Part shown: piece after piece, positions 1 through 64,000 of the stretch
Layout: every line of letters starts with the position of its first letter
Numbering within the stretch: position 1 is the stretch's first letter
NCBI GenBank assembly: GCA_020444245.1
Contig: JAHLLI010000006.1
Coordinates: 62,001-126,000 of the forward strand
Reading direction: 5' to 3'
DNA length: 64,000 nt
Source: Actinomycetales bacterium
GTDB taxonomy: Bacteria > Actinomycetota > Actinomycetes > Actinomycetales > Cellulomonadaceae
Position numbers and translations under genes: made by a program
Notes under the pieces: generated by a model
What the model saw: only the letters and a program-made list of their open reading frames with translations
Told to the model about the DNA's origin: nothing
The model's database searches: none

Positions 1-125
1 GTGTGTGCCTGGGCGGTCGGACGCAGCAGCACCAGGCCGACCACGGTGGCCAGGGCGAACGGCAGCAGGATCGCGGCGAGCAGGATCGCGGTCCGGTCGG
101 GGCGGCGTGGCACGCCCCCGATCAT
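1..125 (-). CDS. Membrane protein, N-terminal fragment (possibly YibE/F family)
   Basis: Only the first 41 codons lie in the window; the gene runs off the left edge. The start is the ATG whose complement is at 123-125. The peptide begins MIGGVPRRPDRTA and continues into a hydrophobic stretch of about 21 residues (ILLAAILLPFALATVVGLVL), then LRPTAQAH. This is a short basic N-terminus followed by one membrane helix. YibE/F proteins in actinobacteria often begin this way and sit next to dus, so that family is my guess from context. The fragment itself shows only a membrane-anchored start. It is divergent from dus, with 114 bases between the two starts. Confidence 0.45.
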   Translation of the reverse strand, partial: MIGGVPRRPDRTAILLAAILLPFALATVVGLVLLRPTAQAH

Positions 126-227
126 CCCGCACTCCGCCCGATGCCCAGGTCGCGCGCGGACGCCGGTCCGCCCCCGGGCGCGGGGCGTCCGACCGGAGCA
201 CGGGGTGGGTGCCGCGGGGCGGGATGG

Positions 228-240
228 GAGAATCCCGGGG
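228..240 (+). promoter_or_regulatory. Likely leaderless promoter of dus
   Basis: GAGAAT at 228-233 lies exactly six bases before the GTG start at 240, and no Shine-Dalgarno sequence is present. The same box-to-start spacing occurs before several other genes in this region, so transcription probably begins at the start codon. Confidence 0.4.
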
Positions 241-1394
241 TGACGACGACCACCGACCTGCTGCCGCCGCTGCGCCTCGGGCCGCTGACCATCGACACCC
301 CGGTGGTCCTCGCGCCGATGGCCGGGGTGACCAACCGTGCGTTCCGGCGGCTGTGCCGCGAGCACGGCGCCGGGCTGTACGTCGCGGAGATGGTGACGTC
401 CCGCGCCCTGGTGGAGCGCACCCCGGAGTCGCTGCGGATCATCGCGCACGACCCGGACGAGACGCCGCGCTCGGTCCAGGTGTACGGGGTCGACCCCGCC
501 ACCGTCGGCGCGGCGGTGCGCGTGATCGCCGCGGAGGACCGCGCCGACCACGTCGACCTCAATTTCGGCTGCCCGGTGCCCAAGGTCACGCGCAAGGGCG
601 GGGGAGCGGCGCTGCCGTGGAAGCGCGACCTGTTCGCGGCGATCGTCCAGGCGGCGGTGGCCGCTGCCGAGCCCCACGGCGTCCCGGTCACGGTGAAGAT
701 GCGGATGGGCATCGACGCCGAGCACCTCACGTACCTCGAGGCCGGGCGGATCGCCCAGGACGCCGGCGTCGCGGCGGTAGCCCTGCACGCCCGCACCGCA
801 GCCCAGCACTACTCCGGCACCGCCGACTGGACGGCCATCGCCCGGCTCAAGGAGCACCTCGACGTGCCCGTGCTGGGCAACGGGGACATCTGGGCCGCCG
901 AGGACGCGGTCGCGATGGTCGAGCAGACCGGCTGCGACGGCGTCGTGGTGGGGCGCGGGTGCCAGGGGCGGCCGTGGCTGTTCGCCGACCTGGCCGCCGC
1001 GTTCCACGGCTCGCCGGAGCGGGTCCGGCCGGGGCTGCGCGAGGTCGCCGCGACCATCCGGCGGCACGCCGAGCTGATGGCCGAGGACCTCGGTGAGGAG
1101 CGCGGCCTGCGCGAGCTGCGCAAGCACATGGCCTGGTACCTCAAGGGCTACGTCGTCGGCGGCGAGGCGCGTCACCGGCTCGCGATGGTCGCGAGCCTGG
1201 CCGAGCTCGACGAGCGGCTGGCCGACCTGGACCTGGACCAGCCGCACCCCGGCGAGCCCGCCGAGGGCCCACGTGGGCGGGCCGGCAGCCCCAAGCGCCC
1301 GGTGCTGCCCGAGCGCTGGCTGGACAGCCGCGAGCTCGACGACGACTTCCGGCGCGAGCTGGCCGCGGCAGAGCTCAGCGTGTCGGGGGGCTGA
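240..1394 (+). CDS. dus: tRNA-dihydrouridine synthase (DusB-like)
   Basis: A 384-residue flavoenzyme that reduces uridine to dihydrouridine in the D-loop of tRNA, using FMN and NADPH. The TIM-barrel signatures are in order: APMAGVTN near residue 25, LNFGCP with the catalytic Cys at 111 followed by KVTRKGGGAAL, TVKMRMG near 151, HART near 183 and VVVGRGCQGRPW near 236. Length and motif order fit the DusB group used by actinobacteria. The GTG at 240 was chosen because it directly precedes VTTTTDLLPPLRLG, the normal family start; the open frame further upstream is low-complexity. The last 20 bases overlap the convergent pfkB-type kinase gene. Confidence 0.93.
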   Translation: MTTTTDLLPPLRLGPLTIDTPVVLAPMAGVTNRAFRRLCREHGAGLYVAEMVTSRALVERTPESLRIIAHDPDETPRSVQVYGVDPATVGAAVRVIAAEDRADHVDLNFGCPVPKVTRKGGGAALPWKRDLFAAIVQAAVAAAEPHGVPVTVKMRMGIDAEHLTYLEAGRIAQDAGVAAVALHARTAAQHYSGTADWTAIARLKEHLDVPVLGNGDIWAAEDAVAMVEQTGCDGVVVGRGCQGRPWLFADLAAAFHGSPERVRPGLREVAATIRRHAELMAEDLGEERGLRELRKHMAWYLKGYVVGGEARHRLAMVASLAELDERLADLDLDQPHPGEPAEGPRGRAGSPKRPVLPERWLDSRELDDDFRRELAAAELSVSGG

Positions 1395-2277
1395 CCTCGA
1401 CCTGCGCCGCGAGCGCGCGCACCTGGTCCCAGGTCGCGTGCGGGGCGCCGAGGCCGGCCGTGCCCACCGCGAGGGCACCGCAGGCCGACGCCGCGGCGAG
1501 GGCCTCCGCGGTCCCGAGCCCGGCCAGGTGCGCGGCGAGGAGGCCCGCGCCGAAGGCGTCACCCGCGCCGTTGGTGTCCACCACGTCGACCGCGGGCGAG
1601 CCCACGGTACGCAGGCCGTCGGCGTCCGCCGCGAGCGCCCCGGCACTGCCGCGGGTGGCCACCGCGAGTCGTGCACCTCGCTCGACCGCGGCGCGCAGAT
1701 GGGCGGCCGGGTCCGGCAACCGCGCGGTCGAGACCTGGAGCACGTCGGCCGCCGCCGCGAACGGGCGCTGGTAGTCGGCCACACCGTCGTCGTCGTGCAC
1801 GTCGCACCACACCGGCACACCGAGCGACCGAGCCGCTGCGAGCACCGGCCGGGCGTGGTCGGCCAGGTCCACGACGGCCGCGTCGGCGCCGGCCAACGCG
1901 TCGAGCACCCGCGGGTCCACGACGTCCGGGTCCTCGACCGCGGGCAGCTCGAGGTAGATCGACACGCGCTCGTCGCGGGCCATCAGGTTGACGTGCCGCT
2001 CGGAACGGCCCGCGACCGCCGGGCGGTCGAGCAGGGTGATCCGCGGGTGGGCGAGCGCGGCGCGGATCGCCTCGGCCTCGGCGTCGGCGCCCAGCACGGT
2101 GCAGAGCACGACGTCGACGCCCAGCGCGGCGAGCGTCACCGCGGTGCCCGCCGAGGTGCCGCCGAGGCCGTCGTGGTGGTTCGCCGCGAACACCGTCGCG
2201 GTGTGCCGGGGCGGCAGCTCGTCGAGCTGCACGAGGGTGTTCCACGAGCACGGACCTACGACGACCACGCGGGGCAT
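1375..2277 (-). CDS. PfkB-family carbohydrate kinase
   Basis: A 300-residue ribokinase/PfkB-fold sugar kinase that transfers phosphate from ATP to a sugar or nucleoside. The N-terminus MPRVVVVGPCSWNTLV and the GGTSAGTAVTLAALG segment (residues 39-53) match the family's first signature. DTNGAGDAFGAG (234-245) is the second signature and carries the catalytic base Asp240. The substrate cannot be read from the sequence; the odd PCSWNTLVQLDELP start argues against a plain ribokinase or fructokinase. The ATG lies six bases after a TACTCT box, implying a leaderless message. The gene ends inside the end of dus on the other strand. Confidence 0.85.
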   Translation of the reverse strand: MPRVVVVGPCSWNTLVQLDELPPRHTATVFAANHHDGLGGTSAGTAVTLAALGVDVVLCTVLGADAEAEAIRAALAHPRITLLDRPAVAGRSERHVNLMARDERVSIYLELPAVEDPDVVDPRVLDALAGADAAVVDLADHARPVLAAARSLGVPVWCDVHDDDGVADYQRPFAAAADVLQVSTARLPDPAAHLRAAVERGARLAVATRGSAGALAADADGLRTVGSPAVDVVDTNGAGDAFGAGLLAAHLAGLGTAEALAAASACGALAVGTAGLGAPHATWDQVRALAAQVEVSPPTR

Positions 2278-2283
2278 GGCCCG

Positions 2284-2307
2284 AGAGTACGGCCGGCGAC
2301 GTAGCCT
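2284..2307. promoter_or_regulatory. Divergent leaderless promoter pair
   Basis: Only 36 bases separate the kinase start (2277, minus) from the beta-propeller gene start (2314, plus). The minus-strand -10 box TACTCT (complement at 2284-2289) is six bases from its ATG. The plus-strand box TAGCCT (2302-2307) is six bases from its GTG. The two promoters therefore nearly abut and may compete for RNA polymerase. Confidence 0.5.
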
Positions 2308-2313
2308 TCTGCC

Positions 2314-3678
2314 GTGGCCGACCTGGTGGAGGTGGAGCTCGACGACGAGCTCGAGCCGTTGCCCGAGCGCCGGCGCCGGCCGCGCGGCCCCTGGTCGATG
2401 CGCCGTTGGGCCTGGGCCACGACGGGTCTGGCCGTCGCGCTCGCCACGGCCACGGTGGCCGGGGGCGTGGGCGCCGCCGCACTGAGCGCGCCGGGCCCGG
2501 GCGGGCTGACCACGGACCTCACCGTCCCGCGCCACGCGCGGTGGAGCGAGCCAGGGGCGCAGCTGATCGGCGCGGTCGGCGACCTCGTGCTCGTCACGGA
2601 CGAGCTGAGGAACGACGTCCGGGCACTGCGCGTGGGCGACGGCACGCAGGTCTGGCGGGCCGACGGCTCCTGCACGCTCGCTCCGCTGGGCGGGCCCGCC
2701 GCAGAGCAGATCGTCGGCGGGCCCACCCTGGTGGCCGACCCGCGGTACGGGCGCGTGGTGTGCACGGACGCGGTCGAGGATGCGCCGGTCACGCGGGTGC
2801 TGGACCCGGCCACCGGCGCTGTTCTCGCGCAGGTCCCGCAGCAGCTCACGGTGATCGGCGACTACCTGGTCGACCTGGGGGCGGCCACCGTGGACCAGAC
2901 CCGACCGCCGCAGAAGATCGCGGTACGTGCGCTCGCGGACGGTGCCGAGCTCTGGAGCCGCGAGCTGGACCCGACGAACGGCCAGGCCGAGTGGGGTACC
3001 ACCCCGACGGCGCTCGTGCTGGCCGACATGGTCCCGAGCGGCGGGATGTCCATGAGCAGGGTGGACCTGGCGTCGGGCGAGATGAGCCCCGTGCCGGCTG
3101 ACGCCGTGGTCCCACTCCTCGAGTTCCCGGTGGCCGACGGTCGCACCGGCACGACCGGGTGGCGTGCGACCGGGCAGCTGGCCTCCGTCGTGGCCGACGC
3201 AGGCGGCGTGGTGTGGGCCCGTGACGGATACGGCGTGATCCCCGCGAGGGTGCACGACGACGGGCCCGAGGTACTCCTCGCGGCGGGACCGAACGGCGGG
3301 ACCGCCGCGCTCGAGCCCGAGACCGGGTCCGTGCTGTGGAGCGCGGAGGTCGACGGCGGCTTCCCCCTCGTGCAGGTCGCGGGCGTGGTGCTGACCGGCA
3401 CCGCCAGCCCGTCGTTGCGTGACGAACGGACCGGCGAGGTGCGCTGGACGGTGCCGGGCGGCGAGATGGCCCTGTCCGCGAGCGACGGCACCAACCTGCT
3501 GCTGCGGGACCTCGCGACCGGGGCGCTGGTGGTCCGCGACCTGCGCGACGGTCGCGAGGTGACGCGCTACACGGTGCCCGGGATGAGTCAGAGCGCCCTC
3601 GTGGTGGACGCGGTCGCGCTGTCCGCCGGTCGGCTCGCGGTGGTCACGACCGACGGGCTCACGCTCCTGGCGCCGTAG
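2314..3678 (+). CDS. Membrane-anchored PQQ-type beta-propeller protein (paralog 1 of 3)
   Basis: A 454-residue protein of unknown role. It opens with the acidic motif LVEVELDDELEPLP, then an Arg-rich segment with WSMRRWAW, then one membrane helix (about residues 34-56). An extracytoplasmic domain made of repeats such as RVGDGTQVWRADG, DLASGEM, EPETGSVLWSAEVDG and DERTGEVRWTVPGG follows. These PQQ_2/quinoprotein-like repeats fold as a beta-propeller; no PQQ ligands or catalytic residues can be assigned. Two paralogs sharing the same N-terminal acidic motif lie at 13643-15013 and 15096-16469. The family is widespread in Cellulomonas-type genomes but I know of no assigned function. Confidence 0.75.
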   Translation: MADLVEVELDDELEPLPERRRRPRGPWSMRRWAWATTGLAVALATATVAGGVGAAALSAPGPGGLTTDLTVPRHARWSEPGAQLIGAVGDLVLVTDELRNDVRALRVGDGTQVWRADGSCTLAPLGGPAAEQIVGGPTLVADPRYGRVVCTDAVEDAPVTRVLDPATGAVLAQVPQQLTVIGDYLVDLGAATVDQTRPPQKIAVRALADGAELWSRELDPTNGQAEWGTTPTALVLADMVPSGGMSMSRVDLASGEMSPVPADAVVPLLEFPVADGRTGTTGWRATGQLASVVADAGGVVWARDGYGVIPARVHDDGPEVLLAAGPNGGTAALEPETGSVLWSAEVDGGFPLVQVAGVVLTGTASPSLRDERTGEVRWTVPGGEMALSASDGTNLLLRDLATGALVVRDLRDGREVTRYTVPGMSQSALVVDAVALSAGRLAVVTTDGLTLLAP

Positions 3679-3705
3679 TCGTGGCCTTTGGCCGGGCCCG
3701 GCGGC

Positions 3706-5397
3706 TCAGGCCCGGGCGGCAGGCCGGAACCACACGGTCGCCTCGGCGGGCACCTCGGCCGCCGAGGCGTCGACCGAGGACGCCAGCACCTCGAACCCTC
3801 CCGGCACCGCCATCGGCGCGGACCCCAGGTTGGTCACCACGAGGACGTCCCCGTTGACGAACGCCAGGGTGGTGTCGTCGCACAGGTCGTCGGCCCAGGC
3901 GAGCGAGCCGCCGCCCAGCCCCAGCTCGCGGCGAAGCGCCAGGGCTTCCCGGTACAGCTCGAAGGTCGAGCCCGGGACCCCGACCTGGCGGTCGGCCGCG
4001 AGCTCCCCGAACACCTCGGGCTGGGTCAGCCAGCTCGCCCCGGTGGGGGAGAAGCCGTACGCCGGGGCGTCGGCGGACCACGGCAGCGGGACCCGGCAGC
4101 CGTCGCGGCCCTTCTGGGTGTGCCCGGTGCGCTCCCACACCGGGTCCTGGCGCTCGTCGTCGTCCAGCGTGGTGTGCTCGGGCAGACCGAGCTCCTCACC
4201 CTGGTAGACGTACGCCGACCCCGGCAGCGCGAGCATCATCAGGCTCGCGGCGCGCGCCCGGCGCAGGCCCAGGGCCTGGTCCGGCTGCGGGTCGTCGGCG
4301 CCGATGCCCGGGCCGAACGTGCCCGGCACCGCCAGGCCCAGCCGCGAGGCGTGCCGGACCACGTCGTGGTTGGACAGCACCCAGGTGGTCGTGGCACCGA
4401 CATCGTCCATCGCCAGGAGCGAGTCGGTGATGGCCGTGCGCTGGGCGTTGGCGTCCCACAACGCGGTGAGGAAGCCGAAGTTGAACGACTGGTGCACCTC
4501 GTCGGGTCGCACGTAGCGGGCCATCCGCCTCGGGTCGGCGACCCACGCCTCGGCGACCATGGCGCGCTCGCCGTCGTACCCGTTCAGGATGCGGCGCCAC
4601 TCCCGGTAGATCTCGTGGACGCCCTCCTGGTCCCACATCGGACCCAGGTGGTGGGTGGGGTCGAGGTTCTCGTGCACCGTGACGGTGTCCGGCAGCCCGT
4701 CGGCCTTGACCATGCCGTGCGCCACGTCGATGCGGAACCCGTCCACCCCGCGGTCCAGCCAGAACCGCAGGATCGCGGCGAACTCGGCGTGCACCTCCGG
4801 GTTCGTCCAGTCCAGGTCCGGCTGGGAGTCGTCGAACAGGTGCAGGTACCACTGCCCTGGGGTGCCGTCCGGCTCGGTGACCCGCGTCCATGCCGTGCCG
4901 CCGAAGGTCGACAGCCAGTTGTTCGGCGGCTCGCCGCCGTCCGGGCCCTTGCCCTCGCGGAAGATGTAGCGCGCGCGCTCCGGGCTGCCCGGTCCCGCGG
5001 CCAGCGCGGCTCGGAACCACGCGTGGTCCCACGAGGTGTGGTTGGGCACCAGGTCGACCAGCACGCGCAGGCCCAGTCGCTTCGCCTCGGCGAGCAGGGT
5101 GTCCGCGTCGTCGAGCGTGCCGAACGTGGGCTCGATGTCGCAGTAGTCGGCGACGTCGTACCCCGCGTCGTGCTGGGGGGAGGGGTAGAACGGCGAGATC
5201 CACACCGCGTCCACGCCGAGCGCCGCCAGGTGCGGCAGGTGCGCGGTGATGCCGGGCAGGTCGCCCATCCCGTCGCCGTCGGAGTCGGCGAAGGAGCGGG
5301 GGTAGACCTGGTAGACCACGGCGTCGCGCCACCACGGGCCGTCGCCGGTCGCGGGGTGGACGAGGGTGGTCGAGAGTGCGGTGGACGTGCTCGTCAT
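3706..5397 (-). CDS. GH13 alpha-glucosidase / oligo-1,6-glucosidase-like
   Basis: A 563-residue cytoplasmic alpha-amylase-family enzyme expected to hydrolyse short alpha-glucosides. Conserved regions are WWRDAVVYQVYPRSFADSDGDG (residues 22-43), DLVPNHTS (115-122), GFRIDVAHGM with nucleophile Asp224, VAEAW with acid/base Glu283 and LSNHD with transition-state stabiliser Asp345. The GVDAVWISPFYPSPQHDAGYD segment is typical of oligo-1,6-glucosidase and trehalose-6-phosphate hydrolase relatives. There is no signal peptide, so it acts on imported sugars. The ATG was selected because MTSTSTALS directly precedes the catalytic domain; a GAGACT box lies seven bases upstream. It stands alone, without transporter genes beside it. 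Confidence 0.88.
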   Translation of the reverse strand: MTSTSTALSTTLVHPATGDGPWWRDAVVYQVYPRSFADSDGDGMGDLPGITAHLPHLAALGVDAVWISPFYPSPQHDAGYDVADYCDIEPTFGTLDDADTLLAEAKRLGLRVLVDLVPNHTSWDHAWFRAALAAGPGSPERARYIFREGKGPDGGEPPNNWLSTFGGTAWTRVTEPDGTPGQWYLHLFDDSQPDLDWTNPEVHAEFAAILRFWLDRGVDGFRIDVAHGMVKADGLPDTVTVHENLDPTHHLGPMWDQEGVHEIYREWRRILNGYDGERAMVAEAWVADPRRMARYVRPDEVHQSFNFGFLTALWDANAQRTAITDSLLAMDDVGATTTWVLSNHDVVRHASRLGLAVPGTFGPGIGADDPQPDQALGLRRARAASLMMLALPGSAYVYQGEELGLPEHTTLDDDERQDPVWERTGHTQKGRDGCRVPLPWSADAPAYGFSPTGASWLTQPEVFGELAADRQVGVPGSTFELYREALALRRELGLGGGSLAWADDLCDDTTLAFVNGDVLVVTNLGSAPMAVPGGFEVLASSVDASAAEVPAEATVWFRPAARA

Positions 5398-5460
5398 GGC
5401 GGAAAGTCTCGCATCCGCGCGGCGGTGCCCGGGACAGCGCTGCGGCGCCCGGCGCGTGGC

Positions 5461-5466
5461 TAGGGT
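5461..5466 (+). promoter_or_regulatory. Likely leaderless -10 box of the dGTPase gene
   Basis: TAGGGT at 5461-5466 lies seven bases before the ATG at 5474. No Shine-Dalgarno sequence is present in between. Confidence 0.4.
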
Positions 5467-5473
5467 TGGCCCC

Positions 5474-6721
5474 ATGGGGTACAGCGACCACGATCGCGCC
5501 CGCCCCGTGGCCGAGCCCCCGAAGTCCGAGCAGCGCACCGCGTTCGAGCGCGACCGTGCCCGGGTGGTGCACTCCGCGGCGCTGCGCCGGCTCGGTGCCA
5601 AGACGCAGGTCCTCGGGCCGGCGAGCGACGACTTCGTCCGGACCCGGCTGACGCACACCCTCGAGGTGGCCCAGGTGGGCCGCGAGCTGGGCAAGGCGCT
5701 GGGCTGCGACCCGGACGTGGTCGACACGGCATGCCTCGCGCACGACCTGGGACACCCGCCGTTCGGCCACAACGGCGAGCGGGCGCTGGCCGAGGTCGCT
5801 GCGGGGATCGGCGGGTTCGAGGGCAACGCGCAGACCCTGCGGCTGCTGACCAGGCTCGAGCCCAAGGTCGCGGACGCCGGCGGGCGCTCGGTGGGTCTCA
5901 ACCTGACGCGGGCGAGCCTGGACGCCTCCGTGAAGTACCCCTGGCCCGCCGGCGGTGGCCCGGCGCACGTCTCGGCCCGCAAGTTCGGCGTCTACCCGGA
6001 CGACGCGGAGGCCTTCGCCTGGTTGCGCGAGGGCGCGCCGGACGGGGTGCGCTGCCTGGAGGCCGAGGTGATGGACCTCGCTGACGACGTGTCCTACTCC
6101 GTGCACGACGTGGAGGACGCGGTGGTCTCCGGCCGCCTCGACCTGGACGTGCTGGCGGACGCGGGGGCACGGCAGGCCGTGGTCGGCCAGGTCCACGCCT
6201 GGTATGGCGCGGCGGTGCCCGCGGAGGAGCTGGACGGCGCGATGCTGCGGTTGCCGCGCACCGAGGCGTGGGTGGCCGGGTTCGACGGCTCGCGGCGCTC
6301 GCTCGCCGCGCTCAAGGACATGACGAGCCAGCTCATCGGGCGGTTCGTCGGTGCGGCGATCGATGCGACCCGTGCCGAGCACGGCAGCGGTGCGCTGACC
6401 CGCTACGACGCGCGCCTCGTGGTGCCACGGGCGACCCTGGCGGAGATCCTCGCGCTCAAGGGCCTGGCCGCGAGGTACGTGATGGCCCCGCGCGAGTCGG
6501 AGCCGCTGTTCCGTCGCCAGCGTGAGCTGGTCACCGAGCTGGTCGAGGTGCTGTCCGACCGTGCGCCGGTCGCGCTCGAGCCGCCGTTCGCCGCCGACTG
6601 GCGGGCCGCGGGCGACGACGCGGCGCGGTTGCGCGTCGTGGTCGACCAGGTCGCCTCGCTCACCGACGTCTCGGCCGCCGAGTGGCACGCGCGGCTGGTC
6701 AACCCCAGGCTTCGGTCGTGA
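5474..6721 (+). CDS. dgt: Deoxyguanosinetriphosphate triphosphohydrolase-like HD protein
   Basis: A 415-residue HD-domain dNTPase that hydrolyses dGTP (or dNTPs in general) to the nucleoside and triphosphate, helping to control dNTP pools. Seen: FERDRARVVHSAALRRLGAKTQV (metal/nucleotide entry region, about residues 24-46), RTRLTHTLEVAQVGR with His61, AHDLGHPPFGHNGE with the His90-Asp91 metal pair, and the later DLADDVSYSVHDVEDA motif containing another conserved Asp. Length matches the actinobacterial Dgt group, which commonly lies just before dnaG as here. The ATG at 5474 gives the normal MGYSDHDRAR start. Its stop overlaps the start of the ZIP transporter gene by four bases. Confidence 0.92.
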   Translation: MGYSDHDRARPVAEPPKSEQRTAFERDRARVVHSAALRRLGAKTQVLGPASDDFVRTRLTHTLEVAQVGRELGKALGCDPDVVDTACLAHDLGHPPFGHNGERALAEVAAGIGGFEGNAQTLRLLTRLEPKVADAGGRSVGLNLTRASLDASVKYPWPAGGGPAHVSARKFGVYPDDAEAFAWLREGAPDGVRCLEAEVMDLADDVSYSVHDVEDAVVSGRLDLDVLADAGARQAVVGQVHAWYGAAVPAEELDGAMLRLPRTEAWVAGFDGSRRSLAALKDMTSQLIGRFVGAAIDATRAEHGSGALTRYDARLVVPRATLAEILALKGLAARYVMAPRESEPLFRRQRELVTELVEVLSDRAPVALEPPFAADWRAAGDDAARLRVVVDQVASLTDVSAAEWHARLVNPRLRS

Positions 6722-7545
6722 GCCTCGACCTGTTCGCGGTCAAGCTGGTCTTCGCCGCGGTGATCGCGGCGGTCGGCCTGTTCGGCACCTGGCTGCCGTG
6801 GCTGCTGGGCCGGCGCGGTGCGAGCGAACGGACGCTCGCGCTCAGCGACACGTTCGCCGCGGGCGTGCTCGGGGGCGCCGGCCTGATCCACCTGCTGGGG
6901 TCCGGGATGGACACGTTCCGCGCCGCGCTGCCGGACGTGACCTACCCGCTGGCCTTGCTGCTGGCGGGGGCGGGCTTCCTGCTCATCCTGCTGATCGAGG
7001 CCGTGGTGGTGCCCGGCCACCCCGGTCATGACACCGCCCCGACCGCGCACGGCACGGCGGGTCTGCAGCACGAGCTGGACTGGCACTCCGAGGGCTCTGC
7101 CGTGTACCCGGCGATCCTGCTGGTCGTGCTGTCGGTCCACTCGGTGATCCTCGGCATGGCGCTGGGCGCCCAGAGCGCGGCGTCGGGGGCCCTGGTGGTG
7201 TTCCTGGCGATCCTCGCCCACAAGGCGGCCGCCGGGGTCGCGCTCGGCGTCGGCTTCCAGCGCCAGGGCCTGACCCACCGCCAGGCCCTGCCGCGGCTGA
7301 CGTTCTTCTCGGTGATGACGCCGCTGGGGATCGTGGCCGGTGCGGCGGTCGGGGCGAGCCTGTCCGGGCAGGCCGGGCAGCTCTTCGAGGCGGTGTTCGA
7401 CTCGGTGGGCGCCGGGACGTTCCTGTACATCGCGGCGCTGGACATCATCAAGACGGAGTTCGACGACCCTGGCGATCACGGCCGCAAGTGGCTGGCCACG
7501 GCCACCGGGTTCGGTCTCATGGCGCTGCTCGCGCTGTGGGTGTGA
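6718..7545 (+). CDS. ZIP-family metal cation transporter
   Basis: A 275-residue integral membrane protein with about eight hydrophobic segments. A His-containing loop at about residues 100-125 (PGHPGHDTAPTAHG and further) lies between helices III and IV. The signature helices SVHSVILGMALGAQ and LAILAHKAAAGVALGV carry the paired His/Gly residues that form the metal path in ZIP proteins. It should import zinc or iron down a gradient into the cytoplasm. The GTG at 6718 overlaps the dGTPase stop as GTGA, indicating co-translation. The metal cannot be decided from the sequence. Confidence 0.85.
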   Translation: MSLDLFAVKLVFAAVIAAVGLFGTWLPWLLGRRGASERTLALSDTFAAGVLGGAGLIHLLGSGMDTFRAALPDVTYPLALLLAGAGFLLILLIEAVVVPGHPGHDTAPTAHGTAGLQHELDWHSEGSAVYPAILLVVLSVHSVILGMALGAQSAASGALVVFLAILAHKAAAGVALGVGFQRQGLTHRQALPRLTFFSVMTPLGIVAGAAVGASLSGQAGQLFEAVFDSVGAGTFLYIAALDIIKTEFDDPGDHGRKWLATATGFGLMALLALWV

Positions 7546-7573
7546 GCCGGGGCTGGGGGCGGCCGCGGTGACC

Positions 7574-7579
7574 TAGACT
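7574..7579 (+). promoter_or_regulatory. Likely leaderless -10 box of dnaG
   Basis: TAGACT at 7574-7579 is six bases before the dnaG GTG at 7586 and lies in the 40-base gap after the ZIP gene. Confidence 0.4.
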
Positions 7580-7585
7580 CGCCGC

Positions 7586-9499
7586 GTGCCCGGCCGGATC
7601 CGACGTGAGGACGTCGCCGCGGTCCGGGAACGCGCCCGGATCGAGGAGATCGTCGGCGAGCACGTGACCCTCCGGCCGGCCGGGGTCGGCTCGATGAAGG
7701 GCCTGTGCCCCTTCCACGACGAGCGGACCCCGTCGTTCCACGTGCGGCCCCAGGTGGGCCTGTGGCACTGCTTCGGCTGCGGCGAGGGCGGCGACGTCAT
7801 CTCGTTCCTGCAGAAGCTCGACGGGCTCGCCTTCACCGAGGCGGTCGAGCACCTGGCCGGTCGCGTCGGGGTGCAGCTGCGCTACGAGGAGGGCGGCGCG
7901 CCGCGGCCGGGGGAGGAGCCGGGCCGTCGGCAGCGCCTCATCGAGGCGCACCGGTCCGCTGCCGCGTACTTCGCCGAGCAGCTGAGCAGTCCCGACGCCG
8001 CCCAGGCGCGGAGCTTCCTGGCCGAGCGCGGGTTCGACCGTGAGGCGGCCGAGCAGTTCGGCGTCGGGTTCGCCCCGCGCGGCTGGGACCACCTGCTGCG
8101 CCACCTGCGTGGACGCGGGTTCACCGAGGCCGAGCTGGTCGCGACCGGGCTGCTGTCCCAGGGCAGCCGCGGTGTGTACGACCGGTTCCGCGGCCGGCTC
8201 GTGTGGCCCATCCGGGACGTGACAGGCGACACCGTCGGGTTCGGCGCCCGGCGGATCTTCGAGGACGACCAGGGGCCCAAGTACCTCAACAGCCCCGAGA
8301 CCGCGCTGTACAAGAAGGCGCAGGTGCTCTACGGCATCGACCTGGCCAAGCGCGAGATCGCGAAGACCAAGCAGGTGGTCGTGGTCGAGGGCTACACCGA
8401 CGTGATGGCCGCGCACCTGTCCGGGGTGGGCACGGCGGTGGCGACGTGCGGCACGGCGTTCGGGCCGGACCACGTGCGGATCGTGCGGCGGTTGCTCGGG
8501 GACGGCTCGGCCGGGGCGGGGGTCCAGCTGTCCAGCGGGCGGTCGATGGGCGGCGAGGTGGTGTTCACCTTCGACGGCGACGAGGCGGGCCAGAAGGCCG
8601 CGCTGCGCGCCTTCGGCGAGGACCAGCGGTTCTACGCCCAGACCTTCGTGGCGATCTCGCCCGGCGGCATGGACCCGTGCGAGCTGCGGCAGGCCCAGGG
8701 CCCCGACGCGGTCAAGGCCCTGGTGGCCGGGCGGCAGCCGCTGTTCGAGTTCGTGGTCCGTTCCACGCTGCGTCGGCACGACCTGGACACCGCAGAGGGT
8801 CGGGTCCAGGCGCTGCGCGAGGCCGCGCCGGTGGTCGCCGGGATCAGGGACACCGCGTTGCGGCCGGAGTACACCCGGATGCTCGCCGGCTGGTTGGGCA
8901 TGGAGGGTGGCGCGGTCGAGCGCGCGGTGCAGGTCGCGGGGCGTGCGGCGCCGCGCCGTGACGATCGTCGCGACGGGGATCCCGCGGTGCCCGGACCGGA
9001 GCCGAGAGGGGAGTCCGGCCGCCCCGCCGGGCCCGACCGGCGCGACCCGGTCGCGATGCTCGAACGCCAGGTGCTCGAGGCGGTGCTGCAGTACCCGACC
9101 GCGCCGGGCGCCGCCGTGTTCGACGAGCTGGACGCCGACGCGTTCACCGTCCCGGCGCTGCGTGCGGTCCACGAGGCGGTGCGCGCTGCGGGCGGGGTGG
9201 CGGCCGCGGGGGAGCCGGCGACCTGGCTCGAGACCGTGCGCGAGGAGGCGGCCTCGACGGTCGCCCCGTTGGTGGCCGAGCTCGCGGTCACGCCGCTGCC
9301 CGAGGACCGGCCGGACGCGATCGACGGCTACGTCGCCGGGGTCGTGCGGCGGATCGCGGAGCTGGGGCTCACGCGCAGGATCGCCGACGCGCGGGGGCGC
9401 CTGCAGCGGATGGCCGCTGACGACGAGGGCTACGCCGCGGCGTTCGCCGACCTCATCGCCCTCGAGGGCCGCCGCCGCGCGCTGCGCGACGAGGACTGA
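7586..9499 (+). CDS. dnaG: DNA primase
   Basis: A 637-residue primase that makes RNA primers for replication. The CHC2 zinc ribbon is complete (Cys41, His44, Cys62, Cys65 in [13 protein letters not shown] and [11 protein letters not shown]). The TOPRIM core shows [25 protein letters not shown] and [17 protein letters not shown]. The C-terminal part, after a Pro/Arg/Gly-rich linker near residue 460, is the DnaB-helicase interaction domain. Within TOPRIM, between RRLLGD and GEVVF, there is a glycine/serine-rich stretch (about residues 307-320) that I do not remember from mycobacterial DnaG. The start GTG fits the usual [10 protein letters not shown] beginning. The ZIP gene ends 40 bases upstream. 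Confidence 0.96.
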
Positions 9500-9650
9500 C
9501 GGAGCGCGGTCGGGGGTCTCCGTCGCACCCGGCGCCTCGTGCTCTCTCCGATTCTGGGAGCGCCCCGGATTCGTCCTGTGGATTGCGCCCGTGGGTGATG
9601 GCGGGTGTGGAAGGGTCGTGCGGGCTAGGGGTGTCGGGCCTGCGGGGGGC

Positions 9651-10262
9651 GTGGTGCGAGGCGTGCGGTGGTTGTGGTGCGGGGTTGTGGCGTCGGTGGT
9701 GGTGTTGGCGGGGTGCAGCCCGGAGGGGCCGCCTCAGGTGATCACGGTGCCGCCGAGTCTGACGGTGTCGCCGACGGCGTCGATGGGTCCGGCGGTGGGG
9801 TTGCCGGGCAAGCCTGAGCTGTGGGAGGGCACCGGTGAGCTGGGTGCCAAGGCCGCGGCGGTGTGGTTCTTGCGGGACCTGTACCGGTACGTGCTGGAGA
9901 CCAACGACACCACCGAGTGGGAACGCCTGAGCACCGACGACTGCGTCTACTGCGCGGGGAAGACCGAGGAAGCGCGCAAGGCGGTGGCGGACGGCTACGT
10001 CTATCGCCAGGACGGTGACGTGCGTGCATCGGTGACTCACGTCGAGGAGATCAATCCCTTGATGTACGGCGTGATCGTGGAGGTCGCGAGCCCGACGGTC
10101 CAGGTCTACGGGAGCGACGGTGTGTGGAACTCGGAGTACTCGACTGAGCCAGCGCAGATGCTCCTCATCCTTCACCGCGAAGGCCCCGACTGGAGACTGG
10201 GCGAGGGCCAGTGGTTCGACCTCAATGAGGACGTTCTGGCGCTGATCGGTGCGACCCAGTGA
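9651..10262 (+). CDS. Secreted lipoprotein (DUF6318-like)
   Basis: About 203 residues. The signal sequence is VRGVRWLWCGVVASVVVLAGC with a clear lipobox VLAGC, then a Pro/Thr/Ser-rich linker (about 30 residues). A folded domain follows with AAAVWFLRDLYRYVLETNDTTE and a Cys pair DDCVYCAGK. The domain resembles DUF6318, a family of actinobacterial lipoproteins of unknown function; this is from memory. The start is uncertain: GTG at 9651 or 9654 both fit behind a G-rich stretch. Codons are richer in GTG/TTG than those of dnaG. The stop overlaps the next secreted protein by four bases, so the two are co-translated. Confidence 0.7.
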   Translation: MVRGVRWLWCGVVASVVVLAGCSPEGPPQVITVPPSLTVSPTASMGPAVGLPGKPELWEGTGELGAKAAAVWFLRDLYRYVLETNDTTEWERLSTDDCVYCAGKTEEARKAVADGYVYRQDGDVRASVTHVEEINPLMYGVIVEVASPTVQVYGSDGVWNSEYSTEPAQMLLILHREGPDWRLGEGQWFDLNEDVLALIGATQ

Positions 10263-11248
10263 TCGACGCGCGGGCGCGGACTCCGCGCACTCGACTCTGG
10301 GCAGCGATAGGTGCTGTTGGCATGGCGGGCGCACTCGTTATGGCCCCGGCCCGCGCGGCGGCCAGCCCCGCCGACCCATCGCCAACGACCGTGACGCCCG
10401 CCCCGACGACTCCGCCGCCCGGCCCGCGGGGCGTGACGACCGGCGCGGCGGGCAACAGCGTCAACGCGTGGACCAACGGGCTCCTGCCCGGAAACGCCCG
10501 ACAGGTGGAGCCGGTGCCGGTGCGGGTGGTGGGTCCGGTGTTGGTGGAGTTCATGCGGGCTGAGGCGTGTGGGGTGTTGTCGGCTGGTGAGGGGTTCGAG
10601 GGGTTGTTCCCGTGTTCGGACGGGGTGGTGCGTGATCACTCGGACGTGTGTGGGCAGGCGCCGGTGATCTTGCCGACGTGGCGTCGGGACCGGGCCTCGG
10701 GGTTCGTCCGGTGGGGTGAGTGGCGGATGGTCGCTGACGTGTCGTGCGCGGGTGGGCCGGTGCCGTCGGGTGATCAGGTGTTGGCCGAGTTCCGCCGGTT
10801 GCCGGTGGCCCCGTCACCGTTGCGGGTGCAGCCCGATGCCGAGGAGGTGTTGGTGCAGATGGACACGATCGCGTTCACCGACGACACCCCGCAGGTGCTG
10901 TCCACCACGTTGTTGGGGGTCCCGGTCGTGTTCACGGTGTCCCCGGTGGCGTTCACCTGGGACTTCGGGCCAGATGGTGGGGACGGTGCCCCGTTCACGA
11001 CCACGAGTCCGGGGCATGCCTATCCCGATCAGGACGTGGCCTACGCCTACCGTCATGTGGGCACCGGGCAGGTCACCTTGACCACCACGTGGGCGGCGAC
11101 CTACACGGTGGGTGCCGATCCCACCGTGCGTGAGGTGCCGGGCACCGCGACCACGGTCTCGACCTCCCACGACTTCGAGATCCGCGAGCTGCACACCCAC
11201 CTGATCGCCGGGACCTGCGCCCAGGACCCCACCAACCCCAGCTGCTGA
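10259..11248 (+). CDS. Secreted protein with PKD-like domain, unknown function
   Basis: A 329-residue exported protein. The N-terminus MIDARARTPRTRLWAAIGAV plus a hydrophobic stretch ending in APARAAA is a signal peptide. A Pro/Thr/Ser-rich linker follows, then a domain with paired cysteines (EACGV, FPCSD, DVCGQ, VSCAG). A segment with VAFTWDFGPDGGDG, SPGHAYPDQDVAYAYRHVG and VTLTTTWAATYTV matches the PKD pattern (W-DFGDG followed later by H-Y). It starts with GTGA overlapping the lipoprotein stop. The pair may form a cell-envelope complex, but the role is unknown. Codon use differs from the neighbouring genes. Confidence 0.7.
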   Translation: MIDARARTPRTRLWAAIGAVGMAGALVMAPARAAASPADPSPTTVTPAPTTPPPGPRGVTTGAAGNSVNAWTNGLLPGNARQVEPVPVRVVGPVLVEFMRAEACGVLSAGEGFEGLFPCSDGVVRDHSDVCGQAPVILPTWRRDRASGFVRWGEWRMVADVSCAGGPVPSGDQVLAEFRRLPVAPSPLRVQPDAEEVLVQMDTIAFTDDTPQVLSTTLLGVPVVFTVSPVAFTWDFGPDGGDGAPFTTTSPGHAYPDQDVAYAYRHVGTGQVTLTTTWAATYTVGADPTVREVPGTATTVSTSHDFEIRELHTHLIAGTCAQDPTNPSC

Positions 11249-11378
11249 CCGCGCGGCAGACCCTCCGGGTGGGCGCCCGGCCAACGCCGGTCCCGCGGGG
11301 CCCCGTCAGCCTTGCCCCGGAGGGCCGCAGCAGGTGCGGCGTGCGCCCTGGCACAGGCGGGACGCGGGCCCGTCGCGG

Positions 11379-12221
11379 CTACCCGGTTGGCGCGGGCTGC
11401 TCCATACCCGCGGCGGCGGCCGGCGACGAGCCCATGACGGCGACCAGCGCCGTCGCCCCGAGATCTCGGTCCTGCACGATGCGGGGGACCAGGCCGGCGT
11501 CCTGCGCCGCCGCCGTGAGCGTCGGGATCTGGGGGCGCCCGACCTCGACCACCACCACCCCGCCTGGCGCGAGCCAGCGCGGCGCCAGGGCGACCACCCG
11601 GCGCAGCACGTCGAGGCCGTCGGCACCACCGTCCAGCGCGACCCGGGCCTCGTGGTCGCGGGCCTCGGGAGGCATGCCGGCGATCGCGTCAGTGGGCACG
11701 TAGGGAGCGTTGGCCACCAGCACGTCGACCCGCCCGCGCAGCTCCGCCGGCAGCGGGGCGTCCAGGTCGCCCTCGTGCACCGTGGCGCCGCACGGCTCGA
11801 GGTTGGTGCGTGCGCACGCGACCGCGGCCGGGTCCAGGTCGACGGCGTGGAGCACGGTCCCGGGCACCCGGGTGACCACCGCGAGGCCCACGGCGCCGGT
11901 GCCGCAGCACAGGTCGACCACGACGCCAGGCCGGCCGGCGCTCGGAGCACGTCCGTCGCGCCCGGCCAGGTGGCCCACCGCCTCGCGCACCAGCAGTGCG
12001 GTGCGAGCCCGGGGCACGAAGACCCCCGGCGCGACGGTGACCCGCAGGCCCGCGAACTCCGCCCAGCCCACGAGCACCTCGAGCGGTTCGCCGGCCACGC
12101 GCCGCCGGACCCAGGACTCGAGAACGGCGTCGTCGGGCGCCTCGGCCCGCAGCAGGGTGGCCTCGTCCTCAGCGAACACGCAGCCGGCGGCGCGCAGCCG
12201 GTCGACCAGGGGGTCGCTCAC
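11379..12221 (-). CDS. PrmC/HemK-related protein N5-glutamine methyltransferase-like
   Basis: A 280-residue SAM-dependent methyltransferase. Motif I is DLCCGTGAVG (residues 103-112), the acidic loop is HAVDLDPAAVACARTN, and the substrate-side motif is NAPYVPT (171-177) instead of the NPPY of true PrmC. Actinobacteria carry such a PrmC-related paralog besides the peptide-release-factor methylase (TIGR03704-type family, as I recall); its substrate is not known. The start is GTG at 12221, directly overlapping the stop of a 24-codon gene as GTGA, which suggests coupled translation. No terminator is obvious in the 130-base gap to the left. Confidence 0.75.
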   Translation of the reverse strand: MSDPLVDRLRAAGCVFAEDEATLLRAEAPDDAVLESWVRRRVAGEPLEVLVGWAEFAGLRVTVAPGVFVPRARTALLVREAVGHLAGRDGRAPSAGRPGVVVDLCCGTGAVGLAVVTRVPGTVLHAVDLDPAAVACARTNLEPCGATVHEGDLDAPLPAELRGRVDVLVANAPYVPTDAIAGMPPEARDHEARVALDGGADGLDVLRRVVALAPRWLAPGGVVVVEVGRPQIPTLTAAAQDAGLVPRIVQDRDLGATALVAVMGSSPAAAAGMEQPAPTG

Positions 12222-12292
12222 CGCTGCCGGCCCGCGCCGTGCCGCCGCACCCGAGTGGATCGCTCGCGGCGCAGCAGGCGGGTCAACGTCAT
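12218..12292 (-). CDS. Small Arg-rich 24-residue protein, coupled to methyltransferase
   Basis: Reading MTLTRLLRRERSTRVRRHGA and then GRQR, with nine arginines. The ATG (complement 12290-12292) is preceded at good spacing by GGAGGG, one of the better ribosome binding sites nearby. The TGA overlaps the methyltransferase GTG as GTGA. Either it is a real tiny basic protein or a leader that sets translation of the downstream gene. No known family can be assigned with confidence. Confidence 0.5.
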   Translation of the reverse strand: MTLTRLLRRERSTRVRRHGAGRQR

Positions 12293-12344
12293 GGATCCCT
12301 CCGTCGAGGTGGCACAGGTCGGCCCGGCTCGGCCGGGTGCGGGC

Positions 12345-12350
12345 AGCCTA
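12345..12350 (-). promoter_or_regulatory. Candidate -10 box for the small ORF/methyltransferase pair
   Basis: TAGGCT on the minus strand (complement at 12345-12350) lies about 50 bases before the small ORF. Together with the plus-strand box at 12396 this makes the 187-base intergenic region a divergent promoter region. Confidence 0.3.
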
Positions 12351-12395
12351 CGTCCGCCCCGAGACCGGGGCACCGAGGCACCGCCCACGCGGAAC

Positions 12396-12401
12396 TAGGC
12401 T
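12396..12401 (+). promoter_or_regulatory. Likely leaderless -10 box of the MFS gene
   Basis: TAGGCT at 12396-12401 is seven bases before the GTG at 12409, and no Shine-Dalgarno sequence is seen. Confidence 0.4.
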
Positions 12402-12408
12402 GACGGCC

Positions 12409-13626
12409 GTGACCGACTCCCCGGGCGAGCAGCAACGCTGGCTCACCCCGGGCGTCGCCGGCGTGGGTGCAGCGTCGTTCTTCTCCGACGCGGGGCACGA
12501 GATGGCCACCAGCGTCCTGCCGAGCTTCGTCACCTCGACCCTCGGCGCGGGCGCAGGCGCGCTGGGCGCCATCGAGGGGGTCTCGGACGCCCTGATCGGC
12601 GTCGCCAAGCTTGCCGGCGGGCCGCTGGCCAGTGAGCCGCACCGCCGCGGGAAGCTGGCCTCCGGGGGCTACCTCCTGACGGCACTGGCCACCGCGGCGA
12701 TCGGCTTCTCGACCGCGCTGTGGCAGGTCGCGATCCTGCGAGCGGTGGCCTGGATGTCGCGGGGGATCCGCTCGCCGGCCCGCGACACGCTGCTGGTCTC
12801 GCTGGTACCCAAGGGCGCGTACGGCCGCGCCGCCGGGCTGGAACGGGCAGGCGACAACGCCGGCGCCGTGGTCGGCCCCCTGATGGCTGCCGCCCTGGTG
12901 GGCGTGATCGGGGTGCAGCACATCTTCTTCCTCGCCCTGATCCCGAGCCTGTTCGCGGTCGCGTCCATCTCGGTCGCGGCCCGCGAGGCGCGGCGCGCCC
13001 TGACCGCGCCCGGTGCGCGACGGCGGGTGTCCTTCCAGGTCTCCGAGCTACGCGCCGCAGGGCTGGTCCGGGCGTTCGTGCCGGTCGCGGCGTTCGAGCT
13101 CGGCAACGTGGCCACGACCCTGCTCATCCTGCGCGCGACAGACCTGTTCCAGGCCGGCGGCTGGTCGCTGGCCCGCGCGACGAGCGTCGCGATCCTGCTC
13201 TACGCCGGGCACAACGTCACCGCGACGGTGGCCGCGCTGGTGGGCGGGCGACTGATCGACCGCACCACGCCACGCGTGGTGTTCGGCGCGGGCGCGGTGG
13301 CGTACGTGGCCGGCTACGCACTCTTCGCCCTCGGCGCCACGTCGGTGGTGGTCGTGGCGGCCGGCTTCGCACTGGCGGGCATCGGGATCGGCGCGGCGGA
13401 GACCGCCGAGTCCACGACCGTGGCCGTGCTGCTGCCCGACCGGCTGCGGGCCAACGGGTACGGCGTGCTGGGCCTGGTCCAGTCCTTCGGCGACCTCGGC
13501 GCGTCGCTGGTCGCGGGGCTGCTCTGGGCGACGGTAGGCCCGGGGCTCGCGTTCGGCTACGCCGCGGCGTGGATGGCGGTCGCGGTCGTGACGTCGGCGG
13601 TGATCCGCGTCCGGAGCGTGGCCTGA
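12409..13626 (+). CDS. MFS transporter
   Basis: A 405-residue major facilitator protein with about eleven or twelve hydrophobic segments and no large soluble domain. Features: ASFFSDAGHEMATSVLPSF in helix I, the loop 2-3 region SEPHRRGKLASGG, and the RAVAWMSRGIRSPARDTLL region, which resembles the pattern RGx(K/R)xPxRDAL of a subgroup of putative MFS exporters. The substrate is unknown. The start GTG was chosen because VTDSPGEQQRWLTPG leads straight into helix I. It is 16 bases upstream of the second beta-propeller gene, but that gene has its own TACCCT box. Confidence 0.82.
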   Translation: MTDSPGEQQRWLTPGVAGVGAASFFSDAGHEMATSVLPSFVTSTLGAGAGALGAIEGVSDALIGVAKLAGGPLASEPHRRGKLASGGYLLTALATAAIGFSTALWQVAILRAVAWMSRGIRSPARDTLLVSLVPKGAYGRAAGLERAGDNAGAVVGPLMAAALVGVIGVQHIFFLALIPSLFAVASISVAAREARRALTAPGARRRVSFQVSELRAAGLVRAFVPVAAFELGNVATTLLILRATDLFQAGGWSLARATSVAILLYAGHNVTATVAALVGGRLIDRTTPRVVFGAGAVAYVAGYALFALGATSVVVVAAGFALAGIGIGAAETAESTTVAVLLPDRLRANGYGVLGLVQSFGDLGASLVAGLLWATVGPGLAFGYAAAWMAVAVVTSAVIRVRSVA

Positions 13627-13630
13627 GGCC

Positions 13631-13636
13631 TACCCT
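13631..13636 (+). promoter_or_regulatory. Likely leaderless -10 box of beta-propeller paralog 2
   Basis: TACCCT lies just after the MFS stop, six bases before the GTG at 13643. Confidence 0.4.
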
Positions 13637-13642
13637 GTCGTC

Positions 13643-15013
13643 GTGGCAGGGGGGCTGATCGAGGTCGAGCTCGACGACGACCCGTTGCCGCCCCCGAGGG
13701 TCCGCAAGGCCCGGCCACCGTGGTCACTGCGGCGCTGGAGCTGGGTGGCGGCGACGCTGGCCGTCGTGCTCGTGGTGGCGACGGGCGTGATCGGCGCGGA
13801 CGCCGCCCGTCGCTCGGGTCGCGGGGGTGTCCCGGGCTTCGCGTCGGACCTCGCGGTGCCCCGGCACGAGTTCTGGCACCAGGACTTCGTCGTGGCGGTT
13901 GCCGTGACCGAGGACCTGGTGCTGGTCCAGACGCCCGGGGGCGACGGCATTCGCGCGGTGCGGGTGGCGGACGGCACCACCGCGTGGGCGGTCGAGAGCG
14001 GCAACTGCTCCGTGGTGCCGCTCGACGGCGGGATCGGCTGGCTCGCCGGCGTCGGCGCGATGCACGTGAGCGACCCGAAGGACCTTCGCGTCGGGTGCAC
14101 GCAGTACGGGCCGCAGGACCAGGGCTCGGTGCTCTACGACATGACCGGCGCGACCGTGGCGCGTATCGACTCCACGGACGTCCAGCAGATGGGCTCGCGG
14201 CTCGTCGAGGTCCGGCCCGACGAGGGCGCGGTGGCGGGCGTGACGGTGCGCGTGTGGTCGGCCGCGGACGGCGCTCCACTGTGGGACAGGCACTACGACG
14301 GTGTGGACGCCACTGCGGGCGTCATGGTCGCCGGCGACGCGCTGACCTTCCCGGCCGGGGAAGGGTTCGTCTCCATCGATCTCGCCACGGGCGAGTCGCA
14401 CGCGGCGGCCTCGGAGGACCCGCAGCTCACCGTCGACGTCGGGGTCCCGTACGGCACCGTGACCTCCACGGCCGGCCCTCAGGGCTTCCACGTCACGTTG
14501 GTCGGCACCGACGGCGCGACGCGCTGGTCCCGGAACGATGCCGCGTACCTGCCCACTGAGACCTCGGCGCCGGGGGCCGAGGCGGTCCTGCTGGCGGCGG
14601 GCACCGACGGCGCGATCATCGCGCTGGACGCGGCCACCGGGGACGAGCTGTGGAGCGCGCCCGGGCTGGCGCTCCAGGTGCTCGTGCACGTCCCGGGGAT
14701 CGCCGTCGTGGCCGGGGAACCTGGCACGGTGCGGGACGACCGGACCGGGGACGTGCTGTGGACGGTGCCGTCCGGGGAGCAGCTCACCGCGACGAGCGAT
14801 CGCGAGCTGGTGCTCCTACGGTCTGCGGAGACGAACGAGTTCGTGGTGCGTGACCTGCGCACCGGGCACGAGGTGCAGCGCTACCCGGGGCCGGACCTCC
14901 CGAACGTCAACCCGGCGGAGCTCGGGTACGGGGGCGTCCTGCAGGGCGTGACCCCGTCCGGCGGGGACATGCTCGTGGTGGGCTCACCCGGGGGGGTCGC
15001 AGCGCTCGGGTGA
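13643..15013 (+). CDS. Membrane-anchored PQQ-type beta-propeller protein (paralog 2 of 3)
   Basis: 456 residues. N-terminus MAGGLIEVELDDDPLPPP, then WSLRRWSWVAA and a membrane helix (about residues 33-55), then FASDLAVPRHEFW and a series of propeller repeats including RVADGTTAWAVESG, DAATGDELWSAPG and DDRTGDVLWTVPSGEQLT. The last repeats align closely with those of paralogs 1 and 3, so all three descend from one ancestor. Function unknown; it is probably displayed outside the membrane. Its GTG is six bases after TACCCT. It is followed 82 bases later by paralog 3 in tandem. Confidence 0.75.
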   Translation: MAGGLIEVELDDDPLPPPRVRKARPPWSLRRWSWVAATLAVVLVVATGVIGADAARRSGRGGVPGFASDLAVPRHEFWHQDFVVAVAVTEDLVLVQTPGGDGIRAVRVADGTTAWAVESGNCSVVPLDGGIGWLAGVGAMHVSDPKDLRVGCTQYGPQDQGSVLYDMTGATVARIDSTDVQQMGSRLVEVRPDEGAVAGVTVRVWSAADGAPLWDRHYDGVDATAGVMVAGDALTFPAGEGFVSIDLATGESHAAASEDPQLTVDVGVPYGTVTSTAGPQGFHVTLVGTDGATRWSRNDAAYLPTETSAPGAEAVLLAAGTDGAIIALDAATGDELWSAPGLALQVLVHVPGIAVVAGEPGTVRDDRTGDVLWTVPSGEQLTATSDRELVLLRSAETNEFVVRDLRTGHEVQRYPGPDLPNVNPAELGYGGVLQGVTPSGGDMLVVGSPGGVAALG

Positions 15014-15083
15014 CCGGGCCCCGACACCGGCGCGTCGCTCTGGCCGCCATGGGCCGCTCAGCCAGCGCCCGTAGGCACCGGCC

Positions 15084-15089
15084 TACCCT
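15084..15089 (+). promoter_or_regulatory. Likely leaderless -10 box of beta-propeller paralog 3
   Basis: TACCCT at 15084-15089 is six bases before the ATG at 15096, the same arrangement as in front of paralog 2. Confidence 0.4.
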
Positions 15090-15095
15090 GGCTGC

Positions 15096-16469
15096 ATGGC
15101 TGGAGGCCTGATCGAGGTCGAGCTCGACGACGAGCTGCCCGTCGGGACGCACCTGCGGCATCCCCATCGGGCGTGGACCCTGCGCCGGTGGAGCTGGGTG
15201 GTGGGCGCGCTGGCGGTGCTGCTCGCGGTGCCGACCGTCCTGGTCGGCGTATCCCTCGCGGGGCGCTCCGACCGGGGCGGCCTGCCGGGCTTCGCGACCG
15301 ACCTGGCAGTGCCGCGGCACGAGGTCTGGCGTGCGCCAGGTGTGGCCGTTCGCGCCGCCGCGGGGAGCCTGGTGCTGCTGTCGCCCAGTGACGGTGAGGG
15401 AGCCCGGGTGGTCCGGGCGAAGGACGGGGTGACCGTGTGGTCGGTCGACAGCGGCTACTGCGAGCCTGCCGCGGCCGGTGTCGGCTACCTCGCCTCGGCC
15501 GGGCTCGACCCGTCGAACCCGGCACCACTCGGCGCGATGCGGGTGCTCTGCTCCTCGAGCGGCGGGACCGACATCCTCGACATGGCCACCGGGGCCCTGG
15601 TGGGCACGGTCGGCCCGGGTGCGGCGCCCGCGGATGGCCGTCTCGTCGCGGTCGAGCAAGGGACGGAGGACTCGCCCGGTGTCACGGTCAGGGCGTGGTC
15701 GCTCGACGACGGTGCCCTGCTCTGGGCACGTCACGTGCCGGACTTCTCCGCGGTCAGGGGGCTGACCATCTCTCCCACGGACGTGACGCTCGCGAACGGG
15801 ACGGCGGCCGTGACGTTGGACACGTCCAGCGGCGCCCGACTCGACTCGACCTCGAGGGCGGTGACGGTCGTGGAGTCGGACGCGCCGGGCGGCGTGACCG
15901 TCGCATCCGAATGGAGCGAGCGGGGCCTGCGCATCACGGCGACCGCCGCCGACGGTCGGACGCTCTGGAGCCGTGGCGACGCGGTCCTCATCCCGACAGG
16001 TGTCGAGGACCCCGCGGCCCGCGCGGTCCTTCTCGCGATCGGTGGCGACGGGGGTCTCACCGGCCTCGACGCCGGTACGGGCGAGGAGCTCTGGAACGTG
16101 CCTGAGGGTGCGTTCTCAGCGCTCGTCCACGTCCCCGGGATCGCCGCGATCGGCGGCGACGTCCGCCAGGTCGTCGACGACCGGTCCGGCGAGCGCCTCT
16201 GGTCCGTCCCGGCGGGCGAGGAGCTCACCGCGGTGAGCGACCGCGAGCTGATCCTGCTGCGTGCGCCGGACACCGGCGAGCTCGTGGTCCGGGGTCTGAG
16301 TGACGGGCGTGAGGTGGTGCGCTACCGCGCGCCCGTGGGCCCTGCCGACCGCGGGGCCTCGTCGTCGAACGAGGTCGCCGCGTGGGGTGTCGTGGGAGGG
16401 CTGGTGCCCCTGGAAGCCGGCACCTTCCTCGTGGCCTCCGACGCCGGCGTGGTCGCCCTGGCGCCGTAG
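15096..16469 (+). CDS. Membrane-anchored PQQ-type beta-propeller protein (paralog 3 of 3)
   Basis: 457 residues with the same plan as its tandem neighbour: MAGGLIEVELDDELP, a basic WTLRRWSWVVG, a membrane helix, GFATDLAVPRHEVW, and propeller blades such as RAKDGVTVWSVDSG, DAGTGEELWNVPEG and DDRSGERLWSVPAGEELT. It is closer to paralog 2 than to paralog 1 (shared MAGGLIEVELDD, RRWSWV and the AGEELTA/GEQLTA block), which suggests a recent tandem duplication. No enzymatic residues are visible. It may act as a scaffold or sensor at the cell surface, but that is inference. Confidence 0.75.
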   Translation: MAGGLIEVELDDELPVGTHLRHPHRAWTLRRWSWVVGALAVLLAVPTVLVGVSLAGRSDRGGLPGFATDLAVPRHEVWRAPGVAVRAAAGSLVLLSPSDGEGARVVRAKDGVTVWSVDSGYCEPAAAGVGYLASAGLDPSNPAPLGAMRVLCSSSGGTDILDMATGALVGTVGPGAAPADGRLVAVEQGTEDSPGVTVRAWSLDDGALLWARHVPDFSAVRGLTISPTDVTLANGTAAVTLDTSSGARLDSTSRAVTVVESDAPGGVTVASEWSERGLRITATAADGRTLWSRGDAVLIPTGVEDPAARAVLLAIGGDGGLTGLDAGTGEELWNVPEGAFSALVHVPGIAAIGGDVRQVVDDRSGERLWSVPAGEELTAVSDRELILLRAPDTGELVVRGLSDGREVVRYRAPVGPADRGASSSNEVAAWGVVGGLVPLEAGTFLVASDAGVVALAP

Positions 16470-16694
16470 GCCTCCCGGTCGGCGCTGCTCGGCGGGTGTC
16501 CGTTCCGATGCGTGCGACCCCCCGGTGCCTCCCGCTCCGCCCGAGCGGCTCGGGTCTCGTGGCGATCCACGCGACCCCCGGGGGGGGCGGCAGAACTGGC
16601 GCGCACCAGCTGACCCACGCCATCACCGCAGCCCTTGACATCGAGCTGCGTTAACGGCACTCTATCGGTCAACTAAACAGTTTACGAGGTGACG
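16470..16694. promoter_or_regulatory. Promoter and LacI-type operator of the alpha-glucan operon
   Basis: TTGACA at 16635-16640 is a good -35 box; a -10 element (TATCGG-like) lies around 16658-16668. TAAACAGTTTA at 16674-16684 is a perfect odd-length palindrome just before the first gene and is a plausible operator for the LacI protein encoded at the operon's end. The rest of the 225-base gap shows nothing recognisable. Confidence 0.5.
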
Positions 16695-18410
16695 ATGAAC
16701 CGGCCGTGGTGGGTGGACGCAGTGGTCTACCAGGTGTACCTGCGCTCCTTCTGCGACGCCGACGGCGACGGCGTCGGCGACCTCGCCGGCCTGCGCGCGC
16801 GCTTCTCGCACCTCGTCGAGCTCGGGGTCGACGCGCTGTGGCTGAACCCCTGCTACGCCTCGCCACAGCGCGACCACGGCTACGACATCGCCGACTACTT
16901 CGCCGTCGACCCCCAGTACGGCAGCGTCGACGACATCGCCGCGCTGGTCCAGGACGCTCACGCCGCCGGGCTCCGGGTGCTGATGGACATGGTGGCGAAC
17001 CACTGCTCCGACCAGCACCCCTGGTTCGTCGAGGCGCTGGCCGCGCCCGCGGGCTCGCCCGCTCGCGACAGGTTCCTGTTCCGCGACGGCACGGGGCCCG
17101 ACGGCAAGCTGCCGCCCAACAACTGGGGGAGCGTCTTCGGCGGCCCGGCATGGACCCGGGCGCGCGAGGCGACCGGGGAGCCCGGCCAGTGGTACCTGCA
17201 CTCGTTCGACTCCAGCCAGCCGGACCTGAACTGGCGCAACCCTGAGGTCCGGGAGTACTTCGAGGACGTCCTGCGCTTCTGGTTCGACCTCGGCGTGGAC
17301 GGCTTCCGGATCGACGTGGCCCAGGGCATGGTCGTCGCGAGCGACCTGCCGGACCTGACCGCGGAGCACCGTGGCGTCGCGGGCGGCCACCCGATGTGGG
17401 ACCAGCCCGAGGTGCACGAGATCTACCGCGGCTGGCGCCGGGTCGGCGACTCCTATGGTGAGGAGCGCTACTTCGTCGGTGAGATCTGGGTGCAAGGCGC
17501 GGACCGGCTCCGCTCCTACCTCGCGCCCGACGAGCTGCACCAGGCCTTCCACTTCGACCTGCTGGTCCAGCCGTGGCACGCCGCGCGGATCCGCGAGGCG
17601 ATCGACAACGGCCTGCGCACCTCGCTCGTCTCCGGCCGCCCCACGGCGTGGGCGCTGAACAACCACGACGTCCACCGGGTGGTCACCCGCTACGGCCAGG
17701 AGCAGGACCTCACCCGGCCCGACCCCGACGACCTGCTCGCCGCCGCGCGCCGGACCGGTCCGGTGGACCTCGAGCTCGGCCGCGCACGGGCGCGCGCCGC
17801 GGCGATGCTCCTGCTCGCCCTGCCGGGGTCGGTGTTCGTCTACCAGGGCGAGGAGCTGGGCCTCGCGGAGGACTTCTCCCTGCCGGACCACGCGCGCCAG
17901 GACCCGATCTGGCTGCGCTCGGCCGGGGCCCAGCTGGGCCGCGACGGGTGCCGGGTGCCGTTGCCGTGGGCCGCTGACGCCCCGTCGTTCGGGTTCAGCC
18001 TCCGTCCCGGCTCCGAGCCCTGGTTGCCGATGCCCGCCGACTTCGCCGACGCCGCCGTCGACCGGCAGGAGCAGGACCCCGACTCGTTCCTCACGCTGTA
18101 TCGCACGCTGCTGGGTCTGCGGCGCTCGCTGTTCGACGCCGACGACCCGCTGGAGTGGCTGGTCGGTCCGTCGCCGGACGTCCTGGCGCTGCGCCGGGGC
18201 AGTGGCCTGTGCGTGCTGAACTTCGGCTCCGTGCCGGTGAGCCTGTCCGAGCAGGCGGCCGACGCGGTCGTGGCGCGGTCGCGTCCCGGGGTGGACCCGA
18301 CCATCCCCCAGGACAGCGCCGCGTGGATCGACGCCGATCGGGTGCCGGGCGCGCTCGAGCGGCACCTGTGGACCAGTGCGTCGGTGCAGGGGGCACCGAC
18401 GCGCCTTTGA
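16695..18410 (+). CDS. GH13 alpha-glucosidase (first gene of sugar ABC operon)
   Basis: A 571-residue GH13 enzyme with WWVDAVVYQVYLRSFCDADGDG at the N-terminus, DMVANHCS (residues 98-105), GFRIDVAQGM with nucleophile Asp207, VGEIW with Glu263 and LNNHD with Asp325. It lacks a signal peptide and so acts on imported oligosaccharides. It is related to the solo GH13 at 3706-5397 (same NNWxSxFGGxAWTR and GQWYLH blocks), likely with a different linkage or chain-length preference. The ATG at 16695 is preferred over GTG at 16689 because of its spacing from CGAGG. It heads the operon that ends with LacI. Confidence 0.88.
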   Translation: MNRPWWVDAVVYQVYLRSFCDADGDGVGDLAGLRARFSHLVELGVDALWLNPCYASPQRDHGYDIADYFAVDPQYGSVDDIAALVQDAHAAGLRVLMDMVANHCSDQHPWFVEALAAPAGSPARDRFLFRDGTGPDGKLPPNNWGSVFGGPAWTRAREATGEPGQWYLHSFDSSQPDLNWRNPEVREYFEDVLRFWFDLGVDGFRIDVAQGMVVASDLPDLTAEHRGVAGGHPMWDQPEVHEIYRGWRRVGDSYGEERYFVGEIWVQGADRLRSYLAPDELHQAFHFDLLVQPWHAARIREAIDNGLRTSLVSGRPTAWALNNHDVHRVVTRYGQEQDLTRPDPDDLLAAARRTGPVDLELGRARARAAAMLLLALPGSVFVYQGEELGLAEDFSLPDHARQDPIWLRSAGAQLGRDGCRVPLPWAADAPSFGFSLRPGSEPWLPMPADFADAAVDRQEQDPDSFLTLYRTLLGLRRSLFDADDPLEWLVGPSPDVLALRRGSGLCVLNFGSVPVSLSEQAADAVVARSRPGVDPTIPQDSAAWIDADRVPGALERHLWTSASVQGAPTRL

Positions 18411-18454
18411 CGGGGCCTCGCCGAGGCCCGCCCGCCGAGTACAAGGGAGCAATG

Positions 18455-19762
18455 ATGCACCGCACAACGAGGTGGTCAGCGGCGGCAGCCGCGACCGCGG
18501 CCCTCGCCCTGGCCCTCACCGGATGCTCGTCCGGCGGGTCGAGCACCGACCCGAGCTCCGGCGCGGCCGGTGGTGGCGGCGGAGGTGGTGAGGTCAAGGT
18601 CGAGATCTGGAACTACTGGGACGGCACCAACGCCGACGTCTTCGACCAGATGGTCAAGCAGTACGACGAGCAGACCGACGGCGTGACCCTCACCACGGCG
18701 ACCATCCCCAACGCCGACTTCCTCACCAAGCTGCGCGCCGCCGCGTCGTCGAAGACCCTGCCGACGATCGCGATCGGGGACCTCATCTGGGTTCCCCAGA
18801 TCGCCCAGATCGGCACCCTGGCGGACCTGTCCACGATGCTGCCGTCCGACGTGCTCTCCGACGTCAACCCGGCGCTCGTGAGCTACGGGTCGATCGACGG
18901 CAAGCAGCTCTCGGTGCCCGTCTCGGCCAACAACCTCGCCTACATGTACAACCGCACCCTGTTCACCGAGGCGGGCCTCGACCCGGACAAGCCGCCGACC
19001 ACCTGGGACGAGGTGATGAGCACCGGCAAGACGATCCTGGCCAAGACCGGCAAGCCCGGGTACGAGCTGTTCACCCAGGCCGGTGACAACGGCGAGGGCC
19101 TGACCTGGAACTTCCAGGTCAACCTGTGGCAGGCCGGCGGCGAGTTCCTCAATGCGGACAACAGCGCCGCGGCCTTCAACAACCCCGCGGGCAAGAAGGC
19201 CCTCCAGTACTGGGTCGACCTGATCAAGGCCGGCGTCAGCCCGTACGCCGCCTGGGGCGAGTTCGAGAAGGGGCAGGCAGCCGCCGCCCAGGAGGGCTCG
19301 TGGATGGTCGGCATCTGGGCCTCCGACCCGCCGTTCGACTTCGGCACCGCGAAGGCGCCGGCGCCGGCCGACGGCAAGGCCGCCACGAACCTCGGTGGCG
19401 AGCAGGCGATGGTCTTCAACAACGACGACGCCTCCGCGAAGGCCGCTGCCGACTTCCTGGCCTGGTTCCTCAAGCCGGAGCAGGTCACGTCCTGGTGCGA
19501 GAAGACCGGCATGCTGCCGGTGACGACCACCGTCGCGACCGGCAGCGACTACCTCGGCTGGGTCAAGGACTCCCAGCCGGCGCTGCTGCCGTTCGTCGAG
19601 CAGATGCCCGACGCGCACGCACGACCCAACACCCCGCTGTACCCGCAGATCTCCCTGGCGTTCGCCCAGCAGATCGAGAAGGCCCTCGCCGGCGAGGTCA
19701 GCGTGGACGACGCCCTGGCCAACGCCGAGGAGGCCGTCAACCAGGTGATCGCGCAAGGATGA
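18455..19762 (+). CDS. Sugar ABC transporter substrate-binding lipoprotein
   Basis: A 435-residue extracellular solute-binding protein (family 1, MalE-like). The signal peptide MHRTTRWSAAAAATAALALA ends in the lipobox LTGC, followed by a Gly/Ser linker. The mature domain starts VKVEIWNYWDGTNADVFDQM and contains SANNLAYMYNRTLFTEAGLDPDKPPTTWDE and the C-terminal NTPLYPQISLAFAQQIEKALAGEVS, both characteristic of the family. It should capture alpha-gluco-oligosaccharides given the flanking GH13 enzymes. ATG at 18455 was chosen over 18452 for spacing from AAGGGAG. The downstream permease starts within its stop codon. Confidence 0.9.
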   Translation: MHRTTRWSAAAAATAALALALTGCSSGGSSTDPSSGAAGGGGGGGEVKVEIWNYWDGTNADVFDQMVKQYDEQTDGVTLTTATIPNADFLTKLRAAASSKTLPTIAIGDLIWVPQIAQIGTLADLSTMLPSDVLSDVNPALVSYGSIDGKQLSVPVSANNLAYMYNRTLFTEAGLDPDKPPTTWDEVMSTGKTILAKTGKPGYELFTQAGDNGEGLTWNFQVNLWQAGGEFLNADNSAAAFNNPAGKKALQYWVDLIKAGVSPYAAWGEFEKGQAAAAQEGSWMVGIWASDPPFDFGTAKAPAPADGKAATNLGGEQAMVFNNDDASAKAAADFLAWFLKPEQVTSWCEKTGMLPVTTTVATGSDYLGWVKDSQPALLPFVEQMPDAHARPNTPLYPQISLAFAQQIEKALAGEVSVDDALANAEEAVNQVIAQG

Positions 19763-20739
19763 GGCTCATGCCCTCGGCCGAACCGCGGCCCGCCGCGACC
19801 GCTGCGACCCGCCCCGCGCCCGTGACCCGGGCGCGGGGCCGGGCCCCGCGCCTGCGCGGCGACCGGTACGACCGCAGCGAGGTGCTGACCGCCGCGCTGT
19901 TCGTGCTGCCGGCCGTGACCGTCCTGGGCATCTTCGTCCTGTACCCGATCCTGTCCGCGGCACGCACGAGCCTGACGTCGTGGAACGGGTACTCGCCGAC
20001 CAAGGAGTTCGTGGGGCTGGCGAACTACACCGCGCTGCTGCACGACCCCGCGCTGTGGAACTCCCTCGGGGTGACCGTCCTGTACGCGGCCGGGGTGAGC
20101 GTGCTGGGCGTGGTGAGCGGTCTGGCCGTCGCGCTCCTGCTCGACTCGCCGATCCGGGCTCGCGGCCTGTACCGGGGCGTGTACTTCCTGCCGGCGGTGA
20201 CCTCCTCGGTGGCGGCGGCGATCGTGTGGCGCTACCTGTTCGACCCGGCCGGCTGGGTCAACACGGCCCTGGGCTCGGTGGGGGTGGACGGGCCCGACTG
20301 GCTGGGCAACCGCTGGCTGGCGCTCACGCTGCTCACCGGGCTGACGGTGTGGAAGAACCTCGGCTTCAACGTGGTGCTCTACCTCACCGGCCTCCAGGCG
20401 TTGCCGACCTCGGTGTTCGAGGCCGCCCAGCTGGACGGGGCGAACCTGTGGCAGCGGATCCGGCGGATCACCGTGCCGCTGCTGCGGCCGATCACCTTCT
20501 TCGTCGTGATCCAGGCGCTGATCACCACGTTCCAGGCCTTCGACCTGGTCTACGTGCTCACCGGCGGCGGACCGCGGGGCGGCACCGAGGTGCTGGGGAT
20601 GTTCATGTACCGGGAGGCGTTCCGGCTCGGCGACTTCGGGTACGGCACCGCGATCGCCTTCGCGACCCTGTTCCTGGTGCTGGCCGTGTCGCTGGTCCAG
20701 TGGCGGGTCAGCGGATCGGGGAGGTCGAGCCTGCGATGA
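19759..20739 (+). CDS. Sugar ABC transporter permease (MalF-type)
   Basis: 326 residues with a long positively charged N-terminus and six membrane helices beginning at LTAALFVLPAVTVLGIFVLYP. The EAA loop reads EAAQLDGANLWQRIRRITVPLL, the site that docks on the ATPase. FVGLANYTALLHDPALWNSL is typical of MalF-like subunits. ATG overlaps the binding-protein stop (ATGA). No ATP-binding gene lies in the operon, so a shared MsiK-type ATPase encoded elsewhere is expected. Confidence 0.9.
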   Translation: MRLMPSAEPRPAATAATRPAPVTRARGRAPRLRGDRYDRSEVLTAALFVLPAVTVLGIFVLYPILSAARTSLTSWNGYSPTKEFVGLANYTALLHDPALWNSLGVTVLYAAGVSVLGVVSGLAVALLLDSPIRARGLYRGVYFLPAVTSSVAAAIVWRYLFDPAGWVNTALGSVGVDGPDWLGNRWLALTLLTGLTVWKNLGFNVVLYLTGLQALPTSVFEAAQLDGANLWQRIRRITVPLLRPITFFVVIQALITTFQAFDLVYVLTGGGPRGGTEVLGMFMYREAFRLGDFGYGTAIAFATLFLVLAVSLVQWRVSGSGRSSLR

Positions 20740-21554
20740 ACCGTCGCGCAGCCACGTTCGGCCGCCACGCCGTGCTCCTGGTCGGGGCTGTCGCGGTGGT
20801 GGTGCCGTTCCTGTGGATGTTCACCACGTCGCTGCAGACGAGGGCCGAGACCTACACCTCGACCAGCGTGCTGCCGACGTCCTGGCACTGGGAGAACTAC
20901 GCGCACGCCTGGGCCGCCGCGCCGTTCGGGCGCTACTACCTCAACAGCGTCGTGATGGCGCTGGGCATCGTCGCCGGGCACCTGGTGCTCGACGCCCTGG
21001 CCGCCTACGCGTTCGCCCGCCTGCGCTTCCCGCTGCGTGACCAGCTGTTCGTGGTGCTGCTCGCGATGCTGCTGGTGCCGACGTTCGTCACGGTCATCCC
21101 CGCGTACTCCCTGGTGGCGGGCTTCGGGTGGATCGACACGTACGCCGGGCTGATCGTGCCGAGGCTGGCCGACGTGTTCGGCATCATCCTGCTGCGGCAG
21201 TACTTCGCCGGGATCCCGCAGGAGCTCGACGACGCCGCCCGCATCGACGGGTGCTCGCGCGCCGGGACGTTCTTCCGGATCATGGTGCCGCTGTCGATGC
21301 CGGCGTTCGCCACGCTGGCGATCTTCAGCTTCCTGTTCGCCTGGAACGACTTCCTGTGGCCGCTGCTGGTCACGAACTCCGACGAGATGCGCACCGTCCA
21401 GATCGGCCTGGCGTCCTTCGAGGGGCGCTACGGGACCACCTGGAACTACCTGATGGCCGGGACCGTGATGGCCACCGTGCCCGCGATCGCGGTCTTCATG
21501 GTGTTCCAGCGGCTGCTCGTGCGCGGCATCGCGATGACCGGACTGAAGGACTGA
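20736..21554 (+). CDS. Sugar ABC transporter permease (MalG-type)
   Basis: 272 residues with six predicted helices and a MalG-like start (FLWMFTTSLQTRAETY). The EAA-type loop reads DDAARIDGCSRAGTFFRIMVPLS, and the C-terminus is GIAMTGLKD. It pairs with the upstream MalF-type permease to form the membrane channel. ATGA overlap with the upstream gene and a single-base gap to the next gene show tight co-translation. Confidence 0.9.
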   Translation: MNRRAATFGRHAVLLVGAVAVVVPFLWMFTTSLQTRAETYTSTSVLPTSWHWENYAHAWAAAPFGRYYLNSVVMALGIVAGHLVLDALAAYAFARLRFPLRDQLFVVLLAMLLVPTFVTVIPAYSLVAGFGWIDTYAGLIVPRLADVFGIILLRQYFAGIPQELDDAARIDGCSRAGTFFRIMVPLSMPAFATLAIFSFLFAWNDFLWPLLVTNSDEMRTVQIGLASFEGRYGTTWNYLMAGTVMATVPAIAVFMVFQRLLVRGIAMTGLKD

Positions 21555-21555
21555 G

Positions 21556-22968
21556 ATGAGCGACGAGCTGCGCACGCCGGACTGGGTCGCCGACGCGGTG
21601 TTCTACCAGATCTTCCCCGAGCGGTTCGCCAACGGGGACCCGTCGCTCGACCCGCCGGACGTCGAGCCGTGGGGCGGCGAGCCGACCCGGGACAACTTCT
21701 TCGGCGGGGACCTCGCCGGGATCGTGGCCCACCTGGACCACCTGACGACGCTCGGGGTGAACGCGTTGTACCTGACCCCGATCTTCGAGGCGGAGACCAA
21801 CCACCGCTACGACGCCGTCGACTACTTCACGGTCGACCACCGGCTCGGCGACCTGGACGCGTTCCGGCGCTTCCTCGCCGCCGCCCACGAGCGCGGCATC
21901 CGGGTGGTGCTCGACGCCGTGCTCAACCACTGCGGGATCGGGCACTGGGCGTTCCGCGACGTGATGGCCCACGAGACCGCGTCGCGCTACGCCGACTGGT
22001 TCACCGTGACGGGCTTCCCCGTGGTGAGCGATCCTGAGCCCAGCTACGCGACCTGCTCGGGGTGCTGGTACCTGCCCAAGTGGCACGTCGACAACCCCGA
22101 GGTGACCCGCCACCACCTCGATGTGGCCCGTTCGTGGATCGCGGAGGGCATCGACGGGTGGCGGCTGGACGTGCCGTACTTCGTCCCCACGGCGTTCTGG
22201 CGCCGGTTCCGGGAGGTGGTCAAGGGCCTCGACGAGGACCTGTACATCGTCGCCGAGGAGTGGCGCGAGCCCGACCAGTGGCTCACCGGCGACACCGCCG
22301 ACGGGACGATGAACTACACCCTGCGCGACCTCGTGCTCGCCTTCACCGCGGACCGGACGACGGACGCGACGGGCCTCGCGGACGGCCTCAACACCCTGTG
22401 GGACCGGCTGCCGCCCGCCGCCCGCCCCGCCATGCTCAACCTCCTCGGCTGCCACGACACCGAGCGCGTCCTGACCCGCCACCGAGGTGACACGGACGCC
22501 ACCGTCCTGGCGTTCGCACTGCTCTTCGCGGCCCACGGCGCCCCGATGCTCTACTACGGCGACGAGGTGGGCATGACCGGGGAGAACGACCCGGGCTGTC
22601 GCGGGACGATGGAGTGGGACCGCGAGCGCTGGGCCGCGGACGTGTACGACGCCGTGCTCGGGCTGTCGGCGGCGCGGCGCGGCTCGGTGGCGCTGCGACG
22701 CGGCGACCAGCGGCTCGTCGCGCTCAGCCCTGACGCGGTCGCCGTCGTCCGAACGGCCGAGGACGAGGTCGCGGTCGTGGTGGTCAACCGCGGCGAGGCC
22801 ACGACCGTCGATCTCGCCGCCGTCGGGGTCGACGCCACCGTGTGGGAGATGCGCTACGGGCGGGGCGCGGCGGTCGCGACGGCGGGTGCCGGTAGCCTTC
22901 GCCTCGGCCCCGGTGGCGTCGCCGTCCTCGTGGCCACCGACGAGCGGGCGGGAGGGCGCAGCCGATGA
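21556..22968 (+). CDS. GH13 cyclomaltodextrinase/neopullulanase-like enzyme
   Basis: A 470-residue GH13 protein distinct from the two alpha-glucosidases. It begins WVADAVFYQIFPERFANGDPS and has PWGGEPTRDNFFGGDLAGI, DAVLNHCG (residues 120-127), GWRLDVPYF with nucleophile Asp205, VAEEW near 232-236 and LLGCHDTER with the third acid. These features match cyclomaltodextrinase/neopullulanase/maltogenic amylase relatives, though without their N-terminal beta domain. The C-terminal domain is also short. It likely trims maltodextrins or branched alpha-glucans after import. It starts one base after the permease stop; LacI overlaps its end. Confidence 0.85.
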   Translation: MSDELRTPDWVADAVFYQIFPERFANGDPSLDPPDVEPWGGEPTRDNFFGGDLAGIVAHLDHLTTLGVNALYLTPIFEAETNHRYDAVDYFTVDHRLGDLDAFRRFLAAAHERGIRVVLDAVLNHCGIGHWAFRDVMAHETASRYADWFTVTGFPVVSDPEPSYATCSGCWYLPKWHVDNPEVTRHHLDVARSWIAEGIDGWRLDVPYFVPTAFWRRFREVVKGLDEDLYIVAEEWREPDQWLTGDTADGTMNYTLRDLVLAFTADRTTDATGLADGLNTLWDRLPPAARPAMLNLLGCHDTERVLTRHRGDTDATVLAFALLFAAHGAPMLYYGDEVGMTGENDPGCRGTMEWDRERWAADVYDAVLGLSAARRGSVALRRGDQRLVALSPDAVAVVRTAEDEVAVVVVNRGEATTVDLAAVGVDATVWEMRYGRGAAVATAGAGSLRLGPGGVAVLVATDERAGGRSR

Positions 22969-24017
22969 AGCAGCGCCGCGTCACCATGCAGGACGTCGCG
23001 GACGCGGCGCACGTGTCCAAGACAGCCGTGTCGTTCGCGTTCAACGACAGCTCGCGGTTGTCCGAGGCGACGTTGCGCCACATCCTCGCCGTCGCCGAGG
23101 AGCTCGGGTACACCCAGAACCCGGCCGGGCGGATGCTGCGCACGCGCAAGACCTCGAGCCTCGGGCTCCTGCTGCCCCAGCAGCTGGACCTCGTGCTGAC
23201 CAACCCGTACTACACGCAGTTCCTCCAGGGCGTGGGTCAGACCTGCCACCGAGAGGGCTACACCCTCCTCCTGGCGCCGCCGCTGCGCGGCTCGATGCTC
23301 AAGGCGATCCCGTACGCCGCGGTCGACGGGTTCATGGTCTCCGGCCTGGAGAGCGACCGCGGGGAGGTCGCCGCGCTGCGCCAGCGCGGCATCCCGTTCG
23401 TCCTGGTCGACAGCGAGCCCGTCGCCGGCGTCCCGTCGGTCGAGATCGACGACACCGAGGGGATCCAGACGCTCGTCGAGCACCTGCTCGACCTCGGCCA
23501 CCGCCGGATCGCCGTGCTGTCCTTCGAGACCGGCGTGGGTGACGACTGGCGGCACTGGCACGGCCCCGTCAAGCGGCGCCTGCTCGGGGTGGAGGCCGCG
23601 CTGGAGCGGCGGGGCCTCGCGCTCGCCGAGCCCGGCGTGCGGGTCGTCCAGGTCCCATGCACGCGGCACGGGGGCGAGATCGGCTTCGAGGAGGTCTGGG
23701 CCGATCCGGAGCAGCGACCCACCGCGATCGTCTGCTTCAGCGACATCATCGCCTTCGGCGTCCTGGACGCGGCCGCCAGGGCCGGGGCGCGGATCCCCGA
23801 GGACCTCTCGGTCACCGGGTTCGACGACCTCGACGAGGCGCACAGCTCGCGCCCGAGCCTGACCACCGTGCGCCAGCCGATCGAGACCAAGGGCCGTCTT
23901 GCCGCGGACTACCTGGTCGAGGCCATCACGTCGGACGCGCGCGACCCAGAGGCCAGGCAGATGCGGCTGCACACCGCGCTGCTGCTGCGCGACTCCACGG
24001 CCCCGCCGCGCGGCTGA
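22965..24017 (+). CDS. LacI-family regulator of the alpha-glucan operon
   Basis: 350 residues. The helix-turn-helix MQDVADAAHVSKTAVSFAFNDSSRLS lies at about residues 8-33, followed by the hinge helix (GYTQNPAGRMLRTRKTSSLG) and a periplasmic-binding-type effector domain ending in the usual TTVRQPIETKGRLAADYLVEAI. It overlaps the preceding GH13 by four bases. It probably represses its own operon through the palindrome TAAACAGTTTA at 16674, with a malto- or isomalto-oligosaccharide as inducer; operator assignment is inference. Confidence 0.88.
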   Translation: MKQRRVTMQDVADAAHVSKTAVSFAFNDSSRLSEATLRHILAVAEELGYTQNPAGRMLRTRKTSSLGLLLPQQLDLVLTNPYYTQFLQGVGQTCHREGYTLLLAPPLRGSMLKAIPYAAVDGFMVSGLESDRGEVAALRQRGIPFVLVDSEPVAGVPSVEIDDTEGIQTLVEHLLDLGHRRIAVLSFETGVGDDWRHWHGPVKRRLLGVEAALERRGLALAEPGVRVVQVPCTRHGGEIGFEEVWADPEQRPTAIVCFSDIIAFGVLDAAARAGARIPEDLSVTGFDDLDEAHSSRPSLTTVRQPIETKGRLAADYLVEAITSDARDPEARQMRLHTALLLRDSTAPPRG

Positions 24018-24111
24018 CCTCCTCGGGTGGCCGCGCAGGTCGACAGCACTTCGCCCGCCGGGGCCGCGGACGGTGCGGCGCGTCGGTGATCCGTCGGTAC
24101 GGTGGGGGCTC

Positions 24112-24960
24112 GTGACATCCCAGCATCGTGCCGTGGCGGCGCCCCGCGCCGTGTTCCTGGACATCGACGGCACGTACGCCCACCGCACGGTCGTGCCCGA
24201 CGCCCACGTCGCCGCGGTGCGCGCCGCGCGGGCGGCGGGTAACCCGGTCCTGCTGTGCACCGGGCGGCCCCGGGCGATGGTGCCGGAGCGGATCATGGCT
24301 GCCGGGTTCGACGGCTTCATCGGGGGAGCCGGCGCCTACGTCGAGGTCGGTGGGCAGGTGCTCGCCGACGTCCGGTTCCCGGCCGAGGTCGCGGCGCGCG
24401 CGGTCGAGGTCCTCGCCGCCCACGACGTCGCCTTCATCCTGGAGGCCCCGGATGCGCTGTACGGCCCGCTCGACGTGGCCCGGCGGCTTGCCGAGCGCTT
24501 CGCCAAGCGCTTCCCGGACCTGCCCGCCCAGGGGCCACGCGACATCCTCGACCCGCTTCGGATGGCCGCCGACCTGTCCGGCGCGTCGTTCGGCAAGATC
24601 ACCTGCTTCGACTCGGCAGTGCCGATCCCGGCGCTCGCGGAGGAGATCGGCCCCGAGGTCGCCGCGCTCCCGTCGTCGATCCCGGGGATGGGTGACTCCG
24701 CGGGGGAGATCCACCTGGTCGGGCTGCACAAGGCCGTGGGCATGCGGATGGCCGCGGCGCACCTCGGCGTGCCGATGGACCGGGTCGTCGCGGTCGGGGA
24801 CGGTCTGAACGACGTGGAGATGCTGGCTGCCGCGGGCACCGGGGTCGCCGTGGCGGGCGCCGATCCCCAGCTGTTGGCGGTCGCCGACCGGATCGCGCCG
24901 GGGCCCGACAGCGGCGGGCTGGCGGTGCTGTTCGCCGAGCTCGGCCTGGGCCAGCGGTAG
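24112..24960 (+). CDS. HAD-superfamily Cof-type phosphatase
   Basis: 282 residues. The nucleophile motif is FLDIDGTY (DxD), followed by LCTGRPRAM (motif II), a type IIB cap, K244-type lysine in the region around HLVGLHKAVGMRM, and VGDGLNDVEML (motif IV). This is a Cof/YidA-type sugar-phosphate or nucleotide phosphatase of the cytoplasm; the substrate cannot be predicted. A TACGGT box lies eight bases before the GTG, so it is probably leaderless. It points toward the convergent HPr gene. Confidence 0.85.
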   Translation: MTSQHRAVAAPRAVFLDIDGTYAHRTVVPDAHVAAVRAARAAGNPVLLCTGRPRAMVPERIMAAGFDGFIGGAGAYVEVGGQVLADVRFPAEVAARAVEVLAAHDVAFILEAPDALYGPLDVARRLAERFAKRFPDLPAQGPRDILDPLRMAADLSGASFGKITCFDSAVPIPALAEEIGPEVAALPSSIPGMGDSAGEIHLVGLHKAVGMRMAAAHLGVPMDRVVAVGDGLNDVEMLAAAGTGVAVAGADPQLLAVADRIAPGPDSGGLAVLFAELGLGQR

Positions 24961-25006
24961 ACCGACCGCGGCCCCCGCACCCCTGCCGAGGCGGGCCGGC
25001 CCGACG

Positions 25007-25273
25007 TCAGCCGTCGAGGTCGGTCGCGAGCAGCCCCGCAAGCTCGTCGAGCGAGTCCCCGGCCGACTCGTCGGGCGAGGAGAGCACCACCTCGTCGCCC
25101 TGGTTCACCCCGAGCGCCATGACGGACAGGATGCTCGTGGCGTCGACCTGGTCGGCGCCGGGTCGGCCGATCAGCACCCGCACGCCGGACTGCGTCGCGG
25201 CCTTGGTGAAGACCGAGGCGGGCCGGGCGTGCAACCCTGAGGCCGATCCCACGGTCACGGTCCTGTGCAGCAT
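25007..25273 (-). CDS. ptsH: PTS phosphocarrier protein HPr
   Basis: 88 residues, the normal HPr length. GLHARPAS at residues 14-21 holds the His phosphorylated by enzyme I, and TSILSVMALGV contains the Ser corresponding to the regulatory Ser46 site. It passes phosphate from PEP/enzyme I to EIIA. The ATG has AGAAGG at good spacing. Its 5' leader contains a LicT-type antiterminator site and a terminator (see 25305-25376), so expression appears tied to beta-glucoside availability. No enzyme I gene is in the window. Confidence 0.93.
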   Translation of the reverse strand: MLHRTVTVGSASGLHARPASVFTKAATQSGVRVLIGRPGADQVDATSILSVMALGVNQGDEVVLSSPDESAGDSLDELAGLLATDLDG

Positions 25274-25304
25274 TCGTCGCCTTCTCCCTGGCAGGTGCGG
25301 GAAC

Positions 25305-25351
25305 AAAAAAAGACCCGGGAAACGTCGCTCTCGCGAGTTCCACCAGGTCTT
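25305..25351 (-). terminator. Leader terminator upstream of ptsH
   Basis: On the minus strand a G/C-rich arm GGGTC is followed by seven T (A-run at 25305-25311). Its partner, AAGACC near 25346-25351, is also the 3' end of the RAT site. Formation of the two structures is therefore mutually exclusive. Confidence 0.7.
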
Positions 25352-25376
25352 GCCCGACGGGTGTCGGTCACAATCC
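25346..25376 (-). promoter_or_regulatory. LicT/BglG ribonucleic antiterminator (RAT) site of ptsH
   Basis: The minus strand reads GGATTGTGACC at the 5' end and CGGGCAAGACC at the 3' end, matching the sequence and symmetry of LicT/SacY RAT elements. It overlaps the terminator before ptsH. Binding of the antiterminator should let transcription read into ptsH. Confidence 0.75.
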
Positions 25377-25385
25377 GCGGTGCCA

Positions 25386-25415
25386 GGTATACGGCGCGGC
25401 AAAGCGGCGCGTCAA
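25386..25415 (-). promoter_or_regulatory. ptsH promoter
   Basis: On the minus strand TTGACG (complement at 25410-25415) and TATACC (complement at 25386-25391) are separated by 18 bases. Transcription would start just before the RAT site. Confidence 0.55.
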
Positions 25416-25499
25416 GCGGCGCTCGGGCGGCTCGGCGCCGGGAGTCGGGACTCCGGCTCCTCGGTGACCAGCGCCGACGAACGGCTGGGACCTGGGTCC

Positions 25500-25529
25500 T
25501 TGACGCCGATGTGACCGGATCGCTACCGT
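25500..25529 (+). promoter_or_regulatory. Promoter of the beta-glucoside PTS operon
   Basis: TTGACG (25500-25505) and TACCGT (25524-25529) are separated by 18 bases. The expected start near 25536 lies about 30 bases before the RAT site. The remainder of the 418-base ptsH-EII gap holds only the paired leader elements. Confidence 0.55.
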
Positions 25530-25566
25530 CTGTCGCGGACGTCCCAGGTGGCGTCCCCGAAGTCTG

Positions 25567-25594
25567 GGATTGTTACTGCGCGGCAGGCAAAACC
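25567..25594 (+). promoter_or_regulatory. LicT/BglG RAT site of the beta-glucoside operon
   Basis: GGATTGTTACTGCGCGGCAG followed by GCAAAACC is an almost textbook RAT sequence for LicT-type antiterminators. Its last bases form the left arm of the terminator immediately downstream. Confidence 0.88.
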
Positions 25595-25639
25595 CGAGTC
25601 GGATCTCGTTTCTCACGAGATCACGTCTCGGGTTTTTTT
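25591..25639 (+). terminator. Leader terminator of the beta-glucoside operon
   Basis: Stem AACCCGAG (25591-25598) pairs with CTCGGGTT (25627-25634); the inner stem is ATCTCGT/ACGAGAT. A run of seven T follows (25633-25639). It overlaps the RAT, so termination is the default unless the antiterminator binds. Confidence 0.88.
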
Positions 25640-25691
25640 GTTGCCCGAAGGCATGCCCCAACGCCGGACATGACTGATTCAAGGAGGAATC

Positions 25692-29128
<3,437 letters not shown>

Positions 29129-29134
29129 GGCCGT

Positions 29135-29169
29135 GGTGGTCGGGGCGTCCGCCGGGCGCCTCGACCACC
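29135..29169 (+). terminator. Hairpin after the GH1 gene
   Basis: GGTGGTCG (29135-29142) pairs with CGACCACC (29162-29169) with further inner GGCG/CGCC pairing and no T-run. It lies between the GH1 gene and the antiterminator gene. Confidence 0.45.
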
Positions 29170-29230
29170 GGTCGGCGCTCGGGCAGGATCAGCAGGGCGC
29201 GGGCACTCTCGACGGAGAGAGGAGTGGTGC

Positions 29231-30106
29231 GTGAAGGTCGCCAAGGTCTTCAACAACAACGTCGTGCTCGGGGTGGACGAGCAGGGCGCGGAGCTGGTGC
29301 TGCTCGGTCGCGGGCTGGGCTTCCAGATGTCGCCCGGGGCCGACGTCGACCTCGACCGGGTCGAGCGGCGCTTCGTGCCCAGCGGGACGACCCCGGCGGA
29401 ACGGATCGCGGCCTTCGTCGACGAGATCCCGCTCGCCGACATCGAGCTCACCGAGCGAGTCGTCGAGCTGGCCCGCGCGCGGCTGGGCTCCCACGTCACC
29501 GAGCACGTGCTCATCCCGATGGCGGACCACCTCAGCTTCGCGCTGCGCCGGGCCGCCGAGGGCGCCGGGGAGATCGAGTACCCGCTCCAGTGGGAGGTTC
29601 AGTCCCTGTACCCGGCCGAGGTCGCGGTCGCGAGGGAGGCGCTCGACCTGGTCGCCGCCGAGCGCGGCGTCCGGCTGCCCGCCGTGGAGGCGGTGCCGCT
29701 CGCGCTGCACCTGGTCAACGCGCAGTTCGGCGCGACGGACCTGAGCACCACGGTGCAGATGACCGAGCTGCTCCGCGAGGTCATCGCCATCATCGGCACC
29801 GAGTACCGCGTCCAGGTGGACGAGCAGTCGGTCGACGTGGCCCGGTTCGTCACCCACTTGCGCTACCTGTTCGTCCGCGAGCAGCAGGGCAAGAAGCTGC
29901 GCGAGACGCCCGAGGAGCTGCACGCGGCCCTGCGATCCGCGCGCCCCCGCGAGTACACCACGGCGGGCCGGATCGGCGAGCTGCTCGCTGAGCGGTTCGC
30001 ATGGAGCGTGACCACCGACGAGATCCTGTACCTCGCGCTGCACGTCAGCCGCCTGGTGGACGCCGCGGCCGCGGGTGACGCGGCCTCAACGGTGGGCGAC
30101 GCATGA
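29231..30106 (+). CDS. licT: LicT/BglG-family transcriptional antiterminator
   Basis: 291 residues. An RNA-binding CAT domain (about 1-55: MKVAKVFNNNVVLGVDEQGAE, then LLGRGLGFQ) is followed by two PTS regulation domains, PRD1 (about 65-170, including HVTEHVLIPMADHLSFAL) and PRD2 (about 172-280, ending DEILYLALHVSRL). The PRD histidines are targets of EIIB and HPr phosphorylation. It should bind the RAT sites before ptsH and bglP. Starts with GTG; its stop overlaps the next small gene (ATGA). Confidence 0.92.
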   Translation: MKVAKVFNNNVVLGVDEQGAELVLLGRGLGFQMSPGADVDLDRVERRFVPSGTTPAERIAAFVDEIPLADIELTERVVELARARLGSHVTEHVLIPMADHLSFALRRAAEGAGEIEYPLQWEVQSLYPAEVAVAREALDLVAAERGVRLPAVEAVPLALHLVNAQFGATDLSTTVQMTELLREVIAIIGTEYRVQVDEQSVDVARFVTHLRYLFVREQQGKKLRETPEELHAALRSARPREYTTAGRIGELLAERFAWSVTTDEILYLALHVSRLVDAAAAGDAASTVGDA

Positions 30107-30339
30107 GCCTCGCGAAGACCCTGCTCGCGGCCGTCGGCGGGCCGGAGAACGTGGCGACGTTGACCCGCTGCTGGGCGCGGCTGAGGTTCGAGCTGCGGGA
30201 CGTCGGCGTCGTCGACCAGGCCGCGGTGCAGGCCCTTCCGGAGGTGCTCATCGCGGTGCACCAGCATGGTCAGTACCAGGTCGCGCTGCGGAGCGGACTC
30301 CTGGAGACCTTCGACGAGCTGACCGCGCTGCTGCGCTGA
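30103..30339 (+). CDS. Orphan PTS EIIB domain protein
   Basis: 78 residues, a free-standing glucose/beta-glucoside type EIIB domain. LTRCWARLRFEL aligns with VTHCATRLRFTL of the EII permease, so the phosphorylatable Cys (Cys23) is kept. QHGQYQVAL aligns with SAGQFQVVI. No EIIC partner accompanies it, and it is translationally coupled to the antiterminator gene. It may phosphorylate the PRD domains of LicT or supply a missing EIIB elsewhere; this is inference. Confidence 0.8.
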   Translation: MSLAKTLLAAVGGPENVATLTRCWARLRFELRDVGVVDQAAVQALPEVLIAVHQHGQYQVALRSGLLETFDELTALLR

Positions 30340-30366
30340 GTGGCGGGTGCCCATCGGACCGCCGTC

Positions 30367-30391
30367 TACCCTTCCCGGTTGAAGCGCTTCA
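30367..30391 (+). promoter_or_regulatory. Promoter/operator upstream of GH3
   Basis: A TACCCT box at 30367-30372 is followed by the perfect palindrome TGAAGCGCTTCA at 30380-30391, which would cover the transcription start. The centre AAGCGCTT is shared with the operator at 32925, indicating the same LacI-type repressor. Confidence 0.6.
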
Positions 30392-30406
30392 CAACGAGGA
30401 GAGCCG

Positions 30407-30442
30407 ATGGTGCGTGGCAGGGCTGCGAGGAGTGACCGATGA
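30407..30442 (+). CDS. Eleven-codon upstream ORF before GH3
   Basis: MVRGRAARSDR, preceded by GAGGAGAG; its TGA overlaps the GH3 ATG as ATGA. It could be a leader peptide coupling translation or chance. Nothing else supports it. Confidence 0.25.
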   Translation: MVRGRAARSDR

Positions 30443-32865
30443 CGGAGACGACAGCGCCCGGCGTGGCGCCGTGGGCGGACCGCGCGCTCCCGCTTGACGA
30501 CCGGGTGTCGGCGCTCGTGGCGGACCTGGCGCCCGAGGAGCTGGCCGCCATGGCCTTGGGCGACGCGGGACCGCTCGCCCGGCGGGGGCTCCCGGCGCTG
30601 CACTATGTCGACGCGGGCGCAGGTCTGCGCGGCGTCCCGGGGGCGACGGCGTTCCCGTGCGGAGTCGCGCTCGGCGCGAGCTTCGACCCGGACCTCGCGC
30701 GGCGCGTGGGCGCGGCGGTCGCGGGCGAGGCGCGCGCGGCGGGCTTCACGGTTCTGCTCGGGCCGACGCTCGACCTCGCCGTCGAGCCGCGTGGGGGCCG
30801 GGTGCCGGAGGGCTTCGGCGAGTCGCCCGGGCTGAGCGGCCTCCTGGGCGCGGCCTACGTCCGCGGCGCCCAGGGCACCCACCTGATCGTTCAGGTGAAG
30901 CACTTCGGCGTGTACACCTCCGAGGATCGGCGGACCGGTGAGGGGCCGCTCCACCGGCGCGGTGCGGCGGCCGACGTCCGGGTGACCGACGCAGCGCTGC
31001 ACGACCTGTTCCTGCGGCCGTACGAGTCCGTCGTGCGGGCCGGGGCGTGGTCGATGATGGGCGCGTACACCAGGGTCAACGGCGAGTACGCGTGCCAGAG
31101 CAGCGCTCTGCTCTCCGTCCCGCGCGAACGGTGGGGATGGCGCGGCTTCTACTGCCCGGACTTCATCTTCGCGGTGCGGGACGACGCCGCCGCGCTCGCG
31201 GCGGGCCTCGACCTGCCTGCGCTGGGAGGGCCCGCGGGCCGTACCGCGGAGATGGTCGCGGCAGCGCCGCCGGAGCTCGTCCGAGCGATCGCCGAGCGCG
31301 TGACGCGAGCCCTGATCGGCTCGGGTCTCGCCGACGATCCCGTCGTGCCGCAGGACCGCCCGGCCGTGGTCCCCGCGCAGGCCCACGCCGATCTCGCGCT
31401 CGAGGCAGCGGTCGCCGGTGCCGTCCTGCTCAAGAACGACGGGCTGACGCTCCCGCTCGGCGACGGGGCCGGGCGGCTCGCCGTGATCGGGCCCGCCGGC
31501 GACGACGCCTTCCTGGTGGTCGGTGGATCCGCCGCTGTCGCGATCGACCCCGGGCGTGGCGTCCCGCTCCTCGCGGGTCTGCGTGCTCGGTTCGAGCCCG
31601 GCGTCGAGGTGGTCCACGCCCAGGGGTCGTGGGGCGACGTCCCGCTGACCACCGTCCCGGCGGATCGCCTGAGCCTGCCTGACGGGAGCGGGCCGGGCGT
31701 CCTCGTGACGAGGGACGACGGCACGACGCAGATCCGGCCGACAGTCGATCACGCGGCAGCCGCGGCCGGACCGACCGGCCCGTGGCCGGCCCGGTGGGAG
31801 ACCGTCCTGCGGCCGCCCGCGGCGGGGCGGTACCGGTTCAGTCTCGCCCTCGGCGGCAGCGCTCGGGTGCGCATCGACGGGCGGACGGTGATGTCCGGGT
31901 CCCGCGAGCTCGAGACGTTCATCGGTGGGCCCGCGCTGCCGCTGCAGTGCACGGTCGAGCTGACCGGGGAGCCGGTCCGGGTCGAGATCGCCTACGAGAA
32001 CGGGCCGGCGATCGTCGTGCCGCCCGAGGGTCTGGGGCCCACGCTCCGCCTCGGGTGGCAGCCGCCCGACGGCCTGATCGACGAGGCCGCCGACCTCGCG
32101 CGAACCGCCGACGCGGCGGTCGTGATCGTCAACGCCGCGTCGGGCGAGGGCATGGACCGCGACTCGCTCGCGCTGCCGGGGGACCAGGACGAGCTGGTCG
32201 CCCGGGTGGCGCGGGCCAATCCGCGCACGATCGTCGTCCTGAACACGCCGGGCCCGGTCCTCATGCCGTGGATCGACGACGTGGCCGCGGTGCTCCAGCT
32301 CTGGTATCCGGGCGAGCGGGGCGGGACCGCGCTCTCCGCGATCCTGTCGGGCGACGCCGAGCCGCGGGGGCGTCTTCCGCTGACCTTCCCGTCAGCTGCG
32401 CCGGTACCCGAACCGGACCGCACGCGGACCGGGGAAGCGCCGGTCCTGTTCCCCTTCGGCCACGGGCTGTCCTACGCGGCGACCTCCGACGCCGTGATCG
32501 GCTCAGAGGCGCGGGACGGCGAGCTCGCGATCACGCTGCGGGTCCGGGGGGTGGGCCACCGTGACGGCGTGCACCTCGGTCAGCTCTACGCGGACCCCGG
32601 TGGGGCGGGCCGATGGGAGCTCGTCGACGTCGCCCGCGTGGCTGTCCCGGCCGGTGAGACCCGCGAGGCGACAGTGAGGCTGGGCGCGACAGCGTTCGCG
32701 CGGTGGGACGGTGACGCCCGTACGCCCGTCGACGGTGTGCACGGCGTGCGCGTCGGCACCTCCACCGACGACGTCGGTCGGATGGTGGAGGTCACCGTGG
32801 CCGGCGGCCGGGTGGTGAGAGCCTCGCCGGCGTCCGGACCGCGCGGAGGCACCGCCCAGTTGTAA
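30439..32865 (+). CDS. GH3 beta-glycosidase with PA14-type insert
   Basis: 808 residues, no signal peptide. The N-terminal GH3 barrel covers residues 1-300; MGAYTRVNGEYACQSSALL and GFYCPDFIFAV place the nucleophile at Asp241. The alpha/beta sandwich (KNDGLTLPLG, VIGPAGDDAF, VVIVNAASGEGMDRDSLALPGDQ) is interrupted at about residues 420-540 by a PA14-like beta domain. A C-terminal fibronectin-III-like domain ends the protein. PA14 inserts set substrate access in GH3 enzymes such as beta-glucosidases. The nucleophile context CPDF differs from the more usual SDW. Its operator and position before the rhamnoside importer suggest it removes beta-linked sugars from rhamnosylated glycosides. Confidence 0.85.
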   Translation: MTETTAPGVAPWADRALPLDDRVSALVADLAPEELAAMALGDAGPLARRGLPALHYVDAGAGLRGVPGATAFPCGVALGASFDPDLARRVGAAVAGEARAAGFTVLLGPTLDLAVEPRGGRVPEGFGESPGLSGLLGAAYVRGAQGTHLIVQVKHFGVYTSEDRRTGEGPLHRRGAAADVRVTDAALHDLFLRPYESVVRAGAWSMMGAYTRVNGEYACQSSALLSVPRERWGWRGFYCPDFIFAVRDDAAALAAGLDLPALGGPAGRTAEMVAAAPPELVRAIAERVTRALIGSGLADDPVVPQDRPAVVPAQAHADLALEAAVAGAVLLKNDGLTLPLGDGAGRLAVIGPAGDDAFLVVGGSAAVAIDPGRGVPLLAGLRARFEPGVEVVHAQGSWGDVPLTTVPADRLSLPDGSGPGVLVTRDDGTTQIRPTVDHAAAAAGPTGPWPARWETVLRPPAAGRYRFSLALGGSARVRIDGRTVMSGSRELETFIGGPALPLQCTVELTGEPVRVEIAYENGPAIVVPPEGLGPTLRLGWQPPDGLIDEAADLARTADAAVVIVNAASGEGMDRDSLALPGDQDELVARVARANPRTIVVLNTPGPVLMPWIDDVAAVLQLWYPGERGGTALSAILSGDAEPRGRLPLTFPSAAPVPEPDRTRTGEAPVLFPFGHGLSYAATSDAVIGSEARDGELAITLRVRGVGHRDGVHLGQLYADPGGAGRWELVDVARVAVPAGETREATVRLGATAFARWDGDARTPVDGVHGVRVGTSTDDVGRMVEVTVAGGRVVRASPASGPRGGTAQL

Positions 32866-32892
32866 CGGTTCAATCACGGGATCGCTCAGCCG

Positions 32893-32940
32893 TTGACACC
32901 GCTCCAGACGGCCTCCTATGGTCCCTTAAAGCGCTTTAAG
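32893..32940 (+). promoter_or_regulatory. Promoter and operator of the rhamnoside importer operon
   Basis: TTGACA (32893-32898) and TATGGT (32917-32922) have an 18-base spacer. The perfect 16-bp palindrome CTTAAAGCGCTTTAAG (32925-32940) overlies the start site and has the central CG typical of LacI operators. Confidence 0.75.
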
Positions 32941-32973
32941 AGCGCTCCTGTCGCTCAGGTTCGAGGAGGAATC

Positions 32974-34308
32974 GTGAACGTGACTCGTGCGCTTCGCCGC
33001 CGGGGAGTGGCGATCGTTGCAGTGATCGGGGCCGGGGCGCTCGCGCTCACCGGGTGCTCGTCCGGAGGAGGTGGTGGGTCGACCTCCTCCAGCGCTGCGG
33101 CGGGAGGCTCGGGCACGTTCACGTACCTCGGTCAGACGCAGAACACGACCATCGCCGGCGTGCTCGACACGCTCAAGGCCGGGGCGTGCGCAGACGCGGA
33201 GGCGACCGCGCCGCTGTCGACCGATGCGATCGACGGCACCACGTGGGACCAGCAGCTCCAGCTCCTCGCCGGGCAGGACGCACTGTCCAACATGAGCATG
33301 GCGGCCGGCACGCCTTCGCTGATGCAGGAGTTCATCGCCTCCGGGAAGGTCGTCAACCTCTCCGACGAGCTCGACAAGCTCGGCGTCGCCGACAAGATCC
33401 TGCCTGCCGCCGAGTCGACGCTGAAGGCGTTGTACAACTCCGACGCGCTCTACGCTCTGCCGACCGAGTACAACATCGAGGGCTTCTGGTACAACAAGCA
33501 GATCCTCGCCGACAACGGCATCGAGCCGCCCGCCACGTGGAGCGCGCTGGTCGACGCGGCCGCGAAGCTCGACGCGGCAGGCGTCCAGCCGTTCGTGGCC
33601 GACGGCAAGGACGGCTGGCCCGTGACCCGACTGGTCGGCGACTACATCGCCCGTGACCTCGGCCCCGACGCGCTGCAGAAGGTCGCCGACGGCCAGGCCA
33701 AGCTGACCGACCCCGAGTACGTGAAGGCGGCCGACGCCGTGGCCGCGCTGGGCACTGCGGGCTACTTCGGCCCGGCGGCCGGGTCCGTGGACTACAACGC
33801 GGCGATGAACCAGTTCCTCACCGGCGGCGGCGCCTTCTTCTACATGGGCAGCTGGGCGCTGGCGAACTTCAACGACACCGAGGCGAACAAGATCGGCGTC
33901 GACAACATCGGCTTCCTGCCGTTCCCCGCTGTCGAGGGTGGCTCCGGCAGCGTCGACCAGGTGCCGGCCAACGCCGGCATCCCGGTGATGTTCACCACCG
34001 CCGACTTCGGTGACGCCCAGGCGGCCTGGCTGAAGTGCATCGTGGAGAACTACGGCGACGTCGCCCTCGCCGACTTCGGCCAGGTGACCGGCTTCGAGGT
34101 GTCCAGCACCCCATCCGACGAGTCTGCGCTGACCAAGCTGGTCCAGGACCAGATCGCGTCGGCGAGCGGCTCCGTGCTGTGGTTCGAGGCAGCCTTCACC
34201 TCCGAGGGCACGACGGTCTCTCAGACCAACGGCGGTGGCCTGGCCACCGGCGCCCTGAGCGGCGAGGACTTCATGAAGCTCGTCCAGGCCGCGAACGACA
34301 AGGGCTGA
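32974..34308 (+). CDS. ABC transporter sugar-binding lipoprotein (rhamnoside importer)
   Basis: 444 residues. The signal peptide contains RRRGVAIVAVIGAGALAL and the lipobox LTGC, followed by a Gly/Ser linker. The mature part (TWDQQLQLLAGQDALSNMSMAAGTPSL, PTEYNIEGFWYNKQILADNGIEPPATW) is a family 1 solute-binding protein of the oligosaccharide type. GAGGAGGA precedes the GTG start closely, so the in-frame ATG further upstream, which lies in the promoter, is rejected. Two permeases, GH78 and GH43-like enzymes follow, so the likely ligand is a rhamnose-containing oligosaccharide or glycoside. Confidence 0.88.
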   Translation: MNVTRALRRRGVAIVAVIGAGALALTGCSSGGGGGSTSSSAAAGGSGTFTYLGQTQNTTIAGVLDTLKAGACADAEATAPLSTDAIDGTTWDQQLQLLAGQDALSNMSMAAGTPSLMQEFIASGKVVNLSDELDKLGVADKILPAAESTLKALYNSDALYALPTEYNIEGFWYNKQILADNGIEPPATWSALVDAAAKLDAAGVQPFVADGKDGWPVTRLVGDYIARDLGPDALQKVADGQAKLTDPEYVKAADAVAALGTAGYFGPAAGSVDYNAAMNQFLTGGGAFFYMGSWALANFNDTEANKIGVDNIGFLPFPAVEGGSGSVDQVPANAGIPVMFTTADFGDAQAAWLKCIVENYGDVALADFGQVTGFEVSSTPSDESALTKLVQDQIASASGSVLWFEAAFTSEGTTVSQTNGGGLATGALSGEDFMKLVQAANDKG

Positions 34309-34327
34309 CCCCACCGGTCGCCACCCT

Positions 34328-34367
34328 GAGGTCTCGGGGCTCGGTGTCACCCGAGCCCCGAGACCTC
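34328..34367 (+). terminator. Strong hairpin between binding protein and permeases
   Basis: A perfect 17-bp stem (34328-34344 with 34351-34367) and six-base loop, without T-run. Such structures protect the 3' end of binding-protein mRNA and reduce permease expression in other sugar ABC operons. Confidence 0.7.
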
Positions 34368-34395
34368 CCTGGACCACGCACACCGAGGAGCTGTA

Positions 34396-35280
34396 GTGGA
34401 CAAGGTCTTCCGGGACCGGCGCGCGACCCTGGTCATGCTGGCACCGGCGCTGCTCGTCTACACGCTGGTCATGATCGTGCCGATCTTCTGGTCCGTCGGG
34501 TACACGACGCTGGACGGCAACGCGGTCTCAGGGTTCACGTTCGTCGGGCTCGACAACTACAAGGCCTTCTTCCAGGACTCGACCGCGATCGACGCACTGC
34601 TGTTCACCCTCAAGTACGCGGTCCTGCTGACCGTGCTCCAGGTCGTCGCGGGATACGGGCTGGCGCTGCTGTACGTCTTCTACCTCAAGCACCGCAGCTC
34701 GCTGGTCCGCACGATCCTGTTCTTCCCGGTGATCCTGCCCACCGTCGCCGTCGCCCTGATGTTCCAGCGGGTCTTCGAGGCGGCGCCGACCGTCGGCCCG
34801 ATCAACACGATCATCATGGCGCTGGGCGGCAACCTGACGGACTTCCTCGGTGACCCCCACTACTCGTTCTGGGTGATCATCGTCATGGACCTCTGGCGGT
34901 CGATGGGCTTCTACGGGGTGCTGCTCTACGCCGGCCTGGTCGAGATCCCCGACGACGTGATCGAAGCGGCCAGGCTCGACGGTGCGGTCCGGTGGCGGAT
35001 GGTGCGCCACGTCGTGATCCCGCTCTCGCTGCCCGTCCTGCTCTCCGCGGTGATCTTCTCGATCAACGGCACGCTCAAGGTCTTCGACACGATCGTCGCG
35101 TTGACCAACGGCGGTCCGGGGACGGCTACGACCCCGTTGACCCTCTACATGTTCCGCACCTCGTTCGCCTACGGCGAGTACGGGTACGGCAGCACGGTCG
35201 CGTTCATGCTCACGCTGATGTGCCTGCTCGTGACCGTGTTCATCTTCCGTTCCATGCGCGGCGACGCGACGAAGGGATGA
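34396..35280 (+). CDS. Sugar ABC transporter permease (MalF-type)
   Basis: 294 residues with six membrane helices, beginning MLAPALLVYTLVMIVPIFWSV. The EAA loop is EAARLDGAVRWRMVRHVVIPLS. VALTNGGPGTATTPLTLYMF is a common motif near the end of such permeases. Starts with GTG; no strong Shine-Dalgarno (GGAGCTGTA). It overlaps the next permease by four bases. No ATPase gene follows. Confidence 0.9.
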   Translation: MDKVFRDRRATLVMLAPALLVYTLVMIVPIFWSVGYTTLDGNAVSGFTFVGLDNYKAFFQDSTAIDALLFTLKYAVLLTVLQVVAGYGLALLYVFYLKHRSSLVRTILFFPVILPTVAVALMFQRVFEAAPTVGPINTIIMALGGNLTDFLGDPHYSFWVIIVMDLWRSMGFYGVLLYAGLVEIPDDVIEAARLDGAVRWRMVRHVVIPLSLPVLLSAVIFSINGTLKVFDTIVALTNGGPGTATTPLTLYMFRTSFAYGEYGYGSTVAFMLTLMCLLVTVFIFRSMRGDATKG

Positions 35281-36128
35281 CGATCGTGTCTCGTTCATGG
35301 TCTGCCCGCCTGCGCCGCCTGCCCGGGGTCCTGGGTGTCGGGTTCCTGCTCCTGCTCGTGGTCTACCCGATGCTGTGGATCCTGCTCGGCTCCTTCAAGC
35401 AGCAGGACGAGTTCCTCTCCGAGCCGTTCTGGGCGCTTCCGCGCAGCTGGTCGCTGACGAACTACGTGTCGGCGTTCGTCGACGGTGGGCTGGGGATCTA
35501 CATCCGGAACTCAGCGCTGGTCGTCTTCCCGTCGCTCCTGCTCATCCTCGCCTTCGGCGTGGCGGCCGCGTTCGCGCTCGAGGTGCTGGTCTGGAAGGGC
35601 CGTAGCAGCGTGCTGGTGCTCTTCCTGGCCGGGATCATGGTGCCGACGCAGATGATCCTGCTGCCGCTGTTCGCGGTGTACTACCGCGCGGGGCTCACCG
35701 GGTCGCTGTGGCCCCTGGTCATCACGTACACCGCGATCGGCATGCCGCTGAGCGTGTTCATGCTCGCGACGTACATGCGGGCGGTCCCGCGCGAGGTCTT
35801 CGAGGCAGCGATCCTCGACGGCGCTTCGGTCTACCGGATCTTCTGGAGCGTCACGATCCCGCTGGTCCGCAACGCGATCTTCACCGTCGCGCTCGTGCAG
35901 TTCTTCTTCCTCTGGAACGACCTGCTCATCGCGCTGACGTTCGTCAGCCGCTCCGACCTGCGCACCATCCAGGTCGGCCTGCTCAACTTCACCGGTCAGT
36001 ACGGCTCGGTCGACTACGGGCCGATGTTCGCCGGGATCAGTGTGAGCGTGTTCGGGACGCTCGCCCTGTACGCCTTCCTGAACAAGCGGGTCATGGCCGG
36101 GCTCACCGCCGGCGCGGTGAAGGGATGA
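35277..36128 (+). CDS. Sugar ABC transporter permease (MalG-type)
   Basis: 283 residues with six helices: LGVGFLLLLVVYPMLWILLG opens the protein, and EAAILDGASVYRIFWSVTIPLV is the ATPase-docking loop. The C-terminus KRVMAGLTAGAVKG is characteristic. Overlaps both neighbours by four bases, so importer and rhamnosidase are made together. Confidence 0.9.
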   Translation: MTIVSRSWSARLRRLPGVLGVGFLLLLVVYPMLWILLGSFKQQDEFLSEPFWALPRSWSLTNYVSAFVDGGLGIYIRNSALVVFPSLLLILAFGVAAAFALEVLVWKGRSSVLVLFLAGIMVPTQMILLPLFAVYYRAGLTGSLWPLVITYTAIGMPLSVFMLATYMRAVPREVFEAAILDGASVYRIFWSVTIPLVRNAIFTVALVQFFFLWNDLLIALTFVSRSDLRTIQVGLLNFTGQYGSVDYGPMFAGISVSVFGTLALYAFLNKRVMAGLTAGAVKG

Positions 36129-38734
36129 GTCGCGTCGTCGGCGTCCGTGCCGAGCTCCGGCGCGACGCCTTCGGGCTCGGCACGGCTCGCCCGCGGCTGT
36201 CCTGGCAGGTCGAGGACGCGGACGGCCTCGAGCAGGTGGGCGCGGAGGTACGCGCTCTGGGCGTGGGGGCCGTCCGGCTCGCCGAGCTCGACGGGGACGA
36301 GCAGGTGCTCGTCAGATGGCCGTTCGAGCCCCTCGCGTCGCGCGAGCGGGTCACGGTGGCGGTCCGGGTGCGGCTCTCCGACGGCACCTGGACTCGCTGG
36401 AGCGACGAGCTCGGGATCGAGGCCGCACTGCTCGACCCGAGGGACTGGCGCGAGCCGCTCGTGGTGCCGTCGGCGGGCGCCGGGCACGAGCTTCGGCCCT
36501 CCTACCTGCTGCGCGCCCGCTTCGAGGTCCCGGCGGGGGTCGTGTCCGCGCGCCTGTACGCGACCGCTCACGGTGTGTTCCAGGCGTACCTCAACGGCGA
36601 GCGGGTCGGCGACGAGGTGCTGGCCCCGGGCTGGACCAGCTACTCCCACCGCCTGCGCTACCGGGTGCACGACGTCACGTCGCTCCTGGCGTCGGGCAGC
36701 AACGTCGTCGGCGTCGAGCTCGCCGACGGCTGGTTCCGCGGCCGGATCGGCTTCGAGGGCGGCCTGTGGGACGTCTACGGGAAGCACGTGGGCGCCCTGC
36801 TCCAGCTCGAGGTGACCGACGAGGCCGGGCTGACGACGGTGGTCCCGCTCTCCGAGCTGTGGCGCTGTGCCACGGGGCCGTCGGTCGCGGTCGGGCTCTA
36901 CGAGGGGGAGACGTACGACGCCCGCCGGCTACCGCCCGGCTGGCTGGACCCGGACTTCGACGACCACGGTTGGGCCGTCCCGGAGACCCGCCCGGTGGGG
37001 CTGATCGCGGCCACGCTCGAGGCGGCGGTCAACGAGCCCGTGCGGGTCGTCGAGGCGCTCGCACCGGTCCGTGTGCAGCGGCGGCCGAACGGCCGGATCA
37101 GGCTCGACTTCGGCCAGAACGTCTCGGGTGTGCTCCGCATCAGGGTCGATCTCCCGGCCGGCCGTCAGGTGAGCCTGCACCATGCGGAGGTCCTGGAGGG
37201 GGACGAGCTCGGCATCCGTCCGCTGCGCCAGGCGCCGTCGGTCGACACCTTCGTGGCCGACGGGCGCGGCGTCACCACGTGGCAGCCGCGGTTCACGATC
37301 CACGGCTTCCGCTACGCCGAGCTCGAGGGCTGGGACGGTACCCCGGGCAGCGGTGACGTCGAGGCGCTCGTCATCCACACCGACATGGAGCGGCGGGGCT
37401 GGTTCGAGTGCAGCGACCCGCTGGTCAACCAGCTCCACGAGAACACCGTGTGGAGCATGCGGGACAACTTCGTCGACCTGCCCACGGACTGCCCTCAGCG
37501 CGACGAGCGCCTGGGGTGGACCGGTGACATCCAGGTGTTCGCCCCGGCCGCCGAGTTCCTCTACGGCGCCGACGGCGTCCTCGCGTCCTGGTTGCGTGAC
37601 GTCGCCGCCGAGCAGGGTCCGGGCGGGGCGGTGCCGAACTTCGTGCCGTGGCTCGACTGCGGGTTCCCGTCGGAGTCGTCCGCCGCCTGGGGCGACGCAG
37701 CGGTCATCGTCCCGTCGGTGATGTACCAGCGCCGAGGTGACGTCGGCGTGCTCGCCGCCCAGTGGCCGAGCATGACGGCATGGGTCGATCATCTCGCAGA
37801 TCGAATCGGCCCGCGGGGCGTGGTGGCCGGGAGCATGGAGCTCGGCGACTGGCTCGATCCGGCCGCTCCGCCGGACGACCCCGCCGCGGCCCGCACGGAC
37901 AAGTACCTCGTCGCGACGGCCCACCTGGTGCACTCCGGCCGGCTCGTCGCCCAGGCCGGTCGGGTGCTCGGGCACGAGGCAGAGGCGGAGCGGTACGAGG
38001 CGCTGGCCGCCGCCACCGCCGACGCTGCGCGCCGGGTCTGGTTCGCCGAGCCCGAGCGGCTGGCCCACTCGCCGACCGCCCTCGCGCTCGGCATCGAGTT
38101 CGGCATCGTCGGCCCCGAGGCGCGGGTTGTGCTCGGCGACCTGCTCTCGGAGGCGGTCCGCGAGGCCGGCCACACGATCGCCACGGGCTTCGTCGGCACG
38201 CCGCTGATCTGCGACGCCCTGGCGTCGACCGGGCACCTCGACGACGCCTACGGCCTGCTGCTCCAGACCGAGTGCCCATCGTGGCTCTACCCGGTCACGA
38301 TGGGTGCCACGACCATCTGGGAGCGGTGGGACAGCATGATGCCCGACGGGACGATCAACCCCGGCGAGATGACCTCGTTCAACCACTACGCCCTCGGGGC
38401 CGTCGTGGACTTCCTCCACCGCGTCGTCGCCGGTCTGGCGCCCGCAGCGCCCGGGTACCGCCGGGTGGAGGTGCGCCCGCGCCTCGGCGGTGGGCTGACG
38501 TCCGCCCGGGCACGGCACCTGAGCCCGTACGGACCGATCGAGGTCGAGTGGGAGCTCGACGCGGACCTGTTCACGCTGCACGTCGACCTGCCGTCGGGGG
38601 TCACAGGCACGGTCGTGCTGCCCCGTGACGACGAGCCGGTCCGGATCATCGGCCCGGGCCGGAGCTCGTTCGCCTGTCTGGTCGACCAGGGTGTCGACGT
38701 TCCGGTTCGCAGCCGCATCGACGACGGGAGCTGA
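36125..38734 (+). CDS. GH78 alpha-L-rhamnosidase
   Basis: 869 residues, cytoplasmic (no signal peptide). The domain order is that of GH78: N-terminal fibronectin-like and Bac_rhamnosid_N domains (LRARFEVPAGVVSARLYATAHGV, APGWTSY), a beta-sandwich (RLDFGQNVSG), the (alpha/alpha)6 barrel, and a C-terminal beta domain. The catalytic region CPQRDERLGWTGD carries the general acid Glu461, and TIWERWDS holds the proposed base Glu733. It releases L-rhamnose from imported rhamnosides. The ABC permease overlaps its start, and GH43-like begins 5 bases after its stop. Confidence 0.94.
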   Translation: MSRVVGVRAELRRDAFGLGTARPRLSWQVEDADGLEQVGAEVRALGVGAVRLAELDGDEQVLVRWPFEPLASRERVTVAVRVRLSDGTWTRWSDELGIEAALLDPRDWREPLVVPSAGAGHELRPSYLLRARFEVPAGVVSARLYATAHGVFQAYLNGERVGDEVLAPGWTSYSHRLRYRVHDVTSLLASGSNVVGVELADGWFRGRIGFEGGLWDVYGKHVGALLQLEVTDEAGLTTVVPLSELWRCATGPSVAVGLYEGETYDARRLPPGWLDPDFDDHGWAVPETRPVGLIAATLEAAVNEPVRVVEALAPVRVQRRPNGRIRLDFGQNVSGVLRIRVDLPAGRQVSLHHAEVLEGDELGIRPLRQAPSVDTFVADGRGVTTWQPRFTIHGFRYAELEGWDGTPGSGDVEALVIHTDMERRGWFECSDPLVNQLHENTVWSMRDNFVDLPTDCPQRDERLGWTGDIQVFAPAAEFLYGADGVLASWLRDVAAEQGPGGAVPNFVPWLDCGFPSESSAAWGDAAVIVPSVMYQRRGDVGVLAAQWPSMTAWVDHLADRIGPRGVVAGSMELGDWLDPAAPPDDPAAARTDKYLVATAHLVHSGRLVAQAGRVLGHEAEAERYEALAAATADAARRVWFAEPERLAHSPTALALGIEFGIVGPEARVVLGDLLSEAVREAGHTIATGFVGTPLICDALASTGHLDDAYGLLLQTECPSWLYPVTMGATTIWERWDSMMPDGTINPGEMTSFNHYALGAVVDFLHRVVAGLAPAAPGYRRVEVRPRLGGGLTSARARHLSPYGPIEVEWELDADLFTLHVDLPSGVTGTVVLPRDDEPVRIIGPGRSSFACLVDQGVDVPVRSRIDDGS

Positions 38735-38738
38735 CCAG

Positions 38739-39803
38739 GTGCCAGGAGATCGCTACTCGTCCTTCCGCCCCGGGGCCGAGTGGCTGGACACGGCCGGCAA
38801 GCCGATCCAGGCGCACGGCGGCTCGATCATCGTGGTCGACGGCCGCTACTACTGGTACGGGGAGAACAAGGAGCGGACCACCCCGGGTAGCGGCATCTGG
38901 CACTGGGGTGTGCGCTGCTACTCCTCGGCCGACCTGTACAACTGGGTCGACGAGGGGCTGATCATCCCGCCGGACGAGAACGACCCGGCCTCGCCGCTGC
39001 ACCCCGCACGAGGCATGGACCGTCCGCACATCGTGCACAATCGCTTCACCGGGCAGTTCGTGTGCTGGATCAAGGTCATGTCCGGCTCGGTGCAGCTGTC
39101 CACCGTGCTGGTGTCCGACTCGATCCTGGGCCCCTATCGCGAGGTCGCCGTCGACACGCGGCCGTTGGGGATGCACGCGGGCGACTTCGACCTCGTCGTC
39201 AGCCCGGACGACGGCAAGGCGTACTACGTGTTCGAGCGGGTCCACAGCGAGCTGATCATCGCGGACCTCACCGGGGACTACACGGAGGTCACCGGCTACT
39301 ACTCGACCCACTTCCCGCACGGGCGTCCGCCGCTCACCAGGGAGGCGCCGGCCTACTTCCGCCGTAGGTCCGCGCACTACCTCATCACCTCGGGGACGAC
39401 CGGCTACTACCCCAACCCCTCGCAGGTGGCCACTGCCGCGACGATGCACGGACCGTGGCGCGTGCTCGGCGACCCGCACCCCGGCGACCCGTCGCGGACC
39501 TCGTTCCACACGCAGATCAGCTCGGTCTTCGAGCACCCGGAGCGCGAGGATCTGTACATCGCGCTCGGTGACCGATGGTTGCCCCACTACGGCGCCGACA
39601 GCACCGAGGCGGTCGAGCTCTTCGACGAGTACTTCGCGCGGATCGAGGAGGGCCACCCGGACGTGGGCATGAGAGAGCTCACCACGCCGGACCCCTCGCG
39701 CGCGACGTACGTGTGGCTACCACTACGATTCGAGGACGACGGTGTCGTGATCGACTGGCACGACGAGTGGCGCGTGGAGGACTTTCCCCGGACGTGGACG
39801 TGA
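38739..39803 (+). CDS. GH43-like five-bladed propeller glycosidase
   Basis: 354 residues. AHGGSIIVVDGRYYWYGENKE is the N-terminal blade seen in GH43 members related to exo-beta-1,3-galactanases, and GMDRPHIVHNRFTGQFVCWI and TSFHTQISSVFEH follow. The Asp usually acting as base near the N-terminus is not evident, as in the galactanase-like subfamilies where it is replaced. A rhamnose/galactose side-chain substrate (rhamnogalacturonan or arabinogalactan) is plausible but inferred. The GTG has GGGAG in front. The LacI gene starts within its stop (GTGA). Confidence 0.75.
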   Translation: MPGDRYSSFRPGAEWLDTAGKPIQAHGGSIIVVDGRYYWYGENKERTTPGSGIWHWGVRCYSSADLYNWVDEGLIIPPDENDPASPLHPARGMDRPHIVHNRFTGQFVCWIKVMSGSVQLSTVLVSDSILGPYREVAVDTRPLGMHAGDFDLVVSPDDGKAYYVFERVHSELIIADLTGDYTEVTGYYSTHFPHGRPPLTREAPAYFRRRSAHYLITSGTTGYYPNPSQVATAATMHGPWRVLGDPHPGDPSRTSFHTQISSVFEHPEREDLYIALGDRWLPHYGADSTEAVELFDEYFARIEEGHPDVGMRELTTPDPSRATYVWLPLRFEDDGVVIDWHDEWRVEDFPRTWT

Positions 39804-40891
39804 CGCAGGGCGGGACGGGACCGGCGCCGGGACCAGAGGCCGTGCCCCGACGCAGGGTGCGCAGGACCCACGCGGGCGATCGCGTGGGTATCAACGACGT
39901 CGCTGCGCTCGCCGGGGTCTCGCCGGGCACCGTGTCCAACACCCTCAACCATCCCGACCGGGTCGCACCGGCCACCCGGGAGCGCGTGACGGCCGCGATC
40001 GAGGCGCTCAGCTTCGTCCCGCACGGCCCGGCGCGATCGCTCGCCGTGGGGTCGATGCAGGCGCTGGGCCTCGTGGTCTCGGACCTGTCCAACTCGCTCT
40101 TCGTCGACGTGGCACGCGGGGTCGAGGAGTACGCGGGGCGGCACGGCGCCATGGTGCTGATGGCGAACTCCGACACCGACCTGGACCGCGAGCAGCAGTA
40201 CCTCGCCGCGTTCGAGGCTGCCCAGACGCTCGGGCTGCTGGTCACCATCAACGACGCCAGCCACTTCGAGGCGATCTCCGCGCGCCCTCACGGCTCCCGG
40301 CCGCTGGTCTTCCTCAACTTCCGTGGCGACGGCCGGGGTCGGTGCTCGGTTCACATGGACAACCGGCTCGGCGGTCGGCTCGCCGCGCGTCACCTCGTGG
40401 AGACGGGGCGCCGACGGTTGGCCCTGGTCGGCGGGCCTTCCCACCTGCAGCCGGTGGCCGAGCGGTGCGAGGGGTTCGCCGACGAGCTCCGGTCGACCGG
40501 TGCGCAGCTCGTCGTCCGCCGGGACGTCGAACAGCTCCATCGCGCTGATGGGTGGCGCGTGGGACTGGAGCTGCTGCCGCTCGTCGAGTCCGGCGAGATC
40601 GACGGGATCTTCGCGGTCGCCGACCTCGTCGCTTCGGGGATCGCCCAGGCGATCGCGCCGTCGGCGTCGGTGTCGATCCCCGACGATCTCGGGATCGTGG
40701 GGTACGACGACAACCGTGCGGCGTGGGACAGCCCCCTCCCGCTCACCACGGTGCGCCAGCCCGGCGCGGAGATGGGCGCTGCCGGCGCCGGCCTGGTGTT
40801 CGAGGAGATCGCCAGTGCCGAGCATGAGCACACGGTGGTCGAGCTGCACCCCGAGCTCGTCGTGCGCCGCAGCACCGTGGCGGCGCCCTGA
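39800..40891 (+). CDS. LacI-family regulator (rhamnoside importer operon)
   Basis: 363 residues, with about 27 extra N-terminal residues before the helix-turn-helix INDVAALAGVSPGTVSNTLNHPDRVAP. The effector domain has LGLVVSDLSNSLFVDVARGVEE and ends TTVRQPGAEMGAAGAGLVFEEI. It is the last gene of the importer/GH78/GH43 operon (GTGA overlap) and is the best candidate to bind the AAGCGCTT-type operators at 30380 and 32925. A start at GTG 39885 is possible and would remove the extra tail. Confidence 0.85.
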   Translation: MTQGGTGPAPGPEAVPRRRVRRTHAGDRVGINDVAALAGVSPGTVSNTLNHPDRVAPATRERVTAAIEALSFVPHGPARSLAVGSMQALGLVVSDLSNSLFVDVARGVEEYAGRHGAMVLMANSDTDLDREQQYLAAFEAAQTLGLLVTINDASHFEAISARPHGSRPLVFLNFRGDGRGRCSVHMDNRLGGRLAARHLVETGRRRLALVGGPSHLQPVAERCEGFADELRSTGAQLVVRRDVEQLHRADGWRVGLELLPLVESGEIDGIFAVADLVASGIAQAIAPSASVSIPDDLGIVGYDDNRAAWDSPLPLTTVRQPGAEMGAAGAGLVFEEIASAEHEHTVVELHPELVVRRSTVAAP

Positions 40892-40929
40892 CTGTCGGGG
40901 CGCTCCGCGTCGGGTCCGCAGGGCGCTCG

Positions 40930-40941
40930 TGAGACGATTCA
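40930..40941 (+). promoter_or_regulatory. LacI operator TGAGACGATTCA (autoregulation)
   Basis: The near-palindrome at 40930-40941 lies five bases upstream of the second LacI gene. It matches the site TGAAACGATTCA before rhaI at 42010 in 11 of 12 positions. Confidence 0.6.
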
Positions 40942-40945
40942 CGCC

Positions 40946-41965
40946 ATGACCCCACAGCGCCGCCGTGCCTCGGTCGTCGACGTCGCGAAGAGGGCCGGGG
41001 TGGCGGTCGGGACGGTGTCGAACGTGCTCAACCGTCCGGAGGTCGTGGCTCCGGCGACCAAGGAGCGCGTGCTCGCCGCGATCGAGGAGCTCGGTTTCGT
41101 GCGCAACGGGCGCGCACGCGAGCTGCGTGCCGGCAGGATCTCGACGGTCGGCGCCGTCGTGCTCGACATCCGCAACCCGTTCTTCACCGACGTCGCTCGC
41201 GGCATCGAGGACCGTCTCGAGCGGGACGACTACACCTTGATGCTGGCGAGCTCGGACGACGACCCCGACCGTGAGCGCAAGTACCTGCGGCTCTTCGAGG
41301 AGCACGGGGTCCACGGCCTCCTCGTGGTGCCGTCCTCCGCCGACCTGGCCCACCTGACCGCCATTCAGGCGCGCGGGCTCCGGGTGGTCGTGCTCGACGC
41401 GCCGTCGTCGCTCGAGGGCCTGTCCTCAGTTGCGGTCGACGACATCGCGGGGGGCGCGCTCGCTGCCGCGCACCTGCTGGATCGCGGGCACGAGCGGATG
41501 GTCTTCCTCAACGGCTCCCATTCGATCCGGCAGTGTGCGGGTCGGCGCGCGGGCGTGGATCGCGCGGTGCTGGCTCGGGGCATGGACCCGGCGGGCGTCG
41601 TGGAGGAGATCTCGCTCCGCTCGCTCGACGCGGCCGGCGGTGACCTCGCGACGAGCCGTCTGCTCGATGCCGGCGGCCCGCCGTCCGCGGTGTTCTGCGT
41701 CAACGACCTGGTCGCCGTCGGGGTGCAACGCGCGCTGCGCCGGGCCGGTGGCACCGAGCTGCTGCGACGCGTCGCGGTGGTCGGGTACGACGACATCGAG
41801 GTGGCCGCCGAGCTCGCCGTCCCGCTGACCTCGGTCCGCCAGCCGACCCACGAGATGGGGTGGGCGGCCGCCGACCTGCTCCTGGAGCCGGTCGACAGCG
41901 AGCGTCACGTCGTGTTCCAGCCCGAGCTGGTGGTGCGCGCCTCGAGCGCGGCCGGCCCGGCCTGA
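40946..41965 (+). CDS. LacI-family regulator (rhamnose catabolism)
   Basis: 339 residues. The helix-turn-helix is VVDVAKRAGVAVGTVSNVLNRPEVVAP (about 10-36), then hinge region GFVRNGRARELRAGRISTVG and effector domain, closing with TSVRQPTHEMGWAAADLLLEPV. It stands alone between the glycosidase operon and the rha operon, facing the latter, with identical-type operators before itself and before rhaI. It probably represses L-rhamnose catabolism and itself; inducer unknown (rhamnose or rhamnulose-phosphate). Confidence 0.87.
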   Translation: MTPQRRRASVVDVAKRAGVAVGTVSNVLNRPEVVAPATKERVLAAIEELGFVRNGRARELRAGRISTVGAVVLDIRNPFFTDVARGIEDRLERDDYTLMLASSDDDPDRERKYLRLFEEHGVHGLLVVPSSADLAHLTAIQARGLRVVVLDAPSSLEGLSSVAVDDIAGGALAAAHLLDRGHERMVFLNGSHSIRQCAGRRAGVDRAVLARGMDPAGVVEEISLRSLDAAGGDLATSRLLDAGGPPSAVFCVNDLVAVGVQRALRRAGGTELLRRVAVVGYDDIEVAAELAVPLTSVRQPTHEMGWAAADLLLEPVDSERHVVFQPELVVRASSAAGPA

Positions 41966-42009
41966 CGGTTGCACCGGTGATCCTCTCCTTGCCAAGCGCG
42001 CCCTCGCCA

Positions 42010-42021
42010 TGAAACGATTCA
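42010..42021 (+). promoter_or_regulatory. LacI operator TGAAACGATTCA of the rha operon
   Basis: Palindromic half-sites TGAA/TTCA around ACGA, 35 bases before the rhaI start. The 90-base gap also has a weak TTGCCA box at 41989-41994. Confidence 0.6.
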
Positions 42022-42055
42022 GACCTGCAGGACCGGATCGTTCGAAGGATGTGCC

Positions 42056-43222
42056 GTGGCCATCGACCAGACCACCCTGGACCTGCTCGCGCAGCAGGAG
42101 ATCGAGCTGCCCTCGTGGGCCTTCGGCAACTCGGGCACGCGTTTCAAGGTGTTCGCGAGCCCCGGTACACCACGGACGGTGGAGGAGAAGCTCGCCGACG
42201 CCGCGCAGGTGCACCGGTACACCGGGCTGGCGCCGAGCGTGGCGCTGCACATCCCCTGGGACCTGGTCGACGACTTCGGCGCACTGGCCGCATACGCGAA
42301 GGACCTGGGCGTCCGGCTGGGCACGATCAACTCCAACACGTTCCAGGACGACGACTACAAGCTCGGTTCGCTCACCCACCACGACGACCGGATCCGTCAG
42401 AAGGCGATCGACCACCACTTCGCGTGCATCGACGTCATGAGCCTGACCGGGTCGCGGGACCTGAAGATCTGGTTGCCGGACGGCACGAACTACGCGGGCC
42501 AGGGCGACATCCGGGGTCGGCAGGAGCGACTGGCCGAGTCGCTGGCGGCGATCTACGACCGGCTCGGCCCCGACCAGCGCCTGGTGCTGGAGTACAAGAT
42601 CTTCGAGCCGTACTTCTACACGATGGACGTGCCCGACTGGGGCACCGCCTACACCCACGTCGCCGCGCTCGGCGACCGCGCGGTGGTGTGCCTGGACACC
42701 GGCCACCACGCGCCGAGCACCAACATCGAGTTCATCGTCGCCCAGCTGCTCCGGCTCGGGAAGCTGGGATCCTTCGACTTCAACTCGCGCAACTACGCCG
42801 ACGACGACCTCATCGTGGGCGCGGCCGACCCGTTCCAGCTGTTCCGGATCATCGTCGAGGTGGTTCGCGGGGGCGGGTACGGCACCGGTTCGGACGTGGC
42901 GTTCATGCTCGACCAGTGCCACAACATCGAGGAGAAGATCCCCGGTCAGATCCGCTCGGTGCTCAACGTCCAGGAGATGACGGCACGGGCCCTGCTGGTG
43001 GACCGCGCGGCGCTCGCGGCCGCCCAGGAGGCCGGCGACGTGCTCGGTGCCAACGACGTGCTGATGGACGCGTTCTACACCGACGTGCGCCCGGACCTCG
43101 CCGCGTGGCGCGAGTCGCGCGGGCTGCCGGGCGACCCGATGGCTGCGTTCAGGTCGTCGGGCTACCTCGAGCAGATCGCCGCCGACCGGGTGGGGGGCAC
43201 CCAGGCCGGCTGGGGTGCCTGA
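42056..43222 (+). CDS. rhaI: L-rhamnose isomerase (TIM-barrel RhaI type)
   Basis: 388 residues. Converts L-rhamnose to L-rhamnulose. It belongs to the xylose-isomerase-like RhaI group of Gram-positive and Pseudomonas type, not E. coli RhaA: HIPWDLVDDFGALAAYAKDLG, NSNTFQDDDYKLGSL, EYKIFEPYFYTMDVPDWG, CLDTGHHAPSTNIE and FDFNSRNYADDDL contain the metal-binding Glu, Asp and His residues. GAAGGA precedes the GTG. First gene of the catabolic operon. Confidence 0.92.
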   Translation: MAIDQTTLDLLAQQEIELPSWAFGNSGTRFKVFASPGTPRTVEEKLADAAQVHRYTGLAPSVALHIPWDLVDDFGALAAYAKDLGVRLGTINSNTFQDDDYKLGSLTHHDDRIRQKAIDHHFACIDVMSLTGSRDLKIWLPDGTNYAGQGDIRGRQERLAESLAAIYDRLGPDQRLVLEYKIFEPYFYTMDVPDWGTAYTHVAALGDRAVVCLDTGHHAPSTNIEFIVAQLLRLGKLGSFDFNSRNYADDDLIVGAADPFQLFRIIVEVVRGGGYGTGSDVAFMLDQCHNIEEKIPGQIRSVLNVQEMTARALLVDRAALAAAQEAGDVLGANDVLMDAFYTDVRPDLAAWRESRGLPGDPMAAFRSSGYLEQIAADRVGGTQAGWGA

Positions 43223-43287
43223 CCGCACCCGTCGACGAGCACCGGACCCCAGGCCGAGCGCGACCGCCGGCCGGACGAGAGGACGTC

Positions 43288-45342
43288 ATGACCCACCCCA
43301 CCGCCGCCGAGCTGCTCGACCGATCCCACAGCCTGGGGGCCGACCCGCGCTACACCAACTACGCCGGCGGCAACACGTCCGCGAAGGGCGTGGACACCGA
43401 CCCGGTGACCGGTGCCCCGGTCGAGCTCGTCTGGGTCAAGGGCTCGGGCGGTGACCTGGGCACGCTGCGCGAGCCGGGCCTGGCCGTGCTCCGCCTGGAC
43501 CGTGCCCGCTCGCTCGTCGGGGTGTACCCGGGGCTCGAGCGCGAGGACGAGATGGTCGCAGCGTTCGACTACTGCCTGCACGGCAAGGGCGGTGCGGCGC
43601 CGAGCATCGACACCGCGATGCACGCGCTGGTCGACGCCACGCACGTGGACCACCTGCACCCGGACGCCGGGATCGCGTTCGCGACCGCCGCCGACGGCGA
43701 GGCGCTGACCCGTGAGGTGTTCGGCGACCGGGTGGTGTGGGTGCCGTGGCGCCGCCCCGGGTTCCAGCTCGGCCTGGACATCGCCGCGATCAAGGCGGCC
43801 AACCCGCGGGCGATCGGTTGCATCCTGGGCGGGCACGGCATCACGGCGTGGGGTGACACGTCCGACGAGTGCGAGTCCCGCTCGCTGGAGATCATCCACA
43901 CCGCCGAGGCGTTCATCGCGGCGCGCACGGCCGAGCTCGCCGAGCGAGGTGCCCACCCGTTCGGCGCGGTGCGCCCAGGCTTCGAGGCGCTGCCGGAGGC
44001 CGAGCGTCGTGCGCGGGCCGCCGCCCTCGCGCCGGTCATCCGCGGCCTGGCGAGCACCGACAAGCCCCAGGTCGGCCACCTCACGGACACCGAGGTGGTG
44101 CTGGACTTCATGGCCAGGGAGCGCCTGGAGGCGCTCGCCGCACTCGGGACCTCCTGCCCGGACCACTTCCTGCGCACCAAGGTGCGCCCGCTGGTGCTGG
44201 ACCTGCCCGCCGACGCCCCGCTGGACGAGGCGGTCGCCCGGCTGCGCGAGCTGCACGCCGACTACCGCGCCCAGTACGCGGCCTACTACCAGCGGCACGC
44301 GGCTCCGGACAGCCCGGCGATGCGCGGCGCCGACCCGGCGGTCGTCCTGGTACCCGGCGTGGGCATGTTCTCGTTCGGCAAGGACAAGCAGACCGCACGT
44401 GTGGCGGGGGAGTTCTACGTCAACGCGATCAACGTCATGCGCGGCGCGGAGGCGATCAGCAGCTACGCGCCGATCGACGAGGCCGAGAAGTTCCGCATCG
44501 AGTACTGGGCTCTCGAGGAGGCCAAGCTCGCGCGGATGCCCAGGCCGAAGCCGCTGGCGACCCGGGTCGCCCTGGTCACCGGGGCCGGCTCCGGCATCGG
44601 CAAGGCGATCGCCCAGCGGCTGGCCGCCGAGGGTGCCTGCGTGGTGGTCGCGGACCTGAACCTGGATGCGGCGCGCGAGGTGGCCTCGGGGATCGGCGGG
44701 CCGGACGCTGCGGTCGCGGTGCACGCCGACGTGACGGACGAGGACGCGGTTGCGACGCTGGTCCGCGAGACCGTCCTGGCCTTCGGTGGGGTGGACCTCG
44801 TGGTCAACAACGCCGGCCTGTCGATCTCCAAGCCGCTGCTGGAGACGACGACGCGGGACTGGGACCTGCAGCACGACGTGATGGCCCGCGGGTCGTTCCT
44901 GGTCTCCCGCGAGGCCGCCCGCGCCATGATCGCCCAGGACATGGGCGGCGACATCGTCTACATCGCCTCGAAGAACTCGCTGTTCGCCGGCCCCAACAAC
45001 ATCGCGTACTCGGCGACCAAGGCGGACCAGGCCCACCAGGTCCGGCTGCTGGCCGCCGAGCTGGGAGAGCACGGCATCCGGGTCAACGGGGTCAACCCCG
45101 ACGGGGTGGTGCGCGGTTCGGGCATCTTCGCCGGCGGTTGGGGCGCCAAGCGTGCGGCGGTCTACGGCGTGCCGGAGGAGAAGCTCGGCGAGTACTACGC
45201 CGGACGCACACTGCTCAAGCGCGAGGTCCTGCCCGAGCACGTCGCGGCGGCGGTCTTCGCGCTGACCGGGCCGGACCTGCGTCAGACCACCGGTCTGCAC
45301 GTCCCGGTGGACTCCGGCGTCGCCGCGGCGTTCCTGCGCTGA
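43288..45342 (+). CDS. rhaEW: Bifunctional rhamnulose-1-phosphate aldolase / L-lactaldehyde dehydrogenase
   Basis: 684 residues, a fusion of a class II aldolase (1-about 410: NYAGGNTSAKG, THVDHLHPDAGIA, GGHGITAWG) and a short-chain dehydrogenase (about 420-684: ALVTGAGSGIGKAIA, NNAGLS, and the catalytic YSATK). The aldolase makes dihydroxyacetone phosphate and L-lactaldehyde, and the dehydrogenase oxidises lactaldehyde to lactate. This matches RhaEW/YuxG proteins of B. subtilis and relatives. GAGAGGA precedes the ATG. Lactate can go to LutABC in the same cluster. Confidence 0.92.
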   Translation: MTHPTAAELLDRSHSLGADPRYTNYAGGNTSAKGVDTDPVTGAPVELVWVKGSGGDLGTLREPGLAVLRLDRARSLVGVYPGLEREDEMVAAFDYCLHGKGGAAPSIDTAMHALVDATHVDHLHPDAGIAFATAADGEALTREVFGDRVVWVPWRRPGFQLGLDIAAIKAANPRAIGCILGGHGITAWGDTSDECESRSLEIIHTAEAFIAARTAELAERGAHPFGAVRPGFEALPEAERRARAAALAPVIRGLASTDKPQVGHLTDTEVVLDFMARERLEALAALGTSCPDHFLRTKVRPLVLDLPADAPLDEAVARLRELHADYRAQYAAYYQRHAAPDSPAMRGADPAVVLVPGVGMFSFGKDKQTARVAGEFYVNAINVMRGAEAISSYAPIDEAEKFRIEYWALEEAKLARMPRPKPLATRVALVTGAGSGIGKAIAQRLAAEGACVVVADLNLDAAREVASGIGGPDAAVAVHADVTDEDAVATLVRETVLAFGGVDLVVNNAGLSISKPLLETTTRDWDLQHDVMARGSFLVSREAARAMIAQDMGGDIVYIASKNSLFAGPNNIAYSATKADQAHQVRLLAAELGEHGIRVNGVNPDGVVRGSGIFAGGWGAKRAAVYGVPEEKLGEYYAGRTLLKREVLPEHVAAAVFALTGPDLRQTTGLHVPVDSGVAAAFLR

Positions 45343-45353
45343 GAGGCGGGGGA

Positions 45354-46877
45354 GTGAGCACGTTCGCCGCGGTCGACCTGGGCGCCTCGAGCGGCCGGGT
45401 GATGACCGGTCGGCTCGAGAGGGGCCGGCTGGTCACCGAGGAGGTCGCGCGCTTCGCCAACGCGCCGGTGGCCGTTGCCGAGGGCGCACGTCGCACGCTG
45501 TACACCGACGTCCTGGGGCTGTGGGCAGGGGTGCGCGAGGGCCTGCGGACGGCAGGCAGGTCCGGCGGGCTCACCTCGGTGGGGGTCGACGCCTGGGCCG
45601 TGGACCACGGCCTGCTGGACGACGACGGCGCGCTGCTGGGCAACCCCGTGCACTACCGGGACGCGCGGACCGATCGCGTGCCCGAGCGGTTCTTCGCCGC
45701 GATGTCGGCCGAGGAGCACTACCGCCGCACGGGTCTGCAGGTCCAGCCGTTCAACACCGTGTTCCAGCTCATCGCGGCCGGCGGCACCCCACGGCTCGCG
45801 GCGGCCCGCGGGATGCTCCTGCTGCCGGACCTGCTCGGGCACTGGCTGACCGGTGGCCGGGTCGCCGAGGTGACCAACGCGTCCACCACGGGCCTGCTGG
45901 ACCCGACCACGCGTGAGTGGAGCACGGACGTCGTCGCCGCGGCCTCAGGCGTGGCGGGCAAGGACCTGTCCTGGCTGCTCGCGCCGCTGGTCGAGCCCGG
46001 GACGGTCGTCGGCCCGCTGCTCGGTGACGTGGCTGGTGATCTCGGCCTGGTGGGCACGCGCGTGGTCGCGGTCGGCAGCCACGACACCGCGTCGGCGGTG
46101 GCGGCCGTGCCGCTGGGCGACCCGGGCCGTGCGGCGTACATCTCCTCGGGCACCTGGTCGCTGGTCGGCCTCGAGCTGGGTGCGCCGGTGCTGACCGAGG
46201 CGAGCCGGGCGGCCAACGTCACCAACGAGCTCGGTGTCGCCGGGACCGTCCGGTACCTGCGCAACGTCGCCGGCCTGTGGCTGCTGCAGGAGGCGTTGCG
46301 GACCTGGTCCGAGCGCGGCACACCGCAGAACCTGCCTGAGCTGCTGCGGGCCGCGCAGGACGTACCCGCCTTGCGCACGGTGCTCGATGTGGACGCGGCC
46401 GTGTTCGCGTCGCCCGGCGACATGCCGGCCCGGATCGCCGAGGTGGCGCGGGCCGGCGGCCAGCCGGTTCCTGAGAGCCCCGCGGAGGTGGTCCGGTGCG
46501 TGCTCGACTCCCTCGCCCTGGCCTATCGGCGTGCCGTGCGCGCGGTGGCGGGCCTGGCCGGGCGCGAGGTCGACGTGGTGCACGTGGTCGGGGGCGGGGC
46601 CCGCAACGAGCTGTTGTGCCGGCTGACCGCCGACGCGACCGGCCTGCCGGTGGTCGCCGGGCCGGCCGAGGGCACCGCCGAGGGCAACCTCCTGGTGCAG
46701 GCCTGGTCGGCTGGGGCGATCGACGGCGCGCCGGCCGACGACCCGGCCGCGGGCCTGGCCCGGATCCGCGAGGTCGTGGCGGCCTCGCACGAGCTGCGCC
46801 GGTGGGAACCCGCCGGTGACGACGTGGCCTGGCAACGGGCCGAGGAGCGGCTGCGGGACACCGCGGCCCTGAGCTGA
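45354..46877 (+). CDS. rhaB: Rhamnulokinase
   Basis: 507 residues, FGGY-type ASKHA kinase. AAVDLGASSGRVMTG (phosphate 1), GVDAWAVDHGLLDDDG, TGLQVQPFNTVFQL, VGSHDTASAVAAVPLG, YISSGTWSLVGLE and VHVVGGGARNELLCRLTAD are all as in RhaB. It phosphorylates L-rhamnulose to its 1-phosphate. GGCGGGGGA precedes the GTG; it starts 11 bases after the fusion aldolase gene. Confidence 0.94.
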   Translation: MSTFAAVDLGASSGRVMTGRLERGRLVTEEVARFANAPVAVAEGARRTLYTDVLGLWAGVREGLRTAGRSGGLTSVGVDAWAVDHGLLDDDGALLGNPVHYRDARTDRVPERFFAAMSAEEHYRRTGLQVQPFNTVFQLIAAGGTPRLAAARGMLLLPDLLGHWLTGGRVAEVTNASTTGLLDPTTREWSTDVVAAASGVAGKDLSWLLAPLVEPGTVVGPLLGDVAGDLGLVGTRVVAVGSHDTASAVAAVPLGDPGRAAYISSGTWSLVGLELGAPVLTEASRAANVTNELGVAGTVRYLRNVAGLWLLQEALRTWSERGTPQNLPELLRAAQDVPALRTVLDVDAAVFASPGDMPARIAEVARAGGQPVPESPAEVVRCVLDSLALAYRRAVRAVAGLAGREVDVVHVVGGGARNELLCRLTADATGLPVVAGPAEGTAEGNLLVQAWSAGAIDGAPADDPAAGLARIREVVAASHELRRWEPAGDDVAWQRAEERLRDTAALS

Positions 46878-46887
46878 AGGACGGACC

Positions 46888-47712
46888 ATGCCGATCGCCG
46901 AGCCATACCCCGAGCTGGACGAGCTGCTGCGCTCGATGGGTGCCGGTGGCCACCGGATCAGTGAGATCGACGCCTCCGAGGCAGGCGCCGGCAACATCTC
47001 GGTGCTCGTGGGCTGGGACCTGGAGCTGCGCCGCCGTTTCCCGGTGGCCAGCGAGATCGACCTGCCGCTGCCCGCGCCGGCGCTCGCGGGCAAGACGCTC
47101 CTGGTGACCGGCTCCGGTCGGCGGCTGCGCCAGCTGCACGAGGACCCCGAGGCCGCGATCGCCGGCGTCAGGGTCCACGACGACGGGCTCACCGCGACGA
47201 TGCACACCTCGCCGCGCCGGCTGTTCGAGAAGCTCACCAGCGAGTTCAACTCCCACCTCGCCGTGCACCAGGACCAGGTCGCCCGGCGCGGGATCGAGTT
47301 CCAGGCCGTCGTGCACGCCCAGCCGATGCACCTGACCTACCTGTCGCACATCCCGGCCTACCGCGACACCGCAGCGTTCAACGCCAGGGTGCTGCGCTGG
47401 GAGCCGGAGTCGATCGTGGCGCTCTCCGAGGGCATCGGGGTGCTGCCGTTCCTCGTGCCCGGTTCGCAGGGGATGATGCAGGCGAACGTCGAGGGCCTTC
47501 GCGAGCACCAGATCGTCGTCTGGTCCAAGCACGGCGTGATGGCACGCTCGGACCTGTCGGTGACCCGGGCCACCGACCGGATCGAGTACGCCGAGACCGG
47601 CGCGCGGTACGAGTACATGAACCTGGTCGCCGGTGGCGCCGCGGAGGGGCTGAGCCGCGACGAGATCCGCGCGGTGGCCACCGAGTTCCAGATCGACTCG
47701 CGCTGGGCCTGA
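46888..47712 (+). CDS. rhaD: Rhamnulose-1-phosphate aldolase (RhaD type)
   Basis: 274 residues, single-domain class II aldolase like E. coli RhaD. Zinc ligands lie in VHAQPMHLTYLSH and WSKHGVMARS; the N-terminal GAGNISVL and LLVTGSGRRLRQL are family marks. It makes the same cut as the aldolase half of the upstream fusion, so the operon encodes two different rhamnulose-1-phosphate aldolases. RBS AAGGA; 10-base gap after rhaB. Confidence 0.9.
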   Translation: MPIAEPYPELDELLRSMGAGGHRISEIDASEAGAGNISVLVGWDLELRRRFPVASEIDLPLPAPALAGKTLLVTGSGRRLRQLHEDPEAAIAGVRVHDDGLTATMHTSPRRLFEKLTSEFNSHLAVHQDQVARRGIEFQAVVHAQPMHLTYLSHIPAYRDTAAFNARVLRWEPESIVALSEGIGVLPFLVPGSQGMMQANVEGLREHQIVVWSKHGVMARSDLSVTRATDRIEYAETGARYEYMNLVAGGAAEGLSRDEIRAVATEFQIDSRWA

Positions 47713-47744
47713 CCCGGCACGGCTCGCACGGCGAAGGGAGCGGC

Positions 47745-48515
47745 ATGCGGATCGCGGTGTTCGCGACGTGCCTGGTGGGCACGGTGATGCCGCGCGCGGC
47801 GACGGCCACGGTGCGGCTGCTGGAGCGGCTCGGGCACACCGTCGACCTGCCCGCCGGGCAGGCGTGCTGCGGGCAGATGCACGTCAACACCGGCTACGGG
47901 CCCGAGGCGATGGGCGTGATCCGCAACCACGTGCGGACGTTCGCGCCGGTGCTCGACGGCCGGTGGGACGCGATCGTGGCGCCGTCCGGGTCGTGCGTGG
48001 CCTCGACCCGTCACCAGCAGGCCGACGTGGCGCGGCGGGGCGGTGACGGGCGCCTGGCGCACACCGCCGAGCAGGTCGCCGCGCACACCTACGAGCTGTC
48101 CGAGCTGTTGGTGGACGTGCTGGGCGTGACGGACGTGGGCGCGTGGTTCCCGCACACCGTGACCTACCACCCGACGTGCCACTCGCTGCGTCTGCTGCGG
48201 GTGGGGGACCGGCCGGTGCGGCTGCTGGGTGCCGTCGAGGGGCTGGAGCTGCGTGACCTGGGCGAGGCCGAGCAGTGCTGCGGATTCGGCGGCACCTTCG
48301 CGCTGAAGAACGCCGAGACGTCGGCCGCGATGGTCGCCGACAAGGCCGACGAGATCCAGGCCACCGGGGCCGAGGTCGTCACGGCGGGGGACTGGTCCTG
48401 CCTGCTCAACATCGCCGGTGCCTTGGACCGGCGGCGCAGCGGGGTGCGCGCCGCCCACCTCGCCGAGATCCTCGCCTCGACCCGCGACGAGCCGTGGCAG
48501 GGGGCGGCGTTGTGA
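47745..48515 (+). CDS. lutA: L-lactate utilization (Fe-S) protein LutA
   Basis: 256 residues. Two CCG cysteine-rich (DUF162-like CCG) motifs: AGQACCGQMHVNTGY and EAEQCCGFGGTFALK, plus SGSCVAS and HPTCHSLR. This is the LutA subunit that with LutB and LutC oxidises L-lactate to pyruvate. Position after rhaD links lactate formation from lactaldehyde to its consumption. RBS GAAGGGAG. Confidence 0.93.
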   Translation: MRIAVFATCLVGTVMPRAATATVRLLERLGHTVDLPAGQACCGQMHVNTGYGPEAMGVIRNHVRTFAPVLDGRWDAIVAPSGSCVASTRHQQADVARRGGDGRLAHTAEQVAAHTYELSELLVDVLGVTDVGAWFPHTVTYHPTCHSLRLLRVGDRPVRLLGAVEGLELRDLGEAEQCCGFGGTFALKNAETSAAMVADKADEIQATGAEVVTAGDWSCLLNIAGALDRRRSGVRAAHLAEILASTRDEPWQGAAL

Positions 48516-50020
48516 GCACGTTCCTGGGCATGCCGACGGTGCGACCTCATCCGGCCGACCCGCCGGGCGCGCCGCTGCGGTGGGGGCCGTCGTTCCCGGA
48601 GGCCGCACATCAGACCCTGCGCGACGAGCAGCTGCGCGCCAACCTGCGCACCGCGACCCGCACCATCCGCGACAAGCGTCGCCGGGTCACCGCCGAGCTG
48701 GGCGACTGGGAGCAGCTGCGTGACGCGGGCGCTGCGATCAAGGCCGACGTCATGGCGCGCCTGCCCGAGCTGCTCACCGAGCTCGAGGCGAACGTCACAG
48801 CCCATGGCGGCGTCGTGCACTGGGCCCGCGACGCTGCCGAGGCCAACGCCGTGGTCACCGAGATCGTCCGCGCGGCCGGCGCCCGGGAGGTGGTCAAGGT
48901 CAAGTCGATGGCCACCCAGGAGATCGGGCTGAACGACGCGCTCGCGGCGGCGGGGATCGACGCGGTGGAGACCGACCTGGCCGAGCGCATCGTCCAGCTC
49001 GCCGGCGACATGCCGAGTCACATCCTGGTCCCGGCGATCCACCGCAACCGGGCCGAGATCCAGGAGATCTTCACCCACCGGATGGGCGACGCCCCCGCGG
49101 GTCTGAGCGACGAGCCGCGCGAGCTCGCGATGGCCGCGAGGGCACACCTGCGGGCCCGGTTCCTGCGCGCCGAGGTCGCGATCAGCGGCGCGAACATGGC
49201 GATCGCCGAGACGGGCACGGTCGCCGTCGTGGAGTCCGAGGGCAACGGCCGGATGTGCCTGACCCTGCCGCGCGTGCTGGTCACGGTGATGGGCATCGAG
49301 AAGGTCCTGCCCACGTTCACCGACCTCGAGGTGTTCCTCCAGCTGCTGCCGCGGTCCTCGACCGGGGAGCGGATGAACCCCTACACCTCGATGTGGACGG
49401 GTGTGACCCCTGGTGACGGGCCGTCCGAGTTCCACCTGGTCCTGCTGGACAACGGGCGTACCCGAGCGCTGGCCGACGAGCTGGGGCGTCCGGCGCTGCA
49501 CTGCATCCGCTGCTCGGCGTGCCTGAACGTGTGCCCGGTCTACGAGCACACCGGCGGGCACGCCTACGGCTCGGTCTACCCGGGGCCGATCGGCGCGATC
49601 CTGACCCCGCAGCTGCTCGGGTTGGGCGAGGAGGGTGGGCCGTTCGGCGCGCACGACCCGACCGGGTCGCTCCCGTTCGCCTCGACCCTGTGCGGCGCCT
49701 GCTACGAGGCGTGCCCGGTCAAGATCGACATCCCGTCCGCGCTGGTCCACCTGCGCGAACGCTCGCTGCATCCCGACGGGGGACACCCGCCGACCGCCAC
49801 CGACCTCGCGATGGTCGGTGCGGCCAGGGTGCTGGCCTCGGGGCGGCTCCTGCGCCTGGCCGGGTGGGCCGCGGCGCTCGTGGGCCGTGCCACCGGCGGA
49901 CGGCCGATCCACTGGCTGCCCTGGCCGGGGTCGCTGTGGACCCGGGTCCGCGACGTGCCGGGCCTGCCGCGCCGCTCGCTGTCGGCCTGGTGGCGTGACC
50001 GGCAGGGGTGGTCGCGATGA
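48512..50020 (+). CDS. lutB: L-lactate utilization iron-sulfur protein LutB
   Basis: 502 residues. LutB domain with KVKSMATQEIGLNDAL and ISGANMAIAETGTV, then two 4Fe-4S clusters: CIRCSACLNVCPVYEH and CGACYEACPVKIDIP, and a basic C-terminal extension. It takes electrons from lactate oxidation. GTGA overlap with lutA. Confidence 0.94.
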   Translation: MSTFLGMPTVRPHPADPPGAPLRWGPSFPEAAHQTLRDEQLRANLRTATRTIRDKRRRVTAELGDWEQLRDAGAAIKADVMARLPELLTELEANVTAHGGVVHWARDAAEANAVVTEIVRAAGAREVVKVKSMATQEIGLNDALAAAGIDAVETDLAERIVQLAGDMPSHILVPAIHRNRAEIQEIFTHRMGDAPAGLSDEPRELAMAARAHLRARFLRAEVAISGANMAIAETGTVAVVESEGNGRMCLTLPRVLVTVMGIEKVLPTFTDLEVFLQLLPRSSTGERMNPYTSMWTGVTPGDGPSEFHLVLLDNGRTRALADELGRPALHCIRCSACLNVCPVYEHTGGHAYGSVYPGPIGAILTPQLLGLGEEGGPFGAHDPTGSLPFASTLCGACYEACPVKIDIPSALVHLRERSLHPDGGHPPTATDLAMVGAARVLASGRLLRLAGWAAALVGRATGGRPIHWLPWPGSLWTRVRDVPGLPRRSLSAWWRDRQGWSR

Positions 50021-50688
50021 CCGGCCCCACCGTCCGCGAGGAGATGCTCGCCCGGGTCCGTACCGCCCTGGGCCCCCAGCCGCCCGCTCCGGCCGGCGTG
50101 CCGCGCGACTACCGCCGCACCGGCACCCTGCCCCGAGGCTCGGCCGAGGCGCTGGACCTGCTCGCCGACCGCCTCGAGGACTACCGGGCCACCGTGGTGC
50201 GCTCGACGGACGACGTCGCTGCCGCCGTCGCGGCGCTGCTGGCCGACGTCGACTCCGTGCTCGTGCCCGACGGCGTGCCCGAGGATTGGCTCACCGGCCT
50301 GACCGGCACCGTGCGCGACGCCCCCCCGCTGAGCCACGACCAGCTCGACAACGTCGCCGCCGTGCTCACCACCTGCCGGGTCGCGATCGCCGAGACCGGC
50401 ACCGTGGTGCTCGACGGCGGACCCGGCCAGGGCCGACGGGCACTGACCCTGGTACCCGACCGGCACGTCGTCGTGGTGCTCGCCGACCAGGTGGTCCACG
50501 CCGTGCCCGACGCCGTCGCCGTGCTCGCCGCCCACCCGCACCGGCCCCTGACCTGGATCTCCGGACCCAGCGCCACGAGCGACATCGAGCTGGTCCGCGT
50601 CGAGGGGGTGCACGGGCCGCGGGACTTGCGCGTGGTGATCGTGGCGGCGCCGACCGGGGGAGGAACCCTGACGGCGTCCCGGACCTGA
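50017..50688 (+). CDS. lutC: Lactate utilization protein LutC
   Basis: 223 residues. LUD domain with VAIAETGTVVLDGGPGQGRRALTLVPDRHVVVV and WISGPSATSDIELVRVEGVHGPRDLRVVIV, typical of LutC. ATG overlaps the lutB stop. Last gene of the cluster before the tRNA-Asn element boundary. Confidence 0.93.
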   Translation: MTGPTVREEMLARVRTALGPQPPAPAGVPRDYRRTGTLPRGSAEALDLLADRLEDYRATVVRSTDDVAAAVAALLADVDSVLVPDGVPEDWLTGLTGTVRDAPPLSHDQLDNVAAVLTTCRVAIAETGTVVLDGGPGQGRRALTLVPDRHVVVVLADQVVHAVPDAVAVLAAHPHRPLTWISGPSATSDIELVRVEGVHGPRDLRVVIVAAPTGGGTLTASRT

Positions 50689-50766
50689 CGGTTCACGACC
50701 GGGCTCGCCGGCACGGGTACGGCAAGGCGCGGCGCGCGGATGGACGGGCGCCATCGCGGACATGCG

Positions 50767-50807
50767 AAGGGCCTCATCCCAGCGTTTCCGCTGGTCAGAG
50801 GCCCCTT
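50767..50807. terminator. Hairpin at the left boundary of the element
   Basis: AAGGGCCTC pairs (with one bulge) with GAGGCCCCTT, and CCAGCG with CGCTGG. On the minus strand it would have terminated the tRNA-Asn transcript before integration. Confidence 0.6.
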
Positions 50808-50812
50808 GCGAA

Positions 50813-50838
50813 GCTCCCCCGACTGGACTCGAACCAGT
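50813..50838. repeat. attL: left direct repeat (tRNA-Asn 3' end)
   Basis: A 26-base sequence identical to 57373-57398, the 3' end of the tRNA-Asn gene including the T-arm and acceptor strand. The rest of the tRNA is missing here, so this is the leftover copy made by site-specific integration. Confidence 0.92.
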
Positions 50839-50867
50839 CGCACCGCCGATCGGCCGTGACTGGACAC

Positions 50868-50897
50868 CACCTGCGAAAACGGCCGCTCACCTGCGAA
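50868..50897 (+). repeat. Two direct repeats CACCTGCGAA near attL
   Basis: Copies at 50868-50877 and 50888-50897, 20 bases apart, lying between the core site and integrase. A reasonable guess is excisionase or repressor binding. An inverted repeat CCGACA/TGTCGG follows at 50903-50922. Confidence 0.5.
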
Positions 50898-50957
50898 CAC
50901 GTCCGACAGTAACGGGTGTCGGTCGTGGACACAAGAGGACACGCGTGCCATCCTGGG

Positions 50958-50975
50958 TCGCACGTGGATCGCACG
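50958..50975 (+). promoter_or_regulatory. Left arm-type site: TCGCACG-N4-TCGCACG
   Basis: Two direct copies (50958-50964 and 50969-50975) just before the integrase start; the same arrangement is repeated at 57294-57311 near the other end. Likely P-arm binding sites of the integrase, or operators. Confidence 0.55.
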
Positions 50976-50988
50976 CGGGGAGGCTCAG

Positions 50989-52119
50989 GTGGCACAGCGC
51001 AAGGCCGAGAGGCGCGGCTTCGGGTACATCCGACGCCTGCCGTCCAAGCGCTACCAGGCGTCCTACATCGGCCCGGACACCGCCCGGCACTCCGCCCCGC
51101 ACACCTTCGAGGCCAAGGGCGACGCCGAGGCGTGGCTAGCCGAGGAGCGCCGGGCGTGCGAGAGCCCGCAGTGGGTGGCGCCCAAGGACCGCGCCGCGCT
51201 CGCCGAGGCCCGGCGGCCCGTGACGGTGGGGGAGTACGCCGAGTCGTGGATCGTCCGGCGCGACCTGCGTCCGCGCACCCGGGCGCACTACCGCTCCATG
51301 CTCGACCGGTTCATCCTGCCGAGGTTCGCTGACCGGCCGCTGGCGGCCGTGACGCCTCGGGAGGTCGCCGAGTGGCACCACGCGCTCGCACAGCAGACCG
51401 GCCCCACCTACCGGGCCCACGCCTACAGCCTCCTGCGCACCCTGTACCGGGCCGCGATCGCCGAGGACGAGGCAGCGACCTCCCCGTGCCGTGTGCCCGG
51501 CGCCGGCCAGTCCAAGCGCGTGCGCAAGATCGAGCCCGCGACGCTCGCCGAGCTCGAGGCGCTGACCAAGGCCATGCCCGAACGCCTGCGCGCCATGGTG
51601 CTGCTCATGGCGTGGTGTGCGCTGCGCTTCGGCGAGGCGACCGAGCTGCGCCGCAAGGACGTCGACCTGACCAACGGCGTGCTCCACGTGCGCCGCGGTG
51701 TCGTGCGGGTCGACGGCGAGCGGATCGTGGGGGAGACCAAGACCGAGGCCGGTCGGCGCGACGTCGCGGTGCCGCCGCACCTGATCCCGGTCCTGCGCGA
51801 CCACCTCGCCACACACGCCGCGTGGGGCCGCGATGGGCTCCTGTTCCCCGCCCGCGACGGCGGCAACCTGCCGCACTCCACGTTCCTGGACCACTTCCAC
51901 GACGCCGCGAGCGCCGCAGGGCGCCCGGACCTCACCCCGCACATGCTCAGGCACACCGGGGCCGTTCTGGCGGCTCAGACGGGCGCCACGCTGGCCGAAC
52001 TCATGGCCCGGCTCGGCCACACCACGCCCGCGGCCGCGATGCGCTACCAGCACGCCGCCCAGGGCCGTGACGCGCAGATCGCCGCGGCGCTGTCCGCGAT
52101 GGTGGAGGGGGCGAAGTGA
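50989..52119 (+). CDS. int: Tyrosine site-specific integrase
   Basis: 376 residues. N-terminal arm-binding domain (about 1-55), core-binding SAM-like domain (70-160: TVGEYAESWIVRRDLRPRTR) and catalytic domain with Arg213 (CALRFGE), Lys near 247, His318/Arg321 (HMLRHTG), His344 (GHTTP) and nucleophile Tyr353. All catalytic residues are present. It recombines the tRNA-Asn core with the circular element. GGGGAGG precedes the GTG. Overlaps the next gene by four bases. Confidence 0.93.
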   Translation: MAQRKAERRGFGYIRRLPSKRYQASYIGPDTARHSAPHTFEAKGDAEAWLAEERRACESPQWVAPKDRAALAEARRPVTVGEYAESWIVRRDLRPRTRAHYRSMLDRFILPRFADRPLAAVTPREVAEWHHALAQQTGPTYRAHAYSLLRTLYRAAIAEDEAATSPCRVPGAGQSKRVRKIEPATLAELEALTKAMPERLRAMVLLMAWCALRFGEATELRRKDVDLTNGVLHVRRGVVRVDGERIVGETKTEAGRRDVAVPPHLIPVLRDHLATHAAWGRDGLLFPARDGGNLPHSTFLDHFHDAASAAGRPDLTPHMLRHTGAVLAAQTGATLAELMARLGHTTPAAAMRYQHAAQGRDAQIAAALSAMVEGAK

Positions 52120-52490
52120 GAAGTCTCGCGATCGTCTGCACCGACCGCGGGCAGCACAAGAAGGTCCGTATGACGACGGTCGTGTGGCGCAGCTACGAAG
52201 CGGGCGCGCCGGACAAGCCCGTGATGCTCGGGCTGCTCATGGGCACCGCGAGCGGCAGCATCCGGCGAGGAAACTTCGTGCCCCCGTGGGTCGACGGCAA
52301 CCCGCTAAGGCCCGCAGGATCACCCGCCGATGGCAGTCCGCCGCCACCCGGCTGGAGCCGCAGCTCGTATGACTTCTGGTGCCCCAAGTGCGGGCGAACG
52401 ACGAGGATCAGGGCGGAGCGATGGTGGCAGATTGTCGACGGCGCTCGGCGTGTTGGGATGACTGAGTTCGATCTGTCCGCCCTAGACTAG
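52116..52490 (+). CDS. Hypothetical protein with C-terminal zinc-ribbon-like motif
   Basis: 124 residues starting with GTGA overlap on int. N-terminal region MRSLAIVCTDRGQHKKVRMT; a C-terminal half-ribbon FWCPKCGRTTRIRAERWW, which would need a second Cys pair (a single Cys is near residue 8, so zinc binding is uncertain). Small proteins of this kind occur beside int in actinophages. Function unknown. Confidence 0.6.
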   Translation: MRSLAIVCTDRGQHKKVRMTTVVWRSYEAGAPDKPVMLGLLMGTASGSIRRGNFVPPWVDGNPLRPAGSPADGSPPPPGWSRSSYDFWCPKCGRTTRIRAERWWQIVDGARRVGMTEFDLSALD

Positions 52491-52530
52491 TAACGACCTT
52501 CGAGGTCCCCTGTAGGCCGCTTGTGGCCGG

Positions 52531-52556
52531 GGCGCTGGCGGGGAGAATCCAGCGCC
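52531..52556 (+). terminator. Hairpin before the excisionase gene
   Basis: GGCGCTGG (52531-52538) pairs with CCAGCGCC (52549-52556), loop of ten bases, in the 120-base gap between 52490 and 52610. The gap must also carry the promoter for the replication cassette. Confidence 0.4.
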
Positions 52557-52609
52557 TGTAAGCCCGCTGACCCGGTGGGGTGGTTTCGCACACCCCAGGA
52601 GCGGGCAAC

Positions 52610-52792
52610 ATGCCTTCCTACGTCAGCATCGAGCAGGGCGCCGAGCGCCTTGGCGTCTCCACGCGGACGATCCGGCGCATGATCGCAGCCGGAGAGCTCC
52701 GGGCCTATCGGCTCGGAGGGCGCCTCATCAGGATCGACGAGCAGTCACTGCGCGCCGTTCTCCGCCCCATCCCCGCGGCGGTGAGCCGCTGA
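52610..52792 (+). CDS. xis: Excisionase / MerR-type helix-turn-helix protein
   Basis: 60 residues, SYVSIEQGAERLGVSTRTIR followed by RMIAAGELRAYRLGGRLIRI is the winged-helix excisionase family fold. It should bend DNA at attL/attR and direct excision by the integrase, and often also regulates transcription. ATG at 52610 with AGGAG in front. TGATG overlap leads to the next small gene. Confidence 0.88.
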   Translation: MPSYVSIEQGAERLGVSTRTIRRMIAAGELRAYRLGGRLIRIDEQSLRAVLRPIPAAVSR

Positions 52793-52920
52793 TGGGCGCG
52801 GTCCCCCGCGGCCTGTCTGTCACGACGTCCGGCTTCACCCTGGCCGTCTACAACCTTGGCAGCAGCGCGGCCACGTGGACCGGGCTTTACGTGACCTGGA
52901 AGGCCGAGGTCGACGTCTGA
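52792..52920 (+). CDS. Small coupled 42-residue ORF
   Basis: Reads MGAVPRGLSVTTSGFTLAVY and ends GLYVTWKAEVDV. It starts in the xis stop (TGATG) and ends in the next start (TGATG), so its boundaries fit perfectly between two genes. The C-terminal Thr/Gly/Tyr/Trp-rich segment looks like a beta-strand tip, and no family can be named. It is too short for usual gene finders. Confidence 0.6.
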   Translation: MGAVPRGLSVTTSGFTLAVYNLGSSAATWTGLYVTWKAEVDV

Positions 52921-53249
52921 TGGCCGCGAGAGACGCCGCCGCCCACGGCAGGGGGTCCGTGGGCGGGGCACAGGCTGGCGGGCCTACGTCCAGGGTAGCG
53001 ACGTCCGACCCGTGGTGGCACTCCGTCGCGCACCGCGCCCTCGAGTGGCTCGCGCAGTCCGGCCAGCCGTTCGACGCCTACGACCTGACCGAGCTCGGCG
53101 TGCCCGATCCTGACCACCCGGCACGCTGGGGCGCCCTGTTCGCCGCGGCGCAAGCCCAGGGGCTCATCGCGCCCGTGGGCTACCAGCCCTCACGTCGGCC
53201 GACCCGTGCCGGCGGGGTCTGCCGCGTGTGGGTCGGAGCGGTCCCGTGA
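52920..53249 (+). CDS. Actinophage-type small protein upstream of Rep
   Basis: 109 residues. WWHSVAHRALEWLAQSGQPFDAYDLTELGVPDPDHPARWGALFAAAQAQGLI: a compact helical domain often seen next to replication genes of actinophages; function unknown (possibly DNA binding or helicase loading). ATG at 52920 overlaps the small ORF stop; its TGA overlaps the rep GTG. Confidence 0.65.
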   Translation: MAARDAAAHGRGSVGGAQAGGPTSRVATSDPWWHSVAHRALEWLAQSGQPFDAYDLTELGVPDPDHPARWGALFAAAQAQGLIAPVGYQPSRRPTRAGGVCRVWVGAVP

Positions 53250-54013
53250 CGGGGGCCGGCAACGCGACGCAGACACTGGACGTCGACGGTCGGCGGCCGG
53301 CTGTGGCGCGCGTTGCCTCGCTGCCTCGGGAGTACCGGCTCACTGACGCCGAGTGGCGGGTGCTCATGGTCCTGGCGTGCGACAGCTACGACGGCGAGAC
53401 AGCGGCGCCCGGGATGGACAACCTGGTCGCCTGGACCGGCAAGGCGCGGTCGTCGGTGGCGGCAGCCATGGCGCATCTGACCGTGTCGACCGAACACCGG
53501 CCGGCGCTGTTGGAGAGGGCAATCGCCAGCCAGGGCCGCAACCGCACCGAGTGGCGCCTGATCCTGCCTGAACCGTCCGCCTCAGACCGGACGGTTGCGA
53601 TCCCGCTCAACCGTCCGGCAACCGTCCGGCAACCGTCCGCCTCAGACCGGACGGTTAACCGTCCGGCAACCGTCCGGTCTGGACCGGACACTCCCTCTTC
53701 CCCTGAAGATCCCTTCCCCCCTGCGGCGCGACCCGCGCCGGGCGGGGGCGCCCAACACGATCCACACCAGCACGAACCGAACGCCCGTGCCGCACTCGAA
53801 CGACTCGCAGCCGAGCGCGCGTTGCCAGTCAGCGTCGACGAGCTGCTCGAAGCGGCGTACCGACTCGGCAGCGGCGATCCGTGGGAGGGATACCGGGATC
53901 ACGTCAAGCCTGCGACGGAAGGCAGCCTCGACGGCACCCGAGACCCAGGCGCGGTGCTACGGGCTCGCCTGGGCATTCGGCGCGCGCAGAACTTCGTCAG
54001 GTCCGCGTCATGA
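53246..54013 (+). CDS. Replication initiator-like winged-helix protein
   Basis: 255 residues. N-terminal winged-helix (about 25-100: LPREYRLTDAEWRVLMVLAC, GMDNLVAWTGKARSSVAAAMAHLTVS, EWRLILP) resembles phage replisome-organiser/lambda O type domains. Residues 109-144 are encoded by the iteron cluster and are low-complexity (repeats of NRPATVR). The C-terminal part has a helical segment near 185-225 and KP.. basic tail. The iterons inside its own gene are like the lambda origin inside the O gene. GTGA and ATGA overlaps on both sides. Confidence 0.7.
   Translation: MTGAGNATQTLDVDGRRPAVARVASLPREYRLTDAEWRVLMVLACDSYDGETAAPGMDNLVAWTGKARSSVAAAMAHLTVSTEHRPALLERAIASQGRNRTEWRLILPEPSASDRTVAIPLNRPATVRQPSASDRTVNRPATVRSGPDTPSSPEDPFPPAARPAPGGGAQHDPHQHEPNARAALERLAAERALPVSVDELLEAAYRLGSGDPWEGYRDHVKPATEGSLDGTRDPGAVLRARLGIRRAQNFVRSAS
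53571..53676. repeat. Iteron cluster (candidate replication origin)
   Basis: Eight copies of AACCGTCCG within 106 bases: plus strand at 53571, 53609, 53620, 53631, 53657 and 53668; minus strand (CGGACGGTT) at 53588 and 53648. Three consecutive copies are 11 bases apart, the helical repeat. A near-palindrome TCCGGTCTGGACCGGA follows at 53673-53688. Located in the coding linker of the initiator gene. Confidence 0.8.
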
Positions 54014-54300
54014 CCACCGACCGCCACGAGGCCCGTGCCGCGCTCCTGGCCTACCTCGAGCGTCTGTCCGACAACGGCGCCCGCGTCCCGTGCCGTGAGG
54101 TCGACGTCCCCGAGCGGTCCATCTGGACCAGCGACGACCCGGAGGACCAGGAGCTCGCGGCCCGGCTGTGTGTCGGGTGCGCGGGGGTCAAGGCGTGCGA
54201 CGCCTACGGCCTGGCGTGGCCCAAGGAGGCCGGTGTCTACGGCGGCCGGACCGATCTCGAGCGGCGCAAGGCCGCGACCACGCCCAGGGAGGCGGCGTGA
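54010..54300 (+). CDS. WhiB-like iron-sulfur regulator
   Basis: 96 residues with four cysteines Cys28, Cys54, Cys57, Cys63 in the C...CxxCx5C arrangement that binds a 4Fe-4S cluster in Wbl proteins. GVYGG (75-79) replaces the usual GVWGG turn, followed by a basic tail. Actinophages encode WhiB-like proteins that interfere with host WhiB or act as late regulators. Overlaps rep by ATGA. Confidence 0.82.
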   Translation: MTTDRHEARAALLAYLERLSDNGARVPCREVDVPERSIWTSDDPEDQELAARLCVGCAGVKACDAYGLAWPKEAGVYGGRTDLERRKAATTPREAA

Positions 54301-54513
54301 GCACTCGATCATGGTTTTTCGGCGAGCCTCGGCCAAGACTCCGCCCGGCGCTGCCGTTTCTGCCTGTGGCGTTTTCCACCAAACCCCGGGGGTGGCCCGC
54401 CCCCCTACCGGCACACCCCGGCGGCACTTTTTTTCGTCCGGGGGGAGAAAGCGCGACGCCGGCGGAGTCGTCGGCGAGACCCACACAAAGAACCGGGAAG
54501 GGGCTAGATCGTG
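54301..54513 (+). other. Candidate packaging (cos-like) region / poorly coding stretch
   Basis: The 213 bases between the WhiB and the next gene contain runs GGGGG (54388-54392) and CCCCCC (54400-54405) with hairpin potential, T7 (54428-54434) and GGGGGG (54440-54445). A 93-codon frame (GTG 54297 to 54578) crosses it and overlaps the next gene, but its low-complexity Pro/Arg content is unconvincing as protein. In phages this place, before the terminase/capsid block, is where cos lies. Confidence 0.35.
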
Positions 54514-54825
54514 ATGGATCTGTCCGGGGCGCAGAGGGACGCACTGGCCCAGCTATTCGCCGCCACCGTGAGCCTTGACGACGTGACGTTGCGTGCCGCG
54601 TTCGAGACCTACCGCGCTGCCCGAGATCGCGGGGGACACTGGGCGGCGTTCTTCGATGGCATGTGCGGACTGTTCGCCGAAGCGCAGGACGAGGTCTTGC
54701 GGCAGCGACAGGCGTTCGAGGACGCCGCCGCGCTTGTGTCGCCGAACACTCTCGGGCGTGAGGTTGAGGCGTTCCTACAGGAACGCGACACGCGGGACGA
54801 GGACGGCGACGCGCCTACCCCGTAG
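54514..54825 (+). CDS. Hypothetical acidic helical protein upstream of capsid
   Basis: 103 residues starting MDLSGAQRDALAQLFAATVS. Helix-rich and acidic, with a region (GHWAAFFDGMCGLFAEAQDEV) that may be amphipathic. Its position is where terminase small subunit or capsid-size/scaffold factors lie in satellites; no family can be named. AAGGGG precedes the ATG. Confidence 0.55.
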   Translation: MDLSGAQRDALAQLFAATVSLDDVTLRAAFETYRAARDRGGHWAAFFDGMCGLFAEAQDEVLRQRQAFEDAAALVSPNTLGREVEAFLQERDTRDEDGDAPTP

Positions 54826-54859
54826 CCCGTATCCTGATCATGTAGGCGCAAGGGTCGGA

Positions 54860-54920
54860 CAGGGCGAAACCCATCCGTGGCGCCGAGCAGGACCCAGCAC
54901 ATCCGGCAGGGCGAAACCCA
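54860..54920 (+). repeat. Two 14-bp direct repeats upstream of the capsid gene
   Basis: CAGGGCGAAACCCA at 54860-54873 and again at 54907-54920, 47 bases apart, in the 144-base gap before the capsid gene. No gene is seen there. Could be sites for an activator of capsid expression or for packaging. Confidence 0.55.
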
Positions 54921-54969
54921 CCGGGACGTAGGCGAGCACCACACCTAGTCCCGCGAAAGGGGCCCCCGA

Positions 54970-56100
54970 ATGTCGCTCATCGAAACCCTCCGAACGCAGC
55001 GCGAGACGTTGCTGACCGAGGCCGGCGAGATCGCCAAGCGTGGCGTTGACTCCGGCCAGCCGCTGTCCCAGGAGGACGGCACCCGCTTCGACGCGCTCAC
55101 GGCCGAGGTCGAAGCCATCGACACCCGCATGGCCGAGATCGTGGCCGGCGAGGCGCGTGTGCAGGCCATCGAAGCGGACTTCCACGCCAGGCGCGGCATC
55201 ACCCCGGACGGCCGTTCGGCCTCCCCGCTGGCGGTCCGTGCGGACGTGCTGGACGCCGTCCAGGCCGCGATCGCGGGCCGGTCCGCGGGCCGGTGGGTCG
55301 CCGGCCTCGAGCCTGCCGCCGAACAGCGCGCCGCGCTGACGCCCAGCAACACGGGCGGGCGGCACAGCTGGTCCGCGGCGACCCTGCGCAGTCCGCGCCT
55401 GCTCCACCAGGTCGCGGGCGTGCCGATCGAGACGAACGTCGCAGCAATCACGGCGGAGTACCTGCGTGCCGGCGCCCCCGCCAGCGCCGCCAGCGTCGCC
55501 CCCGCCACCGCGGTCTCCGAGCTCACCAGCGTCACCGGGACGTCCGTCACGCTGGCACGGTACGGCCGGTACACCAGCCTGACCCGTGAGCACCTGATCG
55601 CCGCGGACTCGGCCGGCACCATCACGTCGCTGCACCGGCGCTCGATCGCGCTGGACCTCGACACGGTGCTGATCACCCTCATCTCGGCGGCCGCGCCGAC
55701 CGGCACGGGCGTGGTGACCGGTAGCGCGGCGGACGTGGCGCTGCGGATCGGCCTGGCCACCGTGGCCGACGCGACCGGCGCCGAGGTCCCGGACCTGACG
55801 ATCGTGGCGAACCCTGCCGACGCAGGGCTGATCGAGAACGTCGACCCGGTCGGCGGCGCGACGCTCGGTGAGGTTGTCGCGACGTTCGGCGGGGCCAAGG
55901 TCTACTACAGCTCGATCGCCACCAGCGGGACGGCCCTCGTGTTCGACGGCGCCTCTGCCAAGTACCTCGAGGCTCAGGCGCTGACGTTCGACTCTGACGT
56001 CGCGGTGACGACGGGCGTCGTGACGCTGGCCACGAGCGTCATCGGCGGGTACGGGACCGACCTCATCGCCGGCGGCGTCCGGGCCGTCACCCTGGCGTGA
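54970..56100 (+). CDS. HK97-fold phage major capsid protein
   Basis: 376 residues. A helical N-terminal region (1-about 75: LIETLRTQRETLLTEAGEIA and more, coiled-coil like the HK97 delta domain) precedes the capsid fold, which has the pattern seen in major capsid proteins: VARYGRYTSLTREHLIAADS, ALDLDTVLIT, DLTIVANPADAG and GGAKVYYSSI. Length fits actinobacterial HK97-type subunits. No separate protease gene is nearby, so the N-terminal delta-like region may be left uncleaved or cut by a helper protease. GAAAGGGG precedes the ATG. Confidence 0.85.
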   Translation: MSLIETLRTQRETLLTEAGEIAKRGVDSGQPLSQEDGTRFDALTAEVEAIDTRMAEIVAGEARVQAIEADFHARRGITPDGRSASPLAVRADVLDAVQAAIAGRSAGRWVAGLEPAAEQRAALTPSNTGGRHSWSAATLRSPRLLHQVAGVPIETNVAAITAEYLRAGAPASAASVAPATAVSELTSVTGTSVTLARYGRYTSLTREHLIAADSAGTITSLHRRSIALDLDTVLITLISAAAPTGTGVVTGSAADVALRIGLATVADATGAEVPDLTIVANPADAGLIENVDPVGGATLGEVVATFGGAKVYYSSIATSGTALVFDGASAKYLEAQALTFDSDVAVTTGVVTLATSVIGGYGTDLIAGGVRAVTLA

Positions 56101-56279
56101 TGTTCACCCTCAAGCCGAGAGCCCCGGACGAACCGGAGCCGAGCCCCGTCGCCCGGCTCTGGCCCGAGGTCAACCGGCCCGAGGGCATGTCAGCCGCCAA
56201 GGCGCTCGAAGAGATGTTCGAGGCCGATGCGTACTACGTCCGGCCGTGGTGGCTGGAGACGCCGCATCGCATCGAGTAG
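56100..56279 (+). CDS. Small 59-residue protein after the capsid gene
   Basis: MFTLKPRAPDEPEPSPVARL and then WPEVNRPEGMSAAKALEEMFEADAYY. Starts in the capsid stop codon (TGATG), so it is co-translated. Unknown; may be a capsid accessory or decoration protein. Confidence 0.6.
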   Translation: MFTLKPRAPDEPEPSPVARLWPEVNRPEGMSAAKALEEMFEADAYYVRPWWLETPHRIE

Positions 56280-56381
56280 GGACGTCAACGTCACCCCGGC
56301 GGCTCGCAGAGACAGGCTGACGGGGAGCGATGGCGGGAGAGGGTACTTTCCGGCCCGTAGACCCCGCCAGCGTCCAGAGAG

Positions 56382-56424
56382 GGGCCCGGCCCCCTGCGTT
56401 CTCAGTCCGCAGGGGGCCGGGCCC
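56382..56424. terminator. Strong bidirectional hairpin ending the capsid operon
   Basis: Perfect 17-bp stem (56382-56398 with 56408-56424), loop of nine. It lies between the plus-strand capsid operon and the minus-strand cargo genes, so it probably stops both. Confidence 0.8.
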
Positions 56425-56878
56425 GCAAGCTTCCGCCATCCCGAACCCAGCGTCTTCCCGCGGCATCGCGGAAGGCCACTGCGAGCGGCCGGTACTGCTC
56501 GTCAGGAGAGACGACCGGGATCGGCGTCACCACACGGATCGACTCGCCGGCAGGAATCACCCGCTGCGCCAGGCTCCACGTTGGGGCCTCCGGCAGACCT
56601 CCTGTCGAGACGACATCGAAGATCGGCTGGCTCGAGTTGTTCTGCACCACAGCCATCAGGTTCTCCGGGCCGGCCGCTCGCTCGAGCCAGGCGGACACCA
56701 TCGAGGCCTGTGAAGCCCGCGCCTCGCGTCGACTGACGACGTACACCGTCGCGGCAACGCCTGCGGCCCCAGCGGTCGCCACCGCCGCGAGCAGCGTTCC
56801 GATCGCGACCAGCGCGTCCCAACCGAATGCCCACGGACCAGCCACGGATCCCGAGCATACGGCGCCGCCCCAACCCAT
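56402..56878 (-). CDS. Single-pass membrane protein (cargo gene 1)
   Basis: About 158 residues from the ATG (complement 56876-56878) or about 147 from a GTG at 56845. One membrane helix near residues 22-45 (ALVAIGTLLAAVATAGAAGV), then a YVVSRREARASQ linker and a C-terminal soluble domain with NLMAVVQNNSSQPIFDVV and IPAGESIRVVTPIP. The fold of the soluble part looks beta-rich. Unknown function; membrane position at an element end is typical of defence or superinfection-exclusion cargo, but there is no proof. Confidence 0.6.
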   Translation of the reverse strand: MGWGGAVCSGSVAGPWAFGWDALVAIGTLLAAVATAGAAGVAATVYVVSRREARASQASMVSAWLERAAGPENLMAVVQNNSSQPIFDVVSTGGLPEAPTWSLAQRVIPAGESIRVVTPIPVVSPDEQYRPLAVAFRDAAGRRWVRDGGSLRARPPAD

Positions 56879-56906
56879 CCGGCCCGGGGCGGCGCTTCGT
56901 CGTGCG

Positions 56907-57257
56907 TCAGGCGGAGGCGGCCTCAGCGGCGGCGCGCACCAGCTCCGCCGCGAGCTCGAGGCACTGGTTCGGCGTCATCGGCACCACCACGCTCGAGTGC
57001 TGCCAGGCGACGAAGAGCCGCAGGTTCGGCGCCGGGAACACGGCGACGCTGCGCATGTTCACCTGGCGCTGCCGGCCGCGGTCGTCCTCGAAGTTGGCCT
57101 CGGCATAGGGCTCCATCAGCGGGAACAGCACGCCGGGCCGCACGCTGCCCGAGGGCGGAGTATCGGCGATCGATCGGACGCCCTCCTGCAAGAGCCGGAC
57201 GCGCAGGTCGTCCAGGTAGGCGAAGGTGCGGGGTGCGGTGCTGGTCATGGTGGTCAT
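56907..57257 (-). CDS. Hypothetical cargo protein 2 (116 residues)
   Basis: Starts MTTMTSTAPRTFAYLDDLRV with a perfect GGAGGGA before the ATG. A tail with VNMRSVAVFPAPNLRLFVAWQHSSVVVPMTPNQCLELAAELVRAA. The frame continues upstream through the tRNA, but the ribosome binding site settles the start. No known domain; may bind nucleic acid or be a small regulator. Confidence 0.65.
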   Translation of the reverse strand: MTTMTSTAPRTFAYLDDLRVRLLQEGVRSIADTPPSGSVRPGVLFPLMEPYAEANFEDDRGRQRQVNMRSVAVFPAPNLRLFVAWQHSSVVVPMTPNQCLELAAELVRAAAEAASA

Positions 57258-57293
57258 GTCTGATCCCTCCGGGGAGACGGACCCCCGCCCGGA

Positions 57294-57311
57294 TCGCACG
57301 TATGTCGCACG
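57294..57311 (+). promoter_or_regulatory. Right arm-type site: TCGCACG-N4-TCGCACG
   Basis: Direct copies at 57294-57300 and 57305-57311, 62-79 bases inside the right core site. Same sequence, spacing and orientation as near attL (50958), so in the circle the core is flanked by two such pairs. Confidence 0.55.
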
Positions 57312-57324
57312 CCCTGACATGACG

Positions 57325-57363
57325 AAGGCCCCTCGCACTGCGTATCCGCAGGTGAGGGGCCTT
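57325..57363. terminator. Terminator downstream of tRNA-Asn
   Basis: AAGGCCCCTC (57325-57334) pairs with GAGGGGCCTT (57354-57363), inner CTGCG/CGCAG. On the minus strand it follows the 3' end of the tRNA gene. A different hairpin occupies the same position relative to the attL copy. Confidence 0.75.
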
Positions 57364-57372
57364 TCGCGTTGT

Positions 57373-57398
57373 GCTCCCCCGACTGGACTCGAACCAGT
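57373..57398. repeat. attR: right direct repeat inside tRNA-Asn
   Basis: Identical 26 bases to 50813-50838. Here they are part of the intact tRNA gene, so integration has kept the tRNA functional. Confidence 0.92.
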
Positions 57399-57446
57399 AA
57401 CCCTCTGATTAACAGTCAGATGCTCTGCCAATTGAGCTACAGGGGA
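57374..57446 (-). tRNA. tRNA-Asn (anticodon GTT)
   Basis: The minus strand begins TCCCCTGTAGCTCAATTGGC, with a 7-bp acceptor stem closing on CGGGGGA. D-arm GCTC/GAGC, anticodon loop CTGTTAA flanked by TCTGA/TCAGA, and T-arm ACTGG-TTCGAGT-CCAGT are complete. 73 bases with discriminator G; CCA is not encoded. Serves as the integration target of the element. Confidence 0.97.
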
Positions 57447-57524
57447 TCGCGGTGCAGCACTCTACCGGATCGGCACGCGTGTCCAGGACATGAGGAGCGC
57501 GGGCTCGCGAGCGGGCCGCACCGG

Positions 57525-58538
57525 CTACCTCCGCGGGTCGACGTGGATCTTGGGCCCGCCCCCGGCGCCGGCTGGGCGCTCGCCCGCGAGCACAGCGGCG
57601 ACGTCCCCGAGCCCGACGGTGGCGGCGACCAGCGGCGACGGGTCGACCGACCCGTCGGCGTACGCCGCGATGGTCCCGTCCAGGCCCTGGGACGCGCCCA
57701 GGATCCCCGTCGCGGTGACGTCCTTGAGCAGCAGGTCGCGCGAGTCGATGGGCGTCGGCGTCGTGGCCAGGCCCACGAACACCACGGTCCGGCCGGGCTC
57801 GACCAGCTCGACGGCGAGCGACGGGATCTCGGGGGAGGTGGACGCGTCGACGACCGCATCCCACGGGCCCGGCGGCAGCGTGTCGCGGGTCCACACCCCG
57901 GCGAACCCCAGGCCGGCGGCGAACCGGCGGGTCCGCTCCGAGCGGCCCAGCAGGTGCACCTCGGCGCCGCGCGCGCGGGCGAACAGGGCCACCAGCAGCC
58001 CGATCGTCCCGGGCCCCGCGACGAGGACGCGGTCGCCCGACCGGATCCGCGCCGCCTCGACCGAGCGCAGCGCGTTCCCGCCGGGTTCGACCATCGCGCC
58101 TGCGGCGTCGTCAACCGCGTCGGGCAGCGGGTGCAGCCACCGTGCCGGGTAGGCCATCCGCTCGGCGAGCGCGCCCGGGAAGCCACCCCGGATGCCCAGC
58201 TCGTAGCGGTCCTCGCACACGTGCGGTCGACCGGACCGGCATCGCCGGCACTCGCCGCAGCCGAGCATCGTGTCCCCGGTCGTGCGCCGGCCGAGCCACG
58301 CCGGGTCCACACCGTCGCCGAGGGCGACCACCCGGCCGCTCCACTCGTGGCCCAGCCGGATCGGGTAGGACGCATGGCCGGTGCGCAGGTACTCCATGTC
58401 ACCGACGAAGAACTCCACATCCGTGCCGCACACCCCGACGCGGTCGATCTCGACCACCACCTCGCCCGGGCCGGCGACCGGTTCGTCGACGTCCAGGACG
58501 TCCGCGGCCCCGGGGGCGGTCACCACGAATGCGCGCAT
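57525..58538 (-). CDS. Zinc-dependent medium-chain dehydrogenase
   Basis: 337 residues. Catalytic zinc ligands Cys37 (GVCGTD), His64-Glu65 (GHEW), structural zinc lobe Cys94, Cys97, Cys100, Cys108, and a Rossmann motif near 175 (GPGTIGLL). Likely oxidises a sugar, for instance at C1 or of a sugar acid, with NAD(P). It overlaps/abuts SMP-30 lactonase, consistent with oxidation then lactone opening. Substrate cannot be assigned. Confidence 0.88.
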   Translation of the reverse strand: MRAFVVTAPGAADVLDVDEPVAGPGEVVVEIDRVGVCGTDVEFFVGDMEYLRTGHASYPIRLGHEWSGRVVALGDGVDPAWLGRRTTGDTMLGCGECRRCRSGRPHVCEDRYELGIRGGFPGALAERMAYPARWLHPLPDAVDDAAGAMVEPGGNALRSVEAARIRSGDRVLVAGPGTIGLLVALFARARGAEVHLLGRSERTRRFAAGLGFAGVWTRDTLPPGPWDAVVDASTSPEIPSLAVELVEPGRTVVFVGLATTPTPIDSRDLLLKDVTATGILGASQGLDGTIAAYADGSVDPSPLVAATVGLGDVAAVLAGERPAGAGGGPKIHVDPRR

Positions 58539-58539
58539 G

Positions 58540-59484
58540 TCAGGTCTCCGTCGGGGTCGGTGGGGCGGGATCGGGGTCGCGGACGCCGACCAGCGGTGCG
58601 CCGTTCCACGGGGTGGCGGGCAGGCCGTGCACGCCGAGGGCCGCGCCGACGTCGACGGCGTGCAGTCGGCCGGAAGCCGGGTAGGCGGCCGCGCGCTCAG
58701 GGGTGAGCTCTGCCACGGCGGTCGTGATGACCATGGTGGACAGCTCCGGCCCGGCGAACGTCAGCGCGGTGGTGTGCGGCGCGGGCACCATGACGACGTG
58801 CAGCAGGGTGCCGTCAGGTCGGTAGCAGCGGACCTCGCCGGCGCCCCATACCGCGACCCAGAGGTTGCCGTCTGCGTCCACCCGCAGGCCGTCCGGCCAG
58901 CCCTGCGTGACCTGCAGCAGGTCCCTGCGTGGGCCGACGGCGCCGGTGACCGGGTCGTAGGCCCGCGATCGGATCCAGCCGGCCAGCGTGTCGACGGAGT
59001 ACATGACGAGACCGTCCGGGGCCCATGCGATCCCGTTGGAGAGCGTGAGGTCATCGTCGAGGACCGTCAGCGAGCCGTCGTTCTCGAGCCTCAGCAGGAA
59101 CTGCGGGCCGGCGGCGGCGCGGTCCAGCGAGAACGAGCCGACCACCAGCCGGCCGGCCGGGTCGCACGCGGCGTCGTTGAGCCGGCGCCCGCCGTCCTCG
59201 GGCAGCACCCGGCGCACCTCGCGGAGGCGCCCGGCGTCGTCGAGCAGGTGCACCACCGTCCGTCCGCAGACCAGGAGCCCGGCTGCCGCGGGGAGAACCG
59301 CGCCGACCGTGCGGTCCGCGTGGATCCGCTCGGTAGTGGTCACCCGGAGCCCGTCGAGCGTGCCGCTCAGCACGTCACCGGCCTCGATGTCCACCCACAG
59401 GAGGCGCTCGCGCTCGGGGTCCCAGATCGGCCCTTCACCGAGCAGGTGGACCTCGTCGGCGGCGACGTCGGCGTGCAGGATCAC
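58540..59484 (-). CDS. SMP-30/gluconolactonase-family lactonase
   Basis: 314 residues, six-bladed calcium-dependent propeller. EGPIWDPERERLLWVDIEAG, RLNDAACDPAGRLVVGSF, LSNGIAWAPDG and QGWPDGLRVDADGNLWVAVWGAGEV give the four metal ligands (Glu, two Asn, Asp). Opens a sugar lactone to the acid. Starts with GTG overlapping the IclR gene stop (GTGA); the dehydrogenase follows one base after its stop. Confidence 0.9.
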   Translation of the reverse strand: MILHADVAADEVHLLGEGPIWDPERERLLWVDIEAGDVLSGTLDGLRVTTTERIHADRTVGAVLPAAAGLLVCGRTVVHLLDDAGRLREVRRVLPEDGGRRLNDAACDPAGRLVVGSFSLDRAAAGPQFLLRLENDGSLTVLDDDLTLSNGIAWAPDGLVMYSVDTLAGWIRSRAYDPVTGAVGPRRDLLQVTQGWPDGLRVDADGNLWVAVWGAGEVRCYRPDGTLLHVVMVPAPHTTALTFAGPELSTMVITTAVAELTPERAAAYPASGRLHAVDVGAALGVHGLPATPWNGAPLVGVRDPDPAPPTPTET

Positions 59485-60269
59485 CGGGCCTCCTCACCCG
59501 CGACCACCGCGCGGATCTCGTCGACCGCGTCGCGCAGGGCCGACAGGGGCGTACGGAATCGGACCGCGCTCACCGACACGGCGCCGCTCGGCGTGCTGGT
59601 CGACGTGAGGTACGCCGGCACGGCGAGGCAGACGATGCCGAGCTCGTTCTCCTCGTCGTCCACGGCATACCCGTCGCGGCGGGCGCTCGAGAGCTCGCGG
59701 ACCAGGCGGTCGACGGTCGTGATCGTGCGGGACGTGCGAGGGGCGAGGTCGTGGTCCGCGGCCCAGGCGCGCACCGCGTCGTCGGTGGGCAGCGAGAGCG
59801 CCAGCAGCAGCTTGCCCACACCCGTGGCGTGGGCCGGGTTCCGGCCCCCGACCACCGACGTCAGGCGCACGCCACCGGCGGGAGGGTCGACCTTGGCGCG
59901 GTAGACGACCTGGCCGCCGTCCAGGACGGCGTAGTGCGTGGTCTCGCCGAACCGGGCGGCCAGGCGTGCGAGCGCGGGTTGCACGCGGACCTGGTCGGGC
60001 CGGGCCTCGTGGTGGGTGAACGCCAGTCGCAGGAACTCGTCGCCGAGCCGGTAGTGCCCGGGGGCGTCCTGGGCGGCGAACCCGGCCCGGCGCAGCGACG
60101 CCAGGGCGCGGTGGACGGTGGCCTTCGGGCTGGCGAGCGCCTTGCTCAGGTCGTCCAGGCTCGCGCCCTGCGGGCGTTCGGCCAGCTCGCGCAGGATCGC
60201 CAGGACGCGGTCCGAGCCGACCAGGCGAGCCTGGTCGGAGGCGTCGTCGTCGCGAGCAGTGGAATCCAT
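59481..60269 (-). CDS. IclR-family transcriptional regulator
   Basis: 262 residues. N-terminal winged helix (about 20-80: DRVLAILRELAERPQGASLD, SPKATVHRALASLRRAGF) and IclR effector domain with HATGVGKLLLA and DDEENELGIVCLAVP. Divergent from the dehydratase gene; probably controls both directions in response to the sugar acid or keto-acid. ATG at 60269 chosen over an earlier one 11 codons upstream because it avoids the promoter. Confidence 0.88.
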   Translation of the reverse strand: MDSTARDDDASDQARLVGSDRVLAILRELAERPQGASLDDLSKALASPKATVHRALASLRRAGFAAQDAPGHYRLGDEFLRLAFTHHEARPDQVRVQPALARLAARFGETTHYAVLDGGQVVYRAKVDPPAGGVRLTSVVGGRNPAHATGVGKLLLALSLPTDDAVRAWAADHDLAPRTSRTITTVDRLVRELSSARRDGYAVDDEENELGIVCLAVPAYLTSTSTPSGAVSVSAVRFRTPLSALRDAVDEIRAVVAGEEAR

Positions 60270-60317
60270 GGCGTTCCAGATAGTAGTCTCGCGTTCGAAC
60301 AAACGGAAAGGGCGATG

Positions 60318-62033
60318 ATGCCAGGCCTACGCAGCGACCAGTGGTACGCCGGCGACGGCCGCGACCCGTACATCCACCGGGCCTGGATGCGTCGAGGCCT
60401 GCCGAACCACGCCTTCGACGGGCGACCGCACATCGCGATCGCCAACACCGCGTCGGACCTGACGCCGTGCAACATGCACCTCGACGAGGTCGCGGCCAGC
60501 GTCAAGCAGGGCATCTGGGAGGCGGGTGGTGTACCGCTCAACCTGCCGGTGGTCTCCCTGGGCGAGACCCAGGTGCGGCCCACTGCGATGCTCTGGCGCA
60601 ACATGGCCGCGATGGCCGCCGAGGAGATGTTCCGGGCCAACCCGATCGACGGAGTGGTCCTGCTCGGGGGCTGCGACAAGACGATCCCGGCACTGCTCAT
60701 GGCCGCCGCGTCGGTCGACCTGCCCGCAGTGGTCATCCCCGGCGGCCCGATGCTCACCGGCACCTTCCGCGGCGTGCCGATGGGGTGCGGGACCTCGACC
60801 TACGCGCTGGCCGAGGAGGTCCGCGCCGGGGCCATGGACCGGGCCGAGTTCCTGCGCTCCGAGTCGGCGATGATCCGCTCCAAGGGGCACTGCAACACGA
60901 TGGGGACCGCTTCCACGATGGGCCTGCTGGCGGAGGTGCTGGGCACTACGCTGCCGGGCGTCGCCGGTACCCCGGCGCCCGACTCCCGGCTCCTCGAGGC
61001 CTCGCACGAGACCGGTCGCCTCGCGGTCGAGCTGGTCCACGCCGACCGGCGGCCGTCGGTGATCCTGTCCCGCGGCTCGTTCCTCAACGCGATCGTCGCG
61101 CTGGCCGCGATCGGCGGGTCGACCAACGCCGTGGTGCACCTGCTGGCGATCGCCGGCCGCCTGGGCGTCGAGCTGACGTTGGACGACTTCGACCGGACCG
61201 GCTCGGGTGTGCCCCTGCTGGTCGACCTGTTGCCGGCCGGGCGGTTCCTGATGGACGACCTGTACCGGGCCGGTGGCCTGCTGGCCGTGCTGCGCGAGGT
61301 GAGGGACCTCCTGGACCCGACGGCGCTGACCGTCACGGGCCGCCCCCTGGTGGACTACCTGGACGACGCCCAGGTCTGGGACCGGGAGGTCATCCGGGTG
61401 CGTGACGAGCCGCTGCAGCCCGAGGCCGGGATCGCCGTGCTGCGCGGCAACCTCGCCCCGCTCGGCGCCGTGATCAAGCCGGCCGCAGCGACCCCGGAGC
61501 TGCTCCGGCACCGCGGACGCGCCGTCGTCTTCGAGTCCGTGGAGGACCTGCACGCCCGGATCGACGACCCGGACCTGGACGTCGACGCCGACTGCGTGCT
61601 GGTGCTGCGGGGTTGCGGGCCCAGGGGCTACCCGGGCATGCCCGAGGTGTCCAACATGCCGCTGCCCACCAAGCTGCTCGAGCAGGGCGTCCGGGACATG
61701 GTGCGGGTCTGCGACGGCCGGATGAGCGGCACCGCGTTCGGCACCGTCGTGCTGCACGTGGCGCCCGAGGCCGCTGCCGGGGGAGCGCTCGCCCTGGTGC
61801 GCGACGGCGACATGATCGAGCTCGACGTGCCCGCGCGGCGCCTGGTGCTCGAGGTCCCCGACGACGAGCTGGCCGCTCGCGAACCCTCGCCCGCGGCCGT
61901 GGCCGCCTACGCCGCGCCGACGCGCGGCTGGGAGCGGCTGTACATCGACCACGTCCAGCAGGCCGACACCGGGGTCGACCTCGACTTCCTGGTCGGGTCC
62001 ACCGGCTCGGCCGTCGGCCGTGAGTCGCACTGA
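60318..62033 (+). CDS. IlvD/Edd-family sugar-acid dehydratase
   Basis: 571 residues. Cys51 (SDLTPCNMH), Cys119 (GGCDKTIPA) and Cys192 (GHCNTMGTAS) bind the iron-sulfur cluster. GGSTNAVVHLLAIAGRLG and RGCGPRGYPGMPEVSNMPLP and the C-terminal CDGRMSGTAFGTVVLHV are family hallmarks. The family includes L-arabinonate, D-xylonate and L-fuconate dehydratases; context (dehydrogenase, lactonase, aldolase) argues for such a role rather than branched amino acid synthesis. ATG at 60318 has better spacing to AAAGGG than that at 60315. Confidence 0.9.
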   Translation: MPGLRSDQWYAGDGRDPYIHRAWMRRGLPNHAFDGRPHIAIANTASDLTPCNMHLDEVAASVKQGIWEAGGVPLNLPVVSLGETQVRPTAMLWRNMAAMAAEEMFRANPIDGVVLLGGCDKTIPALLMAAASVDLPAVVIPGGPMLTGTFRGVPMGCGTSTYALAEEVRAGAMDRAEFLRSESAMIRSKGHCNTMGTASTMGLLAEVLGTTLPGVAGTPAPDSRLLEASHETGRLAVELVHADRRPSVILSRGSFLNAIVALAAIGGSTNAVVHLLAIAGRLGVELTLDDFDRTGSGVPLLVDLLPAGRFLMDDLYRAGGLLAVLREVRDLLDPTALTVTGRPLVDYLDDAQVWDREVIRVRDEPLQPEAGIAVLRGNLAPLGAVIKPAAATPELLRHRGRAVVFESVEDLHARIDDPDLDVDADCVLVLRGCGPRGYPGMPEVSNMPLPTKLLEQGVRDMVRVCDGRMSGTAFGTVVLHVAPEAAAGGALALVRDGDMIELDVPARRLVLEVPDDELAAREPSPAAVAAYAAPTRGWERLYIDHVQQADTGVDLDFLVGSTGSAVGRESH

Positions 62034-62051
62034 GCGTCGGAGAGGACGAGC

Positions 62052-62840
62052 ATGAACGAGCCGGTCGTCGCTCGCAGCACCGCCCACCTGCGTGCCCTGT
62101 GGGCCGCCGACCGACCCGCATACGGGGTGTGGAGCGTCCTGCCCGACCCCACGGTCGCCGAGCTGCTCGGCGCGTCGGCCATGGACTACGTCTGCATCGA
62201 CCTGCAGCACGGCGTCGCCACCTACAGCGAGCTGCCGGAGCTGTTGCGCGCGATGCGGGGCTCAGGTCTGGCGCCGATCGTCCGCGTGCCGTGGAACGAG
62301 CCCGCAGCGATCATGCGTGCCCTGGACACCGGCGCCGCGGCCGCGCTGGTGCCCATGGTGAACAGCGCTGTCGAGGCTGCGCGCGCGGCGTCCGCGTGCC
62401 GGTTCCCGCCGACCGGGGAGCGCAGCTGGGGCCCGATGTGGGGCGACACCCGGTTCGACGGCGCGCTACCGCCGGCCGACCAGGACGCCGCCGCGATGTG
62501 CCTGGTGATGGTCGAGACCCAGGCCGGCGTCGACGCGCTCGACGAGATCGTGCGCGTGCCCGGCGTCGACGGCGTCTACATCGGACCCAACGACCTGGCC
62601 CTGGGGTGCGGGTACGGGCGTGCGACCTACCGGGACTCACCCGAGGTCGACGCCCTCATCCAGCGGATCGTCGACACCTGCCGTGACGCAGGGATCGTCG
62701 CCGGGCTGCACTGCTCGGACCCGGACATGGCGCTGCACTGGGCCGGCCGGGGCGCACGGCTGTTGACCGCCGGCCAGGACACCTCGCTGCTACGGGCGGC
62801 GGCGGCCCAGCTGTGGGACGCCGTGGGCGGAGGCCGCTAG
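62052..62840 (+). CDS. HpcH/HpaI-type 2-keto-3-deoxy sugar-acid aldolase
   Basis: 262 residues. YGVWSVLPDP, CIDLQHGV (His53), the metal Glu155 (VETQAGVD) and Asp181 (YIGPNDLALG) follow the class II pyruvate aldolase family. It splits the keto acid made by the dehydratase to pyruvate and an aldehyde. Transcribed with the dehydratase, gap 18 bases, GGAGAGGA in front. Confidence 0.88.
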   Translation: MNEPVVARSTAHLRALWAADRPAYGVWSVLPDPTVAELLGASAMDYVCIDLQHGVATYSELPELLRAMRGSGLAPIVRVPWNEPAAIMRALDTGAAAALVPMVNSAVEAARAASACRFPPTGERSWGPMWGDTRFDGALPPADQDAAAMCLVMVETQAGVDALDEIVRVPGVDGVYIGPNDLALGCGYGRATYRDSPEVDALIQRIVDTCRDAGIVAGLHCSDPDMALHWAGRGARLLTAGQDTSLLRAAAAQLWDAVGGGR

Positions 62841-63322
62841 AGACCGGCGGCCTCGCGCACGCGTGCCTCGGCGGCGTCGATGACCTCGGCGACGGCCGGA
62901 TCGGCCAGGTCCACCCGTCCGTTCCCGATCACCTGGCTGAACAGGGTCCCGTCGGCGGCGCGTCGGAGCACCACGCGCACGTGGCGGTCGCCCGGCACCT
63001 TGACCGTCTCGGCGAGCAGGATCGAGTTCTGCACCCGGTCGTGGACCACGCGGGGCAGGCGGCTGCGTGCCTCGACCACGAACCGCACCGGCTCGGTGCC
63101 GTCGACCCAGCGCACCTCGAGCTCGCCGGTCTCGCCGTCCAGGCTCGCGCCGTCGACGTCCGTCCAGTGCCGGGAGAGCGGGCGACCGCCCTGGAGCACG
63201 TGCAGGCCGTCGCGGGTGGCCACGGCCCAACCGTCCTCGAGCTTGGCGAAGGCCAGCGCGGGCTCGGTCAGGCCGAGCGCGGAGCGCGCCTCGTCGGGCA
63301 CATGCAGGGGCATCCGGACCAT
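62837..63322 (-). CDS. Hypothetical actinobacterial protein
   Basis: 161 residues, MVRMPLHVPDEARSALGLTE, with ALAFAKLEDGWAVATRDGLHVLQGG and a C-terminal QNSILLAETVKVPGDRHVRVVLRRAADG. Widespread small actinobacterial proteins of unknown function look like this. Overlaps the end of the aldolase gene on the other strand by four bases. Confidence 0.7.
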   Translation of the reverse strand: MVRMPLHVPDEARSALGLTEPALAFAKLEDGWAVATRDGLHVLQGGRPLSRHWTDVDGASLDGETGELEVRWVDGTEPVRFVVEARSRLPRVVHDRVQNSILLAETVKVPGDRHVRVVLRRAADGTLFSQVIGNGRVDLADPAVAEVIDAAEARVREAAGL

Positions 63323-63389
63323 GACGCCAACCTAACGCGGGCGGGCGGCCGCGCCAGGCGTGGTGGCGCCGGGCGCGGCCGCCGACGCG

Positions 63390-64000
63390 TCACCAGGTCG
63401 AGTCGCCGCGGATGACCACATCGCTGCCGCCGTCGACGAACACCACCTGACCGCACAGGTGCGAGTTCTCCTCGCCGGCGAGCCACGTCAGGAGCCGGGC
63501 CACGACGATCGGCTCGGCGATGCCGTTCAGCGGCATCGGCACCATCTGGAGGAGCTGCTCGCGAGCCTCGGCGGTGGCGATCATGTCCGCGGTCATCGGG
63601 GTCGCGATGATCCCGGGCGCCACCGCGTTGAGCGGGATCGAGACGCCGGCCCACGCGTCGCTCGGCGCGGTGCGCCGCACCCATTGGGCGAACGCCTTCT
63701 TGGTCGAGCTGTAGATCAGCTGGCCGGTGGTCGTGGGGTCCTGGGCCAGGACCTCGGCCCGGGAGAGGGCTGACGCCTCGTCGCCGGCCGTCATCGCGGC
63801 GACAAGCTCGTCGTCGACCGGCATGAGGCTCGCCATCGAGGCCACACCGACCGCCCGCGGTGCGGGCGACGCTGCCAGCATCGGGCGCAGGCCTTCGAGC
63901 GTCGCGACCATGCCGAAGAAGTTCACCGACACGGTCGCCGGGATCGGATGCGCCAGGCCCGCGATGGCGAACACCGCGTCGACCGCGCCCGTGAGGGCAG
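63390..64000 (-). CDS. SDR-family dehydrogenase, C-terminal part
   Basis: The gene enters from the right edge; 203 residues are visible (ALTGAVDAVFAIAGLAHP at the broken end). SVNFFGMVATLEGLRP, SMASL, the catalytic YSSTKKA (YxxxK) and VAPGIIATPM; the insertion VDDELVAAMTAGDEASALSRAE after the Ser motif is like 3-alpha-hydroxysteroid dehydrogenase/carveol-type SDRs. The NAD-binding glycine motif lies outside the window. Confidence 0.85.
   Translation of the reverse strand, partial: ALTGAVDAVFAIAGLAHPIPATVSVNFFGMVATLEGLRPMLAASPAPRAVGVASMASLMPVDDELVAAMTAGDEASALSRAEVLAQDPTTTGQLIYSSTKKAFAQWVRRTAPSDAWAGVSIPLNAVAPGIIATPMTADMIATAEAREQLLQMVPMPLNGIAEPIVVARLLTWLAGEENSHLCGQVVFVDGGSDVVIRGDSTW

What the first reader, a model, noticed from the sequence alone, without database searches (positions are those of the whole stretch)
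50813..57398. Minimal capsid-carrying phage satellite in tRNA-Asn
A 6.6-kb element with integrase, excisionase, replication initiator and a full HK97-type capsid gene, but no visible portal, terminase large subunit, protease or tail gene. The direct repeat, the intact tRNA at the right end and coupled genes argue it is not a random prophage wreck. It resembles phiRv1/phiRv2 of M. tuberculosis and cf-PICIs but lacks even the prohead protease, making it smaller than any I recall.
Basis: partly seen in the sequence, partly recalled or inferred. Interest (0 to 1): 0.85.

Follow-up and report, generated by a model that had tools for sequence, protein, structure and literature searches.

The report
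Small capsid-carrying phage satellite
A 6.6-kb mobile DNA element in an actinobacterium carries its own integrase, a likely replication initiator and a single phage shell gene, and looks like a parasite of phages that borrows the rest of the virus particle from a helper phage; similar gene sets turn up repeatedly in related bacteria.

Summary
The element runs from an exact 26-bp att copy (50813-50838) to an intact tRNA-Asn (57373-57446, - strand). It has integrase, excisionase, an initiator-like gene with an 11-bp repeat array inside it, a WhiB-like regulator and a divergent HK97-type capsid homologue. No portal, terminase, protease or tail gene was detected. Four of five informative relatives have host-type genes right after tRNA-Asn; another carries an 8.8-kb element with a related integrase and a small-terminase gene there.

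Best read as a phage satellite, not a wreck. Of 53 capsid-bearing regions classified, 18 (this one included) have capsid plus nearby integrase but no detected terminase, portal or protease; 28 are phage-like. The two groups' capsids cluster apart on a tree (6 label changes; shuffled mean 15.5; 0 of 500 as low).

The capsid keeps the N-terminal scaffold domain of an actinophage capsid family; its shell part is far more diverged. The closest worked mechanism is SaPIbov5 Ccm, a satellite capsid homologue built into helper capsids to make them small. Lone capsid genes in satellites are already published. At 6.6 kb it is the smallest of six repeat-bounded capsid elements measured here. Helper, induction and particles are untested.

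The parts
50813..50838 (.). attL, exact 26-bp copy of the tRNA-Asn 3' end
50868..50905 (.). 20-bp unit repeated 1.9 times between attL and the integrase; possibly integrase arm sites (inference)
50989..52119 (+). tyrosine integrase, 376 aa; nearest relative in the genus set 69% identical, in an element at tRNA-Asn of G010
52116..52490 (+). 124-aa ORF overlapping the integrase by 4 bases, no family
52610..52792 (+). excisionase-like HTH protein
   Evidence: scanned from 52580
52920..53249 (+). 109-aa protein, similar to PHROGs of unknown function (21939, 27658)
   Evidence: scanned from 52875
53228..54013 (+). initiator-like protein, 261 aa; relatives in L042 (44%), L041 (34%), L082, L083 and phage contigs L079 and L080
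53608..53677 (.). array of an 11-bp unit (CAACCGTCCGG) inside the initiator gene, proposed replication origin (inference)
54010..54300 (+). WhiB-like regulator
   Evidence: scanned from 53881
54511..54825 (+). 104-aa protein, no family
54970..56100 (+). HK97-type major capsid protein homologue, 376 aa: N-terminal scaffold (delta) domain about residues 2-78, junction motif at 118, diverged shell part
56097..56279 (+). 60-aa ORF overlapping the capsid gene by 4 bases, no family
56402..56878 (-). 158-aa ORF, no Pfam family; partial match to PHROG 22307 of unknown function (E 3.5e-6)
56907..57257 (-). 116-aa ORF, no Pfam or PHROG family
57373..57446 (-). intact tRNA-Asn (gtt); its 3' 26 bp (57373-57398) are attR

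Best explanation
It is a phage satellite of the PICI-like kind. Shown by sequence: it sits in tRNA-Asn between att repeats and carries integrase and excisionase, an initiator-like gene with an iteron-like array inside it, and a capsid homologue, without detected genes for portal, protease, packaging or tail. Inferred: when a tailed helper phage grows in the cell, the element excises and replicates from the origin in its initiator gene. Its capsid protein enters head assembly through its helper-type N-terminal scaffold domain, is cut at the junction by the helper's protease, and is built with helper capsid protein, portal and terminase into a smaller shell that holds the satellite and excludes the helper genome. 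This is how SaPIbov5 Ccm is reported to work (PMC5052747, PMC8569155), the protease that cuts Ccm being unsettled there. The likely helper has a capsid of the L140/L120 family.
For: att and coupled genes; sites without it in relatives; a related integrase at the same tRNA with an 8.8-kb element bearing a small terminase. Initiator relatives in the same element as a capsid gene and no detected packaging genes in L042 and L082. Iteron-like repeats inside related initiator genes, strong in L041, L042 and L079. Eighteen of 53 capsid regions, this one included, have integrase and capsid but no detected terminase, portal or protease. Capsids of the 20 satellite-like regions cluster away from the 28 phage-like ones, across bacterial families: 6 label changes, shuffled mean 15.5, 0 of 500 as low. 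pN is below pS in the four capsid pairs tested. Identity of the window capsid to 12 actinophage capsids is 30-38% in the scaffold domain but 19-24% in the shell, whereas among those phages, compared with L140, the shell is the more conserved part in 9 of 11. It has EQRA at residue 118; 11 of the 12 phage rows have E-x-R at 119-129, and 2% of shuffled linkers have the motif in the place tested. In phage-like regions with a long capsid protein a protease was found in 13 of 14, in satellite-like regions in 2 of 12 (the window was put in the long class by hand, L138 by an over-extended start).
Against: No helper, induction, excised circle or particle is known. The capsid fold is not shown, and the shell part finds no significant match in its presumed parent family on its own. 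The Ccm scaffold domain is 44 residues shorter than its helper's in the models of PMC5052747; here the junction motif lies at 118 against 119-129, so that mark is not met. Ten of the 12 phage rows have a second E-x-R at 108-115, so the motif is not unique. The initiator is not tied to capsids: relatives in L041 and L083 have no capsid hit nearby and L079 and L080 are phage-like contigs. In E. coli PICIs the lone capsid gene is stated not to be required for transfer (PMC10111431) and its deletion did not lift interference (PMC6092414). No close relative of this capsid was found in the collections searched.
Confidence: 0.5

Rival explanations
1. It is a satellite whose capsid protein alone forms the whole small shell; the helper gives portal, protease, terminase and tail.
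For: Some satellite-like elements carry a scaffold-like gene next to the capsid gene: L042 (PHROG head scaffolding protein, E 3e-7); L125, L138 and L124 by position and appearance, with only a weak unknown-function PHROG match for L125 and L138. The window capsid has its own scaffold domain and a shell unlike the phage family's.
Against: Its scaffold domain stays close to a phage family while the shell does not, which fits working with helper parts better than independence. Ccm cannot form shells alone (passages of PMC5052747, PMC8569155).
Confidence: 0.2
2. It is a satellite, but the capsid gene is dispensable or serves only interference, and transfer uses ordinary helper capsids.
For: Capsid genes occur in 21 of 29 reference Gram-negative PICIs yet are stated not to be required for helper-assisted transfer (passages of PMC10111431); deleting c1499 did not remove interference (passage of PMC6092414).
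Against: Satellite-like capsids form groups apart from phage capsids, and pN is below pS in the four pairs tested.
Confidence: 0.15
3. It is the remnant of a prophage that lost its late genes.
For: The capsid shell is divergent and has a long tree branch (1.82); several ORFs have no family; 47% (984 of 2106) of actinobacterial prophages were classed as remnants in PMC10023795 (passages read).
Against: Exact att repeats and coupled intact genes, a similar gene set in many genomes, and capsid clustering apart from phages.
Confidence: 0.12

Closest known systems
SaPIbov5 and its capsid homologue Ccm (PMC5052747 and PMC8569155, passages read)
   Same: Integrated satellite with one HK97-type capsid homologue with an N-terminal scaffold domain and no known protease of its own; low identity of the shell to phage capsids.
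   Different: Ccm's scaffold domain is shorter than the helper's; here it is about full length compared with the L140 family. SaPIbov5 has a helper-type cos site; no packaging site is known here.
Candidate PICIs of Mycobacterium, including phiRv1 and phiRv2 (PMC10654092, one section and passages read)
   Same: Integrase plus major capsid protein in Actinobacteria, some of them in tRNA genes.
   Different: Other hosts; some carry terminase or scaffold genes; phiRv1/2 carry a prohead protease (recalled).
Gram-negative PICIs with a capsid gene (PMC10111431 and PMC6092414, passages read)
   Same: Small element with integrase, regulator, replication gene and a capsid gene.
   Different: Gammaproteobacterial; the E. 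coli cases have lambda-like capsid genes; primase and origin of another kind.
cf-PICIs (definition as quoted in PMC10690885, passages read)
   Same: Satellite-encoded capsid protein.
   Different: cf-PICIs encode portal, protease, connectors and both terminase subunits; none was detected here.
MulchRoom and MiniFlayer, Streptomyces satellites (PMC10690885, passages read)
   Same: Actinobacterial satellites with capsid genes.
   Different: They carry terminases, portal and scaffold, and no obvious replicase.

Membership tests
PICI-like satellites | integrase and specific attachment site | tested here: met
PICI-like satellites | own excisionase/regulator, replication gene and origin | tested here: inconclusive
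   excisionase met; initiator and iteron-like array are inferred from relatives and repeats
PICI-like satellites | no complete set of packaging, head and tail genes | tested here: met
PICI-like satellites | small terminase or cos/pac site for specific packaging | tested here: inconclusive
   only a weak PHROG 57 match (E 9.5e-4) of the excisionase HTH; cos/pac cannot be read without a helper
PICI-like satellites | induction by, interference with and packaging by a helper phage | not testable with these tools
   needs bench work; no terminase found in the own genome, but that search had no positive control
cf-PICI | full capsid and packaging module (portal, protease, connectors, TerL, TerS) | tested here: not met
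SaPIbov5 Ccm-type capsid switch | HK97-type capsid homologue with N-terminal scaffold domain, no protease in the element | tested here: met
   shell part only weakly supported
SaPIbov5 Ccm-type capsid switch | scaffold domain shorter than the helper's | tested here: not met
   junction motif at 118 against 119-129 in the presumed helper family; the real helper is unknown
SaPIbov5 Ccm-type capsid switch | incorporation into helper capsids | not testable with these tools
   no helper known
phiRv1/phiRv2-type elements | integrase plus capsid, in Actinobacteria | tested here: met
   host taken as an actinobacterium by inference
phiRv1/phiRv2-type elements | prohead protease (recalled feature) | tested here: not met

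The most novel reading that the evidence does not exclude
A widespread class of actinobacterial satellites keeps only the shell gene of the head module. In this one the capsid protein is a chimera: a helper-type scaffold domain and protease junction fused to a foreign shell, so that it enters the helper's assembly line as a decoy and changes shell size without any packaging, portal or protease gene of its own.
Probability: 0.3. Interest if true: 0.7.

Novelty: new variant of a known kind. Interest (0 to 1): 0.5.

Why it matters
Capsid-only satellites have been called in mycobacteria and seen in PICIs, but in the passages read here only the staphylococcal Ccm has a demonstrated role for such a capsid. 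The comparison suggests that satellite-like capsids in actinobacteria form groups of their own, shared between bacterial families and mostly apart from phage capsids, and it names a capsid family in which to look for the helper. That makes it testable whether one shell gene is enough to take over a phage's assembly.

Tried and rejected
Close relatives of the capsid: none in phage records (one chance-level match at E 4), in the 18 other genus genomes, IMG/VR or GTDB contigs. The three weak hits in other genomes among 396 of the order lie in open frames of 758-1201 aa and were dropped as chance (only 4 candidates per genome were scored there).

Structure: two AlphaFold jobs gave pLDDT 44 and 39.5; no fold search was run on them. 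PDB sequence search with the single protein: nothing up to E 1. With the mixed profile A5 it finds HK97-type capsids, but 12 of its 13 rows are phage capsids, so that says little about the window protein.

Exact empty site: the lutC flank has longer matches in five other genomes (G006, G002, G012, G018, G009), none beside tRNA-Asn, so the original junction was not reconstructed.

Helper in the own genome: a terminase profile found nothing, without a positive control. Only the satellite's own capsid answered phrog_10 there.

First profile census used too few portal seeds and missed this capsid; it was replaced. L127 is a weak member (its integrase hits lie in regions that look like host genes). 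Capsid lengths rest on first start codons, which over-extend some (L138, L123).

The initiator is not specific to capsid satellites. Of 150 family genomes 3, and of 396 order genomes 6, have a match, the own genome counted in both. Of the seven places outside the own genome, L041, L042, L082 and L083 were looked at; L085 was fetched but gave no hit to these profiles, and two weak ones (G103, G215) were not followed. L041 and L083 have no capsid hit nearby. In the window CCGTCCGGC occurs 3 times against a codon-shuffled mean of 0.3 and maximum 3, so one or more of 500 shuffles reach it.
Full report
WHAT IS THERE. The window holds an exact 26-bp direct repeat at 50813-50838 and 57373-57398. The right copy is the 3' end of an intact tRNA-Asn on the - strand, 57373-57446. 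Between them lie a tyrosine integrase, an excisionase-like HTH protein, an initiator-like gene, a WhiB-like regulator, a capsid homologue and small ORFs without a named family. Three neighbouring gene pairs overlap by four bases. G+C in 1-kb windows is 69-75% in the element and 72-76% in the flanks, so composition hardly marks it.

SITE AND RELATIVES. In the genus set of 19 genomes, the own one included, the capsid matches only the own genome, while integrases of this kind match in all 19. The nearest one, 69% identical, is in G010, where a partial att copy and tRNA-Asn enclose 8.8 kb. That element has an excisionase-like and a WhiB-like gene, an AAA-domain replication-type protein (PF13481 E 8.1e-27) and a small terminase (PHROG 1496, E 9.7e-20), and no capsid hit. 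Partial second att copies also occur in G014, G009 and, about 100 kb from its tRNA-Asn, in G002. Of six relatives whose region after tRNA-Asn was read, G016, G006, G018 and G017 have host-type genes there, by appearance and not by scan; G009 has an insertion; the G005 contig ends. The lut genes left of the element are not beside tRNA-Asn where they were found in relatives, so the site is seen without the element but the exact old junction is not.

CAPSID. PHROG 10 (major head protein) matches at E 8.3e-5, N-terminal part only; Pfam does not match. The best relative among loci in hand was a capsid in G414, where terminase, portal, protease and capsid lie in order. A scan of IMG/VR with that capsid gave 13 relatives; 12 went into alignment A5 and 10 into profile A6. 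Against A6 the window protein scores 44.5 bits, the best of 500 shuffles 4.8; hhalign gives 97.7%. The signal sits in the N-terminal scaffold domain: identity to the 12 phage rows is 30-38% there and 19-24% in the shell; among the phages, compared with L140, the shell is the more conserved part in 9 of 11 (for example 67% against 35% for L147; the reverse in L142 and L152). The shell part alone does not match A6, but matches a profile of 23 diverse capsids with 16.8 bits, best of 300 shuffles 2.1, and with hhalign probability 54.6, E 1.2e-4. So the protein is a capsid homologue with a conserved scaffold domain and a strongly diverged, possibly foreign, shell. A junction motif E-x-R lies at residue 118, and at 119-129 in 11 of 12 phage rows; 10 of the 12 have a second one at 108-115; 2% of shuffled linkers have it in the place tested. 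That this is a protease site is inference. Structure prediction gave no confident model beyond the N-terminal helices.

INITIATOR. The 53228-54013 protein has relatives in L042 (44%), L041 (34%), L082 and L083, and in phage-like contigs L079 and L080. L042 and L082 carry a capsid gene in the same element; L041 and L083 have no capsid hit nearby. The gene holds an array of an 11-bp unit. The 9-mer CCGTCCGGC on both strands occurs 3, 5, 8, 1, 0 and 4 times in the window, L042, L041, L082, L080 and L079 genes, against codon-shuffled means of 0.3, 0.4, 0.9, 0.2, 0.0 and 0.3 (maxima 3, 3, 4, 2, 1, 3 in 500). I read it as an origin inside an initiator gene, as in lambda O (recalled); it is absent in L080, weak in L082, and in the window the maximum of the shuffles equals the count.

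CENSUS. phrog_10 matches were found in 24 of 121 family genomes (E up to 1e-3, own included) and 28 of 158 class genomes (E up to 1e-6). I fetched 52 regions of 11 to 20 kb: 49 around many, not all, of these places and three brought by the capsid profile, and classified 56 regions, the window, L042, L080 and L082 included. Three had no capsid call. Of the other 53, 28 had capsid, terminase and portal; 18 (window included) had capsid and an integrase or serine recombinase but no terminase, portal or protease; 2 had capsid, integrase and protease; 3 had a capsid only; 2 had a capsid and a portal but no terminase. An integrase within the region need not belong to the capsid; L127 is doubtful. Absence means no profile hit at E 1e-5. 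Exact repeats at tRNA genes enclose L042 (24 bp, 8623 bp, tRNA-Ser), L123 (38 bp, 8200 bp, tRNA-Lys), L125 (39 bp, 9122 bp, tRNA-Lys) and L138 (40 bp, 9007 bp, tRNA-Thr); L082 has 17 exact bp 8075 bp apart, next to the 3' end of an AFG1-type ATPase gene. The window element, 6560 bp, is the smallest of these six. Two other satellite-like regions, L122 and L136, hold genes of replication-initiation PHROGs. On a tree of 53 capsids the satellite label (20 rows, the two with protease included) needs 6 changes against 28 phage rows, shuffled mean 15.5, 0 of 500 as low; at least 4 are forced by well-supported branches, so several origins. Five satellite-like capsids of two bacterial families form one supported group, and eight, with one capsid-only region, of two families another; three satellite-like pairs join further families, two of them beside phage capsids. 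The window capsid stands alone on a long branch. In four capsid pairs pN is below pS (0.27/0.54, 0.30/0.43, 0.25/0.45, 0.42/0.47); one pair includes the partial capsid of L131, which is not classed as satellite-like, two include L127 or L122, the last difference is slight, and third-position G+C bias makes all of these rough.

MECHANISM. Long capsid proteins go with a protease in 13 of 14 phage-like regions but in 2 of 12 satellite-like ones (lengths include some over-extended starts, and the window was put there by hand). In the satellites the protease must then come from elsewhere, or the domain stays on. SaPIbov5 Ccm is the worked case: a satellite capsid homologue with a scaffold domain, found cleaved although SaPIbov5 has no known protease, sits in the pentamers of small helper-built capsids and blocks the helper (PMC5052747, PMC8569155, passages read). 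I think this is the most likely way here (0.5), with a self-made shell (0.2), a dispensable capsid (0.15) and a remnant (0.12) as rivals.

WHAT IS KNOWN. Integrase-plus-capsid elements are called candidate PICIs in Mycobacterium (PMC10654092), capsid genes are in 21 of 29 reference Gram-negative PICIs (PMC10111431), and capsids of cf-PICIs form three clades within phage capsids (PMC11389934, passage read). The listings of searches for satellites with capsid genes, several of them aimed at Actinobacteria, and the passages I read showed no description of this element or of the clustering found here; the library holds only open papers, and most of those listed I did not open. So the kind is known; the capsid with a conserved scaffold domain and a diverged shell, the initiator with internal repeats and the separate capsid groups are what this case adds.

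Noticed in passing
L038:6409-15248 (G010): An 8.8-kb element at the same tRNA-Asn with a related integrase, a WhiB-like gene and a small terminase, but no capsid hit: a second satellite-like type at one site.
   Followed up: partly
L082:12696-13436: A TIR-domain gene (TIR_2 E 2.5e-23) on a capsid-carrying element, possibly an anti-phage defence gene.
   Followed up: partly
L042:10422-11546: A 374-aa protein with a weak match to tail tape-measure proteins (E 7.7e-4) on a capsid-carrying element.
   Followed up: no
L039 (G014), between 265867 and 284902 of C30: A 19-kb stretch between an att-like copy and tRNA-Asn with a 58% identical integrase; no capsid, terminase, portal or protease hit in the part fetched: the integrase family serves different cargoes.
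   Followed up: partly
L201:5379-6422: An IMG/VR contig with an integrase of this family and a prohead protease gene (Peptidase_S78 E 7.9e-33), in the part fetched without a capsid hit.
   Followed up: partly
L041: The initiator relative here lies in a region with an FtsK/SpoIIIE-family gene (E 3.6e-11) and no capsid hit, so the initiator also occurs outside capsid satellites.
   Followed up: partly
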